Shown here: positions 1 through 64,000 of the stretch, one piece after another
Layout of the letters: each line of letters begins with the position of its first letter
Numbering within the stretch: position 1 is the stretch's first letter
NCBI GenBank assembly: GCA_902578775.1
Contig: CACHEF010000004.1
Location: 62,001 to 126,000 of the forward strand
Length of the DNA: 64,000 bases
Direction: 5' to 3'
Origin: an uncultured Pelagibacteraceae bacterium
GTDB taxonomy: Bacteria > Pseudomonadota > Alphaproteobacteria > Pelagibacterales > Pelagibacteraceae
Translations under genes and position numbers: made by a program
Notes under the pieces: generated by a model
Database searches by the model: none
What the model was told of the DNA's origin: nothing
What the model saw: only the letters and a program-made list of their open reading frames with translations

Positions 1-845
1 TTTGTTGCATCACAAATTGTATCACCAACTTTGGTTTCAGATAAAACTTTTATTCCTGTCGTAATAAAACCAATCTCACCTGAATTTAATTCATTAATAT
101 CTTTAGTCTTTGGAGTGAATACACCTACTTTTTCAACTATATAATCTTGATTTGTTGAAAGCATTTTGATCTTCATATTTTTTTTTAATGTCCCATTAAT
201 TACCCTTACTAAAATTACAACCCCAAGATAAGTATCATACCAGCTATCGACTAAAAGACATTTAAGATCATCTAATGGTTGTCCTTTTGGCCCAGGCAAT
301 ATAGTAACAATTTTTTCTAATATATCTTCAATACCTTCACCTGTTTTTCCTGAGCATGGAACAGCATTATCAGTTTCTATACCAATCACATCCTCAATTT
401 GTTTTTTTGTTCGGTCGAGATCTGAGGCTGGTAAATCTATTTTATTTAACACTGGAATTATTTCATGATTTATATCTAAGGCTTGATAAACATTTGCAAG
501 CGTTTGAGCTTCAACACCTTGTGTACTATCTACAATTAAAATAGATCCTTCACATGCATACAATGATCGACTTACCTCATAACTAAAATCAACATGTCCA
601 GGAGTATCTATTATATTTAGAATATAATTTTTTCCATCTTTTGATTTATAATTTAATTTAACTGTTTGAGCCTTAATAGTAATTCCTCTTTCCCGCTCAA
701 TATCCATAGAATCTAAAACTTGAGCTTTCATTTCTCTTTCTGTTAATCCACCACATCTGTGAATAATTCTGTCAGCGATAGTTGACTTACCGTGGTCAAT
801 ATGGGCTATAATTGCAAAATTTCTTATATGATCAATAGTGCTCAT
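1..845 (-). CDS. lepA: Elongation factor 4 (LepA), truncated by window edge
   Basis: Reverse-strand translation from ATG at 845: [62 protein letters not shown]...; LepA-type GTPase P-loop and G-motifs; runs off position 1. Confidence 0.95.
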
Positions 846-850
846 CGTTT

Positions 851-3259
851 CTATGATCTTATTCTAGCACCTGTTTTATTTTCAACTGTTTTGATGATTA
901 AATTATTAATATTCTCTAAATCATTTTCATTTAAAGTTTTTTCAGATGACTGAATTGTTACACTTATTGCAATTGATTTTTGATTTTCAGGTATGTTTTC
1001 TCCTATATAAACATCAAAAATCTTAATGTTGCTAATTAAATCTTTATCTACATTTGAAATAACGCTTATTAAATCTTGAGCTTTTACATCTTTGTTTACT
1101 ATAAAAGCAAAATCTCTTTCAGATTTTTGAAAATCTGACACGATAAATTTTGGCTTTCGATCATTCAGTGTTTTTTTAGGAAGCTTTAAATTATCTATAA
1201 AAATTTCGAAACCCACTAATGACTCAGATTTTATATCCAGTTTTTTTATTATATTTGGATGAATTTCTCCAAAATAAGCAGCTACTTTTTCTTTTTCATT
1301 ATTTAAAAATAATCTGCCTGATTTACCGGGGTGATAATAATTTGGTGTCTCATTATCTATGACAAATTTATCAGAATTATACCCAGCCTCAACTAAAGTT
1401 TGAACTACGTCTCTTTTAACATCAAAAATATCAACATTTCTCTCTTTGTTAATCCAAGATAATCTATTTTTTTTACCTGCTGATAAACCACACACAACAG
1501 TGGTTTGATCACCTGGTTTAGAGCCTCTGAAAATAGGACCTATTTCAAATATTGATAAATCTTTAAAACCTCGATCTAGATTTTTACCAATATACATGAC
1601 TAAATTTGAGAATATTGAGTTTCTTAAAACTCCTAATTCAGAACTTATAGGATTTACAATCTTAATTTCTTTATTACTACCTATAAAGTAATCGTTGAAA
1701 TTCGAGTCTGTGAATGACCATGTGATTGCCTCCATGTAACCTTTTGATGCAATTGCTCTTTGTAAGAAATGAAATAATTTTTGAGTTTGAGTTAAAGTAG
1801 ATTTAGTTCTTTCTTTAATTGGATCAATGATATTAATTTTTTCATAACCTTTTATTCTTACTAGCTCTTCTACAATATCTATTGCTTGTAAAATGTCAGG
1901 TCTCCAGGATGGGGCTGTTAATTTTAAATGTTTTTTTTCTTTTTTATATTTAAAACCTAGATTTTCTAAAATTTTAGTCATCTCATTAATTGTTATTTTA
2001 AATCCAGATATATTTTCAAATAAATTTGGATCAAATTTAATAATTTTATTTTTATAAGTTTTAATTTTTTGAATATCTATTTTGCTTATTTCTCCTCCAC
2101 AAATTTCTTTAATAAGAAGTGATGCTTTATTCAAACCAGCTTCTATTGAAAGAGGATCGATACCTCTTTCAAACCTAAACTTTGCATCAGTTTCAAGATT
2201 TAACTTTTTAGCAGTTTTTCGAATTGATCTGGACTCAAAATAGGCTGACTCTAAAAGTACATTTTTAGTATCAAATTCTGTAGCAGATCTCGTGCCTCCA
2301 ATAATCCCTCCCAATCCTAAAACACCTTTGTTATCACTAATCACACACATTCCATTTTCTAATTTATAATTTTTTTTATCGAGTGCAGTGAATTGTTCTC
2401 CAGATTTTGAATTACGAACTATTATACCTTTATGAATTTTATCAGCATCATAAGCATGTAATGGACGATTTATATCAAGCATAACGTAATTTGTGATATC
2501 AACGATCGCTGAAATAGGTTTTTGACCTACAGAAAGCAGCTTATTTTTCAACCATTGAGGACTTTTGGTGTTTTTTACATTTGTAATTAAACAACTTCCA
2601 AAGATAGTGCACGCTTGGTCTTTTTCTTTATTAATCTTTACTTTTATAGTTTGCTTTAAATTAGATTTAATTTTCTTAAATTTAAAATTTTTTAACTTTC
2701 CAAAACCTGAGGCAGCAAGATCTCTAGCTATTCCTCTTATTCCAAGACAATCTGGTCTATTAGGTGTTATTGACAAATCTATAAGATTAGAATTTGACTT
2801 AGAAAAATAGCTTTTTCCAATATTTTTCCTAAATTTTGTAGGCGATAATTCTATTATCCCATCGCTTTCATCTGATAGATTTAATTCAGATTCAGAACAA
2901 AGCATTCCATAAGATATAACATCTCTTATTTTTGCAATTACTAGTTTTACTTTAGTCTTTGGAATAATTGCTCCTGGAGGAGCATATATCGTGATTAATC
3001 CTTCCCTTGCATTAGACGCACCACACACTACTTTTTTTAATTCTTTTTCTCCAATATCTACATCACAAATTTTTAATCGATCTGCGTTTGGATGCTTATC
3101 TATTTTTGTTATTTTAGCTACTTTAAATAAATTAAGCTCCTCAGATAATTTTTCTACACTTTCAACTTCTAAACCAATATTGGTAAGTTGTTCTAAAAGT
3201 TTTTCCTCTTTTATGTTTATATTTAAATGGTCTTTAAGCCAATCAAATGTAATCTTCAT
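851..3259 (-). CDS. pheT: Phenylalanyl-tRNA synthetase beta subunit
   Basis: 802 aa ORF with tRNA-binding N-terminal domain, B3/B4, B5 and C-terminal FDX-ACB domain; adjacent to pheS. Confidence 0.96.
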
Positions 3260-4323
3260 CTACTCAAGCCTCTATAATTAGTTGGAACATCAAGTGGATC
3301 AAAACCAAAATGGCTCAACCATCTGTAATCACATTCAAAAAATGCTCTTAGATCGTTTATACCATATTTAAGCATGGCCAATCTATCTATACCTATTCCA
3401 AATGCATATCCTTGGTATATTGAAGTATCAACTCTCACGTTCCTTAATACATTAGGATGAACCATTCCACATCCTAAGATTTCAAGCCATTTATCACCTT
3501 CTCCAATTACAATTTTTCCATCTTTTATTTCATAACCTATATCAACTTCTGCAGATGGCTCAGTAAAAGGAAAATGACTTGGCCTAAATCTCATCTTGAT
3601 CTTATCAACCTCAAAAAACTCTTTTATGAAATAATTTAAACATCCTTTTAAGTGACCCATATTAATATTTTTATCTATATGTAGACCTTCAACTTGATGA
3701 AACATCGGAGCATGTGTTTGATCACTATCAGATCTATACGTTCTTCCTGGTGCAATAATTTTAAAAGGTGGTTTATCTTTTAGCATAGTTCTGATTTGAA
3801 CCGGGGAAGTATGAGTCCTAAGTAAAAGTTCCTTTCTTTCATCAAGATAAAAAGTATCATGCATATCTCTTGCTGGATGATTATCAGGAGTATTTAGAGC
3901 AGTAAAATTATTATATTCATTTTCAACGTCTGGACCTTCTTCAACACTAAACCCTATCTCGGAGAATATTGAAGAGATTTCATCAATAGTTTGAGAAACA
4001 GGATGAATTTTCCCCCTGGCAAAAGGTCTTCCGGGCAATGACACATCAACTTTTTCTTTTTCTAATTTTTCATTAATTTTTTTTGTATTAATTTCATCTA
4101 TTTTAATTGATATTAGGTTTTGGAGTTCATCTTTTATTTGATTCAAGTTTGTTGCAAATTGTTTTCTATCTATTTCTGGAATTGATCCAAGAGATTTAAA
4201 TTTTGATGAAATTAAACCATTTTTTCCAAACAGCTCAGTTTTAAAATTATTAATCTCTTCAATGCTTAAATCATTTTTAAGTTTTGATAAAAATTGTTCT
4301 CTAATATTTTTTAAGTCTGACAT
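3256..4323 (-). CDS. pheS: Phenylalanyl-tRNA synthetase alpha subunit
   Basis: 355 aa ORF with class II aaRS motifs ([39 protein letters not shown]). Confidence 0.97.
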
Positions 4324-4366
4324 ATTAGTAGATTATTTCCTTAAGAAATAAAAACAATAGAGAAGA

Positions 4367-4723
4367 TTAATTTAAAGCTGATTGTGCTTTTTGCACTATT
4401 GTTTTGAATGCCTCTGGACTATCGTATGCTATTTCTGCAAGAATTTTTCTATCAATTGTAATTCCACACTTATTTAATCCATTAATAAACTTAGAATAGG
4501 TCATACCCTCAGCTCGTACACCTGCGTTAATTCTTTGTATCCAAAGAGATTTGAAATCTCTTTTTTTATTTCTTCTATCTCGATATGCGTATTGCATAGC
4601 TTTTTCCATAGCTTGCTTAGCAACTCTGATTGTATTTTTTCTTCTGCCCCATTGACCTTTTACAGCCTTTAATACCTTCTTATGTTTAGCACGGCTGGTT
4701 ACACCTCTTTTAACTCTTGCCAT
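4367..4723 (-). CDS. rplT: 50S ribosomal protein L20
   Basis: [67 protein letters not shown]: typical L20. Confidence 0.98.
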
Positions 4724-4724
4724 T

Positions 4725-4931
4725 TTATCCTCTTAAGCTGTAAGGCATGTACGATTTAACAATTTTTCCATCTTGTTTTGACATCGTTGTAGTGCCCCTT
4801 AACTTCCTAATTTGTGAATTTGATCTTTTAATCATACCATGTCTCTTCCCAGCTTGTGCAGTGATTACTTTTCCCTTAGCTGAAATTTTAAATCTTTTTT
4901 TAGCTGAGCTTTTTGTTTTAAGTTTTGGCAT
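4725..4931 (-). CDS. rpmI: 50S ribosomal protein L35
   Basis: [37 protein letters not shown]...; start placed at internal Met rather than the longer ORF start at 4970. Confidence 0.95.
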
Positions 4932-5050
4932 AATTTGCGAGGTTATACAGAGAATGATTAAAATATACAACTAAAATAATATGATTTTTATTTTAAATAA
5001 CTTATAAATACAAATGATTTAATAATAAGGACATATATAAAACTATATTA

Positions 5051-5710
5051 TTAAATCTCCTTACAATTCGAGCTCCATTCTTCCCTAATTTTCCATAACT
5101 CAATAAATTGCTCCTTAGATAAATATTCTTTATTTTTAAAATTATCCTTTAAAAAACTATTTTTTAGATTCAAAATCCAACCTCTGCTATTCCCTAAAAA
5201 TTCGTTATCAATAATTTTTAATCCATCAGATGTAACTAAAATATTATCTAACGATAAATCATTATGATTTATCTTTATTGGAATTTTACTCAAATCAAAA
5301 TTACATTTCTTACCTACTCTATTATAAATGTGATCAATATAATCAAAAACCTCTTTATCGTAGCTAATAGACCACATCAGCTTAATTATTTTTTTTAGAA
5401 TAAAAGAATATTTTATTTTCTGAAAAAAAGATGGTTTTATTTCCATTAATGTATCTCCTGTCAACCATTCTTCAACTATGAACCTATCATCAAATGTAAT
5501 CAATTTTGGAAAATATGTAGAGAGCTCTTTGTGATTAGAAACAAACTCTCTTAAAATACCTTGGTTTTTATCAAATACTTCATATATTTTCACTTTGTTG
5601 TTGTTGTAAAAACCACTAGCTGAAAATTTTTTGTTTTTATTTCTAAATTCTTTTTTTGTCGGAGATAATTTTTCAATAGATAAATTATTAATAACAATTT
5701 TGTCTTTCAT
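5051..5710 (-). CDS. Kinase-fold protein (APH / LPS-kinase-like phosphotransferase)
   Basis: 219 aa; catalytic-loop-like HNDLSLDNILV and metal-binding IIDNEFLG, characteristic of APH/choline-kinase/LPS-kinase folds. Confidence 0.6.
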   Translation of the reverse strand: MKDKIVINNLSIEKLSPTKKEFRNKNKKFSASGFYNNNKVKIYEVFDKNQGILREFVSNHKELSTYFPKLITFDDRFIVEEWLTGDTLMEIKPSFFQKIKYSFILKKIIKLMWSISYDKEVFDYIDHIYNRVGKKCNFDLSKIPIKINHNDLSLDNILVTSDGLKIIDNEFLGNSRGWILNLKNSFLKDNFKNKEYLSKEQFIELWKIREEWSSNCKEI

Positions 5711-5739
5711 ATTGTTTAATACAACTAATAAAATTCAAT

Positions 5740-6285
5740 TTATAATGGCTGTATAACCATGATCATTTGTTTTCCATCGAATTTAGGATGTAATTCGACT
5801 TTACCAACTTCTTTCATGTCATCTTTAATCTTAGTCATTAATTCATTACCTAAATGTGAATGCTGTAATTCACGTCCTTTAAATCGTATAGTAAATTTTA
5901 CCTTATCTCCCTTTGAAATAAATTTTTTTGCATTTTTAACTTTAAACTCATAATCGTGAGTTTCTGTCACTGGTCTCATTTTTATTTCTTTTAATAAAAC
6001 AATTTTTTGTTTTTTCTTTGCAAGATTTGCTTTTTTTTGAGCGTCATATTTAAATTTGCCCATATCCATGATTTTGCAGACTGGAGGATTAGCATTTGGA
6101 GCAATTTCAATTAAATCTAATCCCTGATTTTTGGCCATTGAAATAGCTTCATTTGTACTCAGAACGCCTAAGTTTTTTCCATCACTTGCTATAACTTGTA
6201 CCTCGGGTGATGAAATCCTATTATTAGACCTTGGTCCACGATCCTTTGTCCTTCTTTGAAAATAATTTTGCTTAAAGTCTGCCAC
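5740..6285 (-). CDS. infC: Translation initiation factor IF-3
   Basis: NNRISSPEVQVIASDGKNLGVLSTNEAISMAKNQGLDLIEIAPNANPPVCKIMDMGKFKY...; GTG start directly after the thrS stop. Confidence 0.96.
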   Translation of the reverse strand: MADFKQNYFQRRTKDRGPRSNNRISSPEVQVIASDGKNLGVLSTNEAISMAKNQGLDLIEIAPNANPPVCKIMDMGKFKYDAQKKANLAKKKQKIVLLKEIKMRPVTETHDYEFKVKNAKKFISKGDKVKFTIRFKGRELQHSHLGNELMTKIKDDMKEVGKVELHPKFDGKQMIMVIQPL

Positions 6286-8205
6286 TTAATTTGAAAATGC
6301 TTTATTTAAAGCGGAAAATTTTTTTAAGAATAAATCTAAATCCATATTTTCTTGTTTATTAGTATCCAATCTTCTAATAGTTACTGTGTTACTGTCAACT
6401 TCTTTTTTACCACAAATTAATAAAATAGGGACTTTTGCAATAGAATGTTCTCTTATTTTATAATTCAAATTATGATTTTTTAAATCAACTATTGAACTCA
6501 TCCCAGCCTCTTTTATTTTTTTTGAAACCTTACTTGCATATTCTTCAAAATCCTCTGAAATTGGAATTACCACTGTTTGTAACGGAGATATCCAAAATGG
6601 AAACTTACCAGCATAATTTTCAATTAAAATTCCAATAAATCTTTCGAGTGATCCAAATAATGCCCTATGTAACATCACAGGAACTTTTTTTGTTCCATCT
6701 TTGTCAACATAAGTAGCATCTAATCTTCCAGGTAAGTTTAAATCAACTTGTACTGTTCCACATTGCCAGTCTCTTCCTATAGCATCTCTAAGAACAAATT
6801 CGATTTTAGGACCATAAAATGCACCTTCTCCTTTATTCACAGTATATTCTAATTTTGTTGCTTTAACTGCCTCTAATAATGACGCCTCAGCTTTATCCCA
6901 GACTTTATCTTCGCCTACTCTTACTTCTGGCCTATCAGCATATTTTAAAACTACTTTTTCAAAACCTAAATCTTTATAAATATCTAGAATTAAATTAGTT
7001 ACATTTAAACATTCACTAGTGATTTGATCTTCTGAACAAAAAATATGTGCGTCGTCCTGTGTAAAAGCTCTTACTCTCAGAAGCCCATGTAATGCTCCGG
7101 AAGGTTCATATCTATGTACTTTTCCAAATTCAGTTATTCTTAATGGTAAATCTCTATAACTTTTTAAACCTTGATTAAAAACTTGTATATGACCAGGACA
7201 ATTCATTGGTTTTATAGCAAATACTTTTTCGTCGGGAGTCTCGGAAGTATACATGTTTTCTCCATATTTTTCCCAATGCCCTGATTTTTCCCACAACAAT
7301 CTATCTAGTACCTCTGGAGTGTTTACTTCTTTGTACCCTGCTGCATCTTGACGTGCACGCATGTAGTTAATTAATTTTTGAAATAATGCCCAGCCCTTCT
7401 CGTGCCAGAAAACAGATCCTGGGCTTTCTTCTCTAAAATGAAATAAATCCATTTCTTTACCAAGTTTCCTATGATCTCTTTTCTCAGCTTCCTCAATCCT
7501 TTTTAAATAATCATCCAAATCTTTTTGAGACGCCCAACCAGTTCCATAAATTCTTTGTAACATTTCATTTTTTGAGTCTCCGCGCCAATAAGCTCCAGCA
7601 ACTTTTGTGAGCTTAAAAGCCTTACCAATTTTTCCTGAAGATACTAGGTGTGGACCTCTACACAAATCATGCCAAGTATCACCATGGTGATAAACAGTCA
7701 GCTCTTCATTTTCTGGAATACTTTCTATTATTTCTGCTTTATATTTTTCACCAATTTTTTTAAAATGACTTATTGCTTTATCTCTTTGCCAAACCTCTCT
7801 TCTAGTTTTGACATCCTCGTCAATTATTTCTGACATTCTCTTTTCTATTTTTTCTAAGTCATTCTCTGTAAAAGGCTCTTTCCGAGCAAAATCATAGTAA
7901 AAACCATTTTCAATTACCGGTCCAATAGTAACCTGTGTACCAGGGTATAATTCTTGAACAGCCATCGCCATAATATGGGCTGTATCATGTCTGATCACTT
8001 CTAGGCCCTCGGGGTCTTTAGCAGTGAAAATTTTTACCGAACAATCTTTTTTAATTGAAAAGTATAAATCCTTTAACTCACCATCAACACTCATTATCAA
8101 TGCTTGTTTTAATAATGATTTACTTATTCTTTCTGCAATATCTAAACCTGTGACTTCTTTTGTAAAATCTATTTTGTTTCCATCTGGTAAGGTTATTGCT
8201 GGCAT
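6286..8205 (-). CDS. thrS: Threonyl-tRNA synthetase
   Basis: 639 aa; TGS domain, HxxxH editing region, class II catalytic motifs, anticodon-binding domain. Confidence 0.97.
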   Translation of the reverse strand: MPAITLPDGNKIDFTKEVTGLDIAERISKSLLKQALIMSVDGELKDLYFSIKKDCSVKIFTAKDPEGLEVIRHDTAHIMAMAVQELYPGTQVTIGPVIENGFYYDFARKEPFTENDLEKIEKRMSEIIDEDVKTRREVWQRDKAISHFKKIGEKYKAEIIESIPENEELTVYHHGDTWHDLCRGPHLVSSGKIGKAFKLTKVAGAYWRGDSKNEMLQRIYGTGWASQKDLDDYLKRIEEAEKRDHRKLGKEMDLFHFREESPGSVFWHEKGWALFQKLINYMRARQDAAGYKEVNTPEVLDRLLWEKSGHWEKYGENMYTSETPDEKVFAIKPMNCPGHIQVFNQGLKSYRDLPLRITEFGKVHRYEPSGALHGLLRVRAFTQDDAHIFCSEDQITSECLNVTNLILDIYKDLGFEKVVLKYADRPEVRVGEDKVWDKAEASLLEAVKATKLEYTVNKGEGAFYGPKIEFVLRDAIGRDWQCGTVQVDLNLPGRLDATYVDKDGTKKVPVMLHRALFGSLERFIGILIENYAGKFPFWISPLQTVVIPISEDFEEYASKVSKKIKEAGMSSIVDLKNHNLNYKIREHSIAKVPILLICGKKEVDSNTVTIRRLDTNKQENMDLDLFLKKFSALNKAFSN

Positions 8206-9360
8206 TTAATTTATTAACTTCTTGTATTCTGAATAAGTAGAAAAACACATTTTTTCAACATTAAATTTACTTACAATATTTTTTCTCCCTTCGATACCAA
8301 ATGTTTTTAGTGTTGTTTCATCTAAATTAAGCACTTTAAGAATTTTTTCACATAAAGAATTTGCATTTCCAGACTCAAATAAATACCCAGTTTTTTCATC
8401 TATCACTGTTTCCTTTGAGCCTCCAATATCGCTCGCAATTATTATCTTTTCCATTGATTGAGCCTCAACCGCTACTCTACCAAAAGCTTCGGGTTCAATA
8501 GATGACGATACAATAATATCTGAAACTTTATATGCTAATGCCATATCTTTGCAGTGATTTATAAATTTCACTTGTTTTGTCATTCTATATTGTTCAGTTA
8601 ATCTAATAAGTTTTTTTTTAAACAGATCTCGCCCTTGATCACTTCCAAGAATAACTGCATAAAATGCCTCGTAACCAAGTTGCATATTTATTAAATTTAT
8701 AGCATCTAAGAAAAGTTCTTGACCCTTCCAATAAGTCAGACGACCTGGCAATAATATTATTTTTTTATTTTCTTCAATTCCCCAACTATTTAAAAGATTT
8801 TTTTCCTCAACTTCAGTTTTAGTTGTAGGATCAAAGTAATCCACATTTATTCCTCTAAAAATAACTAATAATTTTTTTTTCATATCCAAATAGTCAGAGT
8901 AATTATTTTTAATATGTGAAAATATAAAATTTGATCCGGCAATTATTAGATTGGATTTAACCATTACGGAATTATAAAATTTCTTTATTTTACTATGAAA
9001 ATTATATGTGCCATGAAATGTTGTTACAAACTTTCTTCTAGTTACCTTTGTAGCAAAATAACATGACCAGGCTGGTGCTCTGCTTCTTGCATGTACTATT
9101 GAAATATTATTAAAGAGGATAATAAAAATTAATACAATTGTATTAAAAAGTATGATCAAAGGATTTTTACTATGCACCGGTAATTTTATGAGTCTAACTT
9201 TTTTTTTATTTATAAATTTAGTAAGTTCGCCACCACTTGTTATAATGAAAGACTCACAACCATTTTCTGGCAAATAGTGAGCTAAGTCATAACAACCTGT
9301 TTCAGCTCCTCCATAACCTAATTTTGGGATAACTTGCAAAACTTTTAAATTAGATGACAT
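8206..9360 (-). CDS. Glycosyltransferase family 4-like
   Basis: 384 aa; N-terminal GYGGAETGCYDLA and C-terminal PGRLTYWKGQ ... SSSIEPEAFGRVAVEAQSMEK, GT-B fold motifs. Confidence 0.85.
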   Translation of the reverse strand: MSSNLKVLQVIPKLGYGGAETGCYDLAHYLPENGCESFIITSGGELTKFINKKKVRLIKLPVHSKNPLIILFNTIVLIFIILFNNISIVHARSRAPAWSCYFATKVTRRKFVTTFHGTYNFHSKIKKFYNSVMVKSNLIIAGSNFIFSHIKNNYSDYLDMKKKLLVIFRGINVDYFDPTTKTEVEEKNLLNSWGIEENKKIILLPGRLTYWKGQELFLDAINLINMQLGYEAFYAVILGSDQGRDLFKKKLIRLTEQYRMTKQVKFINHCKDMALAYKVSDIIVSSSIEPEAFGRVAVEAQSMEKIIIASDIGGSKETVIDEKTGYLFESGNANSLCEKILKVLNLDETTLKTFGIEGRKNIVSKFNVEKMCFSTYSEYKKLIN

Positions 9361-9402
9361 TTGTTATAATTATACATGAATAGATTAAACTATTAAACTT
9401 TA

Positions 9403-10146
9403 ATGATTAAATATAACTACTTCAAAATATCAAAAACAAAAAAAATTCGCTATTTAAAACATACTCAAAATAGTAATCTTCACATTGTATTTCTTCATGG
9501 TTTCATGTCTGACATTGAAGGAAAAAAAATCAAAAAATTTTTAAAATTTGCAATTAAAAAAAAAATAAATTTTTTAGCTTTAGAATATTCTGGTCATGGA
9601 AAATCATCTGGAAAATTTATTGATGGAAATATTAGTAAATGGACTAAAGAAACAAGTTTATTGATAACAAAGATTGTTAAAAAAAATAATTTTATATTAA
9701 TCGGATCAAGTATGGGGGCATGGATATCAATTAATCAATTTAAAATATTTGGTAAACAAATTAAAGGATTTTTAGGAATTGGATCTGCTCCAGAATTTTT
9801 GGAAAACTTAATGTGGAAAAAATTTACTAAAGATATGAAAAAAAAAATAAAGACTAAAGGGTTAATTATTTTAAGTCATGGAAAATATGAATACCCGATA
9901 ACCTTACAACTAATAAATGATGGAAGAAAAAATAAAGTTTTAAAAAAAAAAATTAATTTTGAACTAAATGTCACAATGGTACATGGTGAAAAAGATGAGT
10001 CTGTACCACTAGTCTATTCAAAAAGAGTACTTAAAATTTTTAAAAAAGCTAAAAAAAAATTAGTGATTGTAAAAAAAGGAGATCACAGTTTATCATCAAA
10101 TAAATGGCTTAAGATATTAATCAAAGAGTTAGATCTACTGATTTAA
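9403..10146 (+). CDS. Alpha/beta hydrolase
   Basis: 247 aa; HGFMSDIEG oxyanion region, nucleophile elbow GSSMGAW, catalytic-His region KGDHSLSS. Confidence 0.8.
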   Translation: MIKYNYFKISKTKKIRYLKHTQNSNLHIVFLHGFMSDIEGKKIKKFLKFAIKKKINFLALEYSGHGKSSGKFIDGNISKWTKETSLLITKIVKKNNFILIGSSMGAWISINQFKIFGKQIKGFLGIGSAPEFLENLMWKKFTKDMKKKIKTKGLIILSHGKYEYPITLQLINDGRKNKVLKKKINFELNVTMVHGEKDESVPLVYSKRVLKIFKKAKKKLVIVKKGDHSLSSNKWLKILIKELDLLI

Positions 10147-13100
10147 CTCACTTCTTTTATTGTCTTATTTAATGTAATTGGATTTTCAAGTTTATTTAAC
10201 ATTTCTTTGGGACAAACTTGAATAAAGTTTTTTTTCTCTTCCTCAAAATTTTTAATTATATTTTTTGAAAGTAATGATCCTGTTTCTTCTGAGTGTTCCA
10301 AAACTAATCCTTTTAAAAGATTTTCCCAATATTTTGTCTCAACATTTTGCCAAAATACAGAATCAGAATTTACTTTTTTCTCAAATTCTTTTGATTTATC
10401 ATAAATAAATGCCATTCCTCCTGTCATACCAGCTGCAAAATTATCTCCAACATTACCCAAAATAACTACTGTCCCACCAGTCATATACTCACATCCATTA
10501 GAGTCACAACCTTCTATAACTGATGTTGCGCCAGAGTTTCTCACTGCAAACCTATCACCAGCCTGACCTGCTGCAAAAAGTTTTCCAGATGTAGCACCAT
10601 AAAGCACTGTATTCCCAATAATAGTATTTTCATTAGATATTAAATTGCTTTCATCAGAAAGTTTAATTGTAATTGTAGCTCCTGATAATCCTTTTCCGAC
10701 ATAATCATTTGCATCGCCTTTAAGATTCAATTTGAGACCTTTAGATGAAAAAGCTCCAAATGATTGTCCTGCTGAACCTTTAAAATTTAATGTTAAGAAA
10801 TTTTCCTCTAATTTTTCATAGCCATATTTTTTATATAAATGGTGTGAAATCCTTGTACCAACTGCTCTATCAGTATTTTTAATTGTTATCTCTTTTTCAA
10901 ACTTTTCTGATTTATTTAGAGATTTTTCAATTTTTGGCCAAAGTTCTTGATCAAGCGTATCTGGAACTTTATTAATTTCTAGAGTCTCACAATATCTTTT
11001 ATTATTTCCTGGATCAGCTTGGACAAATAAAGGATTTAAATCTAAATCATCTAAATTAGGTGAGGCTTTATTTACCTGCATTAGCAAATCTGTTCTTCCA
11101 ATTATATCATTCAATGTTTTAAATCCTAATTGAGCTAAAATTTCTCTTACTTCTAAAGCTATAAAAGTAAATAAGTTTACAATCTTATCCGGGGTACCAG
11201 TAAATTTTTCTCTTAGTTTTTCATCTTGTGTACAAACTCCAACTGGACAAGTATTTGAATGGCATTGTCTCACCATTATACATCCCATGGCCACTAAAGC
11301 AGTTGTAGCAACTCCATATTCTTCTGCACCCATCATTGCAGCAATAACAACATCCCTACCTGTTTTGATACCACCATCTGTTCTAAGGGTTACTTTGTGT
11401 CTTAAGTTATTTAAAGTAAGTACTTGATTTGCCTCTGTAAGACCCATTTCCCATGGTATCCCTACATACTTAACACTAGTTTGGGGAGTTGCACCAGTTC
11501 CACCATTATGCCCAGAAATCAAAATAATATCAGCCTTTGCTTTAGCTACTCCAGCAGCGATTGTTCCAATTCCAGAAGATGCAACTAGTTTAACACCAAC
11601 TCTTGCTGAGGGATTAATTTGTTTTAAATCGTAAATTAATTGGGCAAGGTCTTCTATTGAGTAAATATCATGATGTGGTGGTGGAGAAATTAATGTTACC
11701 CCAGGAGTGGAATGTCTAAGTTCAGCAATCTCTTTAGTCACTTTGAAACCTGGTAATTGGCCTCCTTCACCCGGTTTAGCGCCTTGCGCCATTTTAATCT
11801 CAATTTCATTACAATTATTCAAATAATTAACAGTCACACCAAATCTCGCAGATGCAATTTGTTTGACTCTTGAATTAGCGCTATCTCCACTGTCCATTAT
11901 CCTAAATCTGCTAGCATCTTCGCCTCCTTCTCCACTACAAGAGGCACCTTTAATTCTATTCATTCCAATTGCTAGAGTCTCGTGCGCCTCTTTTGATAAG
12001 GCTCCATGAGACATACTCCCACTCCCAAATCTTTTTAAAATCTTATCTACTGACTCAACTTCTGAAATATCTATAGAGGCTCCTAATTTTTTTTTTCTAA
12101 AATTAATCAAATCTCTCAGGTTTATTGGTGGTAAATTATAGATACCTTCAGCGTATTTTTTATATGCTTCGTAAGAATTAGATCCTACAGCGCTTTGTAA
12201 TAAATGAATAAGTCTACCCTGATATTGATGAGTTTCACCATTCTTTCTATATCTGTAAATTCCACCAATAGGCAAAATAGTTTCAGTGCTCTCAAATGCT
12301 TCTTTATGAATCTCTCTAATCTTTTTTTCAATTCCAACTAAACCAATACCTGAGATTTTTGATGTTACACCAGGAAAATAATCGTTAACAACAGTTCTAC
12401 TTAATCCAACAGTCTCAAAATTACATCCTCCTCTATACGAACTTAAAACGGAGATACCCATTTTAGACATTATTTTCAATAAACCAGCATTTACTGAATT
12501 TATATATCGCTGGACACATTCATTAAAACTATATTGGCCAAAAAGTTTCTTCTCATATCTTTGGTAAAGACTATCTAAAGCCAAATATGGATTCACCGTG
12601 GTTGCTCCAACACCAATTAATGTGGCAAATGAGTGCGTATCTAAAGCTTCCCCCGATTGAACGTTAATTGAAACATAGCCTCTTAATTTTTTTTGTATCA
12701 AAAATGTATTTATTGCTCCAACACTCAATAACATCGGCATTGGCAATCTTTCAGTAGAAAGCTCTTTGTCACTTAAAACTATTTGAGTAACACCTTGTCT
12801 TACTGCTATTTCTGCCTCTTTTTGTATTCTTTTTATAGAATCCTCCAAGTTTTCATTTTTTGAAAAAGTACAATTGATTATTTGAGAATTTTTACTAAAG
12901 AAACTTATAAACTTATTAAATTGTGAGTTTGATAAAATAGGGCTATTTAAAACATATATATTTTCTTTTGTTAGTGTATCAAAGTCCAGGATATTTCCTA
13001 AATTACCAAATCTAGTTTTTAAACTCATAACCTTATTTTCTCTTAATGAGTCAATTGGTGGGTTTGTTACTTGACTAAAATTTTGTCTAAAAAAATGATA

Positions 13101-14651
13101 GAGAGGTCTATACTTATCAGAAAGCACAGCTAGAGGAGTATCATCTCCCATTGAACCTGTTGCCTCTTTTGCATCTTCAGCCATAGGATGTAAAATGAGC
13201 TCCAAATCCTCCAAACTAATTCCAAAAGTATATTGTCTTCTTCTTAAGTTTTCTCCATCAAAAACATGTTTTTCATTAGAAACTGACAATTTTTCATCTA
13301 AATCAATTATTTGCGAATTAAAATGTTTAAACTCTTTTGCTAGATGGTCTTTAATTTGATTATTTGAAAAAACTTTACCTTTTTCTATTCTAACTCCTAT
13401 AATTTCTCCAGGGCCTAATCTTCCTTTAGTTAAAATTTTTTTTTCATTTAATTCTATCATTCCAGTTTCTGAGCCGGCAAAAAGCATTTTATCTTTTGTA
13501 ATTGCATACCTTAAAGGTCTAAGACCATTTCTATCATTAGCAGCTATAACCCATTCATTATCAGTTGCGGCTATAGCAGCAGGTCCATCCCAAGGTTCCA
13601 TTGTACTATTTAAAAAATTAAATAATTTTTGATGGCTTTTTGAAAGAGTCTTATTTTTTTTTGACCAAGCGTCTGGTACTAACATTAATTTAGCCAGTGG
13701 TGCAGATTGACCTGATTTATTTAATAATTCAAAAACATTATCTAAGGCTGCTGAATCTGAAACTCCTTTTTGAATTACTGGCTGCAAGTTTTTTACATTA
13801 TCAAAAAGTGGGCTACTCATTTCTTGTTCATGAACTTTCATCCAGTTTTTATTTCCTTTATAAGTATTTATTTCACCATTATGTGCAATAGCTCTAAATG
13901 GTTGAGCTAGACTCCAGCTTGGAGCTGTGTTTGTAGAAAATCTTTGGTGAAAAATTGCGTATCTTGAAATAAATCTTTTGTCTTTCAAATCCAAATAAAA
14001 ATCTGCTATTGCTTCTGCTAAATATAACCCTTTATAGATTATAGATTTTGAGCTAATTGAGCAGATGTAAAAATTATTTAAAGATGCATCGAAAGCTTTA
14101 TTTTCTATTCTCTTTCTTGTCTCATAAATTTTTCTCTCCAAATTTTTATCTAATAAGTTTAAATCATTCGATTTAAATAAGACCTGAATAATTTCTGGCA
14201 TTGTTTGTAAAGCTTTTTCACCCAAAACTTTTGGATTTACAGGCACTTGTCGCCAACCATAAATGCTAAAATTATTTTTAGTTAATTCACTTTCAACAAT
14301 TGTTTTACAATTCTCTTGCGCTGAATAATCATTTTTGGGTAAAAAAATCATCCCTACACAAATTTCAGAATTGTCGTAATCGTGTCCAGTAACCTCAATT
14401 TTTTCTATAAAAAAATCTTTTGGAATCTCAACGTGTATTCCAGCCCCATCACCTGTTTTACCATCTGCATCAACTGCTCCTCTATGCCAAACTGCCTTTA
14501 AAGCTTCAATTCCAAATTCAACAACCGCCCTAGACTTCTTTCCTTCGGTTGATGCAATCAAACCAACTCCACATGCGTCATGCTCCATTTCTTTTGAATA
14601 AACATGATTTTTACTAAGTAATTTAAGATTTTTTTTGTAAGTCTCCATCAA
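10143..14651 (-). CDS. gltB: Glutamate synthase (NADPH) large subunit
   Basis: 1502 aa; class II amidotransferase nucleophile region HDACGVGLIA, FMN/3Fe-4S regions, GXGXG C-terminal domain. Confidence 0.97.
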   Translation of the reverse strand: MMETYKKNLKLLSKNHVYSKEMEHDACGVGLIASTEGKKSRAVVEFGIEALKAVWHRGAVDADGKTGDGAGIHVEIPKDFFIEKIEVTGHDYDNSEICVGMIFLPKNDYSAQENCKTIVESELTKNNFSIYGWRQVPVNPKVLGEKALQTMPEIIQVLFKSNDLNLLDKNLERKIYETRKRIENKAFDASLNNFYICSISSKSIIYKGLYLAEAIADFYLDLKDKRFISRYAIFHQRFSTNTAPSWSLAQPFRAIAHNGEINTYKGNKNWMKVHEQEMSSPLFDNVKNLQPVIQKGVSDSAALDNVFELLNKSGQSAPLAKLMLVPDAWSKKNKTLSKSHQKLFNFLNSTMEPWDGPAAIAATDNEWVIAANDRNGLRPLRYAITKDKMLFAGSETGMIELNEKKILTKGRLGPGEIIGVRIEKGKVFSNNQIKDHLAKEFKHFNSQIIDLDEKLSVSNEKHVFDGENLRRRQYTFGISLEDLELILHPMAEDAKEATGSMGDDTPLAVLSDKYRPLYHFFRQNFSQVTNPPIDSLRENKVMSLKTRFGNLGNILDFDTLTKENIYVLNSPILSNSQFNKFISFFSKNSQIINCTFSKNENLEDSIKRIQKEAEIAVRQGVTQIVLSDKELSTERLPMPMLLSVGAINTFLIQKKLRGYVSINVQSGEALDTHSFATLIGVGATTVNPYLALDSLYQRYEKKLFGQYSFNECVQRYINSVNAGLLKIMSKMGISVLSSYRGGCNFETVGLSRTVVNDYFPGVTSKISGIGLVGIEKKIREIHKEAFESTETILPIGGIYRYRKNGETHQYQGRLIHLLQSAVGSNSYEAYKKYAEGIYNLPPINLRDLINFRKKKLGASIDISEVESVDKILKRFGSGSMSHGALSKEAHETLAIGMNRIKGASCSGEGGEDASRFRIMDSGDSANSRVKQIASARFGVTVNYLNNCNEIEIKMAQGAKPGEGGQLPGFKVTKEIAELRHSTPGVTLISPPPHHDIYSIEDLAQLIYDLKQINPSARVGVKLVASSGIGTIAAGVAKAKADIILISGHNGGTGATPQTSVKYVGIPWEMGLTEANQVLTLNNLRHKVTLRTDGGIKTGRDVVIAAMMGAEEYGVATTALVAMGCIMVRQCHSNTCPVGVCTQDEKLREKFTGTPDKIVNLFTFIALEVREILAQLGFKTLNDIIGRTDLLMQVNKASPNLDDLDLNPLFVQADPGNNKRYCETLEINKVPDTLDQELWPKIEKSLNKSEKFEKEITIKNTDRAVGTRISHHLYKKYGYEKLEENFLTLNFKGSAGQSFGAFSSKGLKLNLKGDANDYVGKGLSGATITIKLSDESNLISNENTIIGNTVLYGATSGKLFAAGQAGDRFAVRNSGATSVIEGCDSNGCEYMTGGTVVILGNVGDNFAAGMTGGMAFIYDKSKEFEKKVNSDSVFWQNVETKYWENLLKGLVLEHSEETGSLLSKNIIKNFEEEKKNFIQVCPKEMLNKLENPITLNKTIKEVS

Positions 14652-16117
14652 GCAACTTTCGATTTGTTAATTTTTATATTCTCTAAATAATTTTTCATAG
14701 CTGAAGCAGCGTCTCTTCCATCTTTAATCGCCCAAACGACTAGTGATGCGCCTCTCACAATATCTCCAGCAGCAAAAACCCCTTTCAAGTTTGTTTGCAT
14801 TGTATCAAAGTCTGTTTTTAGAGTTCCCCATTTCGTGACCTGTAGTTCTTTTGCATCAAATAGATATGGTAAATCTTCTGGATCAAATCCCAGAGCTTTA
14901 ATAACCATTTCAGCTTTAATCTCAAATTCTGCTCCTTCTTTAATTTGAGGTCTTCTTCTACCAGAGTCGTCGGGTTCTCCTAATTGAATTTGGTCTACAA
15001 TTAAATTTTCAATCTTATTTTTACCTTTAAATTCTTTAGGACTAGATAACCATACAAATTCTACACCTTCCTCTTCTGCATTAGCAACTTCTCTTGCTGA
15101 TCCTGGCATATTTTCTTTATCTCTTCTATAAAGACACTTAACAGATTTTGCTTTTTGTCTTACTGAAGTTCTAACGCAATCCATAGCTGTATCGCCACCA
15201 CCTATAACAACAACATCTTTTCCTTCAGCATTTAATATACCTCTATCAAATAATTCAACTTTATCTCCTAAACCTTTTTTATTTGAAGCAGTTAAAAATT
15301 CCATAGCTGGAAAAATATTGTCCAAATCATTTCCAGGTAATTCTATTTCCCTAGGTTTATAAACTCCTGTAGCAATTAAAATTGCATCATGTTTTTTTCT
15401 TAATTGCTCCAAGGAAGCATCTTTACCAACTTCAAAGTTTTGGACAAACTCTATACCACCATCTTTTAGGAGCTTTGTTCTTCTTTCTACAACGTGTTTT
15501 TCTAATTTAAAGTTAGGGATACCATAAATTAATAAACCTCCAGCTCTGTCATATCGATCATATACGGTAATTTTATATCCATTCTTTCTTAATTGTTCTG
15601 CTGCAGCTAGTCCAGCTGGTCCTGCGCCGATTATGCCTACACTCTGGTCTTTTTCATATTTAACTTCGATTGGTTTAACCCAACCTTTATCCCAAGCATT
15701 ATCTGTAATATATTTTTCCACTGAACCAATCGTAACTGTCCCATGTCCTGATTGCTCAATTACACAATTACCCTCACAAAGTCGATCTTGTGGACATATT
15801 CTTCCGCAAACTTCAGGCATGTTATTTGTACTTTGTGACAATTCATATGCCTCTTTAAGTCTTCCCTCAGCAGTTAATTTAAGCCAATCTGGTATGTTAT
15901 TACTTAAGGGACAATGAACTTGGCAAAAAGGTACTCCACATTGTGAGCAACGACTAGATTGATCCTGGGCTTTTTGTTTTATAAAATCATCATAGATTTC
16001 ATTAAAGTCATCTTTCCTATCATTTACTTTTCTCTTAGGTGGAGTTTGTTGACCTATTTTTACAAATTTAAGCATTTTATCACTCATATTTTTTTTTGAA
16101 TTTTGGAAAATATACAT
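14648..16117 (-). CDS. gltD: Glutamate synthase small subunit
   Basis: 489 aa; CSQCGVPFCQVHCPLSNNIPDW Fe-S motif, GAGPAGLAAAEQL and GGGDTAMDC dinucleotide folds. Confidence 0.97.
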   Translation of the reverse strand: MYIFQNSKKNMSDKMLKFVKIGQQTPPKRKVNDRKDDFNEIYDDFIKQKAQDQSSRCSQCGVPFCQVHCPLSNNIPDWLKLTAEGRLKEAYELSQSTNNMPEVCGRICPQDRLCEGNCVIEQSGHGTVTIGSVEKYITDNAWDKGWVKPIEVKYEKDQSVGIIGAGPAGLAAAEQLRKNGYKITVYDRYDRAGGLLIYGIPNFKLEKHVVERRTKLLKDGGIEFVQNFEVGKDASLEQLRKKHDAILIATGVYKPREIELPGNDLDNIFPAMEFLTASNKKGLGDKVELFDRGILNAEGKDVVVIGGGDTAMDCVRTSVRQKAKSVKCLYRRDKENMPGSAREVANAEEEGVEFVWLSSPKEFKGKNKIENLIVDQIQLGEPDDSGRRRPQIKEGAEFEIKAEMVIKALGFDPEDLPYLFDAKELQVTKWGTLKTDFDTMQTNLKGVFAAGDIVRGASLVVWAIKDGRDAASAMKNYLENIKINKSKVA

Positions 16118-16155
16118 TGTTTTTTGTTGTAAAAGAACTATTTAGGTCAGTTACT

Positions 16156-16269
16156 ATGACCTATATAAAGCAAAAATTCGCCCAGAATAAAGGTATTCTA
16201 ATTTTTGCATATCTATTATGTTTTAATGGAATTGTTTTAAAAGGATATTTTTTAAGTTACGACACTTAA
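16156..16269 (+). CDS. Candidate 37-aa small membrane protein abutting uppP
   Basis: MTYIKQKFAQNKGILIFAYLLCFNGIVLKGYFLSYDT; one hydrophobic segment; TAA directly followed by uppP ATG at 16270; not in ORF track because of length. Confidence 0.3.
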   Translation: MTYIKQKFAQNKGILIFAYLLCFNGIVLKGYFLSYDT

Positions 16270-17034
16270 ATGTTTCAAGATTTAATAGAAATTATTATCT
16301 TAGCAGCTATTCAAGGAATTACTGAATTTTTACCAATAAGCTCTTCTGCGCATCTAATTATAGTTTCGAGTTTATATGAAATTAACACAGGTTCGTTATT
16401 AATAGACATAGGTCTTCATTTAGGATCATTATTAGCGATTGTATTTTTTTTTAGAAAAGATTTATTTGATTTAAAAAATAACCGAAAGTTATTGAGTCTC
16501 ATTATAATTGGTTCCATACCACTTATTATTTTTGGTTACATATTGCATATAACTGAATTAATTAATGTATTAAGAAATATAAAAGTTATAGCTTGGATGA
16601 CATTAATTTTTGGGGTCATTTTATTTATTGCTGATCAAAGAAAAATTGAAAAAAATATGTCTTCAAACTTAAATTTGAAATCAATAATATTTATAGGATT
16701 TTTTCAAATATTAGCTTTAGTGCCTGGTGTCAGTAGAGCAGGTATTACAATTACTGCTGCAAGAATATTAAAATTTAATAGAGTTGATGCTAGTAAAATT
16801 TCATTCTTACTTTCAATTCCCGCTTTAGCAGGAGCAAGTTTTTTAGGTTTAAAAGATATTAAAATTGAAAATATAGAACTTAATTTCTTGTTATTAACTG
16901 CTGTGACACTGTCATTTATTTTCTCCTTTATCACAATAAAATATTTTTTAATTTACATTAATAAATTTTCTTTGAATGTGATTGTAATATACCGAATATT
17001 AATTTCTATTATCTTATTTTATATTATTTATTAA
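16270..17034 (+). CDS. uppP: Undecaprenyl-diphosphatase
   Basis: 254 aa; GITEFLPISSSAHLI and PGVSRAGITITAAR motifs of the BacA/UppP family. Confidence 0.95.
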   Translation: MFQDLIEIIILAAIQGITEFLPISSSAHLIIVSSLYEINTGSLLIDIGLHLGSLLAIVFFFRKDLFDLKNNRKLLSLIIIGSIPLIIFGYILHITELINVLRNIKVIAWMTLIFGVILFIADQRKIEKNMSSNLNLKSIIFIGFFQILALVPGVSRAGITITAARILKFNRVDASKISFLLSIPALAGASFLGLKDIKIENIELNFLLLTAVTLSFIFSFITIKYFLIYINKFSLNVIVIYRILISIILFYIIY

Positions 17035-17041
17035 TTATCAT

Positions 17042-17752
17042 TTATTTTTTTCCAAAAATTTTAGTTAAGCCACAAATTGCTATAAGAGAATACTCATTTT
17101 TAGAAAAGAATTCTGTAAATTCATTTGATGGAAAATATCCACTATTATCTTCAATAAGTATTAATTCAGGATCAATAATTTTCAAATTTGATGATTTTAT
17201 AACCTCAAAATCTTTTCCTTCTATATCAATGTTTAACACATTGATTTTTCCAACTTTAATGAAAATATCATTTATGTGAAAATTATTTATATTTACTTCT
17301 TCATAGTCAGTATCACTTTTTAATTTAAAATATTTTGCATGATCTAATGATGTAGTATCAATTAATGAAAAAGGTGATTTTCTTTTAAATTTATATACTT
17401 TAATATATTTTGAATAAGAATTGCTAACAGCACCATTAATTGTTTTTACTTTTTTTCCTCTTGCAAATCTAAACCATTTTAATCTGTCCTCATCTAGGTC
17501 AACACAATAACCAGTAAAACCTTTTTTATGTAATAAATATGTATTAGAGACCCATCTTGGATGAAATGCACCAATGTCCAAATACTTTCCCTTATTAATT
17601 TTTTTATAATTTAAGTATTTTAATAAAATGAGATCTTCACCTGATTGGGAATAAGAAGTTTTAAAATGTCTATAACCTAGTAAAAAACAAATAAAATCAA
17701 ACATAAATTTAGGAATGATAAAATAAAATATGTTGATAAATATTTTTTTCAT
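17042..17752 (-). CDS. FkbM-type SAM-dependent methyltransferase
   Basis: 236 aa; SQSGEDLILLKYLN, YLDIGAFHP, LNIDIEGKDFEVI typical of FkbM-family proteins. Confidence 0.8.
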   Translation of the reverse strand: MKKIFINIFYFIIPKFMFDFICFLLGYRHFKTSYSQSGEDLILLKYLNYKKINKGKYLDIGAFHPRWVSNTYLLHKKGFTGYCVDLDEDRLKWFRFARGKKVKTINGAVSNSYSKYIKVYKFKRKSPFSLIDTTSLDHAKYFKLKSDTDYEEVNINNFHINDIFIKVGKINVLNIDIEGKDFEVIKSSNLKIIDPELILIEDNSGYFPSNEFTEFFSKNEYSLIAICGLTKIFGKK

Positions 17753-17784
17753 TTTTTACTATACTTAGGTTTTACAAAAATTAT

Positions 17785-18675
17785 TTATTTTACTTTATAA
17801 TATAAAGGTAACAGTTGAGATAACAGAACTCCACTTAAAATAAAAAAACATCCCAATAAATTGTTCATATCCAATATTTGGTCCAACAAGAACCAGGCTG
17901 CTACAGTAGCAAAAACGCCCTCTAAAGAAAATATAATAGCTGCTGGCGCTGGTGTTATATTCTTTTGAGCATAAATTTGCAAAACAAAAGCAAATCCACC
18001 TGACAAAATTCCAGCATATAAAATAGAATCTATTTCTTTTAAAATATTCTCTAAAATAAATTCTTCGTAAATCAATCCAATTACAAAAGAGAGAAAAGCA
18101 ACAATAAAAGTTTGAGTAGCACCAAGTGTTAAAGGAAGATTATATTTTGTGACTATAATACCAGTAAAGATTATATGTGTGCTCCAAAATAAAGCCCCTA
18201 ATATTACTAATGTGTCTCCAAGTCTAACGGTGGCGTCATAAAAATTAGTTAATAAATAACCTCCTATTAAACATAAAATGACTGAAGGCCATACGCTCCA
18301 GTGTAATGACTTTCTTTTAAATAAAAAAATTATTATAGGTACCATAGGAACATAAAAAATTGTAAAAAATGCTGCATTAGCCACATCAGTGTATAATAAA
18401 GCTACTTGTTGTAACGCAGACCCTAAAAATAATGATAATCCAATTAAAAAGGACAGGATACCAAATGTTTTAAACCTTAATTTTAATTCTGATTTTAAAT
18501 ATTTTATTTCAAATAAGAAAACTAAAGGGATAATAGCTAAGAACCCTATAAAAAATCTTACAGCATTAAAAGTGAAAGGACCAATATCATCCATCCCTGT
18601 ATCTTGAGCAATAAAAGTAGTCCCCCAAATAAAAGTGCATAATAAAGCGCTTAATAATGAAACAGTCTTTGACAT
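17785..18675 (-). CDS. DMT superfamily (EamA) transporter
   Basis: 296 aa; ten hydrophobic segments; FIWGTTFIAQ and EGVFATVAAWFLL EamA repeats. Confidence 0.85.
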   Translation of the reverse strand: MSKTVSLLSALLCTFIWGTTFIAQDTGMDDIGPFTFNAVRFFIGFLAIIPLVFLFEIKYLKSELKLRFKTFGILSFLIGLSLFLGSALQQVALLYTDVANAAFFTIFYVPMVPIIIFLFKRKSLHWSVWPSVILCLIGGYLLTNFYDATVRLGDTLVILGALFWSTHIIFTGIIVTKYNLPLTLGATQTFIVAFLSFVIGLIYEEFILENILKEIDSILYAGILSGGFAFVLQIYAQKNITPAPAAIIFSLEGVFATVAAWFLLDQILDMNNLLGCFFILSGVLLSQLLPLYYKVK

Positions 18676-18683
18676 AGTTTTAG

Positions 18684-19952
18684 TTAAACAGCTAATTTAT
18701 AGGCAAAGTTTTTACCTAAGTTTTCTTTTAAATCATTATTAAAACGAGCTGCCTCTGCACCATCAATTATTCTATGATCATAAGATAAAGAAAGAGGCAA
18801 CATTACTCGTGTAACAAGTTTACCTTCAAAAAATATCTGCTTTTTTTGAGATTTTCCTATTCCTAATATAGCAACTTCTGGATAATTAATAATAGGGGTA
18901 AAAAATGATCCCCCTATGCTTCCAAGACTTGTTATTGTCATAGAACCACCGTATAGCTCTTTCTTATTAATTTTTAAATTTCTACATTCTTCACTTAATT
19001 TTTTTAGTTCAGTACCTATTAAAGAGATATTTTTATTATCTGCATTTCTAATTTTTGGAACCATTAAACCATGTGGAGTATCAACTGCTATGCCTATATG
19101 ATAATATTTTTTGATTGTTATTTTTCCCTTCTCAATTTCATCAATAGAAGAATTAAAACTTGGAAATTTTTTTAATGAAGTAGTTAATGCCTTTACAATA
19201 AAGGCTAAAGGTGTAATTTTTTTCTTTTCACCCGTATATATATCTATAAGTGATGTCCTAAATTCCTCTAAATCTGTTATGTCTGCTTCATCATGATTTG
19301 TAACATGAGGAATATTTGTCCAAGAATTGATCAAATATTTTGACGAAATCTTTTTAACTCTTGGTATATCCTTTATTTCAATTTCACCAAATTCTGAATG
19401 GGAATATTCTGATTGAACTTTTTCTTTATCTTCATTTTCAATTTTTCGATTTGATTGAGTAGATACAAACAATTTAATATCATCCTCTGTAATTCTTCCC
19501 CTCGCTTCACTTCCTTGGATTTTATTAATATTTACACCTAGCTCCCTTGCAAATTTTCTTACCTTAGGTGATGCAGAAATAGAATCCGAAATATCATTTT
19601 TTATAGAATTTTGATGATCAACCTTTTTTTCTTCTAGAGATACTTTTTCTATAAAAATTTTTTCTTTAGTTTCTTTTTTAATTGATTTATCATTATTTTC
19701 ACTTTCTAAATTTTCATTAGTTTCAATTTCTAGAATTTTATCACCTTCAGAAACATTATCCCCGACTTTCAAAGTTATTGATACTATTTTTCCCTCTTCA
19801 ATAGCTGGGATTTCAACACTCGATTTATCACTTTCAATAGTTATTAATGGATCATTTTTTTTGACAACTTGTCCTTTTTTTACTAACACCTCTATGACCT
19901 CTACATCTTTAAAATCTCCAATATTCGGAACTTTAATATCTTTTTTCAACAT
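18684..19952 (-). CDS. aceF: Pyruvate dehydrogenase E2 (dihydrolipoamide acetyltransferase)
   Basis: 422 aa; lipoyl domain (ESDKSSVEIP), E3/E1-binding domain (SPKVRKFARELGVNINKIQGSEARGRITEDDI), catalytic SYDHRIIDGAEAARF. Confidence 0.93.
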   Translation of the reverse strand: MLKKDIKVPNIGDFKDVEVIEVLVKKGQVVKKNDPLITIESDKSSVEIPAIEEGKIVSITLKVGDNVSEGDKILEIETNENLESENNDKSIKKETKEKIFIEKVSLEEKKVDHQNSIKNDISDSISASPKVRKFARELGVNINKIQGSEARGRITEDDIKLFVSTQSNRKIENEDKEKVQSEYSHSEFGEIEIKDIPRVKKISSKYLINSWTNIPHVTNHDEADITDLEEFRTSLIDIYTGEKKKITPLAFIVKALTTSLKKFPSFNSSIDEIEKGKITIKKYYHIGIAVDTPHGLMVPKIRNADNKNISLIGTELKKLSEECRNLKINKKELYGGSMTITSLGSIGGSFFTPIINYPEVAILGIGKSQKKQIFFEGKLVTRVMLPLSLSYDHRIIDGAEAARFNNDLKENLGKNFAYKLAV

Positions 19953-22900
19953 TTATAATTTTGTTGGCATAGGTTTATTTTGGTCAATATTATACTTTTT
20001 TATAGCTTCCTCTGCATATTTAGACGCAATAAGTTGCTCTTTGGCTAAAATACTTAACCCATAAGTAACTATATGCTCTTTATCAACTTCAAAAAATTTT
20101 CTTAAATTTTTTCTTGTATCACTTCTACCAAAACCATCAGTCCCTAACGAATAAAAACTTTTGTTAATATATGGTCTAATTTGATCTGAATTAATTTTCA
20201 TATAATCTGATGCTGCCAGTATAGGTCCCTCAGTTTTTGCTAAACATTTATCAACATAAGTTTTTTTTGGCTCTTTGTCGGGATTTAAAAGATTGAACCT
20301 TTCAACTTCTAAACCATCTCTTCTCAATTCATTAAAACTTGTAACACTCCAAACTTCGCTATCTATATGATAATCTTTTTGCAAAATCTCTGCACCAGCT
20401 ATCATTTCTCTTAAAATTGTACCAGAGCCTAAAAACTGAATTTTAATTTTTTTATATTTATTAAATTCTTTAACTTTATACATTCCTTTTAAAATTCCTT
20501 CTTCACAAAATTTATCCTTAGGCATTGCAGGGTGAGGATAGTTTTCATTCATAGTTGTTATATAATAAAATATATTTTCTTTCTTTTCATACATCCTTCT
20601 CAACCCCTCTCTAAAAATAACAGCAAGTTCATAATGAAACGTTGGATCGTATGAAATACAATTTGGTATTGTAGATGCCATTAGATGACTGTGACCGTCC
20701 TGATGTTGTAATCCTTCACCTGCTAGAGTTGTTCTGCCTGCTGTAGCACCTATTAAAAATCCTCTAGATTGACTGTCTGCACCCGCCCAAGCAAGGTCAC
20801 CAATTCTTTGAAACCCAAACATTGAGTAAAAAAGATAAATTGGTATCATTTCAATGTCATGGTTTGTGTAAGAAGTGCCTGCAGCTATCCAAGAGGACAT
20901 TGCTCCTGCTTCTGTAATTCCTTCCTCTAAAACTTGTCCACTTTTGTCCTCTCTATACGAACTTATTTGAGCTGAATCTTCTGGTTCATACTTTTGACCT
21001 TCATGTGCATAAATACCAACTTTTTGGAAAAAACCTTCCATACCAAATGTTCTAGCTTCATCAGGAATGATAGGAACCAATCTTGGTGCAACATTTTTAT
21101 CTCTTAATAAATTTGTTAACATTCTAACTAATGCCATTGTAGTAGACATTTCTTTAGAACCCGTTGATTCTTTCATATTATCAAAAATATTTTTAGGAGG
21201 AGCTTTAATTGGCTTTGCATAAGTAGTTCTCTCTGGAATAAATCCTCCAAGTTGAAGCCTTTTTTCTTTAATATATTTTATTTCTGGAGAATTTTGATCT
21301 GGCTTATAATACTCAATATTTTTTACTTGTTGATCTGTTAAAGGAACATCAAATCTATCTCTATAATACATTAGATCATCTACATCTAGCTTCTTTGTTT
21401 GGTGTGTTGTGTTTACACTTTCTCCACTTTTACCCATGCCATAACCCTTAATGGTTTTAGCTATTACAACTGTTGGGCTTCCTATATTTTTTGACGCTTT
21501 GTCATAAGCTGCAAAAACTTTATGTGGATCATGACCACCTCTATTCAATCTCCAAATATCTTTATCTGATAGGCTTGATACTAAATTAATAGTTTCTGGA
21601 TATTTACCAAAAAATTTATCCCTAACATAAGCCCCATCCCTTGCTTTCATCGCTTGATACTCACCGTCTACTGTTTCATTCATAGTTTTGATAAGATGGC
21701 CTGTCTTATCATTTGCCAATAGTGGATCCCAATAAGAGCCCCAAATCACCTTAATTACGTTCCATCCGGCGCCTCTAAAAATTCCCTCTAACTCTTGTAT
21801 TATTTTTCCATTACCTCGCACTGGTCCGTCTAATCTTTGTAAGTTACAGTTAACTACAAATATCAAATTATCTAATTTTTCTCTTGCAGCTAGGCCAATT
21901 GCTCCTAAAGATTCTGGTTCATCCATTTCTCCATCACCTAGAAATGCCCAAACTTTTCTTCCTTCATTTTTAATTAAACCTCTATTAATTAAATACTTCA
22001 TGTATCTTGCTTGATATATTGCTAACATAGGACCTAATCCCATTGATACAGTTGGAAACTGCCAAAAGTTTGGCATTAACCAAGGATGAGGATAAGAAGA
22101 TAATCCACCTGGGTTAACCTCTTGTCTAAAACTATCTAGTTGTTTTTCATTAAGTCTTCCCTCAAGAAATGCCCTTGCATACATACCAGGTGCACTATGT
22201 CCTTGAAAATAAACTAAATCTCCACCAAATTTATTATTCTTTGCTCTCCAAAAATGGTTCATTCCAACATCATATAATGTGGCTGCAGATGCGAATGTTC
22301 CAATGTGACCTCCTAGTTCAGGAAATTTCTTATTTGCTCGTACTACCATCGCTGCAGCATTCCATCTAATTAATGATCTAATTCTTCTCTCAATATTTTG
22401 GTCTCCATTAGACTTCTTTTCCTCACTGACTGGAATTGTATTAATGTAAGGAGTATTTTGAGTGTAAGGAATTCTAGCACCTTCCATATAAGCTTTATCA
22501 ATTAATTCTTTAATCAAGTAATGAGCTCTTTGTTTACCATCTTTTTTAATAACTGCAGATAAAGATTCTAGCCAATCATTTGTCTCTAAAGAATCTAAAT
22601 CACCCTCTTTAGCAACTTGTATTAATTGAGATTTTTCTTTTTTAATTTTGTTTTCTTGTTCTAGAGTTTTCCCTAAAGCATTTTCTGCCTCTTGAATTAA
22701 GTTTTCAGTGTCTTTTGGTATTATCTTTGATTTTGATAATGGTTGGTTCGATTTTAATACACTTAGAATTAGATCACCCTTTGAAACTTTATCCCCAATT
22801 TTTACTTTAATTGAATTTATTTTGCCAGAAATATTTGAGGGTATTTCTACGCTAGACTTATCACTTTCAATTGTTACAACCGGATCACTTTTTTTTATTT

Positions 22901-22982
22901 CCTGTCCTTCTTTAACTAAAATCTCAATTACCTCTACATTTTCAAAGTCGCCAATATCAGGAACGAATAATTTTTCACTCAT
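19953..22982 (-). CDS. aceE: Pyruvate dehydrogenase E1 (homodimeric type) with N-terminal lipoyl domain
   Basis: 1009 aa; residues ~1-80 are a biotinyl/lipoyl domain (VVTIESDKSSVEIPSNISGKI), followed by full AceE-type E1 (GHIGTFASAATLYDVGMNHFW, FLGDGEMDEPES, QHQDGHSHL). Confidence 0.93.
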   Translation of the reverse strand: MSEKLFVPDIGDFENVEVIEILVKEGQEIKKSDPVVTIESDKSSVEIPSNISGKINSIKVKIGDKVSKGDLILSVLKSNQPLSKSKIIPKDTENLIQEAENALGKTLEQENKIKKEKSQLIQVAKEGDLDSLETNDWLESLSAVIKKDGKQRAHYLIKELIDKAYMEGARIPYTQNTPYINTIPVSEEKKSNGDQNIERRIRSLIRWNAAAMVVRANKKFPELGGHIGTFASAATLYDVGMNHFWRAKNNKFGGDLVYFQGHSAPGMYARAFLEGRLNEKQLDSFRQEVNPGGLSSYPHPWLMPNFWQFPTVSMGLGPMLAIYQARYMKYLINRGLIKNEGRKVWAFLGDGEMDEPESLGAIGLAAREKLDNLIFVVNCNLQRLDGPVRGNGKIIQELEGIFRGAGWNVIKVIWGSYWDPLLANDKTGHLIKTMNETVDGEYQAMKARDGAYVRDKFFGKYPETINLVSSLSDKDIWRLNRGGHDPHKVFAAYDKASKNIGSPTVVIAKTIKGYGMGKSGESVNTTHQTKKLDVDDLMYYRDRFDVPLTDQQVKNIEYYKPDQNSPEIKYIKEKRLQLGGFIPERTTYAKPIKAPPKNIFDNMKESTGSKEMSTTMALVRMLTNLLRDKNVAPRLVPIIPDEARTFGMEGFFQKVGIYAHEGQKYEPEDSAQISSYREDKSGQVLEEGITEAGAMSSWIAAGTSYTNHDIEMIPIYLFYSMFGFQRIGDLAWAGADSQSRGFLIGATAGRTTLAGEGLQHQDGHSHLMASTIPNCISYDPTFHYELAVIFREGLRRMYEKKENIFYYITTMNENYPHPAMPKDKFCEEGILKGMYKVKEFNKYKKIKIQFLGSGTILREMIAGAEILQKDYHIDSEVWSVTSFNELRRDGLEVERFNLLNPDKEPKKTYVDKCLAKTEGPILAASDYMKINSDQIRPYINKSFYSLGTDGFGRSDTRKNLRKFFEVDKEHIVTYGLSILAKEQLIASKYAEEAIKKYNIDQNKPMPTKL

Positions 22983-23172
22983 TTTTTTACTTATACACTA
23001 AAAATTTATAATAATTTGAAATTTTCGTCACAATTTGTACGAAATTTGAACAATCTTAGCTAAGAGTAATATTTTATGTTAAAAAAATTAATGTTATTAG
23101 TTTTAATGAATAAAGATTCAAGTCATCTAGATAGCAGGTTCTGGGTCCAAAAAATTCTTTTAGAAAAAAAAT

Positions 23173-24348
23173 TTAAATTCTTTCAATACAAATAGCTATT
23201 CCCATTCCGCCACCTATGCAAAGAGTGGCACATCCCTTAGATTTATTCTGTCTGAGCATTTCATAAATTAGCGTAACTAAAATTCTTGCTCCAGATGCAC
23301 CAATAGGATGGCCTAAAGCTATAGCGCCTCCATTAACATTTACTTTTTTTTTATCAATATTAAGCTCTCTAATTACCGCAATACTTTGAGCTGCAAAAGC
23401 CTCATTAATTTCAAATAAATCTATATCATCAATTTTCCAATTTGCTTTCTTTAAAGCAGATTTTACAGCACCAATAGGGCCTAATCCCATTAATGATGGC
23501 TCAACTCCAACTGATGACCAAGAAATTATTTTTACCATTGGTTTTAAAGATTTTTTTTTAACTTCATCTAAAGACGAAAGAACTAAAGCTGCTGCTCCAT
23601 CATTAATACCTGAAGAATTTCCTGCAGTTACTGTTCCATTTTTTTTAAAGGTAGGTTTTAATTTTTTTAAATCTTCAATTTTTAATTTTTCTCTAGGATG
23701 TTCGTCTTTGTTGAAAGAATAATCCGTTAATTTAACTTTAACTAATTCATCATAAAACTTTTTTTGCTTTAAACTAAACTGAGCTTTAATTTGAGATTGT
23801 AAAGCAAATTCATCTTGTTCTTGTCTTGAAATTTTAAATTTATTAGCAATATTTTCAGCAGTAACACCCATATGATAATTATAAAATGCATCAATCAGAC
23901 CATCATAAATCATGGTATCAGTTAATTTATCTTTAGATAATTTTTTTTTATTTCCATATAATAATGCATGGGGTGCTAAAGACATATTTTCTTGACCACC
24001 ACAAATTATATATTTTGCTTCATTAAGTTTGATAGTTTGAAATCCGGATATAACTGACCTTAAACCAGAGCCACAAACTTGATTGACAAGATGTGCTGGT
24101 ATTGACTTTGGCAACCCTGCATTAACTGCGGCTTGTCGAGCTGGATTTTGTCCTGTTCCAGCGGTTAAAACTTGTCCCATGATCACCTCATCAATTTCTG
24201 ATTTATCTATATGAGAACGATTAATTACTTCTTTTATAACTATTGAACCTAATTGATCTGCTTTAATTTGTTTTAAAGAACCTTTATAACTGCCGATTGG
24301 AGTTCTAACAGCAGCAATTATTACAACTTCGTTAAATTTACTAGTCAT
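23173..24348 (-). CDS. Acetyl-CoA acetyltransferase / thiolase
   Basis: 391 aa; [11 protein letters not shown] active-site Cys, [31 protein letters not shown]. Confidence 0.94.
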
Positions 24349-24421
24349 TTTTAGAATATGTTTTTCAACAAATTACATTAAAAAGTGATAATACTATATA
24401 GTTAAAAATTATAAACAATCA

Positions 24422-24498
24422 GCACCTCTAGCTCAATTGGATAGAGCGGCTGACTACGGATCAGCAGGTTGAGGGTTCGACTCCTTCGAGGTGCGCCA
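24422..24498 (+). tRNA. tRNA-Arg(ACG)
   Basis: GCACCTC...GAGGTGC-G-CCA acceptor stem; anticodon arm GCTGA-CTACGGA-TCAGC; T-arm GGTTCGACTCC; CCA encoded. Confidence 0.96.
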
Positions 24499-24509
24499 TA
24501 AGAAATACT

Positions 24510-24608
24510 ATGATAAATAAGTTTTTTAAAGTATCATTACAAAATTCGATTGTTATCTTTTTTATCTTCATCATTGCAATATTAATAATTTTAACAATCA
24601 TTTTATAA
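24510..24608 (+). CDS. Candidate 32-aa single-TM micro-protein
   Basis: MINKFFKVSLQNSIVIFFIFIIAILIILTIIL; begins 12 nt after the tRNA-Arg and ends just before the hotdog ORF; length and hydrophobicity only. Confidence 0.3.
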   Translation: MINKFFKVSLQNSIVIFFIFIIAILIILTIIL

Positions 24609-24612
24609 ATAT

Positions 24613-25017
24613 ATGGACAATAATTACGAACAAATCAGCAAAAAACCTGGATTTATAAAACATAATGGAGGTTTGCTATTTAGAAATGTTTCTGAAAACG
24701 AGTTTGAGTTTAAATCAATAGTAAATGAAAATCATTTAAATAACTTAGGAATAACACATGGCGGTTATCTTGCTGCTTTAATTGATGCTGGGGCAGGGAC
24801 ATCAGCTCATCGTGTTGCAGATAATGTGCCTTGTGTAACTATTTCTTTAGATCTAAAATTTATAGGTGCCTCTAAAGTAGGAGATGAAATTATTGGCAAA
24901 ACTAAAATACTAAAAAAAACAAATACACTAATTTTTTTATTTTGTGAATTGAGTTGTAATAATAAGATTTTAGCATCAGCTTCTGGTATTTGGAAAATGC
25001 TTAAAGCAAAATCTTAG
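24613..25017 (+). CDS. PaaI-family hotdog-fold thioesterase
   Basis: 134 aa; NNLGITHGGYLAALIDAGAGTSAHR typical of PaaI/YbdB-type thioesterases. Confidence 0.85.
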   Translation: MDNNYEQISKKPGFIKHNGGLLFRNVSENEFEFKSIVNENHLNNLGITHGGYLAALIDAGAGTSAHRVADNVPCVTISLDLKFIGASKVGDEIIGKTKILKKTNTLIFLFCELSCNNKILASASGIWKMLKAKS

Positions 25018-25191
25018 TATTATGAACTTTGCGTATAACTTTTTTATAAAACTTTAAATTAAGAAGAATTAATTAAATTTAAATAAAATGAGAACATTTA
25101 TGACTACGATTCGGCCATGTTTTAGACTATTTTTGTTCTTTAACACCAACAATATCTAGTAGACGAAAAAAAAAATATACCAAAGATAGAT

Positions 25192-27672
25192 ATGATAAAA
25201 AATAAAATTACTGCTGTGCTAGGACCAACTAATACTGGAAAAACTCATCTAGCTATTGAAACCATGCTCTCTTTTGAAAATGGAATGATTGGTTTTCCAC
25301 TAAGATTATTGGCACGAGAAGTATACGATAAAGTAATTAAAAAAATTAATTTAGATAAAGTAGCTTTAATTACAGGTGAGGAAAAGATTATACCATCTAA
25401 TGCAAAATATTTTCTATGTACTGTAGAGTCAATGCCAATCAATAAAGATTTAGAATTTGTGGGAGTTGATGAAATTCAGATGTGTGCTGATCATGAACGA
25501 GGGCATATTTTTACTGATCGTTTATTAAATATGAGAGGAAATAAGTTAACAATGCTGATGGGATCTAGCACCATTAAAAAAATTATTTCAAAATTAAATG
25601 ATGATGTTGAATTTATTAATCGTGAAAGATTATCAAAGCTTACGTATGAAGGTCACAAAAAAATTTCAAGGATAAGTAGAAAAACTGCTATAATAGCTTT
25701 TTCCGCTGAAGAAGTTTATGCAATTGCTGAATTGATTAGAAGACAGAAAGGTGGTGCTGCAATCGTAATGGGCTCATTGAGTCCTAAAACTAGGAATGCA
25801 CAAGTAGAGTTATATCAATCAGGAGATGTTGATTTTTTAGTTGCAACAGATGCTATTGGAATGGGAATAAATATGGATTTAGATTATATTTATTTTTCAA
25901 ACTTAAAAAAATTTGATGGTAAAAAACTCAGAAAATTAAACCTATCTGAGATAGGACAAATCGCTGGAAGAGCAGGACGATATCTTAATGATGGTAGTTT
26001 TGGTATTACAGGTGAATGCAAAGAGATAAATTCTGATGAAGTTGATTTGATAGAGAATCATAAATTTGAGGAAATTAGAACTTTATTTTGGAGAAATTCT
26101 GATCTTAATTTTAATAATCCTCAAAGTTTAATAAAATCTTTAGATGAAAAACCACAACGAGAATGGTTAAGAAAAATTAATGAGTGTGAGGATGAAAAAG
26201 CATTAAAATATTTTCTAAGAGATAAAAATTTTGAAAATATTAATTTAGACAACAAAACACTTAATTTACTTTGGGAATGTTGTCAGATACCTAACTTCGT
26301 TAAAAAAACTTATGGAAACCACTATGAAGTAATAGAAAATGTATTTAAATTTTTATCAAGTGAAAAAGGCAAAATAACCAACGAATTTATGAGATTGCAG
26401 CTCATGAAATTGGATAAATTGGATGGAAATGTAGATTCTTTATCAAATAGAATTGCAAATGTTAGAACTTGGTCATATGTTTCGAATAAAAATAATTGGA
26501 TTGAAAATCAAGAATATTGGATAGAAAAAACAAAAATATTAGAAGATAAACTTTCAGATAGACTACATGAGGAACTTACAAAAACTTTTATTGATAAAAG
26601 AGCTAGTATTCTTGCCAGAGGCTTAAAACAAGATATGGAATTTAAAACAGAAATTATGGAAAATAATGATGTTAAGATTGATGACCAGTTTATAGGAAAA
26701 ATAAATGGTCTTAAATTAGAGTTAGACCTTAAAAAAGGTGCTTTAGAAACTGATATTAAATCATTAAAAAAGGCGGCAAGACAAACAATTGGGCCAGAAT
26801 TAGAAAAAAGAATTCAGAATATAATCGATACAGGTTTAATTGAGCTTAACAACGACTTTAAAATTTATTGGAATAATTTTTCAATAGCAAAACTAACATC
26901 GGGTAATGATTATTTAAATCCAAATTTTGAGTTAATAGTTGACGACATCATTCAACAAGATCAGAGGCTCAAACTTAGTTTATTTATAAAAAAATGGATA
27001 AAAAATAAAATAAATACAGTTTTACGAAGCCTGATTGATTTAAAAAATCTTAAAGATAAGAACTCTTCAATAAAAGCTTTAGCATATCAACTATATGAAA
27101 ATAATGGAGTGCTTAAAAGAGAAGATGTTTTTGAGTATTTAAAAAATTTGGCACAAAACGATAGGAAAATTTTAAGAGACCTGGGAGTTAAATTTGGAAG
27201 ATATCATATTTTCTTACATAAATTGATTAAACCGGAACCAGTAACAATTAGAACTTTGTTATGGAAAAATTATCATCAAAAATATTTTAAACTTAAACCT
27301 CCAGTATTCGGCTTAAATTTTATACATGATATTAATAATAATAATAAAAACTTCATGTTACTTTGTGGGTTTGAAAAATTTGATAATTTTTATATAAGGA
27401 TTGATATTTTAGAAAGATTGTTTGTGCAAATAATTAACTCTGGAAATGAAGAAAATAAAGAGATTAAATTAATTCCTGAAATGTTGAATCTTTTAGGCTG
27501 TAGTAAAGAAAATTTTAAAAAAGTAATACAAAAAATGAGCTACAAAATTATAGAAAAAAATGGAGATATATACTTTAAGTATTCTCCTAAGAAAAAATTT
27601 AAAAAAACATTTAGTAAAAATACTAAAAAAGAAAATCCATTTAATATATTAAAAAAATTAAACTTTAATTAA
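25192..27672 (+). CDS. SUV3-like RNA helicase (DEAD/DEAH superfamily 2)
   Basis: 826 aa; GPTNTGKTHLAIETML, PLRLLAREVYDK, VDEIQMCADHERGHIFTDRLL, GMGINMDLDYI, QIAGRAGRY; SUPV3L1-like layout. Confidence 0.88.
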   Translation: MIKNKITAVLGPTNTGKTHLAIETMLSFENGMIGFPLRLLAREVYDKVIKKINLDKVALITGEEKIIPSNAKYFLCTVESMPINKDLEFVGVDEIQMCADHERGHIFTDRLLNMRGNKLTMLMGSSTIKKIISKLNDDVEFINRERLSKLTYEGHKKISRISRKTAIIAFSAEEVYAIAELIRRQKGGAAIVMGSLSPKTRNAQVELYQSGDVDFLVATDAIGMGINMDLDYIYFSNLKKFDGKKLRKLNLSEIGQIAGRAGRYLNDGSFGITGECKEINSDEVDLIENHKFEEIRTLFWRNSDLNFNNPQSLIKSLDEKPQREWLRKINECEDEKALKYFLRDKNFENINLDNKTLNLLWECCQIPNFVKKTYGNHYEVIENVFKFLSSEKGKITNEFMRLQLMKLDKLDGNVDSLSNRIANVRTWSYVSNKNNWIENQEYWIEKTKILEDKLSDRLHEELTKTFIDKRASILARGLKQDMEFKTEIMENNDVKIDDQFIGKINGLKLELDLKKGALETDIKSLKKAARQTIGPELEKRIQNIIDTGLIELNNDFKIYWNNFSIAKLTSGNDYLNPNFELIVDDIIQQDQRLKLSLFIKKWIKNKINTVLRSLIDLKNLKDKNSSIKALAYQLYENNGVLKREDVFEYLKNLAQNDRKILRDLGVKFGRYHIFLHKLIKPEPVTIRTLLWKNYHQKYFKLKPPVFGLNFIHDINNNNKNFMLLCGFEKFDNFYIRIDILERLFVQIINSGNEENKEIKLIPEMLNLLGCSKENFKKVIQKMSYKIIEKNGDIYFKYSPKKKFKKTFSKNTKKENPFNILKKLNFN

Positions 27673-27675
27673 TCA

Positions 27676-28089
27676 ATGTTTTCCAATAAAAAAAAAGAAA
27701 AAAATAGAGAGTCCGATTTTGTAAAAATTGGCGCATTACTTATTCATGCAGCTAGAATCGATGAGAATTACTCCAAAGAAGAAGAAGAAATTATTAGAAA
27801 AACGTTATTAAATCTTGGTGCAAATAAGAATGACTTAGAATCCTTAATGACTAAAGCAAAACAATGTGAGAATGACTCAAATCAAATATTAGATTTTACA
27901 AGAGAAATTAAAAATCTTGAAGAAATAAATAAGATTAAGATAATAAAATCACTTTGGGAAATTATCTATTCAAATAAAGATGCAGATATTTATGAGACAA
28001 ATTTAATGAGAAGACTTGCAGGACTACTTTATATTGACAGTAAAACCATGGGAGATATTAAAGATAAAATTGAGAAAGATAATTTATAA
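27676..28089 (+). CDS. TerB-like domain protein
   Basis: 137 aa helical; [26 protein letters not shown] ... [12 protein letters not shown] resembles TerB/DjlA-N domain. Confidence 0.65.
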
Positions 28090-28415
28090 TGACATATATT
28101 GTAAATGACAAATGTATCAAATGTAAACTTACGGACTGTGTTGATGTGTGTCCGGTGGATTGCTTTTACGAAGGTAAAAATATGCTTGTAATTAAACCGG
28201 ATGAGTGTATAGATTGTGGCGTTTGTGAGCCTGAGTGTCCAGTTAGCGCTATCACCGCAGATACAGAGCCAGGCAGCGAAAAATGGTTAGAAATCAATAA
28301 GCAATATTCTGAAATCTGGCCCAATATAAGTGAAAAAAAAGATCCGCCATTGGATCACGAAAAATTTAAAGATGAACAAAATAAGTTTGAAAAATATTTT
28401 AAAGAAAACCTTTAA
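28089..28415 (+). CDS. fdxA: Ferredoxin (7Fe type)
   Basis: 108 aa; [21 protein letters not shown]...[13 protein letters not shown]. Confidence 0.94.
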
Positions 28416-29274
28416 AAAAAAACCTACTAAAAATAAAAAAAAAAAAGTTGTTTTAAAAAAAACAACTAAAAGCAAAAAAACAAAAAAAAATTTACCAAAA
28501 AAAAAAGTAAATAAAGTTTTAAACAAAAAAATATCTAAAGTTAAAAAGATTGATAACAAAAAAACAACAAGTAAAACTTTACGAAACAATGAAGAAAAAA
28601 CTGAAAATTTAAGAATATCAAAGAGTAATGAGGTAAAACCGGAAATAAAAAAAGTAAAAAAACAAGATTCTGAAAAAAAACAGTACAAAGTAAAAGATTA
28701 TATTGTTTATCCAAAACATGGCGTTGGTCAAATTACAGAATTTAAAAAGATTAATATTGGTGGTATTGATGTTGAAACCTACATTATTAAGTTTGATAAA
28801 GATAAAGCAAATGGAATGGTTCCTGTTAATAAACAATCTCATCTCAGACCATTAGCAACCATTAATCAAGTTAATAAATGTATCTCTATTTTAAAGAGTA
28901 AACCTAAAATTAAGAGGTCAATGTGGAGTAGAAGAGCTCAAGAATACGAAACAAAAATATCTTCTGGAAAAATTTATGAATTAGCTGAAGTTGTAAGAGA
29001 TTTAAATAAAGGTGATGACCTTATGGTTGATCAATCTTACAGTGAAAGACAATTATTCGAAAAAGCATATGAAAGAATTTTATCTGAATTCCAAATAGTA
29101 CTTGGTTTTTCTTTAGAGGATACTCAAAAAAAACTTGATAAAGCGCTAAAAAGAAATTTAGGTGGAGGACAGCAGCCCCCAGCTGCGGTTACACCTTCTA
29201 AAACTTCTGCAGATGAATTACCTACAGAAGAGCCGATAAATGATGCTGATGTAAATGATCCAATTGATGATTAA
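28372..29274 (+). CDS. carD: CarD/TRCF-RID family transcription regulator with Lys-rich N-terminal extension
   Basis: C-terminal ~170 aa: [27 protein letters not shown]...[36 protein letters not shown] is CarD; first ~110 aa Lys-rich and low complexity; exact start uncertain. Confidence 0.88.
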
Positions 29275-29317
29275 AAAAAACGCCTCTCAAACAAAAAGTT
29301 ATGAGAAGCGTTTTTTT
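29273..29317 (+). terminator. Bidirectional rho-independent terminator between carD and the basic micro-gene
   Basis: A-run + CGCCTCTCA ... TGAGAAGCG + TTTTTTT; inverted repeat with one mismatch, U-tract on both strands. Confidence 0.85.
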
Positions 29318-29335
29318 GTAAAGATAACTAAGTAA

Positions 29336-29419
29336 CTATCTTCTTCTTCTTTTTTTAGCTTTTTTCTTTTTAGCTTTTTTCTTAGTTTTCTTTGCCGCTT
29401 TTTTTCTTCTCTTAGGCAT
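29336..29419 (-). CDS. 27-aa highly basic, histone-H1-tail-like micro-protein
   Basis: Reverse-strand ATG...TAG: MPKRRKKAAKKTKKKAKKKKAKKRRRR (14 K, 6 R); SD GGGAG 6 nt before ATG; own promoter-like element and terminator. Confidence 0.65.
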   Translation of the reverse strand: MPKRRKKAAKKTKKKAKKKKAKKRRRR

Positions 29420-29441
29420 CTTTAGCTCCCTTTTTTAGTTA

Positions 29442-29461
29442 AACGAATCAAATGATTCGTT
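29442..29461. promoter_or_regulatory. Perfect 9-bp inverted repeat (AACGAATCA-AA-TGATTCGTT) upstream of the basic micro-gene
   Basis: Perfect dyad, 23 bp upstream of the ATG; minus-strand TTGACA at 29494-29499 upstream of it. Confidence 0.55.
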
Positions 29462-29628
29462 ATTAACTTATTTTTATTTTTTTAAACAAGTTATGTCAAT
29501 TCTTTAATTAAATTAAAAAAAAATCAAAAATAAAAAAAATAAGTTTAAAATAAAAAATAATTCATTTTTTTATAATTTAAAAAAAAGTTAATGTTTATGC
29601 GCTTTATAAACAGTTATTTTACAATAAA

Positions 29629-31362
29629 TTAATAAAGTTTTTCTAAATCTTGTTTATATTTTTCTAAAATTTTTTTTCGTTTAAGTTTTAAAGTTGGTGT
29701 TAACATTCCATTATCAATTGTAAATTCTTCTTTAATTAATTTAAATTTCTTAACTTTTTCCACTGATGACAAACTTTTATTTAATCTTTCTATATAAGCT
29801 TCAATATCTTTTTTATTTTCATCTATTTCACTTACAATTAAGGCTACTAAATAAGTCTTTTTATCTCCATAAACTAAACTTTGCTTTATTTTTTCATTTA
29901 GACATAATAAATTTTCAATTTTTGATGGTGAAATGTTATCACCACCTATATTAACTATAATTTCTTTTTTTCTGTCTGTAATCTTTAGATTCCCATCTTT
30001 TGTAATTTCTCCTATATCACCAGTATGCAGCCAGCCATCTTTTATAATTTCTTCTGTTTCTTTTTTCATATTCCAATATCCAAGCATAACATTTTCACCT
30101 CTTACTAATATTTCTCCATCATTAGCAATCTTAATCTCATTAGTTTTAAAAGGTGGACCAACTGTCTCTATCTTAATTTTTCCAGGGATATTGCAGCTTA
30201 CTACAGGAGAGGTTTCTGTTAATCCATAACCCTGTAGAGTTGGCAGTCCTATAGAATTTAAAAATTCACCTATTTTTTTTTCTAAAGCTCCTCCACCAGA
30301 AACGAAGGCTTTTAATTTACCTCCAAATTGTTTTTTAATTTTTTTTCTAACCAATTTTTCACAAAAAAAATTGACAATTTTTTCCTTGAAATTTAGTTTT
30401 TCATTATTCAGATTTTTTGTCCCAAGCAAAATAGTGCTTTCTATTAATTTTTTTTTAAATCCTGTTTGTTTTGAAAAATTAAAAAAAATCTTGTTATATA
30501 AATTTTGGTAGAATCTTGGCACTGCTGTCATAATAGTAGGTTGAGCGACTGCCATATTCAGTAATAACTTTTCTAAACTTTCAGCATAATAAACTTTTGC
30601 TCCTAGAAATATCTGTACATATTGAACTGTGTGTTCATATGAGTGAGATAATGGAAGCCAAGTTAAAAAAACTGGTTTTTCATTTTTAACTAATGTATCT
30701 AGAATGTCTTTTGCACCTTCACAGTTGGATAAAATACCTCCATGACTAAGCATAACGCCTTTAGGATTGCCTGTTGTGCCAGATGTATAAATTATACAAG
30801 CAAGATCATTTCTTTTCAATTTTTGATTATATAAGTTTTTCATAGGATCAAGCTCATTAGATTTATCATGAAAAACTTTTTCAAAAATTTTATTAAAGCA
30901 AACTATATTTTGATTAAATGGTTCTATCGAAATAAGAATTGTTTCATCTTGAATATAATTTTTTATTTTTTTGAATTGTTCAATATTTGAAACTATACAA
31001 ACTTTTGGTTTGCAATCATTTATTATATATTTGTAATCATTTTCTGAATAAGTTGTAAAAAGAGGAACAGTAACTCCGCCTGCATTCATTATAGCTATAT
31101 CAGAAATAAGCCACTCAGGTCTGTTTTCAGATAATAAAATACATCTATCACCTTTAGAAATATTACTTTTCAAATAGTTCGATAAAACTGTAATTTTATT
31201 ATTTGTCTCTCCCCAAGAATAAGAGAATGTTTTATCACCCTTATGTTTTCCTTTGAGTGATATTAAAAAAATATTCTCTTTTTTTTCAAAATTATTTAAA
31301 GTTACTTGTTCAAATTTTTTAAAAAAGAGTTCAACTAGACTATTTATTTCTTTTAATTTCAT
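29629..31362 (-). CDS. Long-chain acyl-CoA synthetase (AMP-forming)
   Basis: LACIIYTSGTTGNPKGVMLSHGG, GYGLTETSPVVSCN, DGWLHTGDIGEITKDGNLKITDRKKEIIV; start set at MKLKEINS because the longer ORF runs into a tRNA. Confidence 0.92.
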   Translation of the reverse strand: MKLKEINSLVELFFKKFEQVTLNNFEKKENIFLISLKGKHKGDKTFSYSWGETNNKITVLSNYLKSNISKGDRCILLSENRPEWLISDIAIMNAGGVTVPLFTTYSENDYKYIINDCKPKVCIVSNIEQFKKIKNYIQDETILISIEPFNQNIVCFNKIFEKVFHDKSNELDPMKNLYNQKLKRNDLACIIYTSGTTGNPKGVMLSHGGILSNCEGAKDILDTLVKNEKPVFLTWLPLSHSYEHTVQYVQIFLGAKVYYAESLEKLLLNMAVAQPTIMTAVPRFYQNLYNKIFFNFSKQTGFKKKLIESTILLGTKNLNNEKLNFKEKIVNFFCEKLVRKKIKKQFGGKLKAFVSGGGALEKKIGEFLNSIGLPTLQGYGLTETSPVVSCNIPGKIKIETVGPPFKTNEIKIANDGEILVRGENVMLGYWNMKKETEEIIKDGWLHTGDIGEITKDGNLKITDRKKEIIVNIGGDNISPSKIENLLCLNEKIKQSLVYGDKKTYLVALIVSEIDENKKDIEAYIERLNKSLSSVEKVKKFKLIKEEFTIDNGMLTPTLKLKRKKILEKYKQDLEKLY

Positions 31363-31368
31363 AACTTT

Positions 31369-31453
31369 TGGTGGGCGAAGAGAGAATCGAACTCTCACTT
31401 CTTGCGAAACACGATTTTGAGTCGTGCGCGTCTACCAGTTCCGCCATTCGCCC
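31369..31453 (-). tRNA. tRNA-Leu(CAA)
   Basis: Reverse strand GGGCGAATGGCGGAACTGGTAGACGCGCACGA-CTCAAAA-TCGTG...GAGAGTTCGATTCTCTCTTCGCCCACCA; long variable arm; CCA encoded. Confidence 0.94.
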
Positions 31454-31514
31454 TTAATATAAAAAATATTTTTTAAATAGTATAAGAACTAAAATTATAT
31501 TAAAAACAAAAAAA

Positions 31515-32120
31515 ATGTTTACTAAACTTTATTATAAATGCTTAAAGTTAGCAGCTCATAAGTACTCAAATTATTTTCTTGGGGCTATTTCTTTTGTAGA
31601 AAGTTCTTTTTTTCCAATTCCTCCCGATATTATGATAGCACCAATGGCAATAGCCAAAAAAAGAGATTATATAAAAATATTTTTAATAGCTACGATATTT
31701 TCTGTGTTAGGGGGAATTTTCGGTTATGTTATTGGAGCCTATTTTTTTGATTTTGCAATGTATATTGTAGAATTCTATAATTACGAGGACAAAGTAGTTG
31801 ATATTAAGGATGCTCTTTCTCAAGGCAGTGGTTTTTATACTTGGCTCGCAATCCTGTTTTTAGCTGGTTTTACCCCATTACCGTATAAAGTTTTTACAAT
31901 AGCTAGTGGTCTAATAAGTTTTAATTTATTTGTCTTTATTTTAATCAGTCTTATTTCAAGAGGACTTAGATTTTTTATAATTTCTTATTTATCATCTAAA
32001 TTTGCAGATAGTTTCAACGATTATATGAACAAATATGGTCAAAAATGGTTTAGCATAACTGGTATAGCTATAGTAATTATTGCTTTTATTTTTTATTTCT
32101 TAGTAAGAACTTATGATTAA
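31515..32120 (+). CDS. DedA/YqaA-type (SNARE-associated) membrane protein
   Basis: 201 aa; FVESSFFPIPPDIMIAPM and FLAGFTPLPYKVFTIASG motifs. Confidence 0.85.
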   Translation: MFTKLYYKCLKLAAHKYSNYFLGAISFVESSFFPIPPDIMIAPMAIAKKRDYIKIFLIATIFSVLGGIFGYVIGAYFFDFAMYIVEFYNYEDKVVDIKDALSQGSGFYTWLAILFLAGFTPLPYKVFTIASGLISFNLFVFILISLISRGLRFFIISYLSSKFADSFNDYMNKYGQKWFSITGIAIVIIAFIFYFLVRTYD

Positions 32121-32598
32121 ATTAAATAAAGATAATTATTTAATAATTTTACTTATATTGAGCATAACAATTTTATTATCAACATTAATAATTGAACACG
32201 GTTTTGGTTATAAACCGTGTAACCTATGCATCATTGAAAGAATTCCCTATGGACTTGCTATAATAATTCTAATCTTGAATTATAATTTTAGATATAATCA
32301 AATTTTTTTCAGTATTTTGCTAATATTGGTTTTTTCTTTTTCTATTATAATTTCAGTCTATCACTTAGGTATTGAGCAAGGTTTTGTTGAAGAATCAACA
32401 GTTTGTAAGTCTAAAAACTTAAATTTAATAACAAAAGAGGATATTTTAAACTCCCTCAAGGAACTTAGAATAAGCTGCAAAGATGTAGCATTTAAAATTT
32501 TTGGTTTTTCGCTTACATCTTATAATCTAATTATAAGTATATTAATGTTTTTATTATCGACTAAAATTTATTTATTAAGTAATGATATCAAGAAATAA
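32113..32598 (+). CDS. Disulfide bond formation protein B family
   Basis: 161 aa, four TMs; GYKPCNLCIIERIPY CxxC motif. Confidence 0.82.
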   Translation: MIKLNKDNYLIILLILSITILLSTLIIEHGFGYKPCNLCIIERIPYGLAIIILILNYNFRYNQIFFSILLILVFSFSIIISVYHLGIEQGFVEESTVCKSKNLNLITKEDILNSLKELRISCKDVAFKIFGFSLTSYNLIISILMFLLSTKIYLLSNDIKK

Positions 32599-33109
32599 AA
32601 TTGAAGAGTTTATTCGTGTAGACCATGCGGGAGAGCGAGGAGCTGTTAAAATTTATGAAGGACAACTACTTGCATTAAACACACTAGTAAAGAATGAAGA
32701 TTTAAAAAAAAAAATCGAAGAAATGAAGGTTCATGAAGTAGAACACTGCCAATTTTTTGAAAATGAGATACGAAAAAGAAATATTAAACCAACAAAATTT
32801 TTGCCCTTATGGGATTTATTAGGAGTTGGTCTCGGATTTGGTTCTACACTCTTAGGTAAAAAAGCTGCAATGTTATGTACTGCTTCTGTTGAGGAGGTGA
32901 TAGATAAACATTACTTAGATCAAATTAACCAATTGGGTCCAGAGGAAAAAGAATTAAAAAAAAAAATTACTAAATTTAGAAATGATGAATTAGATCATAA
33001 AGATATTGCTTATGAGGAAGGTGCAACCAAAAAAGGTTTATATTCAATAATGGATAAAATTATTAAAACTAGCTCAAAAATAGCAATTAATATTTCAGAA
33101 AAAATTTAA
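32582..33109 (+). CDS. coq7: Demethoxyubiquinone hydroxylase (Coq7)
   Basis: 175 aa; RVDHAGERGAVKIYEGQL, EVEHCQFFE, ELDHKDIA di-iron ligands. Confidence 0.93.
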   Translation: MISRNKIEEFIRVDHAGERGAVKIYEGQLLALNTLVKNEDLKKKIEEMKVHEVEHCQFFENEIRKRNIKPTKFLPLWDLLGVGLGFGSTLLGKKAAMLCTASVEEVIDKHYLDQINQLGPEEKELKKKITKFRNDELDHKDIAYEEGATKKGLYSIMDKIIKTSSKIAINISEKI

Positions 33110-33116
33110 AAACTTT

Positions 33117-33686
33117 TTAAGATTCTAACTCGACATCCCAATACAAATAATCCATCCAGCTTTTATGAAGATAATTGGGAGGAAAATGTTTACCATTTTT
33201 ATGTAAATCTTCAGTCGATGGCTGATAAGGATATTGGTTAAGCTTCATGTCTGAAAATTTAAGAAGTTTACCACCTTTTTTTACATTACATGTTGAGCAA
33301 GCCGTTACCACATTATCCCAATTCGTTTCTCCACCTTTAGATCTTGGTAATAAATGATCAAACGTAAGCTCTTCCCCACTTCCACAATATTGGCATGAAA
33401 AACGATCACGTAAAAAAACATTAAATCTCGTAAAACTTGGTTTGGATTGTGGAACTATATAGCTCTTTAAAGCAATAACACTTGGCAGTTTCATTTCAAA
33501 AGATGGACTTCTTACTTGACGGTCATAATTACTTACAATAATTACTCTATCTAAAAAAACTGATTTAATAGCATCTTGCCATGACCAAAGTGAAAGTGGG
33601 TAATAACTTAAGGGTCTGTAATCAGCATTAAGAACAAGTGCAGGACATTTTTCTAACGAAATATTTTTCTCAACAAATTCATTCAT
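33117..33686 (-). CDS. HNH endonuclease
   Basis: 189 aa; CQYCGSGEELTFDHLLPRSKGGETNWDNVVTACSTCNVKKGGK. Confidence 0.9.
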   Translation of the reverse strand: MNEFVEKNISLEKCPALVLNADYRPLSYYPLSLWSWQDAIKSVFLDRVIIVSNYDRQVRSPSFEMKLPSVIALKSYIVPQSKPSFTRFNVFLRDRFSCQYCGSGEELTFDHLLPRSKGGETNWDNVVTACSTCNVKKGGKLLKFSDMKLNQYPYQPSTEDLHKNGKHFPPNYLHKSWMDYLYWDVELES

Positions 33687-33734
33687 ATATAAAATCTTAT
33701 ATCAATCTAATAATGATATCAATGTTACCAATGT

Positions 33735-34385
33735 TTAAATTTTTTTCAAAATATAATTCAAAGCAATGCTTGATGCATCAATAGGAATATGATGACCACA
33801 ATTTTTAATAAGATATGTGTCTACATTTACTTTTTCCCTTAAAAGAAAATCTTTTGCCTCTAATAAATGTGTGGGTGAGACAATATCATCCGCATCGCCA
33901 TGAATTAAAAGTGTGCTTGTGAGATTTTTTTTTCTAATTTTTAAATTCTCAATATTAATAATTTTTCCTGAAAAACCAACTATACATCTGTAAGCTTGTT
34001 CGGCTGTAAGTCCAACATTTATAGACATCATACATCCTTGACTGAAACCAGATAAAATTATTTGTTTGTTATCTAGATTATACTCTTCTTTAATCTCGTC
34101 CAAAAATTTATTTATCTTTTTTTCTGCCTTCAAAGTCTCATTAAGAATGTAATTAGGGTCATCTTTTGTTAGATCAAACCACTGATATCCTGATGGATTA
34201 ATTTGACAAACTTCATGACCATTCGGACAAATAAAAATTGTATTTGGCAGATGTCTTTTCCAATTCAAAGTAAGCGTACTTATGTCTTTGCCATCTCCAC
34301 CATAACCATGAAGTAATAAGACTAGATTGTTAATATTCTTATCTTTTTCAGGTTTTATAATTGTGCTTTCAAGACAAAATGTCAT
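33735..34385 (-). CDS. Phospholipase/carboxylesterase (alpha/beta hydrolase)
   Basis: 216 aa; LLHGYGGDGKD, ILSGFSQGCMMS, IHGDADDIVSPTH, NCGHHIP. Confidence 0.85.
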   Translation of the reverse strand: MTFCLESTIIKPEKDKNINNLVLLLHGYGGDGKDISTLTLNWKRHLPNTIFICPNGHEVCQINPSGYQWFDLTKDDPNYILNETLKAEKKINKFLDEIKEEYNLDNKQIILSGFSQGCMMSINVGLTAEQAYRCIVGFSGKIINIENLKIRKKNLTSTLLIHGDADDIVSPTHLLEAKDFLLREKVNVDTYLIKNCGHHIPIDASSIALNYILKKI

Positions 34386-34434
34386 AATAAGTTTAATTTG
34401 TTTTTTATTTTTAAAAACACTTTACAATATAAAT

Positions 34435-34638
34435 ATGTTTACAGGAATATTTGTTAAAATTTTATCCATTGTATTATTAATTGCAGTTGGTGTCGTATTA
34501 ATACTTGGTATAGGGACTTTGTTTAAGGGAGGGAGTACTAGTAAAAAATATTCTAACAAATTAATGCAGCTAAGAGTTTTGTTACAGTTTGTTGCAATAA
34601 TTCTTCTTGTAGTTTTTGCATATTTTTTCAAAGATTAA
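34435..34638 (+). CDS. HIG1-domain, twin-TM membrane protein
   Basis: 67 aa; MFTGIFVKILSIVLLIAVGVVLILGIGTLFKGGSTSKKYSNKLMQLRVLLQFVAIILLVVFAYFF, HIG1/hypoxia-induced family pattern (SNKLMRLRV-like). Confidence 0.75.
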   Translation: MFTGIFVKILSIVLLIAVGVVLILGIGTLFKGGSTSKKYSNKLMQLRVLLQFVAIILLVVFAYFFKD

Positions 34639-35144
34639 TTATAATTTTTAATCCATTGAATAAACTGCTCATCTTCAAAGTTAATTGAGCCAATAACTCT
34701 TGCAAATTCCTGATTTTCTTTATCAAAAAAAATTGTAGTTGGTACCCCTCTAAGACTAAAATCTCTAGCTAATGTTGTTGGATTATCAAAGTAAATATTT
34801 AAATTATTAATATTAAGATCATTAAAAAATTTCTCTGACTTTTCAAAACTATCTTTTCCAACATTGATAGGAAATATTTCTATATTATCTAATTCTGGAT
34901 GAACTTTTAAGGAATTGAGTGATGGCATTTCTTCTTTACAAGGCGCACACCATGTGGCCCAAAAATTCAATAATACTAATTTTCCCTTAAAATCTGATAA
35001 TTTTATAATTTTTTCATTAACATCCAAAAAAACAATATTGTCATAAATTTTAGGTTCTTTATTAATAACAAGATTTTTGATTTTTGGCACTTCATTAGCT
35101 ATTGCTGAAGTAACAAAGAGTATAAATATTATTAAAAATTTCAT
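34635..35144 (-). CDS. TlpA/ResA-like thioredoxin, exported
   Basis: MKFLIIFILFVTSAIA signal peptide; LLNFWATWCAPCKEEMPSL; GVPTTIFFD. Confidence 0.87.
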   Translation of the reverse strand: MKFLIIFILFVTSAIANEVPKIKNLVINKEPKIYDNIVFLDVNEKIIKLSDFKGKLVLLNFWATWCAPCKEEMPSLNSLKVHPELDNIEIFPINVGKDSFEKSEKFFNDLNINNLNIYFDNPTTLARDFSLRGVPTTIFFDKENQEFARVIGSINFEDEQFIQWIKNYN

Positions 35145-35168
35145 ATTTAATAGGTATAAGTAATTATC

Positions 35169-36560
35169 ATGGCTAAAAATAAAAACAACCAAGCAATTTG
35201 GAATACAAGAATTAAAAAAAAAACATCTAAATTTTTTGAAAAAGTTGGAAGCTCAATTGAAATAGATAAAAGATTATACAAAGAAGATATCCTGGGTTCA
35301 ATTGTACATGTTGAAATGCTATTTAAACAAAAAATAATATCATTCAAAATCAAAAATAAAATTATTTATGGTTTAAAAAAAATAGAAAAAGAAATTTCAA
35401 AAAATAATTTTGAATTTAATAAAGAATATGAAGATATTCATATGAATATTGAAAAAAAACTTTTTCAAATTATAGGGGAAGACGCTGGTTATATTCATAC
35501 TGCCAGATCAAGGAATGATCAAGTTATCACTGATTTTAAAATGTGGATTAAATCAGCAAATAAGGAAATTGATAATAACTTAGAAAAAATCATAAAATCA
35601 ACTCTCAAACTTGCAGAAAAGAATATCGAGACAGTTATGCCAGGTTTAACACATTTAAAAAATGCACAACCAATCTCTTTGGCTCATTATTTTATGGCTT
35701 ACATAGAAATTTTTAAAAGAGACAAAAAAAGATTAAGCAATAATATTGAAAATTTAAATGAATGTCCACTTGGAGTAGCTGCATTGTCTGGAACTTCATT
35801 TAATATAGATAGACACTATACATCAAAAAAACTTGGCTTCAGTCATCCCACCAACAATTCTATAGATACTGTTTCTGATAGAGACTTTGTATTAGATTTT
35901 CTTTTTTCAGTTGCTGTCTGCTCAATGCATATCTCAAGGATTGCAGAGGAATTAATTATTTGGAATTCAGATGGTTTCAACTTAATTCAACTTTCAGACA
36001 AGATTGTAACTGGGTCTTCAATAATGCCCCAAAAAAAGAATCCTGATTTATTAGAATATTTAAGAGGTAAATCTAGTTTAACATTTGGGAATCTTTTTTC
36101 AATGTTAGCAATTCTAAAAGGATTACCACTTTCTTACTTTAAGGATATGCAAGATGACAAAGAGATAGTTTTTAAATCATATGATATTTTAATCAACAGT
36201 TTAAAAATATTTGATGAAATCTTAAAAAATATTTCTCCTAATAAAGAAAAAATGTTTGAACTAGCAGACTCAGGTTATGTTACTGCAACTGATCTTGCTG
36301 ATTATTTAGTAAAATATCATTCTATGTCATTTAGAAAAGCATATCAAAAAACAGCAGAAATAGTAAATATGGCTGAAAAGAAAAAAAAGAAATTGAAAGA
36401 ACTTAAAATTGATGATTTGAAAAAAATTGAACCAAAACTTACTAGTGAGGTTTTAAAAGTTTTTAATTTAAAAAACTCAATAAATTCAAAAAAGTCTTAT
36501 GGAGGAACATCTTTTGAAAATGTAAAAAGAATGATAATGAAATATAAAAAAAATAAATGA
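35169..36560 (+). CDS. argH: Argininosuccinate lyase
   Basis: 463 aa; GEDAGYIHTARSRNDQV, TGSSIMPQKKNPDLLE. Confidence 0.96.
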   Translation: MAKNKNNQAIWNTRIKKKTSKFFEKVGSSIEIDKRLYKEDILGSIVHVEMLFKQKIISFKIKNKIIYGLKKIEKEISKNNFEFNKEYEDIHMNIEKKLFQIIGEDAGYIHTARSRNDQVITDFKMWIKSANKEIDNNLEKIIKSTLKLAEKNIETVMPGLTHLKNAQPISLAHYFMAYIEIFKRDKKRLSNNIENLNECPLGVAALSGTSFNIDRHYTSKKLGFSHPTNNSIDTVSDRDFVLDFLFSVAVCSMHISRIAEELIIWNSDGFNLIQLSDKIVTGSSIMPQKKNPDLLEYLRGKSSLTFGNLFSMLAILKGLPLSYFKDMQDDKEIVFKSYDILINSLKIFDEILKNISPNKEKMFELADSGYVTATDLADYLVKYHSMSFRKAYQKTAEIVNMAEKKKKKLKELKIDDLKKIEPKLTSEVLKVFNLKNSINSKKSYGGTSFENVKRMIMKYKKNK

Positions 36561-36691
36561 TAAAAAAAATTTATATATTAATATTTTTAACAATTTTAAT
36601 TTCATCTTGTGGTAAAAAAGGAGATCCTGTTTACAAAGAAGAAAATCAAAATTCAGAAAAGACAAGTTTACAAATAACTCACTTTTCATGA
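36557..36691 (+). CDS. LptM-like small lipoprotein between argH and lysA
   Basis: MIKKIYILIFLTILISSCGKKGDPVYKEENQNSEKTSLQITHFS; lipobox LISSC, CGKKGDP motif; overlaps argH stop and lysA start (ATGA); absent from ORF track. Confidence 0.8.
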   Translation: MIKKIYILIFLTILISSCGKKGDPVYKEENQNSEKTSLQITHFS

Positions 36692-37902
36692 TTTATAAAA
36701 AAAACAAACTTAAAATAGATCGTTTTGATATAAGCTCAATTACCAAAAAATATAAAACTCCAATTTATTGTTATTCTTTAAAAAAGATTAAAGAAAATAT
36801 TCAAAATCTAAAAAAACATTTTAAAAAAATAAATCCTTTAATTTGTTATGCTGTAAAAGCAAACTCAAATTTAAAATTATTAAAAGAAATTAAAAAAAAT
36901 AATCTAGGCGCAGACGTAGTATCTGGTGGTGAACTAATGAAAGTACTTAAGGCGGGGATCAAGCCGAAAAAGATTGTATTTTCAGGAGTTGGTAAAATTA
37001 GTGAGGAAATAGAATATGCAATAAGTAAAAACATACTTTTAATAAATGCAGAATCTAAAAGTGAAATATTAGAGATCGAAAAAATTGCTAAGAAAAAAAA
37101 GAAAATTGTTGATGTAGGTATTAGGTTAAACCCCAATACTGATGCAAAAACTTTGACTCAAATATCAACTGGTAAAAAAGAAAATAAATTTGGTGTAGAC
37201 CAAAAAGTATTTTTAAAATTAATCAACATAGTAAAAAAATCAAAAAATATGAATTTAAAATGCTTAAGTGTTCATATTGGAAGTCAAATACTCAATCATA
37301 AGCCTTATCAAAATATGCTTAAAGTAGTGAATAGAGTTATTAAACTATCTAATTATAAATTTGAATATATAGATCTTGGTGGTGGAATGGGTATTGATTA
37401 TGATCATAATAATTCTAAACTAGACTTAAAGAAATATTCTCGAGATATAGAAAAATTTTTAAAAATTAATAATTGTAAAATTATATTTGAACCAGGAAGA
37501 TCAATAATAGGCAATACAGCTGTTTTGATAACAAAGATCATATACATTAAAGAGGGCTTTAAAAAAGATTTTGTAATTTTAGATGCTGCAATGAATGATT
37601 TGATGAGGCCAGCTTTGTATGGTGCAAAACATAAAATAATTCCACTAAAGAGAATTAAAAAAAAATCAAAGAAAATTTATGAATTTGTTGGGCCTGTATG
37701 TGAAAGCACAGACACTTTTGCGACTGTTAAGAATTATCAAAAACTAAATGAAAAGGATTATCTGATTATTTGTGATGTTGGAGCGTATGGAATATCTTTA
37801 TCATCAAATTATAATGTAAGACCAAAACCTCTTGAAGTGTTGATTAAGAAATCAAAAATTCAGATATTGAGCAAAAGACAAAAAATATCTGATTTAATGT
37901 AA
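36688..37902 (+). CDS. lysA: Diaminopimelate decarboxylase
   Basis: 404 aa; ICYAVKANSNLKLL PLP Lys, SVHIGSQI, EPGRSIIGN, GPVCESTDTFA. Confidence 0.96.
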   Translation: MIYKKNKLKIDRFDISSITKKYKTPIYCYSLKKIKENIQNLKKHFKKINPLICYAVKANSNLKLLKEIKKNNLGADVVSGGELMKVLKAGIKPKKIVFSGVGKISEEIEYAISKNILLINAESKSEILEIEKIAKKKKKIVDVGIRLNPNTDAKTLTQISTGKKENKFGVDQKVFLKLINIVKKSKNMNLKCLSVHIGSQILNHKPYQNMLKVVNRVIKLSNYKFEYIDLGGGMGIDYDHNNSKLDLKKYSRDIEKFLKINNCKIIFEPGRSIIGNTAVLITKIIYIKEGFKKDFVILDAAMNDLMRPALYGAKHKIIPLKRIKKKSKKIYEFVGPVCESTDTFATVKNYQKLNEKDYLIICDVGAYGISLSSNYNVRPKPLEVLIKKSKIQILSKRQKISDLM

Positions 37903-37913
37903 CATCAAAACTA

Positions 37914-38615
37914 ATGTTAAGAAGTAAAATATTTTCTATAATTTTTTTTTCAGGAATTATTTTAATTTCAATTATTTTTTTACCTTCACTTTTATTACCT
38001 CAAAGAATAGTTTTAATTGGAGGTAAAATTATGGGTTACTGGGCAGGCTTCTGTCTTAAAACAATTTTATCAGTTAAAATAATAATTTTAGGTAAAGAAA
38101 ATATTATTAATAAAGAAAAATTTTTTATTGCAGCATCTCATCAATCAATGTTTGAAACCTTTTATCTTCAAACAATTTTTAATTCACCTATATTTATTTT
38201 AAAAAAAGAACTTTTGTTAATACCGATTTTCGGATGGTATTTGAAAAAGATTGGTTCAATATCTATAAAGAGAGATCAGGTAACTAAAGATAATTTGGGT
38301 TTTTTTGAAAATATTAAAGACATAGTTAATAATACACAGAGGCCTTTGATAATTTTTCCTCAAGGTACAAGAGTTAAGCCAGATGAAAGGCCTCCATTTA
38401 AAAAAGGTGCTGCAAGGATTTATGAAGAACTAAAAATTTCTTGTCAACCTGTTGCAATAAACTCTGGTCATGTTTGGCCAAAAAAAGGACCAAAAAATTT
38501 AAATAAAGAAATTACTATATCAATTTTACCAATTATAGAGTTTGGAAAGGAAAAAAATGATTTTATAAGTATCTTGGAAAATAAAATTTATACTGAACTA
38601 AACAATATAAATTAA
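37914..38615 (+). CDS. plsC: 1-acyl-sn-glycerol-3-phosphate acyltransferase
   Basis: 233 aa; ASHQSMFETF (HX4D-like block with E), IIFPQGTRVKP. Confidence 0.85.
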   Translation: MLRSKIFSIIFFSGIILISIIFLPSLLLPQRIVLIGGKIMGYWAGFCLKTILSVKIIILGKENIINKEKFFIAASHQSMFETFYLQTIFNSPIFILKKELLLIPIFGWYLKKIGSISIKRDQVTKDNLGFFENIKDIVNNTQRPLIIFPQGTRVKPDERPPFKKGAARIYEELKISCQPVAINSGHVWPKKGPKNLNKEITISILPIIEFGKEKNDFISILENKIYTELNNIN

Positions 38616-39724
38616 CCTTTCATAGGCATGACAACATATATACTGTCAAAATCTCCTGGATCTTTAATTAATGCTGGAGATCCAGTATCATTAAAATATA
38701 TTTCTATTTTTTCACCATCTAGCTGAGATGCTACATCAATTAGATATCTTGAATTAAAACTTATTTCTAAATCATGATCAAATTTTACACTTAATATTTC
38801 ATTTCCATCTCCACTATTAGTATTATTTACGGAAAGACCTAGAGTATCTTTACTTAAATTAAACTTAACACCGTCTTTCTTATCTAATGATACTGATGCT
38901 ACTCGATCAACTGAACCTAAAAATAATTTAAGGTCAATCTCAAGTTTTTTTTGATTATTTTTTGGTATTACTTGAATATAATTTGGAAATTTTCCATCAA
39001 TTAATTTTGAAATCAAAATACTATTTCTCAACTCAAATTTTATTTTTGATTTAACATTAGATATTTTAACGTCACCATCATAATTATCTAAAAGAGATAC
39101 TAGTTGAAATATTGTTTTTTTTGGTAAGATAACTGGTTCAAAACTTATTCGTTTATCAAGTCTTATTTTTGAAATTGACATTCTATGGCTATCAGTTGCA
39201 ACAGCTGTTAAATAGTTTTTATCCTCAACTTCTGTTTGGTGAAAATATATTCCACTTAAATAATGTCTTGTTTCATCATTTGAAACTGAAAATTTACATT
39301 TATTTAAAAGTTTTAATAAATTTTTAGAATTCATTATAAACTCATTTTCATTAAAATTTTCATCTGTTAGAGGAAATTCTGAAGGACTGATACAATTAAG
39401 ATTAAAATTAGATTTTTCAGATTCTATTTGAAGTTTATTTTTATCTGATAATGATAGATTTATTTTTTTTCCAGAAGGAAATTTTCTTACTATATCATAA
39501 ATCGTAGAAGAAACTGTTGTAGTTTTTCCCTCTTCAAAAACTTCAATATTTTTTATTTGATGTACAAATATTAAATCGAGATCAGTTGCTGTAATTGTTA
39601 ATTGAGAATTATCTGCATGTAATAAAACATTTGATAATATTGGAAGAGTGCTCCTTTTCTCTATTACTCCTTGACAATAGCCTAGAGCTTCTTGAAAATC
39701 TTGCTGATTAACATTAAATTTCAT
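38612..39724 (-). CDS. dnaN: DNA polymerase III beta sliding clamp
   Basis: 370 aa; three clamp domains, RSTLPILSNVLL, YLSGIYFH, ATDSHRMS, YVVMPMKG. Confidence 0.96.
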   Translation of the reverse strand: MKFNVNQQDFQEALGYCQGVIEKRSTLPILSNVLLHADNSQLTITATDLDLIFVHQIKNIEVFEEGKTTTVSSTIYDIVRKFPSGKKINLSLSDKNKLQIESEKSNFNLNCISPSEFPLTDENFNENEFIMNSKNLLKLLNKCKFSVSNDETRHYLSGIYFHQTEVEDKNYLTAVATDSHRMSISKIRLDKRISFEPVILPKKTIFQLVSLLDNYDGDVKISNVKSKIKFELRNSILISKLIDGKFPNYIQVIPKNNQKKLEIDLKLFLGSVDRVASVSLDKKDGVKFNLSKDTLGLSVNNTNSGDGNEILSVKFDHDLEISFNSRYLIDVASQLDGEKIEIYFNDTGSPALIKDPGDFDSIYVVMPMKG

Positions 39725-41126
39725 TTTCTTTATTATTATATAATATTTGATTTTTTAATTTATTTATATTTTCCACCATTTGAGAATCTTTTTCTTTTAA
39801 TTTTTCAATTGTTTTAACTGAATGAATAATAGTCGTATGATCTCTGTTAGAGAATTCCCTTCCTATTTCTGGAAGCGATTTTGAAGTTAAAATCTTTGTT
39901 AAGTATATTGCCGTTTGTCTTGGTCTAACAAGATATCTTGATCTTCTAGAGGACAACATTTCATTTTTACTAATTTTAAAAAATTTACAAACTAATGTTT
40001 GAATTAGATCTATTGTAACTTTATTTTCAGTAATATTTAAAAGATCTTTTAATACAACTTTAGTTTCTGCTAAATTCGGTACTTTATTATAAATTCTTGA
40101 AAAAGAGACAATTCTATTAATTGCCCCTAATAATTCTCTTATACTTGTTGTAATTTCTGCACTAATAAAATTTTGAATTTCTTTAGAAATACAAATTTGC
40201 TCAGGATAAAGTTTGTTTAATTCATCAATTTTTTGTTCAACAATTTTTTTTCTTAGCTCATAATCAGGCTTTTGAATATCAACTACTAATCCTCCAGAAA
40301 ATCTAGATTTAATTCTTTCTTGAATTCTAGATAATTTATTTGGAGCTCTATCTGCTGAAACTATTATTTGAGATCCTTTATCAAGTAATGCGTTAAAAGT
40401 ATGAAAAAATTCCTCTTGCATTGCTTCTTTCCCATTCATAAACTGAATATCATCAATTAATAGTATATCTGTATTTCTAAAGTACTCTTTAAATTTTACC
40501 ATGTCATTTGATTTGATAGATTTAACAAATTGATACATGAATCTTTCTGCAGAAATAAACATCACCTTGTTATTTTTCTTTAGTTCTAGGCCGATAGAAT
40601 TAAGTAAATGTGTCTTTCCTATCCCAACGCCACCATAAATATAAAGTGGATTATAATGAGATATATTTTCTGAAACTTTAATAGAAGCTTCATAAGCTAA
40701 TTTATTACTCGAGCCTGTAAGAAAATTATCAAATCTTTTATTGGAATCTATTCGATTATATTGAAGATATGAGTCTTTAATAAAAGATACATTCTTTTGA
40801 CTATCATTATTTTGAATTTCATCACCTTTTTTATCTTCTTTGTTCTTTTTTAGATCTGCAATTTTAAATTCAATTCTAATAATATCTTTTTTATAGCTTT
40901 TAATAATTTGCAAAATTTGATCTAAATATCTTGATGTAATCCAGTCTCTTATAAATCTTGTTGGAACTGTTAGTAATATATAATTATTAAACTCTTCAAC
41001 AAAATTAATTTTTTTTAACCAACTCTCATATATATCAACACCAAGTTTATCATTCATCTGGATTTGAATTTTAGCCCAATCCAGTTCTTGGTGCTTTAAA
41101 TCTTTATTTCTTACTGAGTTATTCAT
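39714..41126 (-). CDS. dnaA: Chromosomal replication initiator DnaA
   Basis: 470 aa; YIYGGVGIGKTHLLNSIG, LLIDDIQFMNGK, FSNRDHTTIIHSVKTIE. Confidence 0.96.
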   Translation of the reverse strand: MNNSVRNKDLKHQELDWAKIQIQMNDKLGVDIYESWLKKINFVEEFNNYILLTVPTRFIRDWITSRYLDQILQIIKSYKKDIIRIEFKIADLKKNKEDKKGDEIQNNDSQKNVSFIKDSYLQYNRIDSNKRFDNFLTGSSNKLAYEASIKVSENISHYNPLYIYGGVGIGKTHLLNSIGLELKKNNKVMFISAERFMYQFVKSIKSNDMVKFKEYFRNTDILLIDDIQFMNGKEAMQEEFFHTFNALLDKGSQIIVSADRAPNKLSRIQERIKSRFSGGLVVDIQKPDYELRKKIVEQKIDELNKLYPEQICISKEIQNFISAEITTSIRELLGAINRIVSFSRIYNKVPNLAETKVVLKDLLNITENKVTIDLIQTLVCKFFKISKNEMLSSRRSRYLVRPRQTAIYLTKILTSKSLPEIGREFSNRDHTTIIHSVKTIEKLKEKDSQMVENINKLKNQILYNNKENEI

Positions 41127-41399
41127 TTTGTTGGGAAGAGTTAAGTAAGAACTATAATTATTTTTTTTGCAACAAATAATTTAAAATTTTTAAAAATAAA
41201 TTAAATCTAGGATTGTGAAAAAATTAGTAATTTTAAAAAAATTCTTTGACAATAATTTTTTTTGTGTATCTTTATTTAAAAAATATTCTTGATGAGTATT
41301 TACTCGAATAAATTTACTAAATCTAAATATTGTGAATATGTTTTTTTAAAGCATACATAATGCGTATCATTATGGTTGATTCAACTACAGGTGAAAAAA

Positions 41400-41660
41400 T
41401 TACAAAGAGGCAATTTTTCTAGTAATTCTAGAAACATTCCTAGATGCATTCTGTTTCTTTATAATTCCAGTTTTTGCAATCTTCATCAACTCAGAATTCA
41501 ATTTAGGCAAGAACTTTAAAGCCTCACTTTTTTTCTTATCCTCAATTAAGAGGTTCATTTTTTTTAAAGCATTTCTGTATCTGCTTTTTCTAGCTTTATT
41601 AACCACTGTTTGTCTAGATATTCTTCTTATTCTTTTAATTGCTGATTTTGTGTTGGCCAT
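41400..41660 (-). CDS. rpsT: 30S ribosomal protein S20
   Basis: 86 aa; MANTKSAIKRIRRISRQTVVNKARKSRYRNALKKM. Confidence 0.96.
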   Translation of the reverse strand: MANTKSAIKRIRRISRQTVVNKARKSRYRNALKKMNLLIEDKKKSEALKFLPKLNSELMKIAKTGIIKKQNASRNVSRITRKIASL

Positions 41661-41710
41661 ATGCGCAGGGGTATAACTTGAGAATTAATATGGGTCAATC
41701 AAATAATTGT

Positions 41711-42574
41711 TTAATTTTGACAGAATTTACAAAAAAAAGTTGATCTGTTAGTAATTATTTTTTTTATAATCTTACCATTACAATTCAATCTTTTACAATT
41801 CATTCCTTCTCTGTGATAAACTTTAAAATTATCCTGAAAACTGCCTTGAATACCATCTGTATTTTTAAAATTTCTTATGCTAGAACCACCCTTCTTAATT
41901 GCATCTAAAAGAACCTTTTTTGAATTTGATATTATTTTAATACATTCTTTTTTACTTAATAATTTAATTTTTTTTTGGGGATCTACTTTGCTTATGAATA
42001 ATATTTCATTTGCATAGATATTTCCTATTCCAGAAACAAATTTTTGATCAATCAAAAGATCTTTTATAGTTTTTTTTTTATCCCTTATAAATTGTAAAAA
42101 GTATTTAAGATTGAATTTTTTTTCAAATGGTTCTGGTCCTAAATGAAGAAATCTTTTTTCTAAAACCTTTGAGTTTTTAATAATTTGAAAAAAACCAAAG
42201 CGCCTTGGATCATTATAGATAATTCTAAAATCATCAAATATTATTTCTACATGGTTATGTTTTTTTGGAAGAAATGGAGAGCTATAAAAACTTAAATTCG
42301 TAAAATTATTTTTCTTCCTAAATTCATCAAAATGAATAGTGCCTGACATTCCTAAATGTATTAGGCAAAACTCATTATTTGAGAGATGAACAATTATATA
42401 TTTTGAAAATCTTGAGACTTTATTGATTATCTTATTTTCAAGAAATTTTTTAAAAATATAGGGAATCTTAAATCTTAAATTCTTATTTCGTATAATAACT
42501 TTTTTAACCTTTTTTTGTCGAATTTTTTTATCTAAAGATTGTCTTACTATTTCTACTTCTGGTAATTCTGGCAT
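41711..42574 (-). CDS. mutM: Formamidopyrimidine-DNA glycosylase
   Basis: 287 aa; MPELPEVE N-terminus, H2TH region, KVYHREGMNCKR...TFFCKFCQ zinc finger. Confidence 0.95.
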   Translation of the reverse strand: MPELPEVEIVRQSLDKKIRQKKVKKVIIRNKNLRFKIPYIFKKFLENKIINKVSRFSKYIIVHLSNNEFCLIHLGMSGTIHFDEFRKKNNFTNLSFYSSPFLPKKHNHVEIIFDDFRIIYNDPRRFGFFQIIKNSKVLEKRFLHLGPEPFEKKFNLKYFLQFIRDKKKTIKDLLIDQKFVSGIGNIYANEILFISKVDPQKKIKLLSKKECIKIISNSKKVLLDAIKKGGSSIRNFKNTDGIQGSFQDNFKVYHREGMNCKRLNCNGKIIKKIITNRSTFFCKFCQN

Positions 42575-42605
42575 TTGTCACTATATTGATTGTATAAAAC
42601 TATTT

Positions 42606-43310
42606 ATGCAACAATATCTTCAAAATAAAAAAGGGCTTGTTCAAAGTGTATTTGACAGAGTTTATAACAAATATGATCTAATGAATGACTTTATGTCATT
42701 AGGAATTCATAGAATTTGGAAAAAGAACTTAATTAATATGATGAATCCATCTTTAAATAGTAGCTTAATTGATGTTGCATGTGGTACTGGAGATATAGGA
42801 AAATTATTTTTAGAGAACACAAAATCTACTGCAAATATATTATGTATAGATCCTAATAAAGGAATGATTACCAAAGGAAAAAAAAAACTTTTTAAATATA
42901 AAAATATTAATTGGATTATAGCTAATGCAGAAAAACTTCCTGCCTTAGATAATTCTTTTGATTATTATACTATTAGTTTTGGCTTAAGAAATACTAAAGA
43001 CATAAGTAAATCCATTTCAGAGGCTTATAGAGTCTTAAAGCCTGGCGGACGTTTTTTATGCTTAGAATTTTCAAAAATAATGAATTCAAACTTAAACTAT
43101 ATTTATAAAAATTATTCTAAACTAATACCTTTTATTGGAAATATAGTGGTTGGAGAAAAAGAACCTTATGAATACTTGGTAAAAAGTATTGAAAATTTTG
43201 TCAATCAGGAAGAATTGATTTCGATCATGAAAGAAAATAAATTTAAAAAATGCACATACCGTAATTTATCTGGTGGAATTGTCTCTATTCATAGCGGCTG
43301 GAAATTCTAA
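42606..43310 (+). CDS. ubiE: Ubiquinone/menaquinone methyltransferase
   Basis: 234 aa; YDLMNDFMSLGIHRIWK, DVACGTGDIG, FGLRNTKD. Confidence 0.95.
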   Translation: MQQYLQNKKGLVQSVFDRVYNKYDLMNDFMSLGIHRIWKKNLINMMNPSLNSSLIDVACGTGDIGKLFLENTKSTANILCIDPNKGMITKGKKKLFKYKNINWIIANAEKLPALDNSFDYYTISFGLRNTKDISKSISEAYRVLKPGGRFLCLEFSKIMNSNLNYIYKNYSKLIPFIGNIVVGEKEPYEYLVKSIENFVNQEELISIMKENKFKKCTYRNLSGGIVSIHSGWKF

Positions 43311-44878
43311 TGCTTAAGAAATTAATTACACTATTCAGACTTGGGAGAAAAGTTGCAAAATCAGATATTTTAAAAATAACTTCAAAATTTCAAAAACCCC
43401 CTTTCATTATTAAAATATTATTTAAAATTTTAGCTATTTCTTTTTCTAAAAAAGAACAAATTAACATTAACCAGGATGAAGGTGAAAGATTGTCAAGTTC
43501 ACTTGAGTCAATGGGAACAACTTTTATAAAACTTGGACAATTTTTAGCAACACGACCTGATATAATAGGAGATAAATTATCGAAAAAATTAGAAAATTTA
43601 CAAGATAAACTTCCACCTTTTTCAATTTACCAAGCTAAAGAAATTATTAAAAAAGATCTTGGGGAGGATACTTTCAATTCAATAATCGATTTGAGTGAAC
43701 CTGTGGCTGCAGCTTCAATAGCCCAAGTACATAAAGCACAAATAAATGACAATGGAATTATAAAAGATGTGGCAATAAAAATTTTAAGACCAGATATAAA
43801 AAAAATTTTTAATGAGGAAATTGATGCAATAATGTTATTTGCTTTTTTGATCGAGTCTTTAATTAAAAAAACTAAAAGATTAAAATTAGTTGATGTTGTT
43901 TTTTTACTAAAAGAAATAACTAATTTAGAAATGGACCTGAGATTTGAAGCTGCAGCAGCTAATGAATATTCAGAAAATACTAAAAATGATGCAGGTTTTA
44001 AAGTTCCCCAAATTTATTGGAATTTTACAAGTGAAAATGTGATGACGTTAGATTGGATAGAAGGTGTTTCAATTAGAGAAACTGAAAAACTTAAAAAACA
44101 AAATATTGATACAAATAAGATAGCGGAGGATATTATTCAACATTTTTTGAGACACGCTGTCAGAGATGGTTTTTTTCATGCAGACATGCATCAAGGAAAT
44201 ATATTTGTAGATAAAAATGGTCAAATTGTTCCTATTGATTTTGGGATAATGGGACGTCTAGATAAAGTGAGTAGGAGATTTTTAGCAGAGATTTTATTTG
44301 GATTTATACAAAGGGATTATAAAAAAGTTGCTGAAGTTCATTTAATAGCAGGGCTAGTACCAAAAGAAGTTCCAATTGATGACTTAGCACAGGCATTAAG
44401 ATCAATCGGAGAACCAATTTTTGGTCAAGCTGTAAAAGATATTTCTGGTGGGAAACTTTTAAAACAATTATTTGATGTAACTGAAAAATTCAATATGCAA
44501 ACACAGCCTCAACTATTGATGTTACAAAAAACGATGGTGGTAGTCGAGGGAGTTGCAAGAAAATTAAATCCCGAAACAAATATTTGGACAACATCTAAAC
44601 CAGTTTTAGAAAGTTGGTTGAAAGAATCAAAAGATCCTTTAATTACAATAAATGAAACTCTTCAAAGTACTAGTGAAGCTATTAAACGTTTGCCAGAATT
44701 GCCAGAAATCATGGATAAAGCAAATCAGGCTCTAACTTTCTTAGCAAGTGGTCAAATACCTCATAACTCTAATTCTTACTCAGCTTTAAATAATAAAAGA
44801 TCTGAAATGACAGCCTTTAGAAATCAATCAATAATAGGAATTTTAGCAGTTGTAATTATAGGCCTATTAGTATTTTAA
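43310..44878 (+). CDS. ubiB: Ubiquinone biosynthesis kinase-like protein
   Basis: 522 aa; KxGQ-like GTTFIKLGQFLATRPD, AAASIAQVHKA, DGFFHADMHQGNIFVD, PIDFGIMG. Confidence 0.95.
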   Translation: MLKKLITLFRLGRKVAKSDILKITSKFQKPPFIIKILFKILAISFSKKEQININQDEGERLSSSLESMGTTFIKLGQFLATRPDIIGDKLSKKLENLQDKLPPFSIYQAKEIIKKDLGEDTFNSIIDLSEPVAAASIAQVHKAQINDNGIIKDVAIKILRPDIKKIFNEEIDAIMLFAFLIESLIKKTKRLKLVDVVFLLKEITNLEMDLRFEAAAANEYSENTKNDAGFKVPQIYWNFTSENVMTLDWIEGVSIRETEKLKKQNIDTNKIAEDIIQHFLRHAVRDGFFHADMHQGNIFVDKNGQIVPIDFGIMGRLDKVSRRFLAEILFGFIQRDYKKVAEVHLIAGLVPKEVPIDDLAQALRSIGEPIFGQAVKDISGGKLLKQLFDVTEKFNMQTQPQLLMLQKTMVVVEGVARKLNPETNIWTTSKPVLESWLKESKDPLITINETLQSTSEAIKRLPELPEIMDKANQALTFLASGQIPHNSNSYSALNNKRSEMTAFRNQSIIGILAVVIIGLLVF

Positions 44879-44886
44879 TTCACCAA

Positions 44887-46086
44887 ATGAAAAACTTAAA
44901 AGATAAAAAAATATTAATAATCATATGTGGTGGAATTTCAGCTTACAAAAGCCTTGAAACAATTAGAATTCTTAAAAAGAAGGGTTGTGAAATAAAAACA
45001 ATTCTAACTAAAAGTGCGAAAGAATTTGTTACTCCGTTATCAATTATATCTTTGTCACAAGGCAAAGTTTACGAGGATTTGTTCAATATTCAAAATGAAA
45101 GTGAAATGGACCACATCGCTTTATCAAGATGGGCAGATTTAATTCTTGTTGAACCTGCTACTGCAAATACTTTATCAAAGCTTGCAAAAGGTTCTTCTGA
45201 AGATTTAGCATCAACTGTAATTTTGGCTTCTAATAAGCCAGTTTTTTTAGTTCCAGCAATGAATGTAAGAATGTGGGAACATCCATCTACTAAAGAAAAT
45301 CTAGAAATTTTAAAATCTTATTCCTATAAAATAATTGGCCCTGAAATAGGAGATATGGCTTGCGGTGAATATGGTGAAGGCAAAATGACAGAACCGCTAG
45401 ATATAGTTAATAGAGTTAATGATTATCTGTTTATAATTAATAAAAATAATAAGCTTAAAGCTCTAGTAACTGCTGGACCGACCATAGAATATATAGATCC
45501 CGTAAGGTTTATTTCAAATAAATCTAGTGGTAAACAAGGATATGAAATCGCTAAATCATTATCAAGAAATGGTTTTCAGACAACTTTGATTTCAGGGCCC
45601 ACAAATTTAAAAATTAATGATGAAATCAAACTTATAAATGTAGAAACTGCAGAACAAATGTTTAAAGAAACACAAAAAAATTTACCAGTTGACGTTGCTA
45701 TTTTTTCAGCAGCTGTTGCTGATTTTAAGATTGCTAAAAGAAGTAATGTAAAGATTAAAAAGAAAGATGAATTAAATGTAAAATTAGAAAAAAATGTTGA
45801 TATCTTAGATTATGTTTCTAATCATAATTCAATGAGACCAAAATTAGTCATAGGTTTTGCTGCAGAAACAAACGATTTAGAAAATAATGCAATTGAAAAA
45901 TTAACAAATAAAAACTGTGATATGATAATTGCTAACGATGTATCAAATAAAAATATTGGTTTTGATTCAGATTTTAATGAAGTAACAATTTTTTATAAAA
46001 ATAAAAAGAGAGAAAAATTATTTACGAAAAATAAATCCTTAATTTCAGAGGAGATAGTTGAAAGAATTAATAACCAGATAAATTAA
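44887..46086 (+). CDS. coaBC: Phosphopantothenoylcysteine decarboxylase / phosphopantothenate-cysteine ligase
   Basis: 399 aa; PAMNVRMWEHPST, FISNKSSGKQGYEIA, IANDVSNKNIGF. Confidence 0.95.
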   Translation: MKNLKDKKILIIICGGISAYKSLETIRILKKKGCEIKTILTKSAKEFVTPLSIISLSQGKVYEDLFNIQNESEMDHIALSRWADLILVEPATANTLSKLAKGSSEDLASTVILASNKPVFLVPAMNVRMWEHPSTKENLEILKSYSYKIIGPEIGDMACGEYGEGKMTEPLDIVNRVNDYLFIINKNNKLKALVTAGPTIEYIDPVRFISNKSSGKQGYEIAKSLSRNGFQTTLISGPTNLKINDEIKLINVETAEQMFKETQKNLPVDVAIFSAAVADFKIAKRSNVKIKKKDELNVKLEKNVDILDYVSNHNSMRPKLVIGFAAETNDLENNAIEKLTNKNCDMIIANDVSNKNIGFDSDFNEVTIFYKNKKREKLFTKNKSLISEEIVERINNQIN

Positions 46087-46523
46087 TGGTTAAAGTTTTA
46101 ATTAAAAAATTATCTCCTCATGTCCAATTACCAAAATATAAAACTTCTGGTGCATCAGGAATGGATTTAATGGCTTTCATTAATTCGTCTATTACAATTA
46201 AACCTCAAAACTCTTGTTTAATACCAACAGGTTTATCGATAGCTTTTTCTGAAAAGTATGAACTACAAATAAGACCAAGATCCGGATTAGCGGCCAAAAA
46301 TAATATAAGTGTATTGAATACACCAGGCACAATAGATAGTGACTATAGAGGCGAAATTAAAGTAATTATTTATAATCATGGAAAAAATGATTTTCTAATT
46401 AATAACGGAGATAGAATAGCCCAGATGATATTAGCGCCTGTTGTTAAAATGGAATTAGAAGAGACAGAAGATTTGCCTGAAACAATAAGGGGAGAAGGAG
46501 GATTTGGTTCAACAGGTAAATGA
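46086..46523 (+). CDS. dut: dUTP pyrophosphatase
   Basis: 145 aa; SGASGMDLMA, RPRSGLAAKN, GTIDSDYRGEI, RGEGGFGSTG. Confidence 0.97.
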   Translation: MVKVLIKKLSPHVQLPKYKTSGASGMDLMAFINSSITIKPQNSCLIPTGLSIAFSEKYELQIRPRSGLAAKNNISVLNTPGTIDSDYRGEIKVIIYNHGKNDFLINNGDRIAQMILAPVVKMELEETEDLPETIRGEGGFGSTGK

Positions 46524-47263
46524 ATTTAAAACTAAATAAAAATCAAATAGAAAGATTTTCGAGACAAATTATCTTAAAAAATATTGGTGCGGCAGGCCAA
46601 AAAAAAATTATCCAATCTAAAGTGCTAATTATTGGTATGGGAGGTTTAGGGTGTCCTATCGCAGAATTTTTAACAAGAGCTGGTGTTGGATCAATAGGTA
46701 TCATTGACTCTGACAACGTTGATTTATCAAATATTCATCGTCAAAGTCTTTATGACATTGATGACTTAAAAAAATCAAAAGTTAAAGCAGCAAAAAAAAA
46801 GTTAAAGAAAATAAATTCTAAAACTCAAGTTAATTGTTATAAAATAAGACTAAACCAAAATAATTATAAAAATATTATAAAAAAATATGATTATGTTGTG
46901 GATGGTTCAGACAATTTTAAGACCAAATTTTTAGTAAATGATTTTTGTAAAATGTCTAAGAAATTTTTAGTATCAGGAGCTATTAGTAAATTTGATGGAC
47001 ATGTTTTCACTTTTGATTTTAAAGATAAAAATACCCCATGTATAAGAAATTTTTTTCAAGATGAGAAAATTTCAGATGATATATTAAATTGCGAGTATGA
47101 AGGAATTTTAGGAACAGTTGCTGGTATAATCGGCACTATCCAAGCCAATGAAATTTTGAAAAAAATTTTAAATATTGGTAAAAACCTTAATGGCTATATT
47201 TTAATTTTAGACTTACTAAACTTAAATTTTAGAAAAGTAAAATTAAACAAAATTAAAAAATGA
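46520..47263 (+). CDS. MoeB/ThiF/HesA-family adenylyltransferase
   Basis: 247 aa; RFSRQIILKNIGAAGQKKI, GMGGLGCPIAEFL, VDGSDNFKTKFLVND. Confidence 0.9.
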   Translation: MNLKLNKNQIERFSRQIILKNIGAAGQKKIIQSKVLIIGMGGLGCPIAEFLTRAGVGSIGIIDSDNVDLSNIHRQSLYDIDDLKKSKVKAAKKKLKKINSKTQVNCYKIRLNQNNYKNIIKKYDYVVDGSDNFKTKFLVNDFCKMSKKFLVSGAISKFDGHVFTFDFKDKNTPCIRNFFQDEKISDDILNCEYEGILGTVAGIIGTIQANEILKKILNIGKNLNGYILILDLLNLNFRKVKLNKIKK

Positions 47264-47703
47264 TTAAAAAAGTTTTAATAATTTTTTTTTATTTTTATTT
47301 TTTTTCAATAGCTATTGCTGAGGATATTTTTCTCTCTTTAAAAAAGAACAAAGTTAATGTTAGATACGGACCAAGTCTTGAATCACCAATTAAATATATC
47401 TATAAGAAAATTGACTTACCTATTAAACAAATTGATAAAAAAGAAAACTTTAGAAGGATTATTGATCATAAAAAGAATAGTGGGTGGATCCATGTATCTC
47501 AATTAAAAAAAATAAATTCAATAATTCCCTTAGAAGATAAAATTTTATTTAAAAAACCATCTAACTTTTCTAAACCTTTGGCTAAAATAAAAAAAGGAAG
47601 AGTATTGATTATTCAAAAATGTGAAAAAAATTGGTGTAAAATAAAGACGAAAAGATTTAGTGGATGGATAAAAAATAAGAACATCTGGGGTAAAATTAAT
47701 TAA
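47260..47703 (+). CDS. Exported bacterial SH3-domain protein
   Basis: 147 aa; signal peptide; KVNVRYGPSLESPIKYIYKK...WIHVSQL; two SH3b-like repeats. Confidence 0.75.
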   Translation: MIKKVLIIFFYFYFFSIAIAEDIFLSLKKNKVNVRYGPSLESPIKYIYKKIDLPIKQIDKKENFRRIIDHKKNSGWIHVSQLKKINSIIPLEDKILFKKPSNFSKPLAKIKKGRVLIIQKCEKNWCKIKTKRFSGWIKNKNIWGKIN

Positions 47704-47735
47704 CCCGTTATGCCTTTCTGAAAAAATGGATTTAA

Positions 47736-47915
47736 CTATTTTTGTTGGGCACAAATATCTTTTACAACAGGTGTATTAGCACATTCTCCACATTTTGTTT
47801 TTTGTACAATACAACCATCATCAAGAACTTCCACATCTACAACTCTATCACACTTTGAACAAGTTGAAGAAATTGTTAATCCACATTTTTTACAATTATG
47901 ATTTTCTGTTTGCAT
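47736..47915 (-). CDS. 59-aa Cys-rich zinc-ribbon micro-protein
   Basis: Reverse-strand ATG...TAG: MQTENHNCKKCGLTISSTCSKCDRVVDVEVLDDGCIVQKTKCGECANTPVVKDICAQQK; three CxxC pairs; absent from ORF track. Confidence 0.7.
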   Translation of the reverse strand: MQTENHNCKKCGLTISSTCSKCDRVVDVEVLDDGCIVQKTKCGECANTPVVKDICAQQK

Positions 47916-47960
47916 GCTAAAAAATTAATCATAAATAAACTTATTTCAATTATTATTTAT

Positions 47961-48001
47961 GCGAATGATTATTATTATCGAAATTTTTTTGCGAATGATT
48001 A
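47961..48001. promoter_or_regulatory. Fur-box-like sequence plus direct repeat GCGAATGATTA (2 copies, 30-bp period)
   Basis: 47961-47979 reverse complement GATAATAATAATCATTCGC matches the E. coli Fur consensus GATAATGATAATCATTATC at 16/19 by eye; second GCGAATGATTA at 47991-48001. Confidence 0.5.
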
Positions 48002-48033
48002 CTAATTGCTTTTTTTATAGTTATTCGGTCAAA

Positions 48034-48273
48034 TTATTTTTTAGATTTACTTGTCCACCATTTATCTAAAATAAAATACCAAATCGAATTTGCAATTGGC
48101 TCAACAATGGCATCGGTTAAAGCAATTTTAAAAGAAACATCTGCTACTATCATTAAAACTGTGATCGCAATTGCAAAGTGCCCAATTGTATAAATTACAG
48201 TTCTAAGTAAAGACCCTTTATTATTTTGATAAATATTTTGGGATGCTTGAAATATGCCTTTAGTAATTTCCAT
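48034..48273 (-). CDS. DUF2061-family membrane protein
   Basis: 79 aa; SLLRTVIYTIGHFAIAITVLMIVADVSFKIALTDAIVEPIANSIWYFILDKWW. Confidence 0.7.
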   Translation of the reverse strand: MEITKGIFQASQNIYQNNKGSLLRTVIYTIGHFAIAITVLMIVADVSFKIALTDAIVEPIANSIWYFILDKWWTSKSKK

Positions 48274-48869
48274 CAGTTTTTAAAAGGACTCTCAAGAACA
48301 CAAGCCACAAGGTGTATTCTAGCCTGTTCACCTCCATTAAAGAAATTATGATATTTAGTGTTATTTGTAATCCAAACTTTACCATCTGCGGGTAAATGTT
48401 TAGCAACATTCTCTATAACCATTGAACACCCTTTGTTTGTTATTATAGGCACATGAAGTCTGCATTCTGGATCTTTATGCCAACTCAAAGTTGATCTAGG
48501 CTCTTTTAATAAGAGCCTAACCCTTCCCAATTTAAATCTCTTGCTTAGAACTTTATAAACTTCCGCAAAGTATGTATTTTCAAATTCAGGTATTAATTGT
48601 GTATATTTTGACTCATCTATATCAACATCTCTTGAAACCTCTTTTCCAGTTTCATCTGCAATTGTCCAATATTTTCCTCTTATATTGCTCCCTTCAATCG
48701 AGCTCTTATCGTTCGGAATTTGGTTTAATGGAATAGCGCCAAAATGTGTAACACCTGGTGTATTAAATTTTTTTAATTTCAAAATTTTATCTAAATCATC
48801 TTTTAACTTTGAAATGTCAAAATTTAGATTTGGAACTTCGTAAAAATCCTCAAAATTTGCTGTTGCCAT
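48273..48869 (-). CDS. Aspartyl/asparaginyl beta-hydroxylase-like 2-oxoglutarate dioxygenase
   Basis: 198 aa; SWHKDPECRLHVPIITN ... HNFFNGGEQARIHLV, cupin HxD...H and Arg motif. Confidence 0.75.
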   Translation of the reverse strand: MATANFEDFYEVPNLNFDISKLKDDLDKILKLKKFNTPGVTHFGAIPLNQIPNDKSSIEGSNIRGKYWTIADETGKEVSRDVDIDESKYTQLIPEFENTYFAEVYKVLSKRFKLGRVRLLLKEPRSTLSWHKDPECRLHVPIITNKGCSMVIENVAKHLPADGKVWITNNTKYHNFFNGGEQARIHLVACVLESPFKN

Positions 48870-48892
48870 ATAACTTTATCTTTTTTTCAAAT

Positions 48893-51130
48893 TTAATTTA
48901 ATTTCAAATCAAATCGATCGGAATTCATAACTTTTACCCACGCAGCTATAAAATCATTAACAAATTTTTCACTTGAGTCCTCACAGGCATAAACTTCTGC
49001 AAGAGCTCTTAGTTGAGAATTTGAACCAAAAATCAAATCAACTCTTGTTGCTTTCCATTTAGTTTTTTGAGTTTTTCTATCTTTTCCAACAAATGTTTGC
49101 TCTGATTTATCTTCCTCTTTCCATGTAGTGTTCATATCTAATAGATTTACGAAGTAATCGTTGGTAAGAGAACCAGGTTTTTTAGTAAAAACACCATAAT
49201 TCGAACCATCATAATTAGTATTTAAAACTCTCATACCACCTATAAGTGCTGTCATTTCTGGTGCAGTCAAACCCATTAGTTGTGCTTTATCAACCAATTT
49301 TTCCTCCGCTGAAACAGTTGAAGTTCCACCATTTAGATAGTTTCTAAAACCATCTGCCTGAGGCTCAAGAAGACCAAAAGAATGAATATCAGTCTGATCT
49401 TGTCTTGCATCTCCTCTACCTGATGAAAATGGGACGTTAACTTTATGACCTGCTTTTTTAGCAGCCATCTCAATACCAACACCACCTGCTAAGACAATTA
49501 AGTCTGCCATTGATACAATTTTTTTTTTATTATCAAATTGATCTTTAATTTTATTTAAAGCTTTAACCACAGTTGATAATTTCTTAGGATTATTCACAGC
49601 CCAGCTTTTTTGTGGCTCTAGCATTATTCTTGCACCATTAGCACCACCTCTTTTATCTGATCCTCTAAAAGTTGAAGCAGATGCCCACGCAGTAGAAACT
49701 AAATCTGATAATGGTATTTTTGATTTAGAAATTTTGTTTTTTAAATCTTTTATATCTTTTGATTTAAGTTTGTACTTTGGTTTATCAATTGGATCTTGCC
49801 AAATTAGTTGCTCTTTTGGAACTTCACTACCCAAGTAACAAACTCTTGGACCCATATCTCTATGAGTTAATTTAAACCATGCTCGAGCAAATGCATCGTG
49901 AAACTCTTTAGGGTTTTGATGAAAATGCTTTGTTATTGGTCCATAACTTGGGTCAACTTTCATTGATATATCTGTTGTTTGCATCATTGGTGGATGAAGA
50001 ACACCTTTTTGGTGTGCATCAGGCACCATTTTAATTTTTTGACCATTTTTCTTTGGAGTCCATTGATGAGCGCCTGCTGGACTCTTTGTAAGTTCCCAAT
50101 CATGACCATATAAACAATCTAAATAACCCATGTCCCATTTTGTAGGATTTTGAGTCCAAGCACCTTCAATACCACTACTTATTGTATCGACACCTTTTCC
50201 TGATTTATAACCACTATTCCATCCAGTTGCTTGATCTTGAATTTTTGAAGCTTCTGGATCAGGGCCTTTATGAGACTCTGGGGCTGCTCCATGTGATTTG
50301 CCAAATGTATGACCTCCAGCAACTAATGCTGCAGTTTCATAATCATTCATTGCCATTCTTCCAAATGTTTCTCTAATGTCATGTGCTGCTAAAAATGGAT
50401 CAGGATTTGCATCTGGTCCTTGTGGATTTACATAAATTAGTCCCATGTGTGAAGCTCCTAGTGGCTGCTCTAAATCTCTTTTTCCACTGTATCTTTTTAC
50501 GTCTAACATCTCTTTTTCAGAACCCCAGTAAATATCATCCTCTGGTTCCCAGATATCCACCCTTCCGGCACCAAAACCAAATGTTTTAAATCCCATAGAG
50601 TCTAATGCAACATTACCAACCAAAATAAATAAATCTGCCCAAGATATTTTTTTTCCATATTTTTTTTTAATCGGCCATAAAAGAAGTCTTGCTTTATCTA
50701 AATTAACATTATCAGGCCAAGAATTTAGTGGTGCAAATCTTTGATTTCCAGTTCCAGCTCCACCTCTGCCATCACCAGTTCTATACGTACCTGCAGCATG
50801 CCATGCAAGTCTAATAAATAACGGACCATAATGACCATAATCTGCTGGCCACCACTCTTGTGAGTCAGTCATTAATTTTTTTAAATCTTTTTTAAGAGCA
50901 TTGAAGTTAAGTTTTTTAAATTCTTTTGAATAATTAAATTTTTTATCCATTGGATTGGATAAATTAGAGTGCTGACTTAGAATTTTTAAATTTAAACTAT
51001 TAGGCCAAAAGTCTCTATTTGTTTGTCCTTTTCCGGCTGAAAATTTTGCTGGTGTTCCTGCACCTGTGAAAGGGCATTTACTTAATTGATTTGCTTTAAA
51101 AGATTTATTTTTAAAATTTTCAGTGCTCAT
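48893..51130 (-). CDS. katG: Catalase-peroxidase
   Basis: 745 aa; [52 protein letters not shown]; two peroxidase domains. Confidence 0.98.
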
Positions 51131-51163
51131 AATGTTCCCCTTAAATTAGTTCAATATTGCTAG

Positions 51164-51180
51164 TTTATAATGATTCTAAA
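51164..51180 (-). promoter_or_regulatory. Irr/PerR-like operator upstream of katG (TTTAGAATCATTATAAA on gene strand)
   Basis: Near-palindromic 17-mer, 33 bp before the katG ATG; identical to the irr upstream site except the central base. Confidence 0.65.
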
Positions 51181-51246
51181 AAGGTGTCAATTAATTAAAA
51201 GTATATTAATTGATTAAAAATGACGCTGAGCAAATTTTTAAAAAAA

Positions 51247-51645
51247 TTAATCCTCTAATTTTACTAAGACTTCAACAGATTTAATTTTTTTTCCATCAAT
51301 TTTTTTAAGAATATTTATCGGACCAACATCTGAATGTTCTAAATCAATTAATTTTTCATCCTTCAAATCATAAAAATGATGATGATCTGAAATATTTGTA
51401 TCAAAATAAGTTTGATTTGAATTAATAGGAATTTGTTTTAAATATCCTTTTTTTTCGAATGCATGAACAGTATTGTAAATTGTTGCTAGTGATATTTTAT
51501 TACTCACTTGTTTTTTAATTTTTTTTTCTAAATCGTTAATTGTAAAATGAAATGTTTTCTCAGTATCAAACAAAACTTCACATATTTGAAGCCTCTGTTT
51601 AGTTGGCCTTAATCCAGAGTTTCTTAATTTATCTATATATTTCAC
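51247..51645 (-). CDS. irr: Fur-family regulator, Irr-like
   Basis: 132 aa; LRPTKQRLQICEVLF, ISLATIYNTVHAFEKKGYLK, FDTNISDHHHFYD (HHH motif); no C-terminal CxxC; divergent to fabA. Confidence 0.8.
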   Translation of the reverse strand: MKYIDKLRNSGLRPTKQRLQICEVLFDTEKTFHFTINDLEKKIKKQVSNKISLATIYNTVHAFEKKGYLKQIPINSNQTYFDTNISDHHHFYDLKDEKLIDLEHSDVGPINILKKIDGKKIKSVEVLVKLED

Positions 51646-51663
51646 TTTTTAGCTATATTGTTA

Positions 51664-51680
51664 TTTATAATTATTCTAAA
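51664..51680 (-). promoter_or_regulatory. Irr/PerR-like operator upstream of irr (TTTAGAATAATTATAAA on gene strand)
   Basis: Same 17-mer as katG site, 18 bp before the irr ATG, in the irr-fabA divergent intergenic region. Confidence 0.65.
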
Positions 51681-51738
51681 GTAATATTAAAACTATATTA
51701 TATGATCACAAAATCAAGTAAATAAGAGTACCAAAACT

Positions 51739-52239
51739 ATGAAAAAAAACTCTTACTCTTATGATGAACTTATCAATTGTGCTGAAGGTAAATTATTTGG
51801 TCCAGGTAATGCTAAATTACCTCTTCCACCAATGCTAATGTTTGATAGAATTACTGAAATTAACGCTGACAAGGGTTATTATAAAAAAGGTTCATTGAAA
51901 GCTGAATTAGACATAAAAAAAAATCTTTGGTTTTTTGACTGTCACTTCAAACAAGATCCTGTAATGCCTGGATGTCTTGGTCTTGATGCTATGTGGCAAT
52001 TGGTTGGTTTTTTTCTTGGATGGATTGGAAATCCTGGGAAAGGACGGGCACTAGGAGTTGGTACGGTAAAATTTACTGGTGAAGTTTTGCAAAATATTAA
52101 TACTGTTAGATATGAAATAGATATGAAAAAAATTTTATCACCTGGAGGAACTACTGTAGGTCTAGCGAATGGTATAGTTTTTGCGGATGATAAAAAAATT
52201 TATTCTGCAGATAGTCTGAAAGTAGGTTTATTTAAATAA
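51739..52239 (+). CDS. fabA: 3-hydroxydecanoyl-ACP dehydratase/isomerase
   Basis: 166 aa; [24 protein letters not shown]. Confidence 0.96.
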
Positions 52240-53450
52240 TGAGAAGAGTAGTTGTAACTGGTTTAGGAATTGTTTCTTGTTTAGGAAACAACCAAGAAGA
52301 AGTTTATCAATCGCTTTTAAATTCAAAATCAGGAATTTCTTATTCTGATGAATATAAAGAGCATAACCTTAAAAGCCATGTTCATGGTAAACCAAATATA
52401 AAACTAGAGGATTATATCGATAGAAAAACAATTCGATTTATGGGTTCTGGCTCAGCTTACAATTATATAGCAATGAAAGAAGCAATTGTAGACTCCGGGC
52501 TTGAAGAAAGTGAAATAAGTAATTTTAAAACTGGAATAGTTATGGGTTCTGGTGGTCCCTCAATAGAAAATGTTATTTTAGCAGCAGATAAAACAAGAGC
52601 TAAAACACCAAAATTAATGGGACCTTTTATTGTTCCAAGAACAATGGCAAGTACTGCTTCAGCAACTCTGGCTGTTCCATTCAAAATTAAAGGAACTAAT
52701 TATACAATGAGCTCTGCTTGTGCTACGAGTGGACACTGCATTGGAAACTCCATGGAACTTATTCAGATGGGCAAACAAGATATAGTGTTTGCGGGAGGAA
52801 GTGAGGAACTTCATTGGGCGATGACTGCAATGTTTGATGCCATGACAGCTTTGTCATCAAAATATAATACTACTCCCGAGACAGCATCCAGAGCATACGA
52901 TAAAACTAGAGATGGTTTTGTAATTGCTGGGGGTGGTGGAGTGTTAGTATTAGAGGAATACGAACATGCTAAAGCTAGGGGGGCTAAAATATACGCAGAA
53001 TTAACTGGTTATGGAGCAACTTCAGATGGATATGACATGGTGGCACCATCAGGTGAAGGTGCTGTTAGATGTATGAAAATGGCAATGGCAACTGCAAAAA
53101 ATAAAATTGATTACATTAATACTCATGGAACATCTACTCCAGTTGGAGATATAACTGAACTTAATGCTATCAAAGAAACTTTTGGAGAAGATATTCCGAG
53201 AATAAGTTCAACAAAATCTTTATCGGGTCATCCTTTGGGGGCAGCTTCAGTGCATGAAGCCATATATTGTTTGATAATGATGAAAAATAATTTCATGACA
53301 GGATCAGCAAATATCACAGATATGGATGATGATGCTAAAAAGTTTCCTATCGTTGCAAAAACTGAAATGGGAGTAACTTTAAATACTGTGATGTCAAATA
53401 GCTTTGGTTTTGGTGGAACTAATGCTGCTTTAATTTTTGAGAAGGTTTAA
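52239..53450 (+). CDS. fabB: Beta-ketoacyl-ACP synthase I
   Basis: 403 aa; [13 protein letters not shown] active-site Cys, [21 protein letters not shown]. Confidence 0.96.
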
Positions 53451-53453
53451 TTT

Positions 53454-54239
53454 ATGAGTTTAATGAAAGGTAAAAAAGGATTGATCATGGGCGTTGCTAA
53501 TGAAAGATCTATTGCCTGGGGTATTTCTCAAAAACTTTCAGAAGCTGGAGCCGAACTAGCATTTACTTATCTAGGTGATGCACTTAAAAAAAGAGTAGTT
53601 CCTTTAGCAGAAAAATTAAATTCAAATGTCACATTTAGTTGTGATGTCGAAAAAAAAGATGAAGTGATAAAACTATTTGAAGATATCAAATCTCAATGGG
53701 GTGAAATTGATTTTGTAGTTCATGCAGTCGCTTTTTCAGATAAATCAGAGTTATCAGGTGAATATTTAAATACGACAAGAGAAAATTTTTTAAGAAGTAT
53801 GTTAATTTCTTGTTTTTCATTTACTGAAGTAGCTAAGGAAGCTTCAAAAGTAATGAAACAAGATGGAAGCTTGCTCACTTTAACTTACGAGTCTACTAAA
53901 GCTATTCCAAATTATAATGTAATGGGTGTTTGTAAATCAGCTTTAGAAGCTAGTGTTAAATACTTAGCTAGGGATTTGGGCGCTAAAGGTATGAGAGTAA
54001 ATGCTATAAGTGCTGGACCTATCAAGACATTGGCTGCCTCTGCAATTGGAGATGCAAAATTCTTATATAAATGGAATGAAGACCATTCTTTCCTAAAGAG
54101 AAATGTAGATATCCATGATGTTGGAAATTCAGCATTATATCTACTAAGTGACCTTGCAAATGGTGTTACAGGTGAAATTCACTATGTAGATGCTGGATAT
54201 AACAAGGTTGGAATGCCCAATCCAAAGAATATTACCTAA
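53454..54239 (+). CDS. fabI: Enoyl-ACP reductase
   Basis: 261 aa; GVANERSIAWGISQKL, LTYESTKAIPNYNVMGVCKSALEAS. Confidence 0.96.
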   Translation: MSLMKGKKGLIMGVANERSIAWGISQKLSEAGAELAFTYLGDALKKRVVPLAEKLNSNVTFSCDVEKKDEVIKLFEDIKSQWGEIDFVVHAVAFSDKSELSGEYLNTTRENFLRSMLISCFSFTEVAKEASKVMKQDGSLLTLTYESTKAIPNYNVMGVCKSALEASVKYLARDLGAKGMRVNAISAGPIKTLAASAIGDAKFLYKWNEDHSFLKRNVDIHDVGNSALYLLSDLANGVTGEIHYVDAGYNKVGMPNPKNIT

Positions 54240-54257
54240 TTTTAATTAACTTTATTT

Positions 54258-54291
54258 AAAAAAACCCCCAGAACTCTCATTCCAGGGGTTT
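54258..54291 (-). terminator. Rho-independent terminator after pnp
   Basis: Minus strand AAACCCC-TGGAATGAGAGTTCTG-GGGGTTT followed by T-tract; convergent fabI/pnp junction. Confidence 0.8.
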
Positions 54292-54314
54292 AAAATTAAA
54301 ATTTAATTTATTAA

Positions 54315-56387
54315 TTATTCAGCAGCTTGTTTCATAGAAAGTTTAACTTTACCTCTATCGAAACCAATTACTTTAACTTTTACCTCGTCACCTTCTTTGA
54401 CAACATCAGTTACTTTAGCAACTCTTTTATCTGCTAGTTCTGAGATATGAACAAGTCCGTCTTGTTTTCCTAAAAAATTTACAAATGCACCAAATTCCAT
54501 AATCTTCATCACTTTACCTGAATAAATTTTGTTTAATTCAGCTTTGGCAGTAATGTCTTTAATCATTTGCATCGCAATGTTTCTAGACTCTTCATCTGGA
54601 GCAGCAACTGTTACCACACCTTCATCATTTACATCTACTTTTGCACCTGATTTTTCAACAATTTCTCTGATAGTTGCACCACCTTTTCCAATCACAGCAG
54701 CAATGTCTTTTTTATCTACATTAACTTGTTCCATTTTTGGAGTATGTTTTCCAACATCAGATCGTGAAGCTGATAATGCTTTATTCATTTCTCCCAAGAT
54801 ATGAATTCTTCCTTCTTTGGCTTGGCTTAATGCTTGCTCCATAATTTCAAATGTAATACCTGTAATTTTAATATCCATCTGAAGAGAAGTAATTCCATCT
54901 TTAGTTCCAGCAACTTTAAAGTCCATATCACCTAGATGATCTTCATCACCTAAAATATCTGATAGAACACTAAAATCATCGCCTTCTTTAATTAATCCCA
55001 TAGCAATACCTGCAACCGGCTCCTTAATCGGTACTCCTGCATCCATTAATGCTAAAGATGTTCCACAAACAGTAGCCATTGAGGAAGACCCGTTAGATTC
55101 GGTAATTTCTGAAACTACTCTAAAAGTATATGGAAATGCTTCTTTTGTTGGTAATGAGGAATTAATTGCTCTCCATGCTAATTTACCATGACCAATTTCT
55201 CTTCTACCTGTTCCAATTCTTCCTGTTTCTCCAACTGAAAAAGGAGGAAAATTATAGTGAAGCATAAATCGCTCTCTTTGAAGACCATTTAAACTTTCAA
55301 TTCTTTGTTCGTCATCAGACGTTCCTAAAGTTGCAACTACAATTGCTTGAGTTTCGCCTCTAGTAAACAATGCAGAACCATGAGTTCTAGGTAAAACACC
55401 AACTTCACAAGAAATAGGTCTTACATCGGATAAACCTCGACCATCAATTCTATTTTTGTTTTTTAGAATATCATTTCTTACAATAGATTTTTCAAGATTT
55501 TTTAACTGACTGTTAACATCAAGATCTGTGTAATTTTCATCTTCCTCATAAAGCTTTTTAGCTTTATCAGTAATCTCTGAAATCTGATTTGATCTATCTT
55601 GTTTATCTCTTGTTGCAAAAGCTTTCCTTAGATCTTCGGTAAAAGTTTCCTCAAGTTTTTTCTTAACTTCAGATAAATCTTTTTTCTCAACTGTCCACTC
55701 AGGTTTTCTACATTCTTTTGCAAGTTCCTCGATCATCTCGATTACTGGAACAAATCCCTCATGACCAAATTTAACTGCATTTAACATTTCTTCCTCTGTT
55801 AAACCACTTGTTTCAGACTCAACCATAAGCACAGCATCTTTTGTACCTGCTACTACTAAATCTAATTTTGATTTTTCCAATTCTTGCTTAGATGGATTTA
55901 AAACATATTTTCCATCAATAAAACCAACTCTAGAAGCTCCTACAGGGCCCATAAATGGCATTCCTGATATGGCTAATGCTGCTGAAGATGCAGTAATTGA
56001 TAAAATATCCGGCTCATTTTCTTTATCATATGAAATTACCGTTGGTAATAACTGTACTTCATTTTTAAATTCATCAGGAAACAAAGGTCTGATTGGTCTA
56101 TCAATTAATCTAGAGATTAATGTTTCGCTCTCAGTTGGTCTTGCTTCTCTTTTAAAATATCCACCTGGAATTTTTCCAGCTGCATAATATTTTTCTTGGT
56201 AATTTACAGATAATGGAAAGTAATCCATATCAGGATTTACTTTTTTTGCTCCCACTACCGTTGATAGTACGACTGTCTCTCCACATGTTGCGATTATTGC
56301 ACCGTCTGCCTGTCTTGCTACTTTACCTGTTTCTAAACTAATCTTCTTTCCTGCTACTTCTATTTCTTTCTTATATACTTTAAACAT
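54315..56387 (-). CDS. pnp: Polyribonucleotide nucleotidyltransferase
   Basis: 690 aa; two RNase PH domains, KH ([19 protein letters not shown]) and S1 domains. Confidence 0.97.
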
Positions 56388-56444
56388 TTCATTTCCATTT
56401 CGTTTCGTTCGTTTCGTTCCATTCCGCTCTGTCCAACTTGATCT

Positions 56445-56693
56445 TTATTTTCTCAAATTCAATTTTAACAATACATTTTTGTAAGAATCCATTTTATTTT
56501 TTTTTAGATATTCTAACAATTTTTTTCGCCTATTTACCGCTTTTAACAATCCAACAGAAGAATGTTTATCTTTTTTGAATTGCTTAATATGCTTTGAAAG
56601 TGTATCTATTTTTTCAGTAAGCAATGCAATCTGGATCTCTGATGATCCTGTGTCCTTATCATGAATTGCTAACTCTTTCACCTTGCTGTTCAT
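56445..56693 (-). CDS. rpsO: 30S ribosomal protein S15
   Basis: 82 aa; DTGSSEIQIALLTEKI...HSSVGLLKAVNRRKKLLEYL. Confidence 0.97.
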   Translation of the reverse strand: MNSKVKELAIHDKDTGSSEIQIALLTEKIDTLSKHIKQFKKDKHSSVGLLKAVNRRKKLLEYLKKNKMDSYKNVLLKLNLRK

Positions 56694-56701
56694 TTTTTTT
56701 C

Positions 56702-57070
56702 CTATTTGTTTGTTTGTTTTATTAAGTTTTCTATTTTTTCTGCATACTCAAAAGATTCGTCTTTTCTAAAGAGTAACTTTGGTAAAAATTTCATAAACAC
56801 TTTTTTAGATAAAATTTTTCTTATTAAAAAAGAATGCTCTTTAAGTTGATTTATAATCTCATCAGCATTTTTTCCACCTAAAGGCATCACATATGCTTTA
56901 GCAATTTTTAAATCTTGACTCATTTTTACCTCAGTAATTGTTATTAAATTTGTCTCTAAATTTGGCACTTTTGCTTCATTTTTAATAAAAATCATACTTA
57001 AAGATTGTTTAATCATTTCACCAATTCTTAATTGCCTTTGTGAAACTGGTTTTCCAATTCTATCAGCCAT
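56702..57070 (-). CDS. rbfA: Ribosome-binding factor A
   Basis: 122 aa; RQLRIGEMIKQSLSMIF...ITITEVKMSQDLKIAKAYVMPLG. Confidence 0.93.
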   Translation of the reverse strand: MADRIGKPVSQRQLRIGEMIKQSLSMIFIKNEAKVPNLETNLITITEVKMSQDLKIAKAYVMPLGGKNADEIINQLKEHSFLIRKILSKKVFMKFLPKLLFRKDESFEYAEKIENLIKQTNK

Positions 57071-59289
57071 TATATTGTTCTCTCTTTTGAAATTATATTA
57101 AATGCTTCTATAGTGTCATCTTTTTGAAAATCCATATAATCTTTTATCGTAATTCCACACTCTTGACCATTGCTTACATTTTTCACCTGATTTTTTTCTC
57201 TAAATATAGAACCAATTTTTCCAGTATAGATAATTGCACCATCTCTTATTAATCTTACATCTGAAGTACTATTGATTTCTCCCTCTACAACCTTACATCC
57301 AGCAACTTTTCCAGCTCCAGAGACTTTGAATATTTCTAAAATTTGTGCTGTACCTGATATTGTTTCTTGAACATCAGGTGCTAACAAACCTGACATTCTT
57401 TGTTTAATATAATCTAGAACTTCATAGATAATATTATAAGAAGAAATCTTAATATTTTCACTTTCAGCTAGTTTTTTGGCTTCTTTACTTGGTTTAACAT
57501 TAAAAGCAATCAACACAGCATTTGATGCCTTAGCTAATGTCACATCTGTTTCAGTAACCATTCCAATATCTGCTAAAATTATTTTTGGTTTTACCTCTTC
57601 ATGTTTAATTTGACTTATTGCGTTTTTAATAGCCTCAGATGATCCATGAACGTCTGATTTAATAATTAAATTTAATTCCTCTGAGCGATTATCTGCGAAA
57701 GCAGACTCTTGTGTTGCAAACGACAATGGATTTTTTCCCTCTTTTGCCTCTTCAGCTCTATTTTCACTTAATGTTTTTGCCTTTTTTTCATTATCTAAAA
57801 CAATAAAATCATCACCAGCTTTTGCCGCGCCATTAATACCCAAAATTTCTACAGGCGTTGATGGAGGAGCTTCGTCTATATTTTTTCCTTTATCATTTAT
57901 AATTGCCCTTACCTTCCCCCACTTTAAACCACTAACAAAAAATTCTCCTTTTTTAAGTGTACCAGTTGTTACAATTATAGTTGCAACTGGTCCCCTGCCA
58001 ACATCAATTTTGGACTCCAAAACAATTCCTGTAGCTTTTGACTCAAAATCGGTTTTTAAATCTAAAATTTCAGCTTGGAGTAAAATTGCCTCGATCAACT
58101 TATCTAAATTTAATTTTGTTTTCGCAGAAATTTCAACCATTAATGTGTCACCAGATAAATCTTCTGCTATTAGTTCATATTCAAGTAATTGATTTTTTAT
58201 TTTTTGAGGATCTGCCTCAGGTAAATCACATTTGTTTATTGCAACTACAATAGGTACATTTGCTGCTTTTGCATGTTTAATAGACTCTACTGTTTGTGGT
58301 TTTACTCCGTCATCTGCTGCTACTACTAAAACTACAACATCTGTTAATTTAGATCCTCGTGCTCTCATTTCAGTGAAGGCTGCGTGGCCAGGTGTATCAA
58401 TGAAGGTCAATTTATTAGACTGATTTTCAATTTGGTAAGCACCAATATGTTGGGTTATTCCTCCAAACTCACCAGAAACGACATTAGCTTTTCTTAATAC
58501 ATCAAGGACTGAAGTCTTTCCATGGTCAACATGGCCCATTACAGTAACTATTGGAGGTCTATTTTTTAAATTCTCTACTCTAGTCGCTTTTATTTTTTGG
58601 ATTATTTCCTCAGCTTTTTCTTCACGAATAGGATTATGTCCAAATTCCTTAACTAAAAATTCTGCAGTATCCGCTGCCAAAGTTTGATTTATTGTGACTG
58701 TTACACCCATCCCAAAAAGATACTTAATTACATTACTAGACTGTTCAGCCATTCTGTTTGCAAGCTCTCTTACGGTAATAGCTTCTGGTATATTTATATC
58801 TCTTTTGATAGGTTTTAAATTTTCTTTATTCTCGTCTTTATTTAAGTTTTTCTGCTCTTTTTCCCTTGCTCTTCTAACAGATGCCAAGCTCCTTTCTCTT
58901 GCTTCGATCTCGTCACTTAAAGCTCTTGATACTGTCAATTTAGTTTCTCTTTTTTTTCCACCAAGTTTAGGTTTTTTACTATCATTATCTCCTTTAAGTC
59001 TTTTAGTCGCTCTTTGTTCAGCAAGCTTTCTTCTCTCAAAATCATTGGTTACAGGAGTTGTTTTGCCTGCGAAAAAAGGTTTTAAAGGTGCTCCACGGCT
59101 GAAAGATGAATTTGATTTTGATCTTGTATTATTTCCAGACGATTTAAAAGAACTTCCTTTTTTTACAAAATTACTTTTTGATTTTTCAATAACAGTTGAA
59201 TGTTTTCCTTTAATCTTGGCTATCTCAATATTTTTGAGTGATTTTTTGGCCGTACTTGAAATTGTTAATTTTGTTTTTTTGTTTTCCAT
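57070..59289 (-). CDS. infB: Translation initiation factor IF-2
   Basis: 739 aa; [41 protein letters not shown]. Confidence 0.97.
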
Positions 59290-59299
59290 AAGTCATTAC

Positions 59300-60853
59300 T
59301 CAATCTTTATAAACAATGTTTCTAGCCGACATAATTAATTCATCTGCCTCATCTTTTGATAGAGCAAAGTCCTCTAAGTATCCTTGGATTTTTACTCTCT
59401 CTCCTTTAACTACATCATACCCGCCTGTTAATTCGTCTGATGCTAAATCAGCAAAATCTTCTAATGTTAATATTTTCTGTTCACCTAAAGTTACCAACAT
59501 TCCGGGTGTTAAACCTTTTAAATTAATTAAAGCCTCTTCTAGACCAAGATCTTTAATTCTTTGAGAAATATCTTCTTGATCCTTTTCGTGAAATTCTTTT
59601 GCTCTCTCAATTAATGCTTTTGCAGTATCTTCTTCAATCCCCTCAATTTTTGTGAGATCCTCAGAATTACTATCTTTTATATCATCGATTGTTGAAAAAC
59701 CCTCTGCAACCAATAGTTGCCCTAATGTTTCATCTAATTCTAAGTTTTTAACAAAATTTTCAGTTTTTTCTTTAAACTCCAATTGTCTTCTCTCTGAGTC
59801 CTCAGCATCTGTCATTATATTAATTTCATAATTTAACAACTTTGTTGCTAATCTAACATTTTGACCTCTTCTACCAATTGCCTTACTTAAATTTTCTTCA
59901 CTAAGAATTACATCTAATTTTTTTCTTTGAACATCAACGTTTACTCTTTGAACCTCCGCAGGAGACAGTGCGTTTGAAACTAATATAGCTGGATCCTCAG
60001 ACCAGTTTACAATATCAACTTTTTCACCTTGTAGTTCATTTACTACTGCTTGCACTCTTGAGCCTCTCATACCAACGCAAGCTCCAACAGGGTCTAAAGA
60101 TGTATCTACTGCTTTAACACAAATTTTTGCCCTGCTTCCTGGATCTCTTGAAGAAGATTTTATTTCAATTAAGCCATCATAAATTTCTGGAACTTCCTGA
60201 ACAAATAATTTTTCCATAAATTTAGGATGTGCTCTCGATAAAAAAATTTGCTGACCTCTTGGTTCTCTTCTAACATCATAACAATATGCTTTGACTCTAT
60301 CTCCAGCTTTAATATTTTCTCTTGGAATCATTTCATTTTTTTGAATAATTGCCTCTGTTTTTCCGAGGTCTACAATAACATTTCCAAATTCCAATCTTTT
60401 AACAATACCACTTAAAATTGAGTCTTTCTTATCTATGAAGTCATTAAATTGTCTTTCTCTTTCCGCTTCTCTTACATTAGTGTTAATCACTTGTTTTGCC
60501 GTCTGAGCTGCAATTCTTCCAAAATCAAAAGATGGAAGAGGTTGTAATACTTCATCACCAATTTTTTTTTCTTTATTTGTTTCATTTAATGAAATTGCAT
60601 CTTCAAGTTTAATTTCTGTATTTGCATTTTCAGGATTTTCAGAAATTATTAACTTTCTAAAAAGCTCTATATCGCCATTTTCTCTGTTGATTAAAACTTT
60701 AATTTCATTGTCCTGACCAAATTTTGATTTTGCTGCTTTAGCAATACCTGTCTCCATTGAACTGATAATTAATTCTTTATCGATAGATTTTTCTAAAGCT
60801 ACCGCCTCTGCGATTCTCAACAATTCCAATTTATCTGCTCTTTTATTTAGCAT
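59300..60853 (-). CDS. nusA: Transcription termination/antitermination protein NusA
   Basis: MLNKRADKLELLRIAEAVALEKSIDKELI...; S1, KH domains, two C-terminal AR-type repeats; start set inside the called ORF because the longer start lies in a terminator hairpin. Confidence 0.95.
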   Translation of the reverse strand: MLNKRADKLELLRIAEAVALEKSIDKELIISSMETGIAKAAKSKFGQDNEIKVLINRENGDIELFRKLIISENPENANTEIKLEDAISLNETNKEKKIGDEVLQPLPSFDFGRIAAQTAKQVINTNVREAERERQFNDFIDKKDSILSGIVKRLEFGNVIVDLGKTEAIIQKNEMIPRENIKAGDRVKAYCYDVRREPRGQQIFLSRAHPKFMEKLFVQEVPEIYDGLIEIKSSSRDPGSRAKICVKAVDTSLDPVGACVGMRGSRVQAVVNELQGEKVDIVNWSEDPAILVSNALSPAEVQRVNVDVQRKKLDVILSEENLSKAIGRRGQNVRLATKLLNYEINIMTDAEDSERRQLEFKEKTENFVKNLELDETLGQLLVAEGFSTIDDIKDSNSEDLTKIEGIEEDTAKALIERAKEFHEKDQEDISQRIKDLGLEEALINLKGLTPGMLVTLGEQKILTLEDFADLASDELTGGYDVVKGERVKIQGYLEDFALSKDEADELIMSARNIVYKD

Positions 60854-60868
60854 ATTTTTGTCTGCTCC

Positions 60869-60895
60869 AAAAAAAAATGGGCTAAAGCCCATTTT
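60869..60895 (-). terminator. Rho-independent terminator between metK and nusA
   Basis: Minus strand AAAATGGGCT-TT-AGCCCATTTT perfect 10-bp arms followed by T-tract. Confidence 0.85.
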
Positions 60896-60951
60896 GTAAG
60901 TTCAATAATGTAAGAGGAATATATTAAAGTTTTTTTTTAATTCAATAAAAA

Positions 60952-62121
60952 CTATTTTAAAAAAACGTTAATTTTATCAGTGTTTTCCCAAGAAAATGCT
61001 CCATCACTCTCTGGTGCTCTGCCAAAATGACCGTAAGCTGCTGTCTTTTCATATATTGGTTTATTTAGACTTAACATTTCTCTAATACCTCTTGGACTCA
61101 GGTCAAAATTTTCTTTTATCTTTTCAACAACAAATTTGTTTTTTTCTAAATTGTCATCAAATAAGTCAACATATATTGAAAGTGGTTTTGATACTCCTAT
61201 TGCGTATGCTAGTTGAATTAAACATTTGTCAGCAATTTTTGACGCAACAATGTTTTTTGCAATATATCTTGAAGCATAAGCGGCGGATCTATCAACTTTA
61301 GTTGGATCTTTTCCTGAAAATGCTCCACCACCATGAGGAGCTGCTCCGCCATAAGTATCTACAATAATTTTTCTACCAGTTAATCCACAATCTCCATCTG
61401 GTCCTCCTATAACAAAGTTTCCTGTAGGGTTTACATAAAACTCATCTTCATTAAATTCATTCAAAAAATTTTTAGGAATTGAATTTAGCATGTAAGGTCT
61501 TAGTAATTCTCTAACCTTAGATTGATTGATGTCAGCTGAGTGCTGTGAAGATATGACAACAGATTTTACTTTTTTTGGTTTTCCATTTTCATATTCAAAT
61601 GTGACTTGGCTTTTAGAGTCTGGTTCTATATTTTTTAATTTTCCTGATTTTCTATCTTTTGCCATTGATCTTAGTATTTTATGTGAGTAATAAATTGGAG
61701 CTGGCATAAATTCATCTGTCTCATTACATGCATATCCAAACATAATTCCTTGGTCTCCAGCGCCTTCATCTTTATTTCCTGAAGAGTCAACACCCATAGC
61801 AATGTCAGTTGATTGAGAATGTAAGTGGCTTTCTATTTTTGTTTCTTCTTTCCAGGTAAAGCCTTCTTGGTCATAACCAATATCTTTAATGCAGTTTCTA
61901 ACTTTTTGAATTAAATCATCCTTTTTAATTTCAGGACCTCTAACCTCACCTGCGAGAACAACTTTATTAGTTGTTGTTAATGTTTCACATGCAACTCGTG
62001 AATAAGGATCATTAGATAAATAGCTATCAACAACCATGTCAGAAATTCTATCTGAAACTTTGTCCGGATGGCCCTCTGAAACAGACTCACTTGTAAAAAG
62101 ATAATTTTTTAAATTACTCAT
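60952..62121 (-). CDS. metK: S-adenosylmethionine synthetase
   Basis: 389 aa; [49 protein letters not shown]. Confidence 0.97.
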
Positions 62122-63658
62122 TAGAAATTCTATTAAATGAAAATATCAAAAAAATATATAATAAAATTATAATTAAAAACATTTTATTCCCATATTTTGA
62201 AAATACAGTTTCAGTAAAAACTCTAGTCTCGTAAAAGTCTATATATCCTGTTTGACCAAATTCAATTTTCTTTTCAATAACACCAACAGGATTAATTATT
62301 GCCGTGATACCATTATTAGCAGATCTAATTAAATATTTTCCACTTTCAATTGATCTAAATACACCATGTATAAAATGTTGATGTGGTCCTATAGAATCTC
62401 CAAACCATCCATCCTCTGAGATATTTATTATAAAATCAAATTTAGAGTCATTAAATATGTTACCAGTATAAATTATCTCATAACAAATTAATGGTAATAT
62501 TTTCAAATTAAACCCGTTATTATCGATTGATAATATCTCTCTCTTTTTGCCACTACTAAAAGACTGATAATTATTAGTTAAAGATTTAAAACCTATTTTG
62601 CTCAAAACTTTTTCAAAAGGTAAAAATTCTCCAAAAGGAACAAGTTTCACTTTTTTGTAATCCCCAATAATGTTCAATCTATGATCATAAATAGATAATG
62701 TGTTATAATATTTATTTTTAAGCTTGTCTTTTTGAAAACTATTAATTCCAATTGCTAACAGATGATTTTGATTAAATTTTTTATTTAGCAATGTTTTGAG
62801 TTCTTTAATTTCATTTTGATTAATATTAGGAATTATTCCTTCAGGCCATAAAAATATGGTTTTAGCATCAAAATCAGGCTGACTTATATCAACTAACTCT
62901 TTTAATACTTTGACAGGGTCTGTATTTCCATAAAACCTTTCTAAATCAATATTCGAACTTACTGCTCTAATTATAAAATCATTATTAATAATTTCTGATG
63001 ACTGAAAATGTTTAATTTTAGAGGAACCAACTAAGTAAAGAGCAATTGGAGATAGTAAAAGAAAAATACTTACAAAAACCTCTAATTTATTTTTTCGCAA
63101 AATAAACATTGCTGGACTGGAGAAAAAGGAAATACAAAGTACGTTAAAACCATAAGTACCAGTTAAAGATAATATTTGCAATATTTCAAGATTTTCAGAA
63201 AAACTGTATGCTATCAGATTCCACGGAAAACCAGTTAAAATAGTTCCTCTAAGAAACTCCGTTAAACCAAATAAAAGTGAAAACAAAAACAAATTACTTA
63301 AAGGATTTTTTATTTTTATAAGAAAAAAACAATAAGTAACTAAACCATAAAAGAGTGCGAGAAATGAAGGTATTAGAATTAAAGCAAAAGGGATTAAAAA
63401 GTTGTAATTCTTATCAAATGTTAACGAAATAGTTATCCAGTATATGTTAGTAAAAAAAAACCCAAAACCATAAAAGTATCCATATAAAAAAGAATATTTT
63501 CTACTTGTAAATTTTTTTTTTTTTAAAAAGACATAAATAAAAAACAAACTAAAAGTGGCAAAATTAATAATTAGGTAATTATATGGTGGTAAACTTAGTG
63601 AAGTCAAAGCACCAAGAAGAATTAAAAATAAGAGCTCTAAAAAATTTTTTTTATTCAA
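62114..63658 (-). CDS. lnt: Apolipoprotein N-acyltransferase
   Basis: 514 aa; multi-TM N-terminus, nitrilase domain with [30 protein letters not shown]. Confidence 0.93.
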
Positions 63659-63659
63659 T

Positions 63660-64000
63660 TTATTTAAATTTTTTTACTACTGACTGATAAATATTTTGCT
63701 CTTCCTTTAGCATTTTCTTATAATCACGAAGCTTGATATGGTCAAAACTTAATAAATGTAAAAAACCATGAATAAATGTTTTAATCACCTTTTCTTTAAA
63801 TAAAATAATCTTTTGATTTTTAGGCTTATCCATGAAATTATAACTCATTATAATATCACCTAGATATGATCTATTCTTAATCTTTATTTTTCTCTCAAAT
63901 GGAAAAGATAAAATATCAGTTGCCTTATTTTTATTTCTGAATTTTTTATTCAATTTTTTAATACTTTTATTGTTTGATAATAATAATGTAAAAGATATTT
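63660..64000 (-). CDS. ybeY: Endoribonuclease YbeY, truncated by window edge
   Basis: KKFRNKNKATDILSFPFE and HGFLHLLSFDH zinc motif; frame stays open upstream of the TTG at 63953 to the window end (ISFTLLLSNNKSIKKLNKKFRNK), so the real start lies outside. Confidence 0.92.
   Translation of the reverse strand, partial: ISFTLLLSNNKSIKKLNKKFRNKNKATDILSFPFERKIKIKNRSYLGDIIMSYNFMDKPKNQKIILFKEKVIKTFIHGFLHLLSFDHIKLRDYKKMLKEEQNIYQSVVKKFK

Follow-up and report, generated by a model that had tools for sequence, protein, structure and literature searches.

The window, a stretch of 64,000 nucleotides, comes from a genome of the Pelagibacterales (SAR11). It contains a minus-strand micro-ORF, convergent to carD, which encodes a peptide with 20 lysine or arginine residues out of 27 and no aspartate or glutamate (Table 1). 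An initial annotation, made from the sequence alone, described this ORF and its composition, a GGGAG Shine-Dalgarno sequence (SD) six nucleotides upstream of the ATG, a TTGACA hexamer at 29494-29499, and a rho-independent terminator shared with carD. All of these elements are present where they were described; the hexamer reads from 29499 to 29494 on the minus strand, and the terminator holds as a strong hairpin with T-runs. The initial annotation missed the inverted repeat CGAATC-ATTT-GATTCG between the promoter and the SD, the conservation of the unit, and the longer orthologues.

Table 1. Features of the carD/micro-ORF locus (window coordinates)
Feature	Position	Strand	Remarks
Ferredoxin gene, upstream of carD	28089..28415	+	4Fe-4S cysteine motifs
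carD, convergent	28330..29274	+	matches PF02559 and PF21095 (above cut-off); CarD RID and C-terminal domains, with an N-terminal extension rich in Lys
Terminator-like hairpin, bidirectional	29276..29313 (about)	both	T-runs on both strands; shared with carD
Micro-ORF, MPKRRKKAAKKTKKKAKKKKAKKRRRR	29336..29419	-	27 codons + TAG; syntenic orthologues in 59/59 named Pelagibacteraceae loci
Shine-Dalgarno GGGAG	29426..29430	-	6 nt before ATG; 59/59 loci, 5-6 nt before ATG
5'-terminal hairpin CGAATC-ATTT-GATTCG	29444..29459	-	predicted fold; hairpin predicted in 72/72 leaders
GANTC sites in hairpin	GAATC 29458-29454; GATTC 29449-29445	-	
Putative -10, TAAAAA (17-nt spacer) or AAAAAT (18-nt spacer)	29470..29476	-	inferred from spacing
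-35 hexamer TTGACA	29494..29499	-	58/58 loci with enough DNA
AMP-forming acyl-CoA synthetase-like gene, upstream neighbour	29629..31398	-	same strand as micro-ORF

CarD has a Lys-rich N-terminal extension of ~100 residues (encoded at 28330-28700, plus strand) and an acidic C-terminus; the Lys-rich tail previously ascribed to it is corrected to this N-terminal part. carD and the micro-ORF encode two Lys-rich chains tail to tail. The relevance of CarD as a neighbour, as proposed earlier, is reduced to synteny, and no functional link has been shown. The ferredoxin-carD order is the same in SAR11 and other alphaproteobacterial loci. Divergent Pelagibacteraceae (L088, L090) retain the acyl-CoA synthetase neighbour, which is replaced in the sister family. 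Of that family, loci L098 and L107 were compared with other alphaproteobacteria for the neighbours of carD. In L098 the genes after carD are an H1-like gene, a small tRNA-binding-domain-like gene and then an rpoH-like sigma factor gene; in the other alphaproteobacteria (L092, L105, L109) an rpoH-like sigma factor gene comes after carD. Pelagibacteraceae have the acyl-CoA synthetase gene in its place.

Many bases between TTGACA, CGAATC and GGGAG vary among leaders while these elements stay the same. A sigma-70 match alone is not above shuffled sequence (2 found, 3.1 expected); the promoter is credible because it is conserved, not because of this match. Transcription is predicted from spacing to start at about 29464-29461, and the start is unmapped. 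The -35 hexamer lies 34-35 nt before CGAATC in 58 Pelagibacteraceae loci, so that only a few bases at most separate CGAATC from the predicted start. Transcription itself is inferred. The unit is predicted to be monocistronic with a transcript of ~188 nt, which corrects the ~150 nt first suggested. The predicted RNA folds better than shuffled versions (z -3.3), and the low energy comes largely from the terminator. A simple terminator scan missed the hairpin at ~29276-29313, probably because its loop and bulge fall outside the limits of the scan. In the relatives inspected for it, the ORF is likewise followed by a GC-rich hairpin with T-runs.

The micro-ORF is a real gene, conserved and under coding constraint. 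Relatives were gathered with CarD as the synteny anchor, giving a named set of 59 Pelagibacteraceae loci with enough DNA. In all 59, a Lys/Arg ORF lies immediately beyond carD and is read from the other strand. Together these ORFs encode 33 different peptides of 20-35 residues with 65-83% K/R, the remainder being mainly Ala; length changes are in-frame, and the stop is always TAG or TAA. A further, unnamed set of same-genus loci with a complete unit also carries the ORF (17/17), with possible overlap between the two sets. Loci that share the most frequent peptide differ at five alignment columns, each of them a third codon position. Pooled substitution rates are 0.171 per synonymous site and 0.028 per non-synonymous site, giving a ratio of 0.16 (Nd/N to Sd/S). 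ORFs of at least 20 aa with K+R of at least 60% and no acidic residue are absent from five simulated Markov genomes; G012, a complete relative of 1.34 Mb, contains two. These are the micro-ORF (74% K+R) and MNKLKLKSKLKKRKKLKKLKLKKNKKKSLK, at C1:648232 on the plus strand, which has exactly 60%. The conserved loci, in-frame lengths, ratio of 0.16 and absence from simulations identify a real gene, and a chance ORF is ruled out by conservation and the simulated genomes. Lack of conservation at the syntenic locus had been named in advance as grounds for refutation; the ORF is conserved throughout the order. In G012 the gene lies ~100 kb from the replication origin, as placed by GC skew. It has apparently been overlooked, being below the usual limits of gene callers; however, existing SAR11 annotations were not checked, notably for the 80-91-residue versions described below. 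The peptide would also escape tryptic proteomics, since trypsin cleaves after nearly every residue.

The leader was searched for as a pattern (TTGACA, 30-40 nt, CGAATC, 3-12 nt, GATT). It is present in 236 of 298 Pelagibacterales genomes, nearly always once per genome; a reversed control gave only about a dozen matches in these genomes. Eighteen pattern-negative genomes were re-examined. Seven also lack carD, and in these the locus probably lies in an assembly gap. The ORF is present in each of the 11 with carD, once with a GTG start, and several of the 11 represent genera whose hairpin departs from the pattern. No basic ORF was found beside carD in 14 non-SAR11 loci, and a class-wide search (a sample of 116 genomes) gave only scattered, chance-like pattern matches outside SAR11. 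The presence of the unit in other alphaproteobacteria was rejected on these grounds.

The peptide varies greatly in length between lineages. In the window's genus it has 20-35 residues; in other Pelagibacteraceae genera (L193-L201) it has 31, 34, 36-38, 50 or 58, that of L193 being MAKKRKKAAKKKATKKKATKKKAAPKKKKAKAKKRKK. The sister family has, at this position and in this orientation, genes for K/A/P-repeat proteins of 80-91 residues (e.g. MEELKVIFAKARKKAKKKAAPKKKRKAAKRKPAKKK...), which are histone-H1-like in composition and have only two acidic residues, near the start. The sister-family and intermediate genes are convergent to carD, and the leader TTGAC(A)-N-CGAATC-hairpin-SD is common to all. 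The repeat units are A-K-K-(K), with AAPKKK also found in longer versions, and there are conserved terminal blocks at the N-terminus (M[AP]KRRKKA...) and the C-terminus (...KKRRRR). Because synteny, orientation, leader and composition are held in common, the 20-91-residue series is likely to represent one orthologous gene of very different lengths. Shrinkage and expansion are both compatible with the series, and neither direction is favoured.

CGAATC is present in 59/59 named Pelagibacteraceae loci, and the first GANTC site of the hairpin (GAATC) is invariant in all 72 leaders compared; the second is found in 48 and is missing from 24. In most leaders CGAATC pairs with GATTCG, or with GATTTG via G-U; G-U wobbles keep the pairing in 14 leaders. 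In genera g5-g7 the stem is shifted inward (TCACTTAAA/TTTAAGTGA, TCACATAAT/ATTATGTGA) with changes on both sides, and CGAATC is unchanged even though its first bases are unpaired. CGAATC is therefore under constraint beyond pairing. Covariation is found only in the inner pairs: position 7 is A-T, T-A or C-G, and positions 8, 10 and 11 also change. It cannot be scored in the stem core, as the 5' arm never varies. Every 100-nt leader contains 1-2 GANTC sites, compared to 1.7 per kb in the surrounding loci. The genome-wide frequency in G012 is 1.22 per kb, about half of the roughly 2.6 given by base composition; GANTC appears depleted in this genome yet fixed in the leader. The inverted repeat was rejected as a common regulon element: CGAATC-N3-7-GATTCG has a single occurrence each in the window's genome (G000) and in G012, and a relaxed version, GAATC-N3-9-GATTC, occurs only 1-2 times per genome, no more than its reversed control. 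A known structured RNA was also rejected. An Rfam scan of the window returned only two tRNAs, with no match at the locus, and a survey of structured RNAs in SAR11 does not mention carD (PMC2704228).

The GAATC within CGAATC is a GANTC site, which is the site of the cell-cycle methylase CcrM. CcrM has been described for SAR11 (PMC3973325), and methylation of GANTC is nearly complete in a SAR11 culture (PMC9516812). A conserved GANTC in a Caulobacter promoter predicts expression that depends on CcrM, particularly for genes of replication, topology and division (PMC3973325). Methylated GANTC enhances binding of GcrA (PMC3667746), whose sites work upstream or downstream of promoters; few GcrA targets are predicted in SAR11 (PMC7987155). 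Genes for GcrA (PF07750) and a CcrM-type methylase (PF01555) are found above cut-off in G000, G012 and G025. Besides the CcrM-type one, G000 has a second N6/N4 methylase match (C13:1792-2793, a 476-aa frame) on another contig. Members of a CcrM/GcrA regulon should have a conserved promoter GANTC in orthologues and a genome encoding GcrA and a CcrM-type enzyme; both hold here, as they do for the Caulobacter promoters of mipZ and ctrA (P1). The SAR11 promoter differs from these in that its methylation, GcrA binding and response are only inferred. Control by CcrM/GcrA is a reasoned inference and not a result, drawn from the fixed GANTC, the encoded GcrA and CcrM, SAR11 methylation and the Caulobacter precedents. 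It rests on a conserved 5-mer inside an invariant CGAATCA, which an RNA-binding factor might explain equally well.

No Pfam, NCBIfam or significant PDB relatives of the peptide were found, and the literature library that was searched holds nothing relevant on histone-like or small basic peptides in SAR11. Bacterial H1-like proteins (Hc1/Hc2/AlgP/BpH1-type) are Lys-rich with Ala/Pro and without acidic residues. The gene meets this description, apart from the two acidic residues of the sister-family form, and it shares in-frame length variation by repeat number (20-35, 31-58 and 80-91 residues); it does not match the profile of a named family (Pfam, NCBIfam). Hc2 (HctB) of Chlamydia is likewise built of Lys-rich repeats that contain Ala. 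Strains differ in the number of these repeats, so that the chain changes length but stays in frame, and length change by lysine-rich units is the hallmark of this DNA-binding protein (PMC2848022). However, Hc2 has 165-237 aa and pentamer/36-aa repeats, belongs to another phylum and shows no detectable homology; most SAR11 versions have 20-35 aa. The C-terminal domain of AlgP/PhaF in Pseudomonas is a disordered K/P/A repeat tail of H1-like composition, similar to the 80-91-aa orthologues, and KPAA-repeat peptides of AlgP bind DNA (PMC9239181). AlgP differs in having a helical N-terminal domain of ~124 aa before the tail, whereas the SAR11 gene encodes the tail only. Sperm protamines are also very short, extremely K/R-rich and free of acidic residues; they are eukaryotic and Arg-dominated, whereas Lys predominates in the SAR11 peptide, with Ala as the spacer, and the likeness is an analogy only. 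Bacterial H1-like proteins are thus known as a kind, but a universal stand-alone version of 20-37 residues behind a conserved methylation site is likely to be new.

On balance, the gene is best explained as encoding a minimal H1/protamine-like, nucleic-acid-condensing peptide, probably under CcrM/GcrA control; this reading is rated as somewhat more likely than not. Translation, nucleic-acid binding and a nucleoid role are inferred, and there is no experimental evidence of a transcript, a peptide or binding. A monocistronic gene would produce a disordered, K/R-rich peptide that binds to phosphate backbones, mainly those of DNA, neutralises them and contributes to compaction of the SAR11 nucleoid; how far it reaches would depend on how many A-K-K-(K) or, in longer versions, AAPKKK units it has. 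CcrM methylation of the GANTC at the predicted start, read by GcrA, would time expression to replication, and the 5' hairpin may stabilise or regulate the mRNA. Some 20 positive charges spaced by alanines give the composition of an H1 tail; there is no hydrophobic core, and folding into a domain is not to be expected from sequence alone. The H1-like idea is strengthened by the 31-58-residue intermediates and the 80-91-residue K/A/P-repeat orthologues in sister lineages. The initial annotation had compared the peptide to histone H1, HU tails and protamines, and suggested a nucleoid, RNA or ribosome role; this is supported, with the alternatives narrowed but undecided. Against this reading, a Lys/Arg peptide would bind RNA, ribosomes or polyphosphate as readily, SAR11 already has three HU/IHF-type genes, and the terminal blocks are more sequence-specific than charge requires and may indicate a specific site.

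The main rival to the chromatin reading, and a possible one, is a lineage-specific peptide associated with the ribosome or RNA, with the 5' hairpin acting in feedback control as in ribosomal-protein leaders. The proteins bTHX, bS22 and bL37 have 20-45 residues and are strongly basic, like the SAR11 peptide. Size, charge, conserved termini and a structured 5' leader in 72/72 leaders support this rival, as do the candidate structured leaders before rpsB and rpsL in SAR11 (PMC2704228). However, those proteins are of fixed length, whereas the SAR11 peptide is plastic in repeat length; growth of K/A/P repeats to 91 residues is unlike a fixed ribosomal contact, and a conserved GANTC is unexpected at a ribosomal gene. 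No profile or sequence match to bTHX, bS22 or bL37 was found in Pfam, NCBIfam or PDB, although queries of 27 low-complexity residues have little power. Another rival concerns control only and overlaps with the preferred explanation: the chromatin peptide is the same, but CGAATC and the hairpin act purely as RNA, either stabilising the mRNA or offering the peptide a site for autoregulation, and CcrM/GcrA play no part. Pairing kept through G-U wobbles and the shifted, covarying stems speak for it. The invariance of CGAATC in g5-g7 speaks against it, as something more than pairing must hold this sequence; the RNA-only view is rated as less likely than not.

Two further rivals carry less weight. 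The peptide might be a general polyanion binder with polyphosphate as its main ligand; AlgP, which has an H1-like tail, localises to polyphosphate granules (PMC9239181). Polyphosphate kinase (ppk, PF02503) is found in the window's genome and in the sister-family genome G025. However, G012, which is complete and of the same genus, has the gene but no PP_kinase match, which argues against this as a general function and makes it unlikely. A regulatory small RNA with an incidental ORF could account for the conserved hairpin and terminator and for the better-than-shuffled fold. It is very unlikely: the low folding energy is mostly that of the terminator, 33 different peptides of a single family share an intact reading frame, as do forms of up to 91 residues in other groups, third-position changes are synonymous, and the SD and start codon are conserved.

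A bolder form of the H1/protamine-like reading is a universal, apparently unannotated micro-protamine of 20-37 residues that condenses the chromosome and is switched by replication-coupled GANTC methylation. This version is rated as less likely than not. If it is true, few dedicated chromatin proteins of free-living bacteria would be as small as this peptide, which would either have arisen by reduction of a longer H1-like protein or have been the ancestor which expanded into one. SAR11 are the most abundant bacteria in the ocean, and all of their complete loci that were examined have the gene beside carD. Since an entire order with streamlined genomes (~1.2 Mb, with very little spare DNA) keeps it, it is likely to matter to the cell. 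It provides a testable candidate for how DNA is packed in cells as small as those of SAR11, and it might serve as a readout of CcrM/GcrA control in this group; the natural series from 20 to 91 residues may show the minimum length at which an H1-like tail still functions.
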